Shown here: one piece after another, positions 1 through 34,098 of the stretch | Position numbering within the stretch: position 1 is the first letter of the stretch | Layout: every line of letters begins with the position of its first letter | NCBI GenBank assembly: GCA_903944895.1 | Contig: CAJATL010000357.1 | Coordinates: 1-34,098 of the forward strand | DNA length: 34,098 bases | Source of the DNA: an uncultured Bacteroidota bacterium | Lineage (GTDB): Bacteria > Bacteroidota > Bacteroidia > Bacteroidales > 4484-276 | Reading direction: 5' to 3' | Translations under genes and position numbers: made by a program | The notes under the pieces: model-generated | Databases searched by the model: none | What the model saw: the letters and a program-made list of their open reading frames with translations, nothing else | What the model was told of the DNA's origin: nothing

Positions 1-1
1 A

Positions 2-2833
2 GGCCGGGTTACTGATCTGGACACCAACGACGGCATGCCGGGCGTAAGCGTTTACATCAAAGGCACGCAAACCGGCTCTACCACCGATGTAAACGGCAAT
101 TATGACATCAGCGTACCAAAAGGTTCGACGCTGGTTTTTACGATGGTTGGTTATGAAAAACAGGAAATCCTTATCGAAAACCAGACAACCATCAACATTG
201 CGCTGAAGGTTTCGGTGACTTCTCTGGATGAGGTGGTTGTGATCGGTTATGGAATTACCACCAAAAAGGAAATTACAGGCTCCATTGCCACCGTAAAGGA
301 AGAGGATTTTAACAAAGGAAGCTTCAACAGCCCGATGGGACTTTTGCAGGGAAAGGTTGCCGGACTTACCATTGTTAATCCTGAAGGTGCCGACCCACAG
401 GCAGGCTATGAGATTATTTTGCGCGGAACCAACACATTAACTTCCGGACAAGGTCCGCTGATTATTGTGGATGGCGTTGCCGGCGTTGATCTAAAGAATG
501 TAAGCCCCGAAGAAGTCGAATCCATTGACGTTTTGAAAGATGGTTCGGCCGCTGCTATTTATGGAACACGCGGCTCAAACGGGGTGGTTATCATCACCAC
601 CAAACGGGCAAAATCAGGCCTGAGCAAAGTTGAATATACCGGCAAATTTTCGGCACAGGTTGCCCCACGAGGTGTCGAAAACCTTACAGCGGATGAATTC
701 AAAACTGCCATAAACCTTTATGCTCCCGATAAAATCGGAACTATTTACGACGACGATGTAAACTGGTTCGAAGAAGTTACGCGCCCGGTTCCATTCAGCC
801 AGCAGCATAACCTGGCCATTTCGGGAGGTAATGAAACGTTTTCGCATCGCACTACATTTTTTGTTGACCTTGCCGAAGGATTGCTGGCAAACAATGAATC
901 GAACAAATTCCTGGTAAAAACCAACATCAATCAAAAAGTGCTGGGTAATATTTTAACCCTTGATTATAATCTGAGTTATGGATCGAGAAAATACAGCCCG
1001 GCAAACTACGATATTTTCTATCAGGCTTTTATCCGAAATCCAACCAGCTCGGTTTACGATCCAAACAATACCTATTCAGGCGGCTACACCTATCTCGAAG
1101 GTGTTGATTATTCCAACCCTGTGGCCATGCTCAACGAACGAAACCGTGAAGGAAAATCAAATGATGCCACCGGAAATATCAAAGCCACACTTCGCTTATC
1201 CGAATCCCTCAACTGGTCGAACCTGCTGGCTATCGAATCATCCGACTGGGAAGAACAAACTTATTGGACCAGGTATTATCCCAGCCGTTTAGGCCGCAAC
1301 GGTGTGGCGGAAATCGACAACGGGAAAAACTCCAATCAGCAGTTCGAAAGTGTACTAAATTATGCCGGATCATTCGGGAAGCATAATGTTCAGGCCGTTG
1401 GCGGTTACACTTACCAGGAAATCATCAGCAACGATTCTTACATGGTAAATTCGGGGTTCGATACCGATTTTTATGGTACAAACAATATCGGGGCAGGCAC
1501 GGCACTTGGCGAAGGAACTGCCGAGATGGGCTCTTATAAAAGTTCGAGCAAACTCATCTCATTTTTCGGGCGTGTTATGTACAATTTTGATGAGCGTTTT
1601 CTTGGCTCGGTTTCGCTAAGAAGAGAAGGTTCATCGCGCTTTGGTGAAAATAATAAGTGGGGATGGTTCCCGTCGGCAAGTTTTGGCTGGCGCATCAACC
1701 GTGAAAATTTCATGAAAAATGTAAGCTGGGTGAATGACCTCAAATTTCGCGTAGGTTACGGCGTTACAGGAAACCAGGACTTTTCAAACTATAAATCGCT
1801 TACGCTGATGGGCAGGGCCGGAAAGTTTTTTTATAACGGCGAATGGATCAACACCTATCAGCCGGTTTCCAATCCAAATCCTGACCTCAGATGGGAAACG
1901 AAAAAAGAAATCAACGCAGGGTTTGATTTTGCTTTCTTAAAAGGCAGGCTCGGCGGCGCAATCGACCTTTATTACCGCTGGAGTGAAGACCTTCTCTACA
2001 CGTACACAGTTTCAGTTCCGCCTTATCTTACCAACGAGTTGTACACCAATGTTGGAACGGTGAGCAACCAGGGGATCGAAATTACCCTAAACGGGGTTCC
2101 AGTTAAAAACGAAAACCTCACCTGGACGAGCACGCTTACTTTCAGCAAAAACAAAAACGAACTGGTGAAGTTTTCCAACGAAGAATTTACAAGCACATAC
2201 GTCGAAATTGGCTGGCTTGGCGGGGCTTTCCCGCTAAATTCACAACGACTGCAGGAAGGACAAGCTATCGGTACATTTTATGGTCCGGTGTGGCTTGGGC
2301 TTGATGAAACCGGTCATGATTCGTTCAAAAACCAAGACCCGGTTGGCCGTGTAAGCCCTGAAGACTGGGAAAACATCGGCAATGCAAACCCCGATTTCAT
2401 GCTCGGATGGACCAATACTTTTACCCACAAAAACTGGGATTTCAGTTTTGCGCTGCGCTCCCAAATAGGAGGCAAAGTGCTCAACATGTACCGCCTGTAT
2501 TACGAAAACTGGCAGAGCCTCGGTAGAAACATCGTTCACTACCAGCTCGAAACCCCCGAATTTATTGGGACTGCGCAATATTCGTCAAAGTATGTCGAGG
2601 ATGCAACATTCCTCAAGATGGATAATATTTCGCTGGGTTATAATTTCCCGCAAATCTCAAAATACATTGCAAACCTGCGGCTTTATGCCACGGCGCAAAA
2701 TGTTTTCTGTATCACAAGTTATAAAGGGATGGATCCTGAAGTTAGCCTTGGTGGGCTGGCTCCCGGGATCGAATACCTCTATTATTATCCCAACACCACT
2801 GCAGTAACTTTAGGATTGAATGTTTCATTTTAA
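2..2833 (+). CDS. SusC/RagA-family TonB-dependent outer-membrane receptor, 5' end cut by window edge
   Basis: Outer-membrane beta-barrel that imports a glycan or glycoside with its SusD partner, powered by TonB. The reading frame is open from base 2, before the first ATG at 35, and those upstream codons (GRVTDLDTNDG) complete a carboxypeptidase-D-regulatory-like domain, so the ATG at 35 is internal and the signal peptide lies outside the window. Counting from that ATG, the order is: regulatory-like domain (about 1-65), a TonB-box-like DEVVVIGYG, a plug with LLQGKVAGLTI, then LIIVDGV and VESIDVLKDGSAAAIYG signatures, then a long barrel ending in the aromatic terminus LNVSF. The susD gene follows after 18 nt. 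The substrate cannot be read from the sequence; downstream enzymes suggest an acylated furanoside or ribosyl-type ligand (inference). Confidence 0.96.
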   Translation, partial: GRVTDLDTNDGMPGVSVYIKGTQTGSTTDVNGNYDISVPKGSTLVFTMVGYEKQEILIENQTTINIALKVSVTSLDEVVVIGYGITTKKEITGSIATVKEEDFNKGSFNSPMGLLQGKVAGLTIVNPEGADPQAGYEIILRGTNTLTSGQGPLIIVDGVAGVDLKNVSPEEVESIDVLKDGSAAAIYGTRGSNGVVIITTKRAKSGLSKVEYTGKFSAQVAPRGVENLTADEFKTAINLYAPDKIGTIYDDDVNWFEEVTRPVPFSQQHNLAISGGNETFSHRTTFFVDLAEGLLANNESNKFLVKTNINQKVLGNILTLDYNLSYGSRKYSPANYDIFYQAFIRNPTSSVYDPNNTYSGGYTYLEGVDYSNPVAMLNERNREGKSNDATGNIKATLRLSESLNWSNLLAIESSDWEEQTYWTRYYPSRLGRNGVAEIDNGKNSNQQFESVLNYAGSFGKHNVQAVGGYTYQEIISNDSYMVNSGFDTDFYGTNNIGAGTALGEGTAEMGSYKSSSKLISFFGRVMYNFDERFLGSVSLRREGSSRFGENNKWGWFPSASFGWRINRENFMKNVSWVNDLKFRVGYGVTGNQDFSNYKSLTLMGRAGKFFYNGEWINTYQPVSNPNPDLRWETKKEINAGFDFAFLKGRLGGAIDLYYRWSEDLLYTYTVSVPPYLTNELYTNVGTVSNQGIEITLNGVPVKNENLTWTSTLTFSKNKNELVKFSNEEFTSTYVEIGWLGGAFPLNSQRLQEGQAIGTFYGPVWLGLDETGHDSFKNQDPVGRVSPEDWENIGNANPDFMLGWTNTFTHKNWDFSFALRSQIGGKVLNMYRLYYENWQSLGRNIVHYQLETPEFIGTAQYSSKYVEDATFLKMDNISLGYNFPQISKYIANLRLYATAQNVFCITSYKGMDPEVSLGGLAPGIEYLYYYPNTTAVTLGLNVSF

Positions 2834-2851
2834 TTTTAATCCATTTTTGAT

Positions 2852-4378
2852 ATGAAAAAGATAATTAATTCACTACTGATAATTGCCACAACCATAATGC
2901 TGGCAATGACCTCGTGCACCGATCTCGACGAAGTAGTTTATTCAGATATTCCGCTGGACGATTTCTTCCACACCGAAAAAGATGTACTGATGAATGCCGG
3001 GCGCGCCTACACCAAACTGCAGCGTTACCCGGAGGAATTCAGCCTCTGGACGCTTGTTGAGCTGGCTTCCGACGAAATGGTTGCTCCTGCCCGCGACGAT
3101 GGTTTTGTATGGGACAACGGCCGCTGGAACGAAATTCATAAGCATCAGTTAAGTTCGACCAATAAAATTTTGACATACGCATGGAATTCGGTGTTTGAGG
3201 GAATCAGCGCATGCAACGAGGTTATTTATTTAACTGAGGAATCGGCAATTACTTTCCCTGAAAAGGAACGCGTGGTTGCCGAAATAAAAATCCTGCGCGC
3301 CTATTTTTATTACCTGGCCATCGACAACTGGGGGAATATTCCGTTTACCATCGATTACACCGACAAAAATCTCCCGCTTCAAAAAGACAGGAAATTTGTT
3401 TTCGATTACATCGAGGATGAAATTCTCACCAATGTTGACCTTCTTAAAGATAAGCCTGATCCTACTTATTATGGCCGTGTTACGCAAGGAATGGCCTACA
3501 CCCTGCTTGCAAAACTCTATCTGAATGCGCAGGAATGGATTGGTGAAGATAAATTCCAGATGTCAGTGGATGCCTGCGACAAGGTGATTGCACTGAATAG
3601 TTATAAAATTGCGGATGATTATTTTTCAAATTTTGCCGTTTATAATGAGTCGTCGCTTGAAAATATTTTCGTAATCCCGATGAATTCCATCTACACCAAA
3701 GACCGCTTTTACTGGTACACGCTTACCCTCAACGATGCAAGCCGCGCCACTTTTAACTTCAAAGGCGGGATGTGGGATGAATTTGTGCTGGAGCCTTATT
3801 TCCTTGATAAATATGCTGAAAACGACCTTCGCCGGAATTCGTTTCTTTTTGGCCAGCAGAAGGACAAAAACGGCAACGACATTTACATCGAAAATGCCAA
3901 TGGTGAGCTGGAAGCGTTTATTTACACCCCAACCATCGCCAACTACATGGCCCGCAAAAAGTGGGAAGGCGCCCGTTGCGCCAAATACGAATACCAGGAT
4001 GGACTGGAATATTACGTTACCGATATGGAAAACGATTACGTGCTCTTTCGCTACACCGATGTGCTTTACACCAAACTGGAAGCTTTATGGCGTTTAGGCC
4101 GCGCTGGCGAAATGATTGGTGATCCTGACCTCCAAAAAATCAGGACACGCGTTGGCCTGGAACCTATGCAGGTTTCCGGTTTAACCGATGAAGAATTTCT
4201 TGATGAACTTGGACGCGAATTTGCTTGGGAAGGCCACCGCCGGCAGGATATGATCCGGTTTGGCGCCTGGGGCGGAAGCTGGTGGAACAAACCACCTTCC
4301 GGTGAAAACGCAAAACTTTTTCCCATCCCGCAAACAGTGTTAAATTCAAATCAAAACCTGGTTCAAAATCCTTTGTAA
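2852..4378 (+). CDS. SusD/RagB-family surface glycan-binding lipoprotein
   Basis: Extracellular lipoprotein that caps the SusC barrel and captures substrate. The 508-aa product starts with a lipoprotein signal peptide whose lipobox is MTSC, with the acylated cysteine at residue 22. The N-terminal part has helical TPR-like segments typical of SusD (for example IKILRAYFYYLAIDNWGNIPF), and the C-terminal part carries the usual closing region (EFAWEGHRRQDMIRFG, then LFPIPQTVLNSNQNLVQNPL). Length is normal for the family. It lies 18 nt after susC and 10 nt before the first ADP-ribosylglycohydrolase gene, so it is cotranscribed with them. Ligand specificity is not predictable from the residues seen. 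Confidence 0.96.
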   Translation: MKKIINSLLIIATTIMLAMTSCTDLDEVVYSDIPLDDFFHTEKDVLMNAGRAYTKLQRYPEEFSLWTLVELASDEMVAPARDDGFVWDNGRWNEIHKHQLSSTNKILTYAWNSVFEGISACNEVIYLTEESAITFPEKERVVAEIKILRAYFYYLAIDNWGNIPFTIDYTDKNLPLQKDRKFVFDYIEDEILTNVDLLKDKPDPTYYGRVTQGMAYTLLAKLYLNAQEWIGEDKFQMSVDACDKVIALNSYKIADDYFSNFAVYNESSLENIFVIPMNSIYTKDRFYWYTLTLNDASRATFNFKGGMWDEFVLEPYFLDKYAENDLRRNSFLFGQQKDKNGNDIYIENANGELEAFIYTPTIANYMARKKWEGARCAKYEYQDGLEYYVTDMENDYVLFRYTDVLYTKLEALWRLGRAGEMIGDPDLQKIRTRVGLEPMQVSGLTDEEFLDELGREFAWEGHRRQDMIRFGAWGGSWWNKPPSGENAKLFPIPQTVLNSNQNLVQNPL

Positions 4379-4388
4379 AGGCAAGCTC

Positions 4389-6374
4389 ATGAAAATTTCC
4401 AGATCCATCATCATTTTAGCGATTACCGCAATATTTGCGATAAGCAGCGCCTTTGGGCAAAAAACCAGGACAATAAAAGTCAGCGAACTCAAAGATAAAA
4501 TTGAGGGTGCCTGGATTGGCCAGATGATCGGGAATATTTATGGATTGCCTCACGAAAACAAATACATCAATGCGCCAGGACCCGAAAACTGGCCTTACGG
4601 TTACACCAAAAATATCGAGAAACTTAAAAAATACAACGGCGCCTTTTCTGATGACGATACCGACGTCGAATACATGTACCTGCTGCAAATGCAGAAGTTC
4701 GGTCCGGAGCCTTCGTACGCGCAGCTTCGCGATGCCTGGATGTATCACATCCGCGACCGCGTGTGGCTGGCCAACCGTGGCGCCCTGGGTTTGATGCACT
4801 TTGGTTACACGCCTCCTTTTACAGGAAGCAAAAACCTGAACCCGCACTGGTACCAGATCGACCCGCAGCTCATCAACGAAGTGTGGGCGTTTACCGCTCC
4901 CGGAATGGTTAATTATGCTGCATCAAAATCGGAGTGGGCGGCACGGATTACGAGTGACGAATGGGGCGTGGAGCCAACAATCCATTACGGCGCCATGTAT
5001 TCGGCAGCATTTTTTGAGAAAGATATCCGCAAACTCATTTCCATTGGGCTTGAGTATTTACCCAAAGATTGCCGTTACGCAAACACCGTTCACGAAATGA
5101 TTGCTTTGCACGAAAAATATCCCACGCAATGGACTGCTGCCTGGAAAGAAATGGCGCAGAAATATTACGTTAATGAACCCGACATGACAAAAACCATCTG
5201 GAACGCCAACCTTAACGGGGCTTGTGCGATACTGGCCTTGCTTTACGGCGAAGGCGATTTCCAGCGAACCCTCGACCTGGCTTGCGCAATGGGTTTTGAT
5301 GCCGATAACCAGGCTGCAACACTTGCCGGTTTGATGGGCGTGATTAATGGAATGAAAGGCTTACCCGAAAATCTCTACCTCCCCATTGAAGGCTGGAAAG
5401 AGCCCTTCAACAACAATTACGTTAATATTACACGTTATGATTTGCCCGACGATAAAATCTCAGATATTGTCGAAAATACGCTGAAAGCCACCATCGACCT
5501 GGTTGTTTCAAAAGGTGGAAAAGTAACCGGAAAGCGCGGGAATGAGGTTTTGACTATAAATACCGGGGCAATTTTTAATCCTCCGCTTGAGTTTTGCCTT
5601 GGCCCGTTGCCACGTCTGGAAATCGGCCTGCCTGCCGAATTTGAGTTTTATACTGCCGCCAACAAAATCTATAACTGGAGCCTTGTTTCAGGCAAGGTTC
5701 CCGATGGGATGACTTTTGAAAAAGGAAAACTTTCGGGAACACCTCAAAAACCCGGCTATTTCGATCTAACCCTCCAACTCGACAATGGAAAAGACAAAAT
5801 TACCCGTGATTTCCGGCTGCTGGTGCGGGGTAAAAACATCGCTCCTTCGGCTGACACAATCTTTGCAAATGTCCGTCAGCTCAACGAAAGCGTGCTCGAT
5901 TCGTGCTGGTTTACTTTCGGGAAATCGATGTATGCCAAAAATGTTGACGTAATCAACGACGGCGTTTTAAGCGGCCCCGGCTCGGTGTTTTACAGCCTTG
6001 CGGCGAAAACAAAAATCCCGAAAATCGATTATTTCGGCTATGGCTGGGATGTTCCTCAAAAAATTAGTATGCTGGCTTTTCACACCGGTTGCCTCGAAGA
6101 ATTTGGCGGCTGGCTGACTTCATTAAACGTGCAATATCTCGACGAAAAAGGAAAATGGCAACCTGTAATCCAAACCTTAATCGATCCTCCTTTGCCTGAA
6201 ACAGACATTGTATTTTATCAGCCCCATTTTGTTGAATACACAATTTCGTTTCCGACCATCGAAACCAGGGCTATCCGCATCATCGGCGACACCAAAATCG
6301 AAGGCCACTGGAACAAATACACCAAAAATGTTTCCGGATTTACTTCCATCACCGAATTAAGCGTTTATCATTAA
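4389..6374 (+). CDS. Secreted ADP-ribosylglycohydrolase-fold enzyme with Ig-like and discoidin-like C-terminal domains
   Basis: Predicted exported hydrolase of the DraG/ADP-ribosylglycohydrolase superfamily. A cleavable signal peptide ends near residue 24 (ISSAFGQ) with no lipobox cysteine. The catalytic domain (about 30-380) opens with KIEGAWIGQMIGNIYGLP. It carries two acidic metal-binding-type motifs: FSDDDTD (D88-D92) and GFDADNQAATLAG (D304, D306), which stand where the family has DDT and GxDTDT. Residues about 400-480 resemble a putative Ig (He-PIG) repeat with YNWSLVSGKVPDGM and LSGTP. Residues about 483-661 look like a galactose-binding/discoidin-type beta-sandwich. At 661 aa it is longer than the next two paralogues (549 and 550 aa), which lack the Ig module. 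Real substrate unknown: location in a SusCD operon argues for glycan or nucleoside scavenging rather than protein de-ADP-ribosylation (inference). Confidence 0.88.
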   Translation: MKISRSIIILAITAIFAISSAFGQKTRTIKVSELKDKIEGAWIGQMIGNIYGLPHENKYINAPGPENWPYGYTKNIEKLKKYNGAFSDDDTDVEYMYLLQMQKFGPEPSYAQLRDAWMYHIRDRVWLANRGALGLMHFGYTPPFTGSKNLNPHWYQIDPQLINEVWAFTAPGMVNYAASKSEWAARITSDEWGVEPTIHYGAMYSAAFFEKDIRKLISIGLEYLPKDCRYANTVHEMIALHEKYPTQWTAAWKEMAQKYYVNEPDMTKTIWNANLNGACAILALLYGEGDFQRTLDLACAMGFDADNQAATLAGLMGVINGMKGLPENLYLPIEGWKEPFNNNYVNITRYDLPDDKISDIVENTLKATIDLVVSKGGKVTGKRGNEVLTINTGAIFNPPLEFCLGPLPRLEIGLPAEFEFYTAANKIYNWSLVSGKVPDGMTFEKGKLSGTPQKPGYFDLTLQLDNGKDKITRDFRLLVRGKNIAPSADTIFANVRQLNESVLDSCWFTFGKSMYAKNVDVINDGVLSGPGSVFYSLAAKTKIPKIDYFGYGWDVPQKISMLAFHTGCLEEFGGWLTSLNVQYLDEKGKWQPVIQTLIDPPLPETDIVFYQPHFVEYTISFPTIETRAIRIIGDTKIEGHWNKYTKNVSGFTSITELSVYH

Positions 6375-6378
6375 AATT

Positions 6379-8028
6379 ATGGAAATGATGCGATTATCTT
6401 CAAAATATTATTTAATCCTGGCTTTTGTTTCGCTGACAATTTCCGCTGGCTTTTATGGCTGTAATCAGCCCGAGCAAAAAAAAGCAGCAATGCCGTCAGA
6501 ATTTGTTTTTACAAAAACGCAATTACAGGATAAAATCAAAGGTGGCTGGGCCGGGCAGACCATTGGCGTTGTTTATGGCGCTCCCGTCGAATTTAAATAC
6601 CAGGGTTCGCTCATCAACGAATATCAGAATATCCCGTGGCGTGAAGGCTACGTAAAATATTGGTGGGATAAGAAGCCGGGCCTGTTTGATGATATTTACA
6701 CCGACCTGAATTTTGTAGATGCTTTTGAAAAATATGGCCTCGAAGTTTCGCGTGATTCCATCGCCGGCCACTGGGCACGCACGGCTTATCACCTGGCACA
6801 CGCCAACCAGGCTTCGCGCTATAATATTCTGAACGGAATCATGCCCCCGGCTTCGGGCTTTTGGAAAAATAATCCACACGCCGATGACCTTGATTTTCAG
6901 ATTGAAGCCGATTTTATTGGACTGATGACCCCCGGCCTCGTCAACAAAGCCACCGAAATTGCTGACCGCGTTGGCCACATCATGAACAGCGGCGACGGCT
7001 GGTACGGCGGCGTTTTTGTTTCGGCGCTTTATTCGCTGGCTTTTGTAAATAATAACACAACCGAACTGGTCGAACAAGCCTTGAAAACCATCCCGCAAGG
7101 AACGCAGTTTCACGACTGCATTGCCGACGTTGTAAAATGGCACCGGCAATATCCCGACGACTGGAAAGCTACCTGGTTTGAACTTCAGAAAAAATGGAAT
7201 AACGATGTAGGATGCCCGAAAGGCTGTTTTTTGTCGTTTAATATCGATGCAAAAATCAACTCGGCGTACGTGGCCATCGGGCTGCTTTACGGCAATGGTG
7301 ATTTTACGAAATCCATTGATATTGCCGCCCGCTGCGGTCAGGATGCCGACTGCAACCCGGCCACCGTTGGCGGTGTTTTGGGCGTGATGAACGGCTATTC
7401 AAAAATCCCCGCATTCTGGCTCAAGCCACTTCAGGAAATCGAACCTTTAAATTTTGAAGGAACACCGATGTCGTTGAACAAGGCTTACGAACTGAGCTAC
7501 AAACATGCCGCCGAAATCATCCAAAAAGCCGGTGGAACCATCGAAGGCGACAATATTGTGATTCCTTTTTCGGAACCCGTGGCCGTGGCTTTTGAGCAGA
7601 ATTTTGAAAAAACATTTCCAACTTTCCGTGACCGGTTTGACAAATCTTTCACTGACCAACTCTCCTACGACTTTGTTGGCAACGGCTACATTTTTTATGG
7701 GAATCTTGTCAAAAATTCAAAAATTGACAAAGATTATATCGACCGCGTTTCGAAAAGAGTAGGTTCGGAATTTTTTGGCCTTGCTGAACCTAACGACCCA
7801 TACGTCGCTCAATTGGAGATTTACATCGATGGCACATTGGATGAAAAAGTCAATCTTCCGATGAAAAACACTTCGCGCCGCCTCGAACCGGCCTGGAAAT
7901 ACCAGCTCACCGAAGGCAGCCACAACGTTCGGTTAAAATGGGTTAATCCCGATCCTTCCTACGAAATCCGGATTAACGATATTGTGATTTATTCCGAAAA
8001 ACAACCCGAAAGTAATTTGCCTAAATGA
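6379..8028 (+). CDS. ADP-ribosylglycohydrolase-fold lipoprotein, second paralogue
   Basis: Second of three tandem DraG-fold enzymes, predicted to be a lipoprotein facing the periplasm or surface (FYGC lipobox, Cys28). The catalytic domain starts with KIKGGWAGQTIGVVYGAP. The first acidic motif is LFDDIYTDL (D104, D105, D109) rather than DDT, and the second is CGQDADCNPATVGG (D322, D324). A conserved central block shared with the next gene contains HANQASRYNILNGIMPPASG and HADDLDFQIEADF. The C-terminal 170 residues form a beta-rich accessory region (YVAQLEIYIDGTLDEKV, EGSHNVRLKW). Start choice is uncertain: ATGs at 6379, 6385 and 6388 are in frame, and the last gives a cleaner signal peptide. 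The gap from the previous stop is 4 nt, and the stop overlaps the next start by 4 nt. Confidence 0.88.
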   Translation: MEMMRLSSKYYLILAFVSLTISAGFYGCNQPEQKKAAMPSEFVFTKTQLQDKIKGGWAGQTIGVVYGAPVEFKYQGSLINEYQNIPWREGYVKYWWDKKPGLFDDIYTDLNFVDAFEKYGLEVSRDSIAGHWARTAYHLAHANQASRYNILNGIMPPASGFWKNNPHADDLDFQIEADFIGLMTPGLVNKATEIADRVGHIMNSGDGWYGGVFVSALYSLAFVNNNTTELVEQALKTIPQGTQFHDCIADVVKWHRQYPDDWKATWFELQKKWNNDVGCPKGCFLSFNIDAKINSAYVAIGLLYGNGDFTKSIDIAARCGQDADCNPATVGGVLGVMNGYSKIPAFWLKPLQEIEPLNFEGTPMSLNKAYELSYKHAAEIIQKAGGTIEGDNIVIPFSEPVAVAFEQNFEKTFPTFRDRFDKSFTDQLSYDFVGNGYIFYGNLVKNSKIDKDYIDRVSKRVGSEFFGLAEPNDPYVAQLEIYIDGTLDEKVNLPMKNTSRRLEPAWKYQLTEGSHNVRLKWVNPDPSYEIRINDIVIYSEKQPESNLPK

Positions 8029-9677
8029 AGGAAGCCATGAGAAAGACTAAAGATATATTTGAAGTTAAAAGAAGTAGCTTCCAGCCGACAAAAGGGTTCC
8101 GAACCCTCCAAGGGTTCGGAACCCTGATCACACTGCTGCTGCTGGCTTCATGCTGCCCTGAACAGCCAAAAGCAACAATTCTCCCCGAAAAGGCAACCCT
8201 ATCCGTGGAGGTGCTCAAAGATAAAATCAAAGGTGGCTGGGCCGGGCAAACCATTGGCTGCAGCTTTGGCGGGCCTACCGAATTTAAGTTTAAAGGAACA
8301 ATGATCCAGGATTACCAGCCCATCGTGTGGTACGACGATTACATCAAAGAAACTTTTGTGGAAGATCCGGGCTTGTACGACGACGTTTACCTCGATTTTA
8401 CTTTTGTCGAAATTTTGGAGCGTGTTGGTCTGGATGCCCCGGCAGATTCGTTTGCCCTCGCTTTTGCAAAAGACGATTATAAACTCTGGCACGCCAACCA
8501 GGCTGCGCGTTATAATATTCTTAACGGAATCATGCCTCCTGCTTCCGGGCATTGGATGAACAACCCGCATGCCGACGATATCGATTTCCAGATTGAAGCC
8601 GACTTTGCCGGGATGATGTCGCCGGGAATGATCAACACGGCTTCCGAAATCTGCGACCGCACCGGCCACATCATGAATTACGGCGATGGCTGGTATGGTG
8701 GCGTTTTTATGGCTGCCATGTACGCCACGGCTTTTGTTTCGGATGACCTTGATTTTGTTATCGGACAGGGTTTAAAACCGATTCCGCCTCAAAGTAAATT
8801 TCATCAGGTAATCAGCGATGTGATTAAATGGCACAAGGAATTTCCGGATGACTGGAAAAAATGCTGGTTCGAGGTGGAGAAAAAACACACTTCCGAAAAG
8901 GGCTGCCCCGAAGGGGTTTTTAACGCTTTTAATATTGATGCAAGCGTCAATGCAGCTTACGTTGTTATCGGGCTTTTGTACGGACAAAAAGATTTTTACA
9001 AAACCATGGATATTTCGACCCGTTGCGGCCAGGATTCGGATTGCAACCCCGCAACAGCCGCTGGTATTCTGGGCGTGATGCTTGGTTACACCAACATCCC
9101 GGCTTACTGGAAACCTGCAATTGAAAAGGCTCAGGATCTGAAATTCCCGTATTCAGATCTTACCTTAAACCAGATTTATGATCTGAGTTTTAAACATGCC
9201 ACCAGCCTCATCTCCAAAAATGGTGGCGACGAAAAAGACGGTGTTTTTACGATTAAAATTCAGCAACCCGAGACTTTACGCTTCGAGCGGTCGTTTGAAG
9301 GCATGTATCCTGCCAAAGAACTTTTGGTAAGAAAAGACCATCTCGAAGAACCCATCAGAATTGATTTTTCAGGAAACGGCATTGTTGTTCTGGGAAATGT
9401 AAAAAGTCAGTGCGGCGTTGCTAAAAGTGATTTTGTAGCACTTCTGAATGTTTTTATTGATGGCGAAAAAATGGAACAGGTCAGGATGCCTTTTGATTAC
9501 ATCGTGAGGAAGTACGACATTTATCATAAATATTTATTGGACGAAGGAAAACATCAGATCGAAATTATTTGGGTAAACCAAAATCCCGATTTCAGAATTT
9601 ACCTGAAATCGTACGTTGTTTACAGTGCAAAACCAGCCGAATTTATTAATCCATATTCCGAAAACCGCACCAATTAA
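8025..9677 (+). CDS. ADP-ribosylglycohydrolase-fold lipoprotein, third paralogue, with a palindrome inserted in the signal-peptide region
   Basis: Close relative of the preceding gene, sharing block after block (KIKGGWAGQTIG, HANQAARYNILNGIMPPASG, GDGWYGGVF, CGQDSDCNPAT). Acidic motifs are LYDDVYLDF (D119, D120, D124) and GQDSDC (D337, D339). The 550-aa length equals its neighbour only because the N-terminus is stretched: about 34 residues precede the hydrophobic core LITLLLLASC (lipobox Cys43). Part of that extension (residues 23-34) is encoded by a perfect 33-nt inverted repeat. The ATG at 8025 overlaps the previous stop (ATGA); an in-frame ATG at 8037 follows AAGGAAG and may be the real start. 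Whether this altered signal peptide still exports the protein is open. Substrate as for the neighbours: unknown, glycoside or ribosyl-like by inference. Confidence 0.87.
   Translation: MKEAMRKTKDIFEVKRSSFQPTKGFRTLQGFGTLITLLLLASCCPEQPKATILPEKATLSVEVLKDKIKGGWAGQTIGCSFGGPTEFKFKGTMIQDYQPIVWYDDYIKETFVEDPGLYDDVYLDFTFVEILERVGLDAPADSFALAFAKDDYKLWHANQAARYNILNGIMPPASGHWMNNPHADDIDFQIEADFAGMMSPGMINTASEICDRTGHIMNYGDGWYGGVFMAAMYATAFVSDDLDFVIGQGLKPIPPQSKFHQVISDVIKWHKEFPDDWKKCWFEVEKKHTSEKGCPEGVFNAFNIDASVNAAYVVIGLLYGQKDFYKTMDISTRCGQDSDCNPATAAGILGVMLGYTNIPAYWKPAIEKAQDLKFPYSDLTLNQIYDLSFKHATSLISKNGGDEKDGVFTIKIQQPETLRFERSFEGMYPAKELLVRKDHLEEPIRIDFSGNGIVVLGNVKSQCGVAKSDFVALLNVFIDGEKMEQVRMPFDYIVRKYDIYHKYLLDEGKHQIEIIWVNQNPDFRIYLKSYVVYSAKPAEFINPYSENRTN
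8093..8125. repeat. Perfect 15-bp inverted repeat inside coding sequence
   Basis: The left arm AGGGTTCCGAACCCT (8093-8107) is the exact reverse complement of the right arm AGGGTTCGGAACCCT (8111-8125), with loop CCA. Each arm is itself nearly palindromic. The 33 nt equal eleven codons, so the reading frame of the third ADP-ribosylglycohydrolase gene is kept. It looks like a dispersed intergenic palindrome that has landed in the poorly constrained n-region of a signal peptide. Confidence 0.9.
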
Positions 9678-9680
9678 GAA

Positions 9681-11288
9681 ATGAAACAAAGGTTTATCAT
9701 AGGCTTTATCTGGCTGTTTGGCTTCCTTTCCCTGGTTTTGGGTGTGGCAGGCTGTGGCAAGGATTCGCCCCTGCCACCTGATCCGGAGCCAGAACCTTTT
9801 GTTCGTTTGCTCGAAAACCAATCTGTTGAAAGCCGGTTTTTGAACCGCGATATGCATTATGCCGTGCTTCTTCCCAAAGAATATGTAGATTCAACCAAAC
9901 GGTTTCCGGTGGTTTACCTGCTTCACGGCTATGGCGAAAGCGAGACCGGCTGGTACAAAGGTGGCAATATTCAATTTTATGTTGATCAGAATGAAGCCAC
10001 CACTGTCCCGATGATTTATGTGATGCCCCAGGGTTTTAACACCTATTACGTAAACAAGTACAACGGCAATTACCGTTACATGGATTATTTTGTTGACGAA
10101 CTGGTTCCGGCCATTGATTCGCTTTTCCGGACAATTCCGGATGCCCAAAGCCGTGCGGTTATGGGCTATTCGATGGGTGGTTATGGAGCGATGATTTTGC
10201 CCATGAAAAACCCAACTGTTTTCAAAACCGGTGTGGTGCTGAGCATGTCGTTCCGCACCGATGAACAATACCTGGCCGAACCTCAGTATGTTTTTGATGG
10301 CCAGTGGGGGACAATTTTTGGCGGAACCGGCACCAGCGGAACAGCGCGGTTAACCGATTATTTTAAAGATTATAGCCCTTTCCATTTTCTGGGAACAGCA
10401 AGTGATTCATCTTTTGAAGATTTAAACCTGTTTATCGATTGCGGCGATGACGAAGAAACCCTTTCGGTGACCAACGACGCTTTTCACGATACACTCCGCA
10501 GTTTGAATATTGAGCACGAATACAGGATGCGAAACGGTGCTCACACCTGGAGTTACTGGCACAGCGCACTTCCTGAAGCATTAAAATATATCAGCCTTGC
10601 AGTGCAGCAGCTTCCTTACCCCCCCGACCCTGATCCGGTTGATCCGGGCTTGCCGGTTCCAGCCGAAAGACTGATTTCTGAAGAACTCGCCGAAACAGGT
10701 ATCACATTTACCGTTGCGCTTCCTTCGACTTATCCTGCAGGATCAGCGCTTTTTCCGCTTATCATTTTTGTTCACGACCGCACTTCCGGAGCAGAAAATG
10801 AAGAATCTCAAAACCTGTTTTCTCTTTTAAACAGCAACATGGTTTCTTCCAAAATTCCTGAATCGCTGGTCGTTGAAATTCCTTTGCAGGAAAATCTTAC
10901 CCATGAAATTATACAGCAAATCATCACTCAGGTTAAAGAAAATTACCGGACAACCAGCGACAGAAATCAAGTGGTCATGGCTGGCAATAAGCAGGCAGGC
11001 GCTCTGGTATGGGAACTGGCACCCGGATTTTCCGGAGATATTAATGCCTGCCTGCTTTTTGATGCAGACCTGCCTCTGAATGCTTCTGCTGAAAATCCTG
11101 AAATTGCATATTATCTCGACATCAGCGATGATGGCGTGAACTACAAAAGTTATCATTCGCTTTACCTTTCTTTACGGGAAAACGAAGTGCCTCACGAATA
11201 CCGCGTGAGGCAGGGAAGGCCGTCGCACCAGACTTTACTTAACGGGATAAATATTTCAGCGGGTTTTATGAAAGATCATCTGAATTAA
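9681..11288 (+). CDS. Lipoprotein with an active esterase-D-like domain fused to a degenerate second copy
   Basis: Predicted carbohydrate or acyl-ester esterase of the alpha/beta-hydrolase esterase D group. Lipobox VAGC places the acylated cysteine at 25. Domain 1 (about 40-310) has YLLHGYGESETGW, the nucleophile elbow GYSMGGYG with Ser164, an acid candidate in FIDCGDDE (D253/D256) and the histidine in RNGAHTWSYW (His288), so the triad looks complete. A Pro/Asp-rich linker (about 312-327) leads to domain 2 (about 330-535). There the elbow position reads VVMAGNKQAG, with Asn436 where serine should be, and the HEYRVR block lacks the following histidine. The second copy is thus probably non-catalytic, perhaps binding or structural. 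It starts 3 nt after the glycohydrolase gene. Confidence 0.87.
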   Translation: MKQRFIIGFIWLFGFLSLVLGVAGCGKDSPLPPDPEPEPFVRLLENQSVESRFLNRDMHYAVLLPKEYVDSTKRFPVVYLLHGYGESETGWYKGGNIQFYVDQNEATTVPMIYVMPQGFNTYYVNKYNGNYRYMDYFVDELVPAIDSLFRTIPDAQSRAVMGYSMGGYGAMILPMKNPTVFKTGVVLSMSFRTDEQYLAEPQYVFDGQWGTIFGGTGTSGTARLTDYFKDYSPFHFLGTASDSSFEDLNLFIDCGDDEETLSVTNDAFHDTLRSLNIEHEYRMRNGAHTWSYWHSALPEALKYISLAVQQLPYPPDPDPVDPGLPVPAERLISEELAETGITFTVALPSTYPAGSALFPLIIFVHDRTSGAENEESQNLFSLLNSNMVSSKIPESLVVEIPLQENLTHEIIQQIITQVKENYRTTSDRNQVVMAGNKQAGALVWELAPGFSGDINACLLFDADLPLNASAENPEIAYYLDISDDGVNYKSYHSLYLSLRENEVPHEYRVRQGRPSHQTLLNGINISAGFMKDHLN

Positions 11289-11300
11289 CAGCAAAGGCAA

Positions 11301-12863
11301 ATGAGAAAAGCATTGATCATATTTTTCGGATTCCTGTTTGCAGGATTTGCTGCCTTCACGCAAAGCGAGTTGAGAATTATCGAAAGTATGGTGATGCCCA
11401 GCCGGATTCTGAATCAGGAAGTGCGTTTTTCGGTGGTCTTGCCCGAAAATTATTACGAAACAAAAGCCTCCTTTCCTGTGGTTTACCTGCTGCACGGGCT
11501 TGGCGATGACGAAACTTCATGGCTTGAATATGGGCAGATCAGTCAATATGCCGATAAAGCTGTAAATGACAAGGAAATTATCCCAATGATTTTTGTGATG
11601 CCGCAAGGCTTCCGGACCTATTATGTGAACGATTACAAAGCTTCGTTTTTGTACCAGGACATGTTCGTAAATGAGTTGGTTCCCTTTATCGACAGCCTTT
11701 TTCGCACCATCCCTGAAAAGGGAAAAAGAGCGGTGATGGGCTATTCGATGGGTGGTTTTGGTGCAATGATTTTGCCCTTAAAACATCCTGAAATGTTCGG
11801 TGTTTCCGTGCCTTTGAGTATGTCTGTCCGCACCGACGACCAATACAAAACCGAAGATGCCGGCGGTTGGGACGAACAATGGGGCCGGCTTTTTGGAGAA
11901 CCAGGTTTTAAAGACAGCGCGCGGATAACCGAATATTACCGGCAAAACAGCCCTTTTCATGTGCTTCCGAAGATGCAGCCGGAAATATTTAAAAACCTGC
12001 GCATTTACATGGATAACGGCGACAAGGAACAAACACTTTGCCGCAGCAACGAAGAGTTGCACATCCTGATGCGTAGGCTGGGAATCCCGCACGAATACCG
12101 CGTGAGGAACGGCGGCCATAGTTTCGAATACTGGTGCACTGCGCTGCCGGATGCCATGAATTTTATCAGCGATGCTTTTGAATTAAAACCTTACAGGGGC
12201 GACAAAGTTTTGGGAGTAAAAACCAAAGCTGTTACCAATAATCAGTTACAAACACTGGAAATTGGCAAAGAGAAAATCACTGTTTTCGTTCCCGAAGAAT
12301 ATGCGTATTCAAACCGCAATTATCCCGCGCTTTACCTGATCGGAGATTTTGATCATTCACAGATAGAGACGATAGCTGGAGTTGTTAATTTTGAGATTGA
12401 AGAAAACTTTGCCTGTCCGATGCTGCTGGTTTTTCTTCCCGAAAAGGACACCACCGAAATTAAAAGGATGATTTCGATGGCCGAAGAAAAAATGCACATC
12501 CGCAAAGGTTATCGTTTTAGCGCCATCGGCGGATTTAGAAACGGGGCAAATGTCGCGCTTCAGATGGGCCTTGCCTCCGGGCAGTTTTGCGCAGTCATGC
12601 TTTCGGATGGGTTTTTATCAAAAGAAAATATTGACGAACTTGCACCCAAATTAAACAGAGAGAATCTAAAACGCACAACTTTTTTTATTGAGACCCCCGA
12701 CAAAGGCAATTATTTTGAAGGTAACGGAAATTTGCATGTGGTTTTAAGGGACAAGGATGTTTATCACGAATACAGGGTAAGAGAAGGTGACGGGGGTTTT
12801 GACTGGTTTTTGGGCGGATTGCCTGAGATTATCCAATTTACTGCTAAGCGGTTTCACAAATAA
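11301..12863 (+). CDS. Secreted esterase-D-like protein with a degenerate second esterase domain
   Basis: Paralogue of the preceding gene, 520 aa, with a cleavable signal peptide (AGFAAFTQ, cut near residue 21) instead of a lipobox, so it is probably periplasmic or secreted. Domain 1 (about 25-295) carries VVYLLHGLGDDETSW, nucleophile elbow GYSMGGFG (Ser149), acid candidates D238/D241 in YMDNGDKE, and His273 in RNGGHSFEYW. Domain 2 (about 300-520) repeats the fold: the elbow reads SAIGGFRNGAN with Phe412 at the serine position, and HEYRVREGDGGF has lost the catalytic histidine. The family includes acetyl-xylan and feruloyl esterases, but the ester attacked here cannot be named. It lies 12 nt after its paralogue and 28 nt before the transporter gene. 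Confidence 0.87.
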   Translation: MRKALIIFFGFLFAGFAAFTQSELRIIESMVMPSRILNQEVRFSVVLPENYYETKASFPVVYLLHGLGDDETSWLEYGQISQYADKAVNDKEIIPMIFVMPQGFRTYYVNDYKASFLYQDMFVNELVPFIDSLFRTIPEKGKRAVMGYSMGGFGAMILPLKHPEMFGVSVPLSMSVRTDDQYKTEDAGGWDEQWGRLFGEPGFKDSARITEYYRQNSPFHVLPKMQPEIFKNLRIYMDNGDKEQTLCRSNEELHILMRRLGIPHEYRVRNGGHSFEYWCTALPDAMNFISDAFELKPYRGDKVLGVKTKAVTNNQLQTLEIGKEKITVFVPEEYAYSNRNYPALYLIGDFDHSQIETIAGVVNFEIEENFACPMLLVFLPEKDTTEIKRMISMAEEKMHIRKGYRFSAIGGFRNGANVALQMGLASGQFCAVMLSDGFLSKENIDELAPKLNRENLKRTTFFIETPDKGNYFEGNGNLHVVLRDKDVYHEYRVREGDGGFDWFLGGLPEIIQFTAKRFHK

Positions 12864-12891
12864 TTTTTAATATTAACTAAATACCAAAACT

Positions 12892-13905
12892 ATGTTTATC
12901 GTAAGCACTTACACACTCGCCGTCGTACTCACTTTTGTTACGATGATTTGCTGGGGTTCATGGGCAAATACACAAAAAATCGCCGAGAAAAGCTGGCGTT
13001 TCGAGCTCTTTTATTGGGACTATGTGTTGGGGATACTCCTGTTTTCGTTGCTGTTTGGTTTCACCTTTGGCAGCATGGGCGACAAAGGAATGGGTTTTGT
13101 CGAAAGCATCAGCCAGGCAAGCACTTCAAGCATCATCAACCCGATAATTGGCGGTATTATTTTTAACCTGTCGAATATCCTGCTGGTAGCAGCCATCTCG
13201 ATTGCCGGCATGGCAACTGCATTTCCGGTGGGCGTTGGGCTTTGCATGGTTTTGGGTGTGCTGATAAATTATATTGCTAATCCAAAAGGCGATCCAATGT
13301 TATTGTTTATTGGAGTAGGAATAGTGGTTATAGCGATAATTCTTGATGCGATGGCTTATAAAAAATTAACATTGAGTAAAATGAAGGTGCCTACAAAAGG
13401 CATTGTTCTATCAGTTTTAGCTGGATTTCTGATGGCCTGGTTCTACAGTTTTATAACAAAGGCTATTGCCGATCCAAAAAAAATTGCAGATGGATTATCG
13501 GAAGCGGGAAAACTAACTCCTTACGCCGCATTCTTCTTTTTTGTCATCGGCATTGTCATCAGCAATTTCGTGTTCAATACTTACATAATGAAAAAGCCCA
13601 TTGAAGGGTCGCCTGTTAATTTCAAACAATATTTCCATGGCAACTTAAGGAGTCATTTATCTGGCATTATTGGTGGATTAATCTGGGCTTTAGGAACTTC
13701 ATTAAACCTTTTAGCTGCGCAAAAAGCTGGGGATGCCATTTCTTTCGGATTAGGCCAGGGCGCTACGATGATTGGCGCATTCTGGGGCGTTTTTATCTGG
13801 AAAGAATTTAAAGGAGCAAACAAATCCATCAACATCCTGCTTGCGCTGATGTTTTTACTTTTTACGGCAGGATTAGGTTTGATTATTGTAGCCGGAACGA
13901 ATTGA
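12892..13905 (+). CDS. GRP/ureide-permease-like inner-membrane sugar transporter (DMT superfamily)
   Basis: Polytopic 337-aa membrane protein with about ten hydrophobic helices and no signal peptide, matching the glucose/ribose porter and ureide-permease branch of the drug/metabolite transporter superfamily. Recognisable features are ICWGSWANTQKI in helix 1, RFELFYWDYVLGILL, IAGMATAFPVGVGLCMVLG, and GLIWALGTSLNLLAAQKAGDAISFGLGQG near the end. As the only inner-membrane permease in this operon it probably imports the monosaccharide or nucleoside-like product released by the three glycohydrolases. It follows the second esterase by 28 nt. Whether it moves ribose, another sugar or a ureide cannot be settled from sequence alone; the ribose idea rests on memory of a similar permease in Bacteroides rus loci. 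Confidence 0.85.
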   Translation: MFIVSTYTLAVVLTFVTMICWGSWANTQKIAEKSWRFELFYWDYVLGILLFSLLFGFTFGSMGDKGMGFVESISQASTSSIINPIIGGIIFNLSNILLVAAISIAGMATAFPVGVGLCMVLGVLINYIANPKGDPMLLFIGVGIVVIAIILDAMAYKKLTLSKMKVPTKGIVLSVLAGFLMAWFYSFITKAIADPKKIADGLSEAGKLTPYAAFFFFVIGIVISNFVFNTYIMKKPIEGSPVNFKQYFHGNLRSHLSGIIGGLIWALGTSLNLLAAQKAGDAISFGLGQGATMIGAFWGVFIWKEFKGANKSINILLALMFLLFTAGLGLIIVAGTN

Positions 13906-13951
13906 AACATTTTTTATTAATTTTATATTTTAACAACTAAATCTTATCAAA

Positions 13952-14989
13952 ATGAAAAAGCAAATTAGTTTTTTGTTTGTGCTGGCCTTAGTTTTGGCCA
14001 TTCCATTTTCGTCCTGCAAGAAGGACGATGCTAATCCTCCTACCGTCACCACGGCAGCGGTTACATCAATTAGTGAAACTTCGGTAACCTGCGGTGGCGA
14101 GATAACCGACAAGGGTAGTTCAGAAGTTACAGCCCGTGGCGTATGCTGGGGCGCTAATGCCAATCCTACCATTGGTGATTCCAAAACTTCTGATGGTACC
14201 GGAACAGGTGCATTTGTAAGCACCATCACCGGTTTAACCCCGGGAACAATTTATCACGTTAGGGCTTATGCTACAAACGGTGACGGAACAAACTACGGTG
14301 CAGATGTTACTTTTACTACCGCATCACTTATCAAAACCATCGGTGTTGTTTATCCTGATGGTGTTGAAGAATACGTTTTTACCTATGATGCAAATAATCG
14401 CATCACAAAAATCGACGATTACTGGAATGACGAACTGGATAAAACTATCGTTTACGATTGGTCGGTTGCAGGAAAATTATCGATCACTTCGGGAAGCAAC
14501 GATCCTACAGTTTACGACATCAACGCCAATTATATGGTTACCAAAGAATGGTGGAGCGCTGACGAATGGGCTGCTTACGAATATGACGCTGACGGATACC
14601 TCGTGAAAATTATCGAACATTGGGGTGGCGAAGATCATCAGAAAATGGTAGGCGAAATTACCGACGGAAACTATATCAGGCACACCACCTATGATGATGA
14701 TGGCACAACTGCCAAGAAAATCAAGGAATTTTTCTATACCATCGGCGACAACACCAACGCTATTTACCAAACCAGCATGATCGACAGCAACACCAAGCCA
14801 ATGGGTAATCTTTTTGGAAAACCCAGCGCAAAACTGGTGTCGTACTTAGAATACTGGGATCCACGTGAAACACCGATCGAAAAAGGCAGAACCGACATTG
14901 CCTATGAGTTTGACGCCAATGACAGACCAACTACCATTACCAGGACCGGCGACGGCTGGCAGGAAATTTACACCTACGATTATTACTAA
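13952..14989 (+). CDS. Lipoprotein with fibronectin-III-like domain and YD-type repeats
   Basis: Lipoprotein of 345 aa with lipobox SSC (Cys22) followed by KKDD, a charged stretch typical of surface-exported Bacteroidota lipoproteins. Residues about 30-125 form one FN3-like module of a kind common in this phylum (TVTTAAVTSISETSVTCGG, then TGLTPGTIYHVRAYATNGDG and TTAS at the end). Residues about 128-345 contain recurring short tyrosine/aspartate units (FTYDANNRITKI, YEYDADGYLVKI, YEFDANDRPTTI) resembling RHS/YD repeats, a beta-rich surface fold. It lies 46 nt after the transporter and just before a strong hairpin, so it is probably the last gene of the locus. No enzymatic motif was found; a surface binding role is inference. 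Confidence 0.8.
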   Translation: MKKQISFLFVLALVLAIPFSSCKKDDANPPTVTTAAVTSISETSVTCGGEITDKGSSEVTARGVCWGANANPTIGDSKTSDGTGTGAFVSTITGLTPGTIYHVRAYATNGDGTNYGADVTFTTASLIKTIGVVYPDGVEEYVFTYDANNRITKIDDYWNDELDKTIVYDWSVAGKLSITSGSNDPTVYDINANYMVTKEWWSADEWAAYEYDADGYLVKIIEHWGGEDHQKMVGEITDGNYIRHTTYDDDGTTAKKIKEFFYTIGDNTNAIYQTSMIDSNTKPMGNLFGKPSAKLVSYLEYWDPRETPIEKGRTDIAYEFDANDRPTTITRTGDGWQEIYTYDYY

Positions 14990-15002
14990 TATTACGGGAT
15001 GG

Positions 15003-15044
15003 TTTTATGATAAACCCTTTTGTGATAAAGGGTTTATCATAAAA
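15003..15044. terminator. 18-bp perfect hairpin closing the SusCD operon
   Basis: The arms TTTTATGATAAACCCTTT (15003-15020) and AAAGGGTTTATCATAAAA (15027-15044) are exact reverse complements around a 6-nt loop, starting 13 nt after the stop of the lipoprotein gene. A T-run follows at 15055-15060. It is the only strong terminator-like structure seen after the SusCD operon genes. Confidence 0.7.
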
Positions 15045-15084
15045 TATACCATCATTTTTTAAAGCAAATAATTTCTCATAATAC

Positions 15085-15124
15085 AAAAGGAGGTTCCCTG
15101 AATTGTGCAGCAGGGGCCTCTTTT
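15085..15124 (+). terminator. Imperfect stem with T-tail upstream of the DASS transporter gene
   Basis: AAAAGGAGGTTCCCTG (15085-15100) can pair imperfectly with CAGGGGCCTCTTTT (15111-15124), ending in TTTT. It lies only 38 nt before the transporter start, so it is either a second terminator for the upstream operon or a leader structure acting on the transporter gene. No convincing TAnnTTTG promoter was found between this stem and the ATG. Confidence 0.5.
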
Positions 15125-15162
15125 ACTTATCAACAAAACCCGGACATTTATTTTTTTGAGCT

Positions 15163-16647
15163 ATGAAAAACACCAAAAGTATCGGATTGGTCGGTGGCCT
15201 CATATTCTTAATTGTGATGATTATGCTGCCTTTGCCTGATGGCATGTCTCCTGAAGCACGCAATGCCGGCGTTATTGCACTGTTTATGGCCATCTGGTGG
15301 ATAACAGAAGCTATCCCGATTTATGCCACGGCCTTTGCACCCATGGTTTTGTTTCCTTTGCTGGGAGTTTTACCGGCAAAAGATACCGCCATCAACTATG
15401 GCCACGATCTTATTCTGATGATGATTTCAGGGTTTTTCATCGCCAAAGCCATCGAAGCCCATGGCCTCCACAAACGAATTGCGCTCCTGCTGATAAAAGC
15501 ATTGGGCACAAGCAGGGCCAGAATTTTGCTGAGCATCATGATCGCCACAGCATTTTTATCGATGTGGATTGCCAACATCACAGCCGCTTTGATGATGTTG
15601 CCGATTGGGATGGCCATCATTTTTAAAGAAGAAACACTCGGAACTCAGGGTAGTAAATTCGGGACGGCGGTTATGCTTGGAATTGCTTATGCTGCCAGTA
15701 TCGGCGGCACTGCCACGCTGATTGGTTCTCCAACCAACCTGATATTTACAGGCATGATGGGAAAAATATTTCCGGAGGCGCCTTCATTCAGTTTTTATTC
15801 ATGGCTCAAAATCGGGATTCCGTTATTAATCATTTTCCTGCCTGTAATCTGGTATTACCTGGTCCGGTATTTTAAAATCACCGGCAGTATTCCCGGCAAC
15901 CGCGAACTTATCCACGACGAATTACAACAATTGGGCAAGATGTCGCCCGGCGAAAAGCGCGTGATGTGGATTTTTATCTTTACAACTTTTGGATGGATTT
16001 TCAGGGAAGACCTGGTTATTGATACTTTCGTTATCCCGGGCTGGAGCACTTTGCTGGGATTGGGCGAATATGTAAGCGACAGCACTACCGGGATGTTTTC
16101 GGTGATGCTGCTTTTTATGCTTCCAGCCGAAAAGAACAAACGGCTGCTGGATTGGAAAACGGCCAAAGAAATTCCCTGGGGTGTTGGCGTTATTGTAGGT
16201 GGCGGTTATGCCCTGGCCGAAGGCTTCAAAGTTACCGGACTTGCAACCTGGCTGGGCGAACAACTTTCATTTATTTCCGGTTTTCACTTTTTGATTATTC
16301 TTTTTATTGTCGTGGGTGTGGTTTTGCTTTTTACTGAGATGAACTCCAACACTGCCACTGCCAATATTTTCCTTCCCATCCTTGCCAGCATTGCCGTTGC
16401 AGGCGCAATTAACCCGATTTTACTGATGATTCCCGCCACTTTTGCCGCTTCGTTTGTGTTTATGATGCCCGCAGGTACCGGCCCAAACACCGTCATCTTT
16501 GCCAGCAACAAACTCACTGTCCCCGACATGTTCAAATGTGGTACCGGTTTAAAGTTAATCAGCATGGTTTTCCTCCCGCTGATACTTTATTTTTTGATCA
16601 TCGTTGTTCTGGGAATGGAACTTACTTTGCCGGTGTGGGCGAAGTAG
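15163..16647 (+). CDS. DASS/SLC13-family anion (dicarboxylate-type) symporter
   Basis: Inner-membrane secondary transporter of 494 aa with multiple hydrophobic helices, the usual size of bacterial DASS proteins such as the VcINDY type. The second SNT signature is intact: TEMNSNTATANIFLPI (S395-N396-T397). The first lies in SMWIANITAALMMLPI and deviates from the usual WISNTAT, with alanine at 137 and isoleucine at 139. The region GGTATLIGSPTNLIF (181-195) is typical of the family. Likely cargo is a di- or tricarboxylate or sulfate-like anion with Na+ or H+, but the altered first motif makes ion coupling uncertain. It stands alone, with hairpins before and after, so it is probably a single-gene unit. 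Confidence 0.88.
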   Translation: MKNTKSIGLVGGLIFLIVMIMLPLPDGMSPEARNAGVIALFMAIWWITEAIPIYATAFAPMVLFPLLGVLPAKDTAINYGHDLILMMISGFFIAKAIEAHGLHKRIALLLIKALGTSRARILLSIMIATAFLSMWIANITAALMMLPIGMAIIFKEETLGTQGSKFGTAVMLGIAYAASIGGTATLIGSPTNLIFTGMMGKIFPEAPSFSFYSWLKIGIPLLIIFLPVIWYYLVRYFKITGSIPGNRELIHDELQQLGKMSPGEKRVMWIFIFTTFGWIFREDLVIDTFVIPGWSTLLGLGEYVSDSTTGMFSVMLLFMLPAEKNKRLLDWKTAKEIPWGVGVIVGGGYALAEGFKVTGLATWLGEQLSFISGFHFLIILFIVVGVVLLFTEMNSNTATANIFLPILASIAVAGAINPILLMIPATFAASFVFMMPAGTGPNTVIFASNKLTVPDMFKCGTGLKLISMVFLPLILYFLIIVVLGMELTLPVWAK

Positions 16648-16663
16648 GTTTCGCTGCTCATCT

Positions 16664-16692
16664 CATTTACACGGTTATTCCTGTTGTAAATG
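16664..16692 (+). terminator. Possible weak terminator after the DASS transporter gene
   Basis: CATTTACA (16664-16671) and TGTAAATG (16685-16692) are exact inverted repeats around a 13-nt loop, followed by TTTCTATT, 16 nt after the stop codon. The loop is large and the T-tract is broken, so this is tentative. Confidence 0.35.
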
Positions 16693-16825
16693 TTTCTATT
16701 ATAATAAGATAGCTTCTATTTCCCAGAAGTAAAAACGCACCAATTATTTACTGTTTTTTGGCATTTCGAAATGTTTAAAATTCATAAAAAAACATGTAGA
16801 TAATTAGATTTGATGAATTCGGGTG

Positions 16826-16833
16826 TATTTTTG
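16826..16833 (+). promoter_or_regulatory. Candidate -7 promoter element for the ilv operon leader
   Basis: TATTTTTG matches the Bacteroidota -7 consensus TAnnTTTG and lies 35 nt before the leader-peptide ATG, which fits a short leader. The nearest upstream TTTG (16809-16812) is only 13 nt away, shorter than the usual 19-21 nt spacer, so only the -7 element is supported. Confidence 0.4.
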
Positions 16834-16868
16834 ACCCGTTCATTCAACACCTGAAGACAAAGAAAACG

Positions 16869-16946
16869 ATGAATTTTATGACGACTCAGATTATTATCAG
16901 CATTAGCATCATTATTATTCCGTGCAAACGGGGTGAGACGGGTTAG
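16869..16946 (+). CDS. Isoleucine-rich leader peptide of the ilv operon (attenuator)
   Basis: A 25-codon open frame, too short for routine gene calling, reads MNFMTTQ, then IIISISIIII, then PCKRGETG and a stop. Eight of 25 residues are isoleucine, all within ten consecutive codons, with no leucine and no valine. It precedes a strong terminator and the first structural gene ilvD, the arrangement of amino-acid leader peptides: scarcity of charged tRNA-Ile would stall the ribosome on the Ile run and change downstream RNA folding. The peptide has no function expected after synthesis. Confidence 0.82.
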   Translation: MNFMTTQIIISISIIIIPCKRGETG

Positions 16947-17005
16947 TGTTTGTAAAAACAAAAATATAGAGCCTCTCTCACACTAAGTGAGAGGGGTTTT
17001 TTTTT
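16933..17005 (+). promoter_or_regulatory. Transcription attenuator of the ilv operon: antiterminator arm and terminator
   Basis: The terminator stem is CCTCTCTCAC (16972-16981) paired with GTGAGAGGGG (16987-16996), ten pairs with one G-T wobble, loop ACTAA, followed by nine T (16997-17005). A competing arm, GTGAGA at 16933-16938 near the end of the leader reading frame, can pair with TCTCAC (16976-16981) in the left terminator arm. Ribosome stalling on the Ile codons just upstream would leave that arm free and favour antitermination. Free-running translation to the stop at 16944-16946 would cover it and allow the terminator to form. Confidence 0.78.
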
Positions 17006-17049
17006 GCCTGAAAATAGGGGAAACATTTTATTAACCAAAAGACGAATTT

Positions 17050-18882
17050 ATGAAGATTCCTTTACGGAGTGATACAACAACCAAAGGCCGCAAAATGGCC
17101 GGTGCGCGCAGTTTGTGGCGTGCAAACGGTATGAAGGAAACACAGTTTGGCAAGCCACTCATCGCCATCGCCAACTCGTTTACTCAGTTTGTTCCCGGAC
17201 ATACTCACCTTCATAAAATCGGGCAATATGTTAAAGAACTGATCGAAAAACAAGGTTGTTTTGCCGCCGAATTTAACACCATCGCTATCGACGACGGCAT
17301 CGCCATGGGCCACGACGGCATGTTATATTCCCTGCCTTCGCGGGATTTGATTGCCGACAGCGTCGAATACATGGTTAATGCCCATTGCGCCGATGCCATG
17401 ATTTGTATCAGCAACTGCGATAAGATTACGCCAGGCATGATGATGGCCGCTATGCGGCTCAATATTCCTGTAATCTTCGTTTCTGGCGGTCCTATGGAAG
17501 CTGGAATCATGGGAAACCGAAAACTCGACCTTGTTGATGCGATGGTCATGGGTGCTGATCCTGAAACCTCCGACAAGGAATTATCGGAAGTCGAAAAATC
17601 AGCCTGTCCAACCTGTGGCTCATGTTCAGGCATGTTTACAGCCAACAGCATGAATTGCCTCACCGAGGCTTTGGGCTTCTCGCTTCCTGGCAACGGAACC
17701 ATCGTGGCTACCCACGAAAACAGGTTAAAACTCTTCGAAGCTGCTGCTTCTCAGATTGTAAATCTATCCAGACGATATTACGAAAATGGCGATGAAACCG
17801 TGCTTCTACGGCGAATTGGGACAAGAGAAGCCTTTTTAAATGCGATGTCGCTTGATATCGCCATGGGAGGCTCCTCAAATACTGTTTTGCATCTCTTGGC
17901 CATTGCGCATGAGGCAGAGGTTGATTTTACAATGAAGGATATTGATGATCTCTCCCGCAAAGTGCCTTGCCTGTGTAAGGTTTCGCCAAGTTCGCATTAT
18001 CATGTCGAAGATGTGAACAGGGCCGGTGGAATTTTGTCGTTGATGGGAGAACTCGAAAGGGCGAACTTATTAAATACTTCGGTAAACCGTGTTGACGGAT
18101 TGACGCTTGGCGAGGCCATCGATAATTTTGATATCCGACGGCCAACTGCAACTTCCGAAGCTAAAAAGATATTTGGCAGCGCTCCCGGCCGTAAAGCAAA
18201 TCTGGTGCTTGGTTCGCAAAATACCTGTTTCGAAAACCTCGACACCGACCGTATTTCGGGCTGTATCCGCGATTTTGAACATGCTTATTATCTTGATGGA
18301 GGTATTGCCGTTTTGTACGGAAACATAGCCACTGCAGGTTGCATTGTAAAAACTGCCGGAATTGATCCTTCGCTGTTTTATTTTGAAGGAACCGCCATCG
18401 TTTTTGAATCTCAGGACACAGCCGTTGAGGGGATTCTGAAGAAGAAAGTCAAGCCCGGGCACATTGTGATTATCCGGTACGAAGGTCCAAAAGGAGGGCC
18501 GGGAATGCAGGAAATGCTTTACCCCACTTCTTATCTGAAAACCCTCAAACTCGACAAACAATGTGCTTTAATAACCGATGGACGTTTTTCGGGTGGGACT
18601 TCGGGATTATCCATCGGGCATGTTTCGCCTGAAGCCGCTGCCGGTGGCGAAATTGCTCTGATAAAAGATGGCGATACAATCGTGATCGACATCAAAAACC
18701 GCTCAATTAATCTTATAGTTGATGACGCTGAGATGCAGGAACGACATACAAATGAAAATCTTAGGCAAAAACCGTTCTCGCCGCAAACAAGAAGCAGGGT
18801 AGTTTCAAACGCACTCAAAATTTATGCTTTGCATGTTTCATCTGCCGATAAAGGCGCAGTTAGAATAATTGGTGAAGCGTAA
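17050..18882 (+). CDS. ilvD: Dihydroxy-acid dehydratase
   Basis: Catalyses dehydration of 2,3-dihydroxy-3-methylvalerate and 2,3-dihydroxyisovalerate, the third common step of isoleucine and valine synthesis, in the cytoplasm. The 610-aa product matches the long E. coli-type enzyme almost word for word in key blocks: [51 protein letters not shown] (Cys123) and [21 protein letters not shown]. The usual first cluster cysteine of [2Fe-2S] relatives is glycine here (FVPGH), as in E. coli, which points to an oxygen-sensitive [4Fe-4S] enzyme. It is the first structural gene after the Ile leader attenuator. Confidence 0.97.
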
Positions 18883-18888
18883 ACCACG

Positions 18889-18921
18889 AAACCTAACAGG
18901 TTTTTAAAACCTGTCAGGTTT
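18889..18921. repeat. Dispersed palindromic repeat, copy A
   Basis: AAACCTAACAGGTTTT (18889-18904) and AAAACCTGTCAGGTTT (18906-18921) form a 16-bp inverted repeat with one mismatch and a one-base centre, seven bases after the ilvD stop. The left arm is identical to that of the copy at 22672-22704, so this is a repeat family rather than a local terminator. It may still act as a processing or attenuation hairpin between ilvD and ilvB. Confidence 0.85.
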
Positions 18922-19015
18922 GTCAGGGAATAAACCTATCATCTATAGCATAAACCAAATTTCTTGTCGATTTAAGGATTAATAACCCAATTAAAAACAA
19001 TCAAATTTAAAATTT

Positions 19016-20764
19016 ATGACCGCAAAAGAAAAAGAAACAAATAGATCCCGGCAACAGGATGTCGAAATTACGGGAAGCGAAGCTGTAATCCGCTCCTTAA
19101 TTACCGAAGGTGTTGAAGTAATTTTTGGTTACCCGGGCGGCGCAATCATGCCGGTTTACGATGCTTTGTACGATTACCGGAATGCCTTGCGCCACATTCT
19201 TACGCGGCACGAACAAGGTGCCGTTCACGCCGCTCAGGGTTATGCCCGCGTGTCGGGTAAAGTGGGCGTTTGCATTTCAACCTCCGGGCCGGGTGCAACA
19301 AACCTTATCACCGGGCTTGCCGATGCGTTGATTGACTCGACGCCGCTGGTTTGTATCGCAGGCCAGGTGCCTTCACCGCTGCTTGGTACTGATGCTTTTC
19401 AGGAATCGGACGTTGTGGGCATTTCGATGCCTGTAACAAAATGGAATTTCCAGATTACCTGTGCCGAAGATATTCCCGAAGCCATCTCCAAAGCCTTTTA
19501 TATCGCGGCTTCCGGAAGGCCGGGACCAGTTTTGCTCGAAATAACCAAGGATGCGCAATTTGGAAAACTGAAATACAAATATTTTAAATGCCATAAAATT
19601 CGCAGTTATGTGCCCGAATACCCTGTAGGTATTGAGAAATTGAGCGAGGCTGCAATTTTGATAAATAAGGCAAAAAAACCATTTCTGCTTTACGGACAAG
19701 GTGTTTTACTTGGCGGTGCCGAGCTGGAATTAAAACGTTTTATCGAAAAAACAGGCATTCCGGCGGCGGGAACGCTTTTGGGGCTTTCAGCAATAAACAC
19801 CGATCATCCGCTCAATGTGGGAATGCTGGGCATGCACGGCAACTATGGCCCGAATATAAAAACCAACGAATGTGATGTGCTGATTGCTGTGGGAATGCGT
19901 TTCGACGACAGGGTTACCGGAACCCTGAAAACCTACGCCAAACAAGCCAAAATCATCCACATCGAAATTGATCCTGCCGAGATCGATAAAAATGTAAAAA
20001 CTGATGTCGCCTTATGTGGCGATGCCAGGAAAATCCTGCGATCATTAACCGCTCTTACCGAACAAAAAGAACATCCTTCCTGGGTAAATGAATTTGAAAA
20101 AGCCCATAATATTGAAGTTAAGAAGGTTATTCATGCCGACTTGTATCCTTCAAAACCAGGATTAACCATGGGCGAGGTTATTCGCCTGGTTTCGGAATAT
20201 TCGAAAAATAAGGCAGTCATTGTTTCAGACGTCGGCCAGCATCAGATGGCTGCTGCCAGGTATTCGAAATTTAAAAAATCGCGTAGCCACATCACCTCCG
20301 GAGGTTTGGGAACCATGGGTTTTGGCCTGCCCGCAGCCATCGGCGCCAAATTAGGAGCGCCCGAGCGCGATGTTGTCGTCTTTGCCGGCGATGGTGGATT
20401 TCAAATGACAATCCAGGAACTTGGAACCATTGCACAGGAAAATCTTGCCGTAAAAATGGTGGTGCTCAATAACCATTTCCTGGGCATGGTGCGCCAGTGG
20501 CAGGAATTGTTTTTTGAGAAAAGATATTCGTTTACCGAAATTTTAAGCCCCGATTTTGAAATCGTCGCAGCAGCTTACGGTATTCCCGGAAATACGGTGT
20601 CAACAAGGGATGAATTGGTCAAAGCCATCAAAACCATGTTTTTGACAGATGGCCCATATTTGCTGGAGGTAAATATCGAAAAAGAAGACAATATTTTCCC
20701 GATGGTGCCTTCCGGAGCATCAGTTTCTGATATTCTTCTAAGTCAGGAAGATGCCGTAAAATAG
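19016..20764 (+). CDS. ilvB: Acetolactate synthase, large (catalytic) subunit
   Basis: Thiamine-diphosphate and FAD-dependent enzyme that condenses pyruvate with pyruvate or 2-oxobutyrate, the first common step for valine and isoleucine. At 582 aa it has the full three-domain layout. The N-terminal PYR domain has GYPGGAIMPVYDAL and the catalytic glutamate in TRHEQGAVHAAQGYAR (Glu66). The central domain carries LGMHGNYGPN and RFDDRVTGTL. The C-terminal PP domain carries the diphosphate/Mg signature FAGDGGFQMTIQELGT running to VVLNNHFLGMVRQWQELFF. It starts 134 nt after ilvD, with a palindromic repeat between them, and is followed by ilvN after 26 nt. Confidence 0.97.
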   Translation: MTAKEKETNRSRQQDVEITGSEAVIRSLITEGVEVIFGYPGGAIMPVYDALYDYRNALRHILTRHEQGAVHAAQGYARVSGKVGVCISTSGPGATNLITGLADALIDSTPLVCIAGQVPSPLLGTDAFQESDVVGISMPVTKWNFQITCAEDIPEAISKAFYIAASGRPGPVLLEITKDAQFGKLKYKYFKCHKIRSYVPEYPVGIEKLSEAAILINKAKKPFLLYGQGVLLGGAELELKRFIEKTGIPAAGTLLGLSAINTDHPLNVGMLGMHGNYGPNIKTNECDVLIAVGMRFDDRVTGTLKTYAKQAKIIHIEIDPAEIDKNVKTDVALCGDARKILRSLTALTEQKEHPSWVNEFEKAHNIEVKKVIHADLYPSKPGLTMGEVIRLVSEYSKNKAVIVSDVGQHQMAAARYSKFKKSRSHITSGGLGTMGFGLPAAIGAKLGAPERDVVVFAGDGGFQMTIQELGTIAQENLAVKMVVLNNHFLGMVRQWQELFFEKRYSFTEILSPDFEIVAAAYGIPGNTVSTRDELVKAIKTMFLTDGPYLLEVNIEKEDNIFPMVPSGASVSDILLSQEDAVK

Positions 20765-20790
20765 TCGTTAAATCTAAAATCATAAACTAA

Positions 20791-21357
20791 ATGAAACAGG
20801 AATTTATCATCACCGCCTATAGCGAAAATCATATTGGTCTGCTCAACCGCATCACCATCATTTTTACGCGCCGCAAAGTAAATATCGAAAGTCTTACCGG
20901 CTCGGAATCAGCGCTTAAAGGCATCTCAAAGATTACGATTGTGGTAAATGAGGAAAAGGAAAAAGTCGAAAACATCGTAAAACAAATCGAAAAACAGGTC
21001 GAAATACTCAAAGCATTTTATTACACCAACGATGAAATGATTTACCAGGAAATCGCCTTGTACAAAGTGCCAACCGGTGCACTCATGGAAAGCGACCAGA
21101 TCGAAAAGATGGTTCGCAGCCACAATGCCAGGATTTTAGAAATTACACCCGAATACACAGTCATCGAAAAAACCGGTCACAAGCACGAAACGCAGGATTT
21201 GTTCAATGGTCTTAACCAGTTTGGGGTTTTGCAGTTCATCCGTTCCGGAAGGATTGCCATCACCCGCTCACCCATCGAACGCCTTTCGGAATTTCTCAAA
21301 GAAAGAGACACGCTTCTGGCAAAGCCTAAACAAAAACAAAAAGTAAAAACAGTTTAA
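20791..21357 (+). CDS. ilvN: Acetolactate synthase, small (regulatory) subunit
   Basis: ACT-domain regulatory partner of IlvB that confers feedback inhibition by valine in characterised homologues. The N-terminal ACT domain (about 3-76) contains ITAYSENHIGLLNRITIIFTRRKVNIESLT, followed by ISKITIVV. The C-terminal domain (about 80-165) carries ALYKVPTGA and LNQFGVLQFIRSGRIAITR. At 188 aa it is slightly longer than the usual 160-170 aa, because of a basic lysine/glutamine-rich tail (KPKQKQKVK). The gene lies 26 nt after ilvB and 35 nt before ilvC. Confidence 0.93.
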   Translation: MKQEFIITAYSENHIGLLNRITIIFTRRKVNIESLTGSESALKGISKITIVVNEEKEKVENIVKQIEKQVEILKAFYYTNDEMIYQEIALYKVPTGALMESDQIEKMVRSHNARILEITPEYTVIEKTGHKHETQDLFNGLNQFGVLQFIRSGRIAITRSPIERLSEFLKERDTLLAKPKQKQKVKTV

Positions 21358-21392
21358 ATATTTATCACTTTAAAAAGTAAAAACATAGTAAA

Positions 21393-22439
21393 ATGGCAAA
21401 AATCAAATTTGGAACAGTTGAGGAAAATGTGGTTACCCGTGAAGAATTTCCGCTGGCAAAAGCACAGGTTGTCCTCAAAAATGAAACCATAGCTGTGATT
21501 GGTTACGGCGTTCAGGGGCCGGGGCAATCGTTAAACCTTCGAGATAACGGTTTTAATGTGATTATCGGGCAGCGCAAAGGCTCAAAATCTTATGACAAAG
21601 CGGTTAGAGATGGCTGGATTCCCGGAGAAACACTTTTTGAAATCGAAGAAGCCTGCCAACGGGCTACAATTATACAATTTCTGCTTTCGGATGCCGGGCA
21701 AATTTCGCTTTGGCCAACCGTTAAAAAGCACCTCACAGCCGGCAAAGCACTCTATTTTTCGCATGGTTTTGGAATAACTTTTAAAGAACGTACAGGTATC
21801 ATCCCACCAGCCGATGTTGATGTAATCCTGGTTGCGCCAAAAGGTTCGGGCACAAGTTTACGAAGAATGTTCCTGCTGGGCCGCGGATTAAATTCGAGTT
21901 ATGCCATTTTTCAGGATGCCTCTGGCCGTGCCTGGGAGCGAGCGGTTTCGCTGGGAATTGGTGTCGGTTCGGGATATTTGTTTGAAACCGATTTTAAACG
22001 GGAGGTTTTTTCTGACCTTACCGGCGAAAGAGGCTCACTGATGGGCGCCATCCAGGGACTTTTTGCGGCACAGTTCGAGGTGTTGCGCAGTAAAGGTCAT
22101 TCTCCATCCGAGGCATTCAACGAAACGGTGGAAGAATTAACCCAAAGTTTGATGCCGCTGGTTGCCGAAAACGGCATGGACTGGATGTACGCAAACTGCT
22201 CGACCACGGCGCAACGCGGCGCACTCGACTGGTGGAAAAAGTTTCACGATGCCACCAAACCGGTTTTTGAAGAATTGTACAACGAAGTTGCCTCCGGTCG
22301 CGAAGCGCAGCGCTCGATCGATTCGAACAGCAAATCCGATTACCGCGAAAAATTGGAGGAAGAACTGAAGGAACTCCGCGAATCGGAAATGTGGACGGTT
22401 GGTGCAACAGTTCGCAAATTACGGCCTGAGAATAATTAA
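21393..22439 (+). CDS. ilvC: Ketol-acid reductoisomerase (NADP+)
   Basis: Converts acetolactate and acetohydroxybutyrate to the dihydroxy acids used by IlvD. The 348-aa product has an N-terminal Rossmann fold with the dinucleotide motif VIGYGVQGPGQSLNLRDNG. The C-terminal all-helical domain contains metal-binding and catalytic acids in EVFSDLTGERGSLMGA. It ends with CSTTAQRGALDWWKKFHD and a charged helix. Size corresponds to the short class I enzyme. It is the last member of the contiguous ilvD-ilvB-ilvN-ilvC block; after it come repeats and a broken ilvA start. Confidence 0.96.
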   Translation: MAKIKFGTVEENVVTREEFPLAKAQVVLKNETIAVIGYGVQGPGQSLNLRDNGFNVIIGQRKGSKSYDKAVRDGWIPGETLFEIEEACQRATIIQFLLSDAGQISLWPTVKKHLTAGKALYFSHGFGITFKERTGIIPPADVDVILVAPKGSGTSLRRMFLLGRGLNSSYAIFQDASGRAWERAVSLGIGVGSGYLFETDFKREVFSDLTGERGSLMGAIQGLFAAQFEVLRSKGHSPSEAFNETVEELTQSLMPLVAENGMDWMYANCSTTAQRGALDWWKKFHDATKPVFEELYNEVASGREAQRSIDSNSKSDYREKLEEELKELRESEMWTVGATVRKLRPENN

Positions 22440-22450
22440 ACGAGCATCCG

Positions 22451-22480
22451 GAACCTTCCCCCGCTATAGGTGGGGCGAGG
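22451..22480 (+). terminator. GC-rich stem after ilvC
   Basis: CCTTCCCCC can pair with GGGGCGAGG across a short loop containing GCTATAGGT, about a dozen bases after the ilvC stop. The T-tail is only TTT. It could end the ilvD-ilvC transcript, but this is weak. Confidence 0.4.
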
Positions 22481-22521
22481 TTTGAATCATTAAATTCGAA
22501 ATATTTTCTCTTTGAAAAGTG

Positions 22522-22660
22522 GAAAAAGAGACCATCTCAAAATAAAGTATTTAACCGCAGAGAACTGCAAAGATTTATATTTCAACGTGTTGTCTTTGCG
22601 GCCCTTAGCGTCTTTCTTTGTGTTCTTTGCGTTTTAAAAACATTTGAGACAGCCTCTTTC
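22522..22660. repeat. Nested inverted-repeat element between ilvC and the ilvA fragment
   Basis: The outer arms are AGAGACCATCTCAA (about 22527-22540) and TTGAGACAGCCTCT (22644-22657), complementary at 11 of 14 positions. Inside them AACCGCAGAGAACTGCAAAGA (22553-22573) pairs with the CTTTGTGTTCTTTGCGTT block (about 22616-22633), with a further TCTTTGCGG at 22593-22601. No reading frame of useful length is present. The CTTTGCG/CGCAAAG wording resembles intergenic repeats widespread in Bacteroidota (recollection). It looks like a non-autonomous repeat, with no transposase. Confidence 0.6.
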
Positions 22661-22671
22661 AACCTGCGTCA

Positions 22672-22704
22672 AAACCTAACAGGTTTTAAAAACCTGGTAG
22701 GTTT
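22672..22704. repeat. Dispersed palindromic repeat, copy B
   Basis: AAACCTAACAGGTTTT (22672-22687) and AAAACCTGGTAGGTTT (22689-22704) form a 16-bp inverted repeat with one mismatch. The left arm equals that of copy A at 18889-18904 exactly, and the two right arms differ at two positions. Confidence 0.85.
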
Positions 22705-22752
22705 AAAAATTGGCTTTACTCGCTGCATCAATTATTTTAAACAAAAACGCAC

Positions 22753-22923
22753 ATGTCATATTTAGATAACAAACTTTCATTTCCGGATTTGTTGCAGGAC
22801 AAACCAGGCTTTCTGGATTTTCAGGCTGCCACCGAATGGCACAGGCCGGTGATTTTGAATACGCCATTTCAGTTGAACGCCAGATTATCGGAGCATTATC
22901 AATGCCGGGTTTATCTTAAATAA
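22753..22923 (+). pseudogene. Truncated duplicate of the 5' end of ilvA
   Basis: A 56-codon frame starts MSYLDNK and ends CRVYLK then TAA. It matches the first 56 residues of the complete ilvA at 25012 along its whole length: shared blocks include KPG, LDFQAA, RPVIL, TPFQLNARLS and HYQCRVYLK. Homology extends upstream into the leader (TATTTTAAACAAAAACGCAC against TATTTTAAGCAAAAACAAAC) and stops abruptly at the AAA codon before the stop, where the full gene continues into the PLP-lysine region. It lacks every catalytic residue. Substitutions are spread along it, so the duplication is not recent. Most likely a relic; a translated 56-aa peptide cannot be excluded. Confidence 0.85.
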
Positions 22924-23049
22924 TAATATTTTCTTTCGACTGATGAAAAAAACCAACATAAAAAGTTTTTTCCAGGCATGGGTTTGATTTGATGAACTGA
23001 ACAAATTCTTTATCTGACTGTTAATAAGCAAATTAAAAACATTATAGCT

Positions 23050-24657
23050 ATGAAAAATTCTGTTTTTACAAGGATTACAAAAGGCACCTTGCTTTTCCTG
23101 TTTATTGTTGGCTCTTTTGCAGTCAATGGGCAAACATTTGAATGGATAAAATCGCAACAAATCAATTATGAGTATAATCCAGATATGCTCAATTATGTAG
23201 TTGCCACCGACGAAGACGGCAATGTTTTTCATGCCGGAATGAAGAATTTTACGATCAATTATTCTAATATGTTAGGAGATGTTTTCATCAACAAATACAA
23301 CACCTCCGGCAACAATCTTTTTTCGGTCGAAATCACCGGAAATGCATTGGTAAAACACCTCGAAGCCGCCAATGGCCAGTTAATCCTCACCGGGATTTTT
23401 AAAGGGAATTTGGTTTTTCCCGGTCAACAAATATTGTTGGCAGGTAGTAATGATGAAGAATTTTTTCTGGCTATTTTTTCAGATGAAGGACTTACCGAAC
23501 TTCTGGTTAATCTGTCAACAGAAATTGACCAGCTTTACGATGTTGGCATTTTTGATATTTCTGATAATTCCGAAATTATACTTCCGGTGTCGCGTTGGTC
23601 GGATTCTCAAATATTAAAAATGGATTTTGCCGGAAATATCCTGCAAACCATTCAGCAGGCAAGTGTAGCGATGGCAACAAGTGTTGACCTTGATCCCTCC
23701 GGCAATATCATTGTTTCCGGTGCTTTTGCAGGTACAACCTGCTATTTTGCAGGAGTATTATTCGAGCCCGAAACCAGCGACAACATGTATGTAGCAAAGT
23801 ATTCACCCAATGGTGAAAATCTTTGGGTTTCGTTTGCCCTGAATGTGATTTATTCACACCAATGCCAGATTAAGTGCGACAATTCGGGAAACATTTACTT
23901 CGCGGGTGTGTTGCACAGCGATGTGATTTTTGGGGAATTGCAGGCCAATGGCCCCAGTTGGGTTTATGATTTCTTTCTTACGAAACTAAGCCCTGAAGGC
24001 GAATATTTATGGCTTACCGAAGTTCCGGAAGGTACAATTACCGGCGATGCCACCATTGGTAATGCTTCTTTTTTAGATGTTGATGAAGATGGTAACGTCT
24101 ATGTTTCAGGCTTTTTAAGAGGAAATATTGATTGGGGAAATGGGGTGATCACCTCAGGAGATCTGTATTACGATTTACTTATCCTGCAATATTCGCCCGA
24201 AGGCCTCATTCAATGGGCAAAATCAGGAGGAAGTGCGAATTTTGAGAAATGTATTGATCTGAGTGTGGATAGTCAGGGCAATTGTTTCATGGCTGGAGTT
24301 GGGGGCGGAACAATGGTTTTTGACACAATCACCCATACGCAGGGAGGTTTTGTTTATCCTTTCCTCCTCAAACTCGATGGTAGCTTTTCGGTGGATATTA
24401 CTGAAAGCAACCATCCATTTAAAAGATTAACCTTGTTCCCAAATCCGGCTTTTGAAGAGGTTAATGTTGGTTCAAGTTATTGTGCCGAAAATGTAAAAGC
24501 GATACATATTTTCGATCTTTCAGGAAGTTTGATTTTAACAGCAACATTAGATAGCAAGCAATGTTTCAAGGTAAATAATTTACAAACCGGGATGTATTTG
24601 GTCGAATTGTTTGCTGGCAATGGTGAAAGGACTATCGAAAAACTTACTGTGCAATAA
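23050..24657 (+). CDS. Secreted beta-propeller-like protein with type IX secretion sorting domain
   Basis: Protein of 535 aa with an N-terminal signal peptide (TLLFLFIVGSFAVNGQ, cut near residue 28). The body has repeated short blades of the SBBP kind: DEDGNVFHAG, DPSGNIIVSG, DNSGNIYFAG, DEDGNVYVSG and DSQGNCFMAG. The last 80 residues are a T9SS type A sorting domain: LFPNPAFEEVNV, IHIFDLSGSLI, LQTGMYLVELF and a terminal EKLTVQ. It is therefore exported across the outer membrane by the Por system and probably attached to the surface or released. No catalytic motif was seen. Its position between a broken ilvA start and the complete ilvA is unrelated to amino-acid synthesis and suggests insertion or duplication there. 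Confidence 0.86.
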   Translation: MKNSVFTRITKGTLLFLFIVGSFAVNGQTFEWIKSQQINYEYNPDMLNYVVATDEDGNVFHAGMKNFTINYSNMLGDVFINKYNTSGNNLFSVEITGNALVKHLEAANGQLILTGIFKGNLVFPGQQILLAGSNDEEFFLAIFSDEGLTELLVNLSTEIDQLYDVGIFDISDNSEIILPVSRWSDSQILKMDFAGNILQTIQQASVAMATSVDLDPSGNIIVSGAFAGTTCYFAGVLFEPETSDNMYVAKYSPNGENLWVSFALNVIYSHQCQIKCDNSGNIYFAGVLHSDVIFGELQANGPSWVYDFFLTKLSPEGEYLWLTEVPEGTITGDATIGNASFLDVDEDGNVYVSGFLRGNIDWGNGVITSGDLYYDLLILQYSPEGLIQWAKSGGSANFEKCIDLSVDSQGNCFMAGVGGGTMVFDTITHTQGGFVYPFLLKLDGSFSVDITESNHPFKRLTLFPNPAFEEVNVGSSYCAENVKAIHIFDLSGSLILTATLDSKQCFKVNNLQTGMYLVELFAGNGERTIEKLTVQ

Positions 24658-24842
24658 TGCTTTGCTCAATTAATTCATTAACAGCAAACAATAGCAAATT
24701 AAACAAGAGATTTTTGAGTTTTGAATAAAGAAATTTGTTTATTAAATCGCAACTCACCGAAATTAAATCTAAAAACTGGCGGACTGCTGGTATCTTATTT
24801 ACGAAAATGATGTTTTTTTGGCACAAATCATAAAAGTCATCC

Positions 24843-24860
24843 CCCCGATAGCTATCGGGG
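24843..24860. repeat. Perfect 18-bp palindrome upstream of ilvA
   Basis: CCCCGATAGCTATCGGGG is a perfect palindrome in the 354-nt stretch before ilvA, followed closely by CTGTCGGGAC, a partial echo of its right arm. Apart from this, the stretch 24658-25011 is AT-rich and shows no gene. It resembles short palindromes found between genes in many Bacteroidota (recollection). Confidence 0.8.
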
Positions 24861-25011
24861 CTGTCGGGACAAAAAACAAATTAAATTTCAGAATTATTTG
24901 AGTTTTGTTTTTGTTTTTTCTGGTTTATCCAGGTTAGGTTTATAAAACATCTTTTAAAGTTATACTCAATCTTATTTTAAAGCCCCCGAAATATTTTAAG
25001 CAAAAACAAAC

Positions 25012-26298
25012 ATGTCTAATTTAGAAAACAAATCTTTCTTACAGGTTCTGCAGCAAAAAAAACCAGGCTTACTGGATTTTCAGGCTGCCGCCGAACGGCT
25101 CAGGCCGGTAATTCTGGAAACTCCTTTTCAGCTTAACGCCAGGTTATCCGGGCATTATCAATGCCGGGTTTATCTTAAACGCGAAGATTTGCAGCTTGTC
25201 CGCTCTTACAAAATACGCGGAGCCTACAACATGATAAGCCTTTTGAGCAAGGAGAATAAGGAAAAAGGAGTGGTTTGCGCCAGTGCGGGCAATCATGCGC
25301 AGGGATTTGCATGGAGTTGTAAATCGCTCGGAATTAAAGGCGTCATCTTTATGCCAACACCAACGCCCCGGCAAAAAATTAACCAGGTCCGGATGTTTGG
25401 AGGCAAATGGGTTGAACTAATCATGACCGGCGATACTTTTGACGATTGCCAGAAAGAGGCCATTGATTTTACCTCCAAAAACAGCATGACTTTTATTCCT
25501 CCCTTCGACGATTATCGCATCATCGAAGGGCAGGGAACCGTTGGCCTGGAGATTTTAAAAGAACTCACCGACATCGATTATTTGTTTGTTCCGGTTGGTG
25601 GTGGAGGATTGATTGCCGGAGTTTCAGAGGTATTCAGACAATTGCAGCAAAAAACAAAAATTATTGGGGTTGAACCTGAAGGCGCGCCAAGCATGAAAAC
25701 TGCAATTGAAAACAATAAGCCGGTTACACTCGAAAGCATCGATAATTTTGTTGATGGCGCAGCGGTGAAGCGGGTTGGCGAATTTACCTTCAAAATCGCA
25801 AAAGATAATATTTGCGAAATGGCGCTGGCTCCCGAAGGCCTTGTTTGCTCCACCATTCTTAAACTTTATAACGAAGAAGCCATTGTGGTTGAACCTGCCG
25901 GCGCCTTGTCGGTTGCTGCCCTCGAATTGTACAAGGATCAGATCAAAGGTAAAACCGTGGTTTGCATCGTGAGCGGGAGCAACAACGACATCAGCCGGAT
26001 GCAGGAAATTATGGAACGCTCGCTTTTGTACGAAGGACTGAAACACTATTTCCTGGTGCGTTTTCCGCAGCGTGCAGGTGCTTTAAAGCATTTTGTAAAC
26101 AATGTTTTGGGCGAAAATGACGATATTACCCGTTTTGAGTTTATCAAGAAAAACAACCGTGAAGCCGGGCCGGCATTGGTGGGCATCGAATTAAAAACCA
26201 CTTCCGACTACGACATTTTGATCGAAAATATGATTAAACAGAAAGTGGTTTTTACGGAAGTTAATAACCACGAAAGCTTGTTCGAATACATGATCTGA
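25012..26298 (+). CDS. ilvA: Threonine dehydratase (threonine ammonia-lyase), biosynthetic type
   Basis: PLP enzyme that deaminates threonine to 2-oxobutyrate, the entry step for isoleucine. The 428-aa product has the PLP-lysine motif VRSYKIRGAYNMI (Lys67), the substrate/PLP loop CASAGNHAQGFAWSC, the phosphate-binding glycine run VPVGGGGLIAGVSE, and CIVSGSNNDISRMQE near the end of the catalytic domain. Residues about 345-428 form a single ACT-like regulatory region (RFPQRAGALKHFVNNVLG), fitting the shorter, one-regulatory-domain type. It is separated from ilvC by about 2.5 kb of repeats and a foreign-looking gene, so it probably has its own promoter. The leader just upstream is duplicated near 22731. 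Confidence 0.95.
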   Translation: MSNLENKSFLQVLQQKKPGLLDFQAAAERLRPVILETPFQLNARLSGHYQCRVYLKREDLQLVRSYKIRGAYNMISLLSKENKEKGVVCASAGNHAQGFAWSCKSLGIKGVIFMPTPTPRQKINQVRMFGGKWVELIMTGDTFDDCQKEAIDFTSKNSMTFIPPFDDYRIIEGQGTVGLEILKELTDIDYLFVPVGGGGLIAGVSEVFRQLQQKTKIIGVEPEGAPSMKTAIENNKPVTLESIDNFVDGAAVKRVGEFTFKIAKDNICEMALAPEGLVCSTILKLYNEEAIVVEPAGALSVAALELYKDQIKGKTVVCIVSGSNNDISRMQEIMERSLLYEGLKHYFLVRFPQRAGALKHFVNNVLGENDDITRFEFIKKNNREAGPALVGIELKTTSDYDILIENMIKQKVVFTEVNNHESLFEYMI

Positions 26299-26320
26299 CC
26301 TTTTTAATTCTTTGCCATTT

Positions 26321-27244
26321 TTACCCTCCAAAAGGTAAAAACCTCGGAACCTTTTTCTGATGGGCAACATAGTCGGGATATTTGCTTTTGCTGATCTCTT
26401 CACTGAAATTTGAACTGCCCTGAAAAAGCAGAATCAGTAACAAGCTGCCGGTAATGCTCCAGTTAAACCACTGACCGCTTGCAGCAACGCTAAAAAAGTA
26501 AAAACAAACCCAGACAGCCTGCTCGGCAAAGTAATTTGGGTGGCGGCTGTAAGCCCAAAGGCCCTTGTCTAAAAATCCCCTTTTATAGTCGCCGGAAAGC
26601 GCTTCTCCGGCTTTGATTTTTGCCCATTTCTGGCTTTGAAAATTCCAGTGCTGGATGTCGGCCAAGGTTTCATAACCAATAAAAAAGAACATCAGTCCGG
26701 CAACGATAAAGTCGAAAATGCCTAAAGGCACCGCATTGTTTTGGAGGGCAACGATGGTAGGTAAGGTAAATAGCAAAATGAGGACATTTTGATACCCAGA
26801 AATAAACAGCATGTTAAAAAGTGACCATTTCCACCGTGGATTAAACTCGGGTTTTTGGCGCAGCACCTGCCAGCGGTAATCTTCTTCACCAGACCAGAAA
26901 CGCCATTGATAGGCTCCTTTCCGTGCAAAATTTGCAGTCAATCTTACGCCCCAAAGTGTAACCAGAACGCTCATCAGCACGAGCCGCGGCGCGTAATTGC
27001 TGTAATCGGCAACAACCCAGGTGTAGGCTATTGGCAGGATGCTCCAGAGTTTGTCAACCTGGCTATTGTTATTCGAAAGTTCGCCAACAATAAAGCAATA
27101 TCCCGCAACAATGGCGGTAGTGATGACCAGGGTGTTTATGGCCTTCCATGCTTCGGGGCCTGGCGAAGTACCGAAAAAGTAGCTGAAAACCGGAACAGCC
27201 AGCAGAGTAATTCCCAATAAAATTGCAGTGGTTATTATTTTCAT
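26321..27244 (-). CDS. DUF1295-family (steroid 5-alpha-reductase-like) membrane protein
   Basis: Polytopic inner-membrane protein of 307 aa. Family signatures are QVDKLWSILPIAYTW, TLWGVRLTANFARKGAY with GEEDYRW, and the C-terminal GLWAYSRHPNYFAEQAVW block that resembles the NADPH-binding region of steroid 5-alpha-reductase and isoprenylcysteine methyltransferase relatives. The exact reaction is not known for bacterial DUF1295 proteins. It starts 29 nt after the stop of the AlgX-like gene and converges on ilvA with a 22-nt gap, so it is probably the last gene of the MBOAT operon. Whether it works with the acylation system or is just cotranscribed is open. Confidence 0.88.
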   Translation of the reverse strand: MKIITTAILLGITLLAVPVFSYFFGTSPGPEAWKAINTLVITTAIVAGYCFIVGELSNNNSQVDKLWSILPIAYTWVVADYSNYAPRLVLMSVLVTLWGVRLTANFARKGAYQWRFWSGEEDYRWQVLRQKPEFNPRWKWSLFNMLFISGYQNVLILLFTLPTIVALQNNAVPLGIFDFIVAGLMFFFIGYETLADIQHWNFQSQKWAKIKAGEALSGDYKRGFLDKGLWAYSRHPNYFAEQAVWVCFYFFSVAASGQWFNWSITGSLLLILLFQGSSNFSEEISKSKYPDYVAHQKKVPRFLPFGG

Positions 27245-27273
27245 AAATATGGTTTTTGCTGGTTATCGCTTCC

Positions 27274-28587
27274 TTATTTATTATTTTGCTGAATTTGCCA
27301 GGTAGCATCCAGGGTTATCATCGAATCGACACTGATTTTTCTTTTGGCAGCTTTCTTCATTATTTCTTCCATCCATTTTTTATCTGATTTAATATAAAGG
27401 CGGGCTGCATCCAGCTTTTCCCGGAAATCAGCATCAAAAGCATGTACTTGTTTTTCGCTGTAAAACAAATTCCAGGCATTCTCGATAAAGCCCCAGCCCA
27501 GGCCGGGTAAGTTTGCCTCGGTAGCCATGATGATAATCACATCATGTTGCGCAATTTGTGCCCGTAAATCCAACTGACTGGTTTCTAAAGGCGATTTAAA
27601 ACTATCGGGGTAAACTTGCTTGTTATAGTACCAAAAATGATCGTTTGAAAAGGCTTTTGAAATCCCGAAATTGAACATGTCCCAATAATAGCTATCAGAA
27701 ATCATCAGTACCGAGGGTCTGGTTTTGCCTTCATTGGCTTGAATTTGAAGATTTGGATAAGCCATGTCGAAAGTTTTGAGTCTGAATTTGATATTCATCC
27801 CATCGGCGATATCATAATCACTGATTTTTGGTGATGCCAGTTCAATCGTATCCCAATACAAATCCGGCATATCGATATTGCGGGTTTTTTCGATAAAACG
27901 TATCATCGAGTCAGCGGCCAGGCTCATGCCATAATAGCTCCAGTGAATCCCGTATTGCGGGTAAAGCGGGTATTTTGACTTACTTTTTTGTTCGACAAAA
28001 TATTTATTGAAATCGATAAATTTCAAACCCAGATTTTGCGCAAGCTCAACATGTTTCTCGTAATTTGTTACGCCTTTTTCTCTTTTCACTTTATCAGGAA
28101 AATATTCGGGATAAAACGAACCTTTGCCGGCAGCAAAAACCAACATCATGGTTTTGTTGAGTTTTGACAGTGTATCCTGAATAAATTTAAGCCGCTGCAT
28201 CCGGTTACTGATGCTGTCGTCACCAATAAAATCAGTTCCATAATAAGCCTTGATGTAGTTTTCTTCAAATAAATAATTCTTCTTGCCAACAATTACACCG
28301 TTGGCTTTCGCTTTGTTAAACACGCTAAAAGCGATCTGGTTGTTGGCGCGGACAAAGAGGTTTCGAAAACCAAAAGTTTCGTTTAAATAGGTTTCCTGTT
28401 GCTTCTGATATTCGTCCGAAAACCAGTCATTAAAAGTAAAACGTGGCTCCTCGTGCTGCGTAATAGAGCCTTTCAAAGGTGCAAGGTCCATAAAATGGAG
28501 TTTTCCCTGGATAAAAGGAATAATCAGAAAGAGCATGATCATGAAAAACAGACCGCTTTTTATTTTGATATTTAAATTTTTCATCAT
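27274..28587 (-). CDS. AlgX/AlgJ-like SGNH-type protein, partner of the MBOAT O-acyltransferase
   Basis: Protein of 437 aa with one N-terminal membrane anchor or uncleaved signal (about 12-27) and a periplasmic domain. It matches the alginate O-acetylation AlgX/AlgJ group: N-terminal ENRF-like region (DEYQKQQETYLNETFGFRN), GKKNYLFEENYI, and MISDSYYWDMF with the presumed nucleophile Ser299. The histidine motif reads YGIHWSYYG (His215), where characterised AlgX has DTHW, so the acidic partner two residues before the histidine is glycine here. Its role would be acyl transfer to a polymer together with the MBOAT protein. Start ATGs at 28587 and 28584 are both possible; the first overlaps the MBOAT stop (TAATG), implying translational coupling. 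Confidence 0.85.
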   Translation of the reverse strand: MMKNLNIKIKSGLFFMIMLFLIIPFIQGKLHFMDLAPLKGSITQHEEPRFTFNDWFSDEYQKQQETYLNETFGFRNLFVRANNQIAFSVFNKAKANGVIVGKKNYLFEENYIKAYYGTDFIGDDSISNRMQRLKFIQDTLSKLNKTMMLVFAAGKGSFYPEYFPDKVKREKGVTNYEKHVELAQNLGLKFIDFNKYFVEQKSKSKYPLYPQYGIHWSYYGMSLAADSMIRFIEKTRNIDMPDLYWDTIELASPKISDYDIADGMNIKFRLKTFDMAYPNLQIQANEGKTRPSVLMISDSYYWDMFNFGISKAFSNDHFWYYNKQVYPDSFKSPLETSQLDLRAQIAQHDVIIIMATEANLPGLGWGFIENAWNLFYSEKQVHAFDADFREKLDAARLYIKSDKKWMEEIMKKAAKRKISVDSMITLDATWQIQQNNK

Positions 28588-30011
28588 TAAAATCTGAAAT
28601 AAATAAACGGATTAAAGCCAAAAGCAGTGATGGAGCTAAGCGCAAAAACAAAAAGCACCAATGTTGCTGCCGAAACAATCAGATGCCTGCTGTTGGAATA
28701 ATCTCCGAAATAGATGGCGTCCTGTATGATCTGCCCTTTACGGAACCAGGCAAAAAAAGCAAAGAAAACGGCGATAACGAAAAAGGTAATGAACTCCGGA
28801 TCGGGCAGCAACCCGGTTTTAAAATAAAACGAAAACATTCGTGTTAAATAGGTAAGGGCATCTGGTAAATGTTCAATCCTGAAAAATACCCATCCAATCA
28901 CAACCACAAAAAAGGTGATGATGGTACTCGGAAGTTTTCCGATTCTTTTGTAAACATCGTTTAAAAACAACCTTTCGAGCACCAGGAATAAGCCGTGATA
29001 CGCGCCCCAGATCACAAAACTCCAGGATGCGCCGTGCCATAAACCCGAAGCCAGAAACACAAACCAGAGGTTAAAGTACAACCGTCGTTTGGAAGCCACC
29101 CTGTTGCCGCCGAGCGGTATGTACAAATAACTCCGCATCCAGGCGCCCAGCGAGATGTGCCACCGTCGCCAGAATTCGGAAATACTTTGCGAAATGTAAG
29201 GGTTGTTGAAGTTCTCCGGAAATTTGAAGCCAATCATTTTGGCCAGCCCGATGGCCATATCCGAATAGCCTGAGAAGTCGAAATAAATCTGAAAAGTATA
29301 GGCCAGAATCCCAATCCAGGCGGTAAAAGTATCAAGCTGGCCATAATTCATCGCAAAAATGGTGTCAGCCTGCAGGCCCATGTGATTTGCAATAAGCACT
29401 TTTTTTGAAAGCCCGATTACAAAACGGTAAAACCCGGTGAGCCGGTTATCAATCGTATCATTTTGGGTGCGGTCGGTTATCTGATCGGCCAGGTCGTGGT
29501 AACGGATAATGGGGCCGGCAATGAGTTTCGGGAATAAAATGATGTAAAGCTGGTAATCCCAGAAGTTGTGTAATGGCTTGTGAACCCGCCGGTAAACATC
29601 AACAACATAGGTAATTGTTTCGAAAGTGTAAAACGAAATCCCGATAGGTAGCACCAACTTGGTCCAATGAATATTACCATCGCCAAACACCGATAAAACG
29701 GAGTTTACATTTTCGATAAAGAAGTTGGAGTATTTGAAATAAAACAACAGCCCGATATTCACCGAAACAGATAAAGTGAGCATTAACCGCCGCTGCAACT
29801 GGTTTTTGGTTGCCGACATCCATTTTACCAGATGAAAATCGAGAAAAGTAGTACCGAGAATTACGAAGATAAACCTGGGAGCACCCCAACTGTAAAAGAA
29901 AATGCTGAAGAGGAGGATAACGATGTTTTTGTACTTCTTGTCGGCCAGATAATAGGTCAGCAAAAATGCCGGCAAAAAGAACAGAAGAAAAACGATACTG
30001 CTAAAAACCAT
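28587..30011 (-). CDS. AlgI/DltB-type MBOAT membrane O-acyltransferase
   Basis: Polytopic 474-aa enzyme that passes an acyl group from the cytoplasm across the inner membrane for O-acylation of an extracytoplasmic polymer. Signatures are LPIGISFYTFETITYVVDVYR, FPKLIAGPI, YFDFSGYSDMAIGLAKMIG, the EFWRRWHISLGAWMRSYLYI block (His285) and the membrane-embedded catalytic histidine in GLWHGASWSFVIWG (His326). Length is normal. Its stop overlaps the start of the AlgX-like gene by one base, the standard two-gene acylation unit. The polymer acylated here is unknown: no alginate or teichoic acid genes lie nearby. Confidence 0.92.
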   Translation of the reverse strand: MVFSSIVFLLFFLPAFLLTYYLADKKYKNIVILLFSIFFYSWGAPRFIFVILGTTFLDFHLVKWMSATKNQLQRRLMLTLSVSVNIGLLFYFKYSNFFIENVNSVLSVFGDGNIHWTKLVLPIGISFYTFETITYVVDVYRRVHKPLHNFWDYQLYIILFPKLIAGPIIRYHDLADQITDRTQNDTIDNRLTGFYRFVIGLSKKVLIANHMGLQADTIFAMNYGQLDTFTAWIGILAYTFQIYFDFSGYSDMAIGLAKMIGFKFPENFNNPYISQSISEFWRRWHISLGAWMRSYLYIPLGGNRVASKRRLYFNLWFVFLASGLWHGASWSFVIWGAYHGLFLVLERLFLNDVYKRIGKLPSTIITFFVVVIGWVFFRIEHLPDALTYLTRMFSFYFKTGLLPDPEFITFFVIAVFFAFFAWFRKGQIIQDAIYFGDYSNSRHLIVSAATLVLFVFALSSITAFGFNPFIYFRF

Positions 30012-30031
30012 CTTTTTTTATTTAAAGGGTG

Positions 30032-30063
30032 CGAAAGTAGAAATTTATCGGATAGCTTTCAAA
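30032..30063 (-). promoter_or_regulatory. Promoter of the MBOAT/AlgX-like/DUF1295 operon
   Basis: On the minus strand TTTG (30063-30060) is followed after a 20-nt spacer by TACTTTCG (30039-30032), one base off the TAnnTTTG -7 consensus. Spacing fits Bacteroidota promoters, and the implied transcript start lies about 15 nt before the MBOAT ATG at 30011. Confidence 0.55.
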
Positions 30064-30112
30064 AAATCCCCCGAAAACGGATTACCCTGACTAATTCACA
30101 AACTTTAATAGA

Positions 30113-30148
30113 ACGCGGATAACGCGGATTTTACGGATTTACGCGGAT
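30113..30148. repeat. Short direct repeats of ACGCGGAT
   Basis: ACGCGGAT occurs at 30113-30120, 30122-30129 and 30141-30148, with a shortened ACGGAT at 30133-30138. The sequence beyond it contains GAATCCG and GTCGCGATAG, weak echoes in inverse orientation. It sits in the non-coding stretch 30064-30260 between the MBOAT operon and the AT-rich small-gene cluster, and looks like a dispersed Bacteroidota intergenic repeat rather than a CRISPR. Confidence 0.7.
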
Positions 30149-30260
30149 AAGAAAAAGATCTGTACGAATCCGTTGTATCTGTCGCGATAGCCATGGCCAT
30201 ACATTTTCATTTCGTGGCATGTGATTTTTCTTCATTTCCACCCGATACGGATGTTTTCTG

Positions 30261-30470
30261 CTATTCCTTGTTCCCTTCCGGTTCCTTTTTCTCTTTTTTG
30301 TTCTCGAAGAATTTCTTCATTTCTTCTGACGGCTTCTTAAAGGATGTTACTGATATTTGTCCCACTTTGCTGTTGTCGTATGGCATCTCCCTTAATGCTT
30401 TTAAGAATTTCTGTCCTGGTGTAAGCGATTTTAGGTCTTGATCTTCTGGGTTTTCTGGTTCTGTTTTCAT
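30261..30470 (-). CDS. Small charged protein of unknown function, paralogue A
   Basis: 69-aa product, rich in Lys and Glu, not recognised. Blocks shared with the gene at 30935 are MKTEPENP, LTPGQKFLK, LREMPYDNSKVGQ and KKEPEGNK. Between the copies the region around residues 39-56 varies most. No signal peptide or membrane segment; the C-terminal third is a lysine/glutamate helix (MKKFFENKKEKKEPEGNKE). Both copies start directly after the same leader (AATTGAAATT then ATG), and matched length and start on this strand favour it over the overlapping plus-strand frame. It probably belongs to an accessory cluster with the two minus-strand genes upstream. Function unknown. Confidence 0.65.
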   Translation of the reverse strand: MKTEPENPEDQDLKSLTPGQKFLKALREMPYDNSKVGQISVTSFKKPSEEMKKFFENKKEKKEPEGNKE

Positions 30471-30552
30471 AATTTCAATTATTCAGGTTGTAATATTTAT
30501 TTCTTAATCATCGGTAAGCATGGTTTCTATGTAATACCAAACTAAACCTTTG

Positions 30553-30807
30553 TTAATTGAATAAAAAATTGCTTTCTGCTAATTCTACTTCATACTTGTT
30601 CCCTTCCTGTCCCTTATCATTTTTTACTTCATTGTTACGTGATAAGTTTTTGGCTTGTTCGTAACTGAGGGTAGCTCCACCCTCTTCACTACCGACATTC
30701 CAGAGCCTTCTAACGCTTTTTCTAACGCTTCCCCGAACTCCTCTAAAGTTTTGTAATTCTTCCCCAAGGGCTTTGATTTCTTTAATGAATTGCTCATGTG
30801 ATTTCAA
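30553..30807 (-). CDS. Small hypothetical protein between two paralogous small genes
   Basis: 84-aa product beginning MKSHEQFIKEIKALGEELQ, with an amphipathic N-terminal helix, a strongly basic centre (GVRGSVRKSVRRLWNVG) and an acidic C-terminus. Not recognised. A short tail segment, KGQEGNKYE, resembles the EPEGNK end of the flanking 69-aa proteins, hinting at shared ancestry of the 3' part. The start follows an AAATTGAAATC leader close to that of the neighbours. Basic residues suggest nucleic-acid or membrane contact, but nothing specific can be claimed. Confidence 0.5.
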   Translation of the reverse strand: MKSHEQFIKEIKALGEELQNFRGVRGSVRKSVRRLWNVGSEEGGATLSYEQAKNLSRNNEVKNDKGQEGNKYEVELAESNFLFN

Positions 30808-30934
30808 TTTTTATAATTATACCTTAAAAACATATTTTTTCATTTCCATCTCAAATATTTGGTTTGAGCTTTCTCTATTCAATTTCCATCAATGGTGTTT
30901 GTTTTTCATTTTCAATAGTTATAGATATTTACTG

Positions 30935-31144
30935 TTAGTCCTTGTTCCCTTCCGGTTCCTTTTCCTCTTTTTTGTTTGTGAAGAATTTCTTCATGCCTTC
31001 AGATGGTTTGCTGAATGATGTGACGAAAGCCTGACCCACTTTGCTGTTGTCGTATGGCATCTCCCTTAATTCTTTTAAGAATTTCTGTCCTGGTGTAAGG
31101 GGTTTTGGGTCTTGATCTACTGGGTTTTCTGGTTCTGTTTTCAT
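30935..31144 (-). CDS. Small charged protein of unknown function, paralogue B
   Basis: 69-aa partner of the gene at 30261, the same length, with about four fifths identical residues. Differences are concentrated near residues 39-46 (AFVTSFSK here, ISVTSFKK in the other). Nucleotide identity is high through the 5' half and the first bases upstream of the ATG, and falls off outside the genes, so a gene-sized duplication is likely. No export signal. It lies 80 nt downstream of the 664-aa gene and could be its cotranscribed partner. Function unknown. Confidence 0.65.
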   Translation of the reverse strand: MKTEPENPVDQDPKPLTPGQKFLKELREMPYDNSKVGQAFVTSFSKPSEGMKKFFTNKKEEKEPEGNKD

Positions 31145-31223
31145 AATTTCAATTTTTTAGTTGATAATTCTAATGTAGATTCTTTTCAGCCAGATTTATA
31201 CTTAAAACGCAAATACTTTTTTT

Positions 31224-33218
31224 CTAAATAATGTTACCTTGTGTTGGAAATTCTTTTCCAATTTTTAATTTGTTATCATGCGAAATTACTAATTCGCCTT
31301 TGGCTACTTTTTTTTGTATTGCAGCTTCTACTTGAGTGAAGTTGTAATCATAATTCTTCACATAATAATTTATAACATCAATGATGTCCCAATCTATCAT
31401 TTTCTCAAAGAATGAATTTCTAAAATATGAACCACGTAATCGATTGTATCTTGTTTTGTCTGCAGTATAATTTTTTTCTTTTAAGCCAATAAAATTGCTT
31501 TCAAAAAAGCAAAACCGCTTTCTTTCATCAACTTTAATATTTGTCAGTAAACTTCTTGCGTTCGTTTCAGGTCTGAATTTATTGACATAGTCAATAATAT
31601 CTGAAATGTGTTTTGGGCAATCTTCATTAAATAAAAATTCTTCTACAATATCACGAATAGTTCCTCCCTTGATGTTGTCCTTCTCAAATTCCCATTTTCT
31701 AAGTCCATACGCTCCTTTCTGACCAAAATAGACAAACATTTCCTTTTGCCTCCTTAAAACTAAACTCAAATATCCACTTGCGAATTTTAAATCAGAATAA
31801 TTTGTGTCCAACTCAAATGCAATTTGTTCTAAAGTCAATGGTTCATCTGCCTTTTCCAATATTTCATAACAATAATGAAGAATCTTTTTTTTAGGAATGT
31901 TTTCAAATATTATATTACCATAAGGATTTACTTCTACATTGAATTCGGAAAAAATTATTTTCCTACAGGTTGACAGAATTTCATCAAATGATTCTAATGC
32001 CTCTTTTTTAATAAAGTTACTGATGAAATTTTGAAAATTTAATGAGAGTGTTTCGTGCTTTTTATCTTCTCTTTTCAAATAAATATCCTTGATAAAAAAC
32101 TCTAATTCAATAGAATCAAAAAACAAAAGGTCTATTAAATAGTATTTTTGGCTTTTGCTTAAAGAGTTTTTATTTATCCCAATTATTTTAGCAGGATCTA
32201 ATGTAAAATGTGTCTTTTTTAATAAAACTCCAAAAACAAGGGCATAAAATCTTAAATTGAACTTTACTTGTTCTCTTTCATTAATTTTTTCCACCAAAGT
32301 ATTATTAATCAAAATACATTTTTCTGTAAGGTCAATTCCATAACTCATAAGAAATTCAGTGCCAAAATTCGAGATAAACGAAAACCTATTTTCTATAGTT
32401 TCTAATAGTTTTTCTTTAATTTGTCTTATTCTCTCATAGGTGAGACTATGTTTGTTGCCAATTTTAACCATTGTTTCTCCATTCAATTGATCATCAATAA
32501 ACCAGTTCTGGAAAATCTCAATCTCAATTGCTGAAAACAAGGATGAATCTAAAATCAGATTTAAGAGCATAAATAGTTTAATGATGCCATTTTCGTCAAA
32601 TATAGCTTTAAATTGTTCTTCAAAATTGTCAGGAAGTTTTTTGATTGAAGATTTCAGAAACAATAATGCATATTCTTTATTCAATTGATCTTTCTGAGTT
32701 GACAGGGCAATGTCTATTAATTTAATAATTTCAACCTTTAACTGTTCTAATTCTTCTAAAGATTGTTTTCCAATTTTTGGAGATCTTTTAAAGTAAAATG
32801 TATCACTAAGGATTTTTTCAAAAATTTCCAGCATATTAAAATTTCCAGCAATTTGACCGAGGCCGTCATATGCCCTTTTACTCAATTTTGATAAAAGATA
32901 TTCGAAATGTCGGTCTAAAATTTCTATTTGAGGAGAAGTTAGTAAATGTATTTTTTCGAAAATCGTAGCTTTCGTTTTAGTTTCATCAATTGTTAAGCTA
33001 ATAGCATGCGATACGTCTTTATACTTTTTACATATTTTTATTAATTCAATATTTGAATGGCGATCACAACTATTGAGTTTCAAAAAACCCCCATTAATAT
33101 GATAATAATTTAATAATTCACGTAAAGTATTCAAAGAATTGCTTTTACAAACATTTACCGCTCTGTGTGATAAATAATTACTAATATTTTGTTCTATATT
33201 TATTTTATCAAGTGTCAT
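31224..33218 (-). CDS. Multi-HTH protein with RNA polymerase alpha-CTD-like and sigma region-4-like modules
   Basis: 664-aa, very AT-rich gene; cytoplasmic, with no signal or membrane segment. Residues about 12-63 (LSHRAVNVCKSNSLNTLREL) and about 108-163 (LSKRAYDGLG, then KRSPKIGKQSLEEL) resemble the helix-hairpin-helix C-terminal domain of RNA polymerase alpha. Residues about 228-280 read like sigma-70 region 4: IEIEIFQNWF, then ETMVKIGNKHSLTYERIRQIKEKLL. Residues about 450-510 (ILEKADEPLTLEQIAFELD) and 520-595 (TIRDIVEEFLFNEDCPKHISDIIDYV) look like two winged-helix/HARE-HTH-type modules, and a last helix-turn-helix-like piece follows near 620-655. It should bind DNA or the transcription machinery; its biological role is unknown. 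The 193-aa gene lies 63 nt upstream. Confidence 0.72.
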   Translation of the reverse strand: MTLDKINIEQNISNYLSHRAVNVCKSNSLNTLRELLNYYHINGGFLKLNSCDRHSNIELIKICKKYKDVSHAISLTIDETKTKATIFEKIHLLTSPQIEILDRHFEYLLSKLSKRAYDGLGQIAGNFNMLEIFEKILSDTFYFKRSPKIGKQSLEELEQLKVEIIKLIDIALSTQKDQLNKEYALLFLKSSIKKLPDNFEEQFKAIFDENGIIKLFMLLNLILDSSLFSAIEIEIFQNWFIDDQLNGETMVKIGNKHSLTYERIRQIKEKLLETIENRFSFISNFGTEFLMSYGIDLTEKCILINNTLVEKINEREQVKFNLRFYALVFGVLLKKTHFTLDPAKIIGINKNSLSKSQKYYLIDLLFFDSIELEFFIKDIYLKREDKKHETLSLNFQNFISNFIKKEALESFDEILSTCRKIIFSEFNVEVNPYGNIIFENIPKKKILHYCYEILEKADEPLTLEQIAFELDTNYSDLKFASGYLSLVLRRQKEMFVYFGQKGAYGLRKWEFEKDNIKGGTIRDIVEEFLFNEDCPKHISDIIDYVNKFRPETNARSLLTNIKVDERKRFCFFESNFIGLKEKNYTADKTRYNRLRGSYFRNSFFEKMIDWDIIDVINYYVKNYDYNFTQVEAAIQKKVAKGELVISHDNKLKIGKEFPTQGNII

Positions 33219-33281
33219 TTTTCTGGCAATAAAAATTAATTTTTAATTATGAATTAAGTATGTGTTTTAACCTGATTAATA

Positions 33282-33863
33282 TTAGAACAATTCATTATAG
33301 TGTTCAAAATGCTCCATTTTGTACCAATCAAGAAATGTCGTGAAATTACCGTTAAAATCAAATTGTAGCTTTCTGATCAAAAAGTTTTTATTGTACTTTT
33401 CATCACTAAATTGGCCAATTTGAGGCGCTTTTTCAATAATCAAATTTACTTTGTGTTCATTACTTTGATAATACATTAGCTGCCTGTTTTTATTTAATTT
33501 CCAATGATTTGTTGAATTTACTTTTTTTAATTCAAAATGGTCTGGCCTGTCACCAATTAAGCTAAAAACTAAATTCATTAATCCAAGGATGATTTTTTCG
33601 TTAAGTTCATTCAAATCATTAGTGCCGGAAATTTTCTCCCTTAAGTCTGTACAGTGTTTGATAAGGGTGTTTTTATGTTCCTTATCTGAAATTTCAATGG
33701 TGTTTTGTAAACTTAACTCGATAGACTTGATTATTTTTTCAATACAATATTTCCATTCTGTACTTGTCTTGAATCCAGCGTACTGATGGTATTTCGAGTC
33801 TCCATAAAGTGATTTCAAAAGAATTTCAAAAGAATCACTCAAATTAATTTCTTCATTTTTCAT
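33282..33863 (-). CDS. Hypothetical protein upstream of the multi-HTH gene
   Basis: 193-aa product, not recognised. It is acidic and lysine-rich, with predicted helices in the first 100 residues (EWKYCIEKIIKSIELSLQ, KHCTDLREKISGTNDLNELNEKIILGLMNLVFSL) and a mixed C-terminal half containing NRQLMYYQSNEHKVNLIIEK and FNGNFTTFLDWYKMEHFEHY. No signal peptide and no known catalytic motif. AT content matches the 664-aa gene, which follows after 63 nt on the same strand, so the two are probably one transcription unit and may function together. Confidence 0.65.
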   Translation of the reverse strand: MKNEEINLSDSFEILLKSLYGDSKYHQYAGFKTSTEWKYCIEKIIKSIELSLQNTIEISDKEHKNTLIKHCTDLREKISGTNDLNELNEKIILGLMNLVFSLIGDRPDHFELKKVNSTNHWKLNKNRQLMYYQSNEHKVNLIIEKAPQIGQFSDEKYNKNFLIRKLQFDFNGNFTTFLDWYKMEHFEHYNELF

Positions 33864-34015
33864 TTTTTATAATTTGGTTTTCAGATTCTAGAATAATTTT
33901 AATTGTGCTCATAATTTAATGGGGTGTTGAGATCTTGGTTTTTAATGGGCATAACAATAAAACATTTGGTTAATTATTTAATTCTACTTTACTAAAATAG
34001 AAAGGAAAATAATTG

Positions 34016-34046
34016 TTGTATAAATGATTCATTATCAGTATATTTG
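34016..34046 (+). promoter_or_regulatory. Strong-looking Bacteroidota promoter facing the right edge
   Basis: TTG (34016-34018), a 20-nt spacer, then TATATTTG (34039-34046), an exact match to TAnnTTTG. A small dyad GAGT-ATTAAC-ACTC (about 34050-34063) lies at the expected transcript start and could be an operator. The rest of 33864-34079 shows no gene. Confidence 0.6.
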
Positions 34047-34079
34047 CACGAGTATTAACACTCTGGTCAATATTTGATA

Positions 34080-34098
34080 ATGAAGCAAAGACGACCAG
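34080..34098 (+). CDS. Probable start of a gene running out of the window
   Basis: An ATG at 34080 follows the promoter-like sequence by 33 nt and opens MKQRRP before the window ends. Only six codons are visible, so identity is unknown. It would be divergent from the hypothetical gene at 33282-33863. Confidence 0.35.

What the first reader, a model, noticed from the sequence alone, without database searches (positions are those of the whole stretch)
31224..33218. Standalone protein combining alpha-CTD-like, sigma region-4-like and winged-helix modules
The order appears to be two RNA polymerase alpha-CTD-like HhH segments, a sigma-70 region-4-like HTH with a clear ERIRQI core, then two winged-helix/HARE-HTH-like modules. 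This mimics the promoter-reading parts of RNA polymerase without core-binding sigma domains. In an AT-rich accessory segment it could control a mobile element or take part in defence, for example by hijacking transcription or sensing DNA.
Basis: partly seen in the sequence, partly recalled or inferred. Interest (0 to 1): 0.7.

Follow-up and report, generated by a model that had tools for sequence, protein, structure and literature searches.

The report
Orphan RNA-polymerase-parts DNA-binding protein
The gene encodes a DNA-binding protein assembled from the promoter-reading pieces of bacterial RNA polymerase; here it stands alone, but its closest relatives are the first gene of an apparently undescribed four-gene, Dnd-like defence operon, so it is probably a regulator or DNA-targeting subunit.

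Summary
Profiles support both alpha-CTDs (E 2e-9, 1e-7) and sigma region 4 (E 3e-7); HARE is likely, not proven; no sigma region 2 was seen. The family is found in Bacteroidota. A clade of ~490-aa forms sits after rpsF-rpsR-rplI-SpoU in 16 of 19 loci and looks vertically inherited. The long clade, with the window protein, includes nine loci where the gene heads a tightly coupled operon: alpha/sigma/HARE protein, ~65-aa protein, DndD-type ABC ATPase, DndE-HerA fusion. Elsewhere that DndD/DndE-HerA pair follows DndC, so the alpha/sigma/HARE gene takes the sulfur-transfer enzyme's place. The window copy is an orphan; its genome has no detectable DndE-HerA. Best reading: a promoter-DNA-reading regulator or targeting subunit of a Dnd-like counter-invader operon, surviving alone here. 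From memory, alpha+sigma+HARE proteins were noted in 2012; I found no description of the operon, in a limited search.

The parts
31224..33218 (-). 664-aa ORF, alpha-CTD x2 / sigma-4 / middle domain / winged helix x3 protein
   Evidence: homologues at 21-45% identity
33021..33206 (-). alpha-CTD-like domain 1 (residues 5-66)
   Evidence: hhalign to RpoA CTD E 2.4e-9; structure match 1z3e Z 9.1; PDB profile search E 5e-4
32700..32936 (-). alpha-CTD-like domain 2 (residues 95-173)
   Evidence: hhalign E 1e-7; Pfam RNA_pol_A_CTD above cut-off in homologues L086 and L087
32367..32537 (-). sigma-70 region-4-like HTH (residues 228-284), core TYERIRQI
   Evidence: SigA E 3.2e-7 with the family profile; E262, R263, R265 in 29 of 29 members, Q266 in 28 of 29
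31899..32351 (-). middle domain (residues 290-440), conserved in the family, fold not assigned
   Evidence: long-form against short-form profile E 2e-32; pLDDT mostly above 75
31683..31895 (-). winged helix 1, HARE/RNAP-delta-like (residues 442-512)
   Evidence: Z 8.4-8.7 to RNAP delta among many other winged helices; homologue P0003 to RNAP delta E 0.007 and Pfam HARE-HTH E 0.13
31473..31667 (-). winged helix 2, related to winged helix 1 (residues 518-582)
   Evidence: hhalign w1 against w2 E 6e-8; winged-helix matches
31254..31433 (-). C-terminal third winged-helix-like element (residues 596-655), present in some long forms only
   Evidence: model H-H-H-E-E; alignment with L046 and L064
33282..33863 (-). 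193-aa ORF 63 bp upstream, same strand; unknown; association not supported
   Evidence: no family above cut-off; one convincing distant relative in the order

Best explanation
The protein is a sequence-specific DNA-binding regulator or targeting subunit built from RNA-polymerase accessory modules. Two alpha-CTD-like domains would grip A-tract minor groove, sigma region 4 would read a -35-like element in the major groove, and the HARE/delta-like winged helices would add DNA or RNAP contacts. It has no recognisable core-binding, promoter-melting sigma region 2, so it is unlikely to be a complete sigma factor. It belongs to the long clade whose members head a four-gene operon with a ~65-aa protein, DndD and DndE-HerA. 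There it most likely tells the DndD/DndE-HerA DNA machine where to act, or controls expression of the operon. In the window it is an orphan copy that presumably keeps its own DNA target as a regulator. Shown: domains, conserved sigma-4 residues, operon linkage in relatives, absence of DndE-HerA in this genome. Inferred: DNA binding, targeting or regulation, and any defence role.
For: Domain homology. Invariant sigma-4 recognition-helix residues E-R-x-R, and Q in 28 of 29, the positions that read the -35 element in sigma-70 (from general knowledge). Linkage: L079, L081, L082, L083, L086, L087, L101 and L102 show all four genes (in L083 the first gene is cut by the contig start, in L079 its first part is out of the open frame); L080 shows the first two and the start of DndD before the record ends. 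The ~65-aa gene overlaps the alpha/sigma/HARE stop and the DndD start. The DndD-type protein passes NCBIfam TIGR03185 (277 and 271 bits, cut-off 245.9); its partner matches DndE plus HerA/DndH. G095 has the same genes split over two contigs. In G162 and G037 the pair follows a PAPS-reductase-type DndC instead. The tree places the window among long forms, near operon-bearing copies.
Against: No experiment; no DNA target known. The window copy is an orphan and its genome has no DndE-HerA. Its alpha-CTD1 has lost the conserved G and K (D52, H54) and its sigma-4 has Y for R at 261, so DNA affinity may differ. About half of the long forms are orphans. No shared upstream motif was found in nine relatives. 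The housekeeping-like short clade shows that the family is not intrinsically defensive.
Confidence: 0.5

Rival explanations
1. A cellular transcription regulator unrelated to defence: the same job as the short, vertically inherited form, with the Dnd-like operon being a secondary recruitment.
For: 19 short forms make one clade (100/99); 16 of 19 lie directly after the SpoU gene of the rpsF-rpsR-rplI cluster; many long forms are orphans among ordinary genes.
Against: The window copy lies in low-GC DNA at a contig end, is absent from the 11 other sampled genomes of its family and groups with long forms, near operon-bearing ones, not with the short clade.
Confidence: 0.27
2. An unusual sigma factor that directs RNAP to special promoters.
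For: A true sigma region-4 module; NCBIfam calls the distantly similar MzaA a sigma factor.
Against: No region 2 or region 3 match in Pfam, NCBIfam or PDB searches; similarity to MzaA is confined to the region-4 segment.
Confidence: 0.05
3. An anti-RNAP competitor that occludes promoters or captures RNAP during infection (an anti-phage effector that hijacks transcription).
For: The recognisable modules resemble peripheral RNAP parts (alpha-CTD, sigma-4, probably delta); association with defence-type genes in relatives.
Against: A short clade in a housekeeping context would be hard to explain for a toxic effector; no test of RNAP binding.
Confidence: 0.1
4. A decaying remnant of a lost DndDE-type operon.
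For: No partners adjoin it and DndE-HerA is absent from the genome; loss of conserved alpha-CTD1 residues.
Against: The frame is open over 664 codons with all domains modelled at good confidence; a similarly orphan relative, L084, is intact at 40% identity.
Confidence: 0.08

Closest known systems
Bacterial alpha/sigma/HARE-HTH proteins noted by Aravind and Iyer 2012 (Cell Cycle 11:119; recalled from memory, paper not held)
   Same: Combination of RNAP alpha-subunit, sigma-factor and HARE-HTH features in one bacterial protein.
   Different: I could not check which proteins they meant; the Dnd-like operon, 65-aa partner, third winged helix and clade structure are described here from the data.
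Dnd phosphorothioate modification system (DndC-DndD-DndE) and its CxC/Pbe relatives (PMC10853773)
   Same: Operon relatives have a DndD-type ABC ATPase and a DndE domain; the same kind of DndE-HerA fusion follows DndC and DndD in G162 and G037.
   Different: In the alpha/sigma/HARE operons no DndC lies in the stretches read; its place is taken by the alpha/sigma/HARE gene and a 65-aa gene. The window copy has none of these partners.
MZA anti-phage system protein MzaA
   Same: Sigma-region-4 segment similar (short form P0003 E 3e-8); a sigma-like protein within a defence operon (PMC9523054 refers to mzaABCDE as validated, with mzaA a sigma factor).
   Different: The window protein scores 10.6 bits against a cut-off of 800, only over region 4; MutL, Z1 or AIPR neighbours were not noticed, though not searched with models.
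RNA polymerase alpha-CTD, sigma-70 region 4 and delta subunit
   Same: Domain homology (alpha-CTD and sigma-4 firm, delta/HARE likely).
   Different: Found here in one polypeptide, separate from core-binding parts.

Membership tests
Sigma-70 family sigma factor | Region 4 HTH | tested here: met
   Family profile to SigA E 3.2e-7; homologues P0003 and L086 pass the Pfam cut-off; window protein alone below cut-off
Sigma-70 family sigma factor | Region 2 (core binding, -10 recognition and melting) | tested here: not met
   No region-2 match in Pfam, NCBIfam or PDB sequence searches
RNAP alpha-CTD homologous domain | Sequence and fold of alpha-CTD | tested here: met
HARE-HTH domain | Match to the HARE-HTH or RNAP-delta model | tested here: inconclusive
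   Short-form homologue RNAP delta E 0.007, Pfam HARE-HTH E 0.13; delta Z 8.4-8.7 among many winged helices; window protein itself no sequence hit
Dnd-type system (operon relatives) | DndD ABC ATPase | tested here: met
   TIGR03185 above cut-off in L081 and L087
Dnd-type system (operon relatives) | DndE domain | tested here: met
   Pfam DndE 37.6 bits, cut-off 25 (L047, the same contig as L083)
Dnd-type system (operon relatives) | DndC sulfur-transfer enzyme beside DndD/DndE | tested here: not met
   tblastn of DndC finds nothing in the operon stretches, with hits in L148 and L149 as controls
Dnd-type system (window) | DndE-HerA in the window's genome | tested here: not met
   No match in G000 while five operon genomes match at 747-976 bits
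MzaA (MZA system) | Full-length MzaA match | tested here: not met
   10.6 bits against 800
MzaA (MZA system) | MzaBCDE neighbours | not tested
   Neighbours were read and partly scanned, not searched with MzaBCDE models

The most novel reading that the evidence does not exclude
The DndD/DndE-HerA DNA-scanning machine has been re-equipped: in place of sulfur marking it carries a polypeptide copy of RNA polymerase's promoter-reading parts, so the system would survey promoters or transcription-initiation sites of invading DNA instead of phosphorothioate marks.
Probability: 0.25. Interest if true: 0.8.

Novelty: new variant of a known kind. Interest (0 to 1): 0.5.

Why it matters
If the operon linkage reflects function, it adds a Dnd-type system without the sulfur-transfer gene at its locus, in which an RNAP-like DNA reader takes that gene's place. 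It would give a directly testable case of how defence machines choose DNA: by promoter-like features, not by modification marks. The sister clade at a ribosomal-protein locus would show that such a protein can also become a resident regulator of Bacteroidota.

Tried and rejected
Conserved non-coding element: the near-constant gap (171-181 bp) before DndD in operon relatives first looked like one; it is a ~65-aa overlapping ORF. Phage, plasmid or viral origin: no match. PADLOC models: none for the window protein. Foldseek on the whole model: no PDB match at E 0.001 or better; one weak viral match over 520 columns with TM 0.10, not used. A second fold, of residues 1-290, was made without an alignment by my own choice and is poor (pLDDT 41); not used. 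The first alpha-CTD profile contained wrong-strand translations; it was rebuilt by keeping frames with an alpha-CTD motif, which makes that reference set motif-selected but does not touch the query side. Shared operator upstream of the gene: best 12-mer in 5 of 9 sequences against 4 in each of five mononucleotide shuffles, nothing. tRNA near the island end: none. Promoter and terminator scans: at the chance level.

Full report
Observation. The window is an entire contig (G000:C357, 34098 bases). Its last 4 kb are AT-rich (GC 0.26-0.35 against about 0.44 before) and hold, on the minus strand, a 193-aa ORF (33282-33863) and the 664-aa ORF (31224-33218). The window protein by itself gives only a weak Sigma70_r4 hit in Pfam (E 4e-4, below cut-off), no PADLOC hit and no PDB sequence hit.

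Homologues. A search of 59 relatives found matches in five genomes besides its own. A five-sequence profile found 39 of 393 genomes of the order, its own included; a profile of the long forms found 7 of 395 in a draw from the phylum, its own included. A scan of genome contigs with a tighter alignment gave eleven named loci, mostly Bacteroidota MAGs and one Labilibaculum; two records are titled Bacilli and Patescibacteria, which could be transfer or binning error. Four of these eleven are the same contigs as loci found earlier.

Domains. With the family the modules become clear. Alpha-CTD1 (residues 5-66): profile against 26 RpoA C-terminal domains E 2.4e-9, PDB alpha E 5e-4, structure match 1z3e Z 9.1. 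Alpha-CTD2 (95-173): E 1e-7, score 40 against a shuffle maximum of 17, and Pfam RNA_pol_A_CTD above cut-off in L086 and L087. Sigma region 4 (228-284): SigA E 3.2e-7; E262, R263 and R265 are in 29 of 29 aligned members and Q266 in 28. A middle domain (290-440) is conserved between long and short forms but unassigned. Winged helices 1 and 2 (442-582) are related to each other; winged helix 1 matches RNAP delta at Z 8.4-8.7 and, in the short form P0003, RNAP delta at E 0.007 and HARE-HTH at E 0.13. Many other winged helices score as well, so HARE is likely but not established. A third winged-helix-like element (596-655) occurs in some long forms; others end instead in helicase-associated repeats (Pfam HA). 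The model has mean pLDDT 82 and pTM 0.65, so domain folds are usable and their relative placement is not.

Context. In nine loci a long form is followed by a ~65-aa ORF overlapping its stop codon, a ~697-aa ABC ATPase and a ~525-540-aa protein. The ATPase passes NCBIfam DndD; the last protein has an N-terminal DndE domain and a C-terminal HerA/FtsK ATPase resembling that of DndH. All four genes are visible in L079, L081, L082, L083, L086, L087, L101 and L102 (the first gene is cut by the contig start in L083 and its first part is out of frame in L079); L080 ends inside DndD. In G095 the set is split between two contig ends. tblastn finds no DndC in these stretches. In G162 and G037 the DndE-HerA fusion instead follows DndC and DndD, and those genomes' alpha/sigma/HARE copies are on other contigs. 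The window genome has no DndE-HerA at E 1e-10 while five operon genomes match at 747-976 bits. The window copy and L084 (40% identical) are orphans.

Clades. A maximum-likelihood tree of 44 members puts the 19 short forms in one clade (100/99); 16 of these lie directly downstream of the SpoU gene in the rpsF-rpsR-rplI cluster. The window sits with L084 (87/75) near operon-bearing copies; branches there are weakly supported. The operon label needs at least four changes on starred branches, so gain or loss of partners has happened repeatedly. Other family members adjoin a 5-methylcytosine methylase and HATPase gene (L088), a radical-SAM and HSP90-like ATPase gene set (L072, L077), or an nSTAND-WD40 and TIR-like set (L014, alpha-CTD part only).

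Interpretation. The most economical account is a promoter-DNA-reading regulator or targeting subunit. The sigma-4 residues that read the -35 element in sigma-70 are kept (general knowledge), and the lack of region 2 argues against a working sigma factor. Translational overlap with the 65-aa gene and DndD suggests joint production with the DndD/DndE-HerA machine. Whether it targets that machine or only controls its expression is not decided by these data. For the orphan in the window a regulator role is the more cautious reading.

Known and new. DndDE-centred systems and HerA capture are described in PMC10853773. The passages I read there and one combined literature search do not mention a sigma/alpha protein with a DndE-HerA fusion; that is a limited search, and supplements were not open to me. 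A sigma-like MzaA in a validated defence system is cited in PMC9523054. From memory, the 2012 HARE-HTH paper mentions bacterial proteins combining RNAP alpha and sigma features; it is not held, so the architecture should be treated as probably known and the operon as possibly new.

Noticed in passing
30221-30494 and 30895-31168: A 274-nt direct duplication (84% identical) carrying two 69-aa ORFs (30261-30470 and 30935-31144, minus strand); these are the only copies in the genome.
   Followed up: partly
L049-L059, L061, L065, L066, L068, L012: A ~490-aa sister form (one alpha-CTD, sigma-4, two winged helices) lies directly after the SpoU gene of the rpsF-rpsR-rplI cluster in 16 of 19 loci, as if part of the resident gene set.
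   Followed up: yes
L079-L083, L086, L087, L101, L102: A conserved ~65-aa protein between the alpha/sigma/HARE gene and DndD, overlapping both; no function known.
   Followed up: partly
L148:5064-10084, L149:2768-7793: DndE fused to a HerA/FtsK ATPase inside DndC-DndD-DndE operons of the same order.
   Followed up: partly
L072:4067-10103, L077:7510-16465: Longer family members (806 and 866 aa) next to a radical-SAM protein and an HSP90-like ATPase in two families.
   Followed up: partly
L088:9959-17649: A family member upstream of a 5-methylcytosine methylase, a large HATPase protein and a response-regulator-like gene.
   Followed up: partly
L014:6071-13204: A 349-aa protein with only the alpha-CTD-like part, beside an nSTAND1-WD40 protein and a TIR-like DUF4062 protein.
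   Followed up: partly
26321-30011: MBOAT acyltransferase, AlgX-like and DUF1295 genes on the minus strand just before the AT-rich segment, suggesting polysaccharide acetylation.
   Followed up: no
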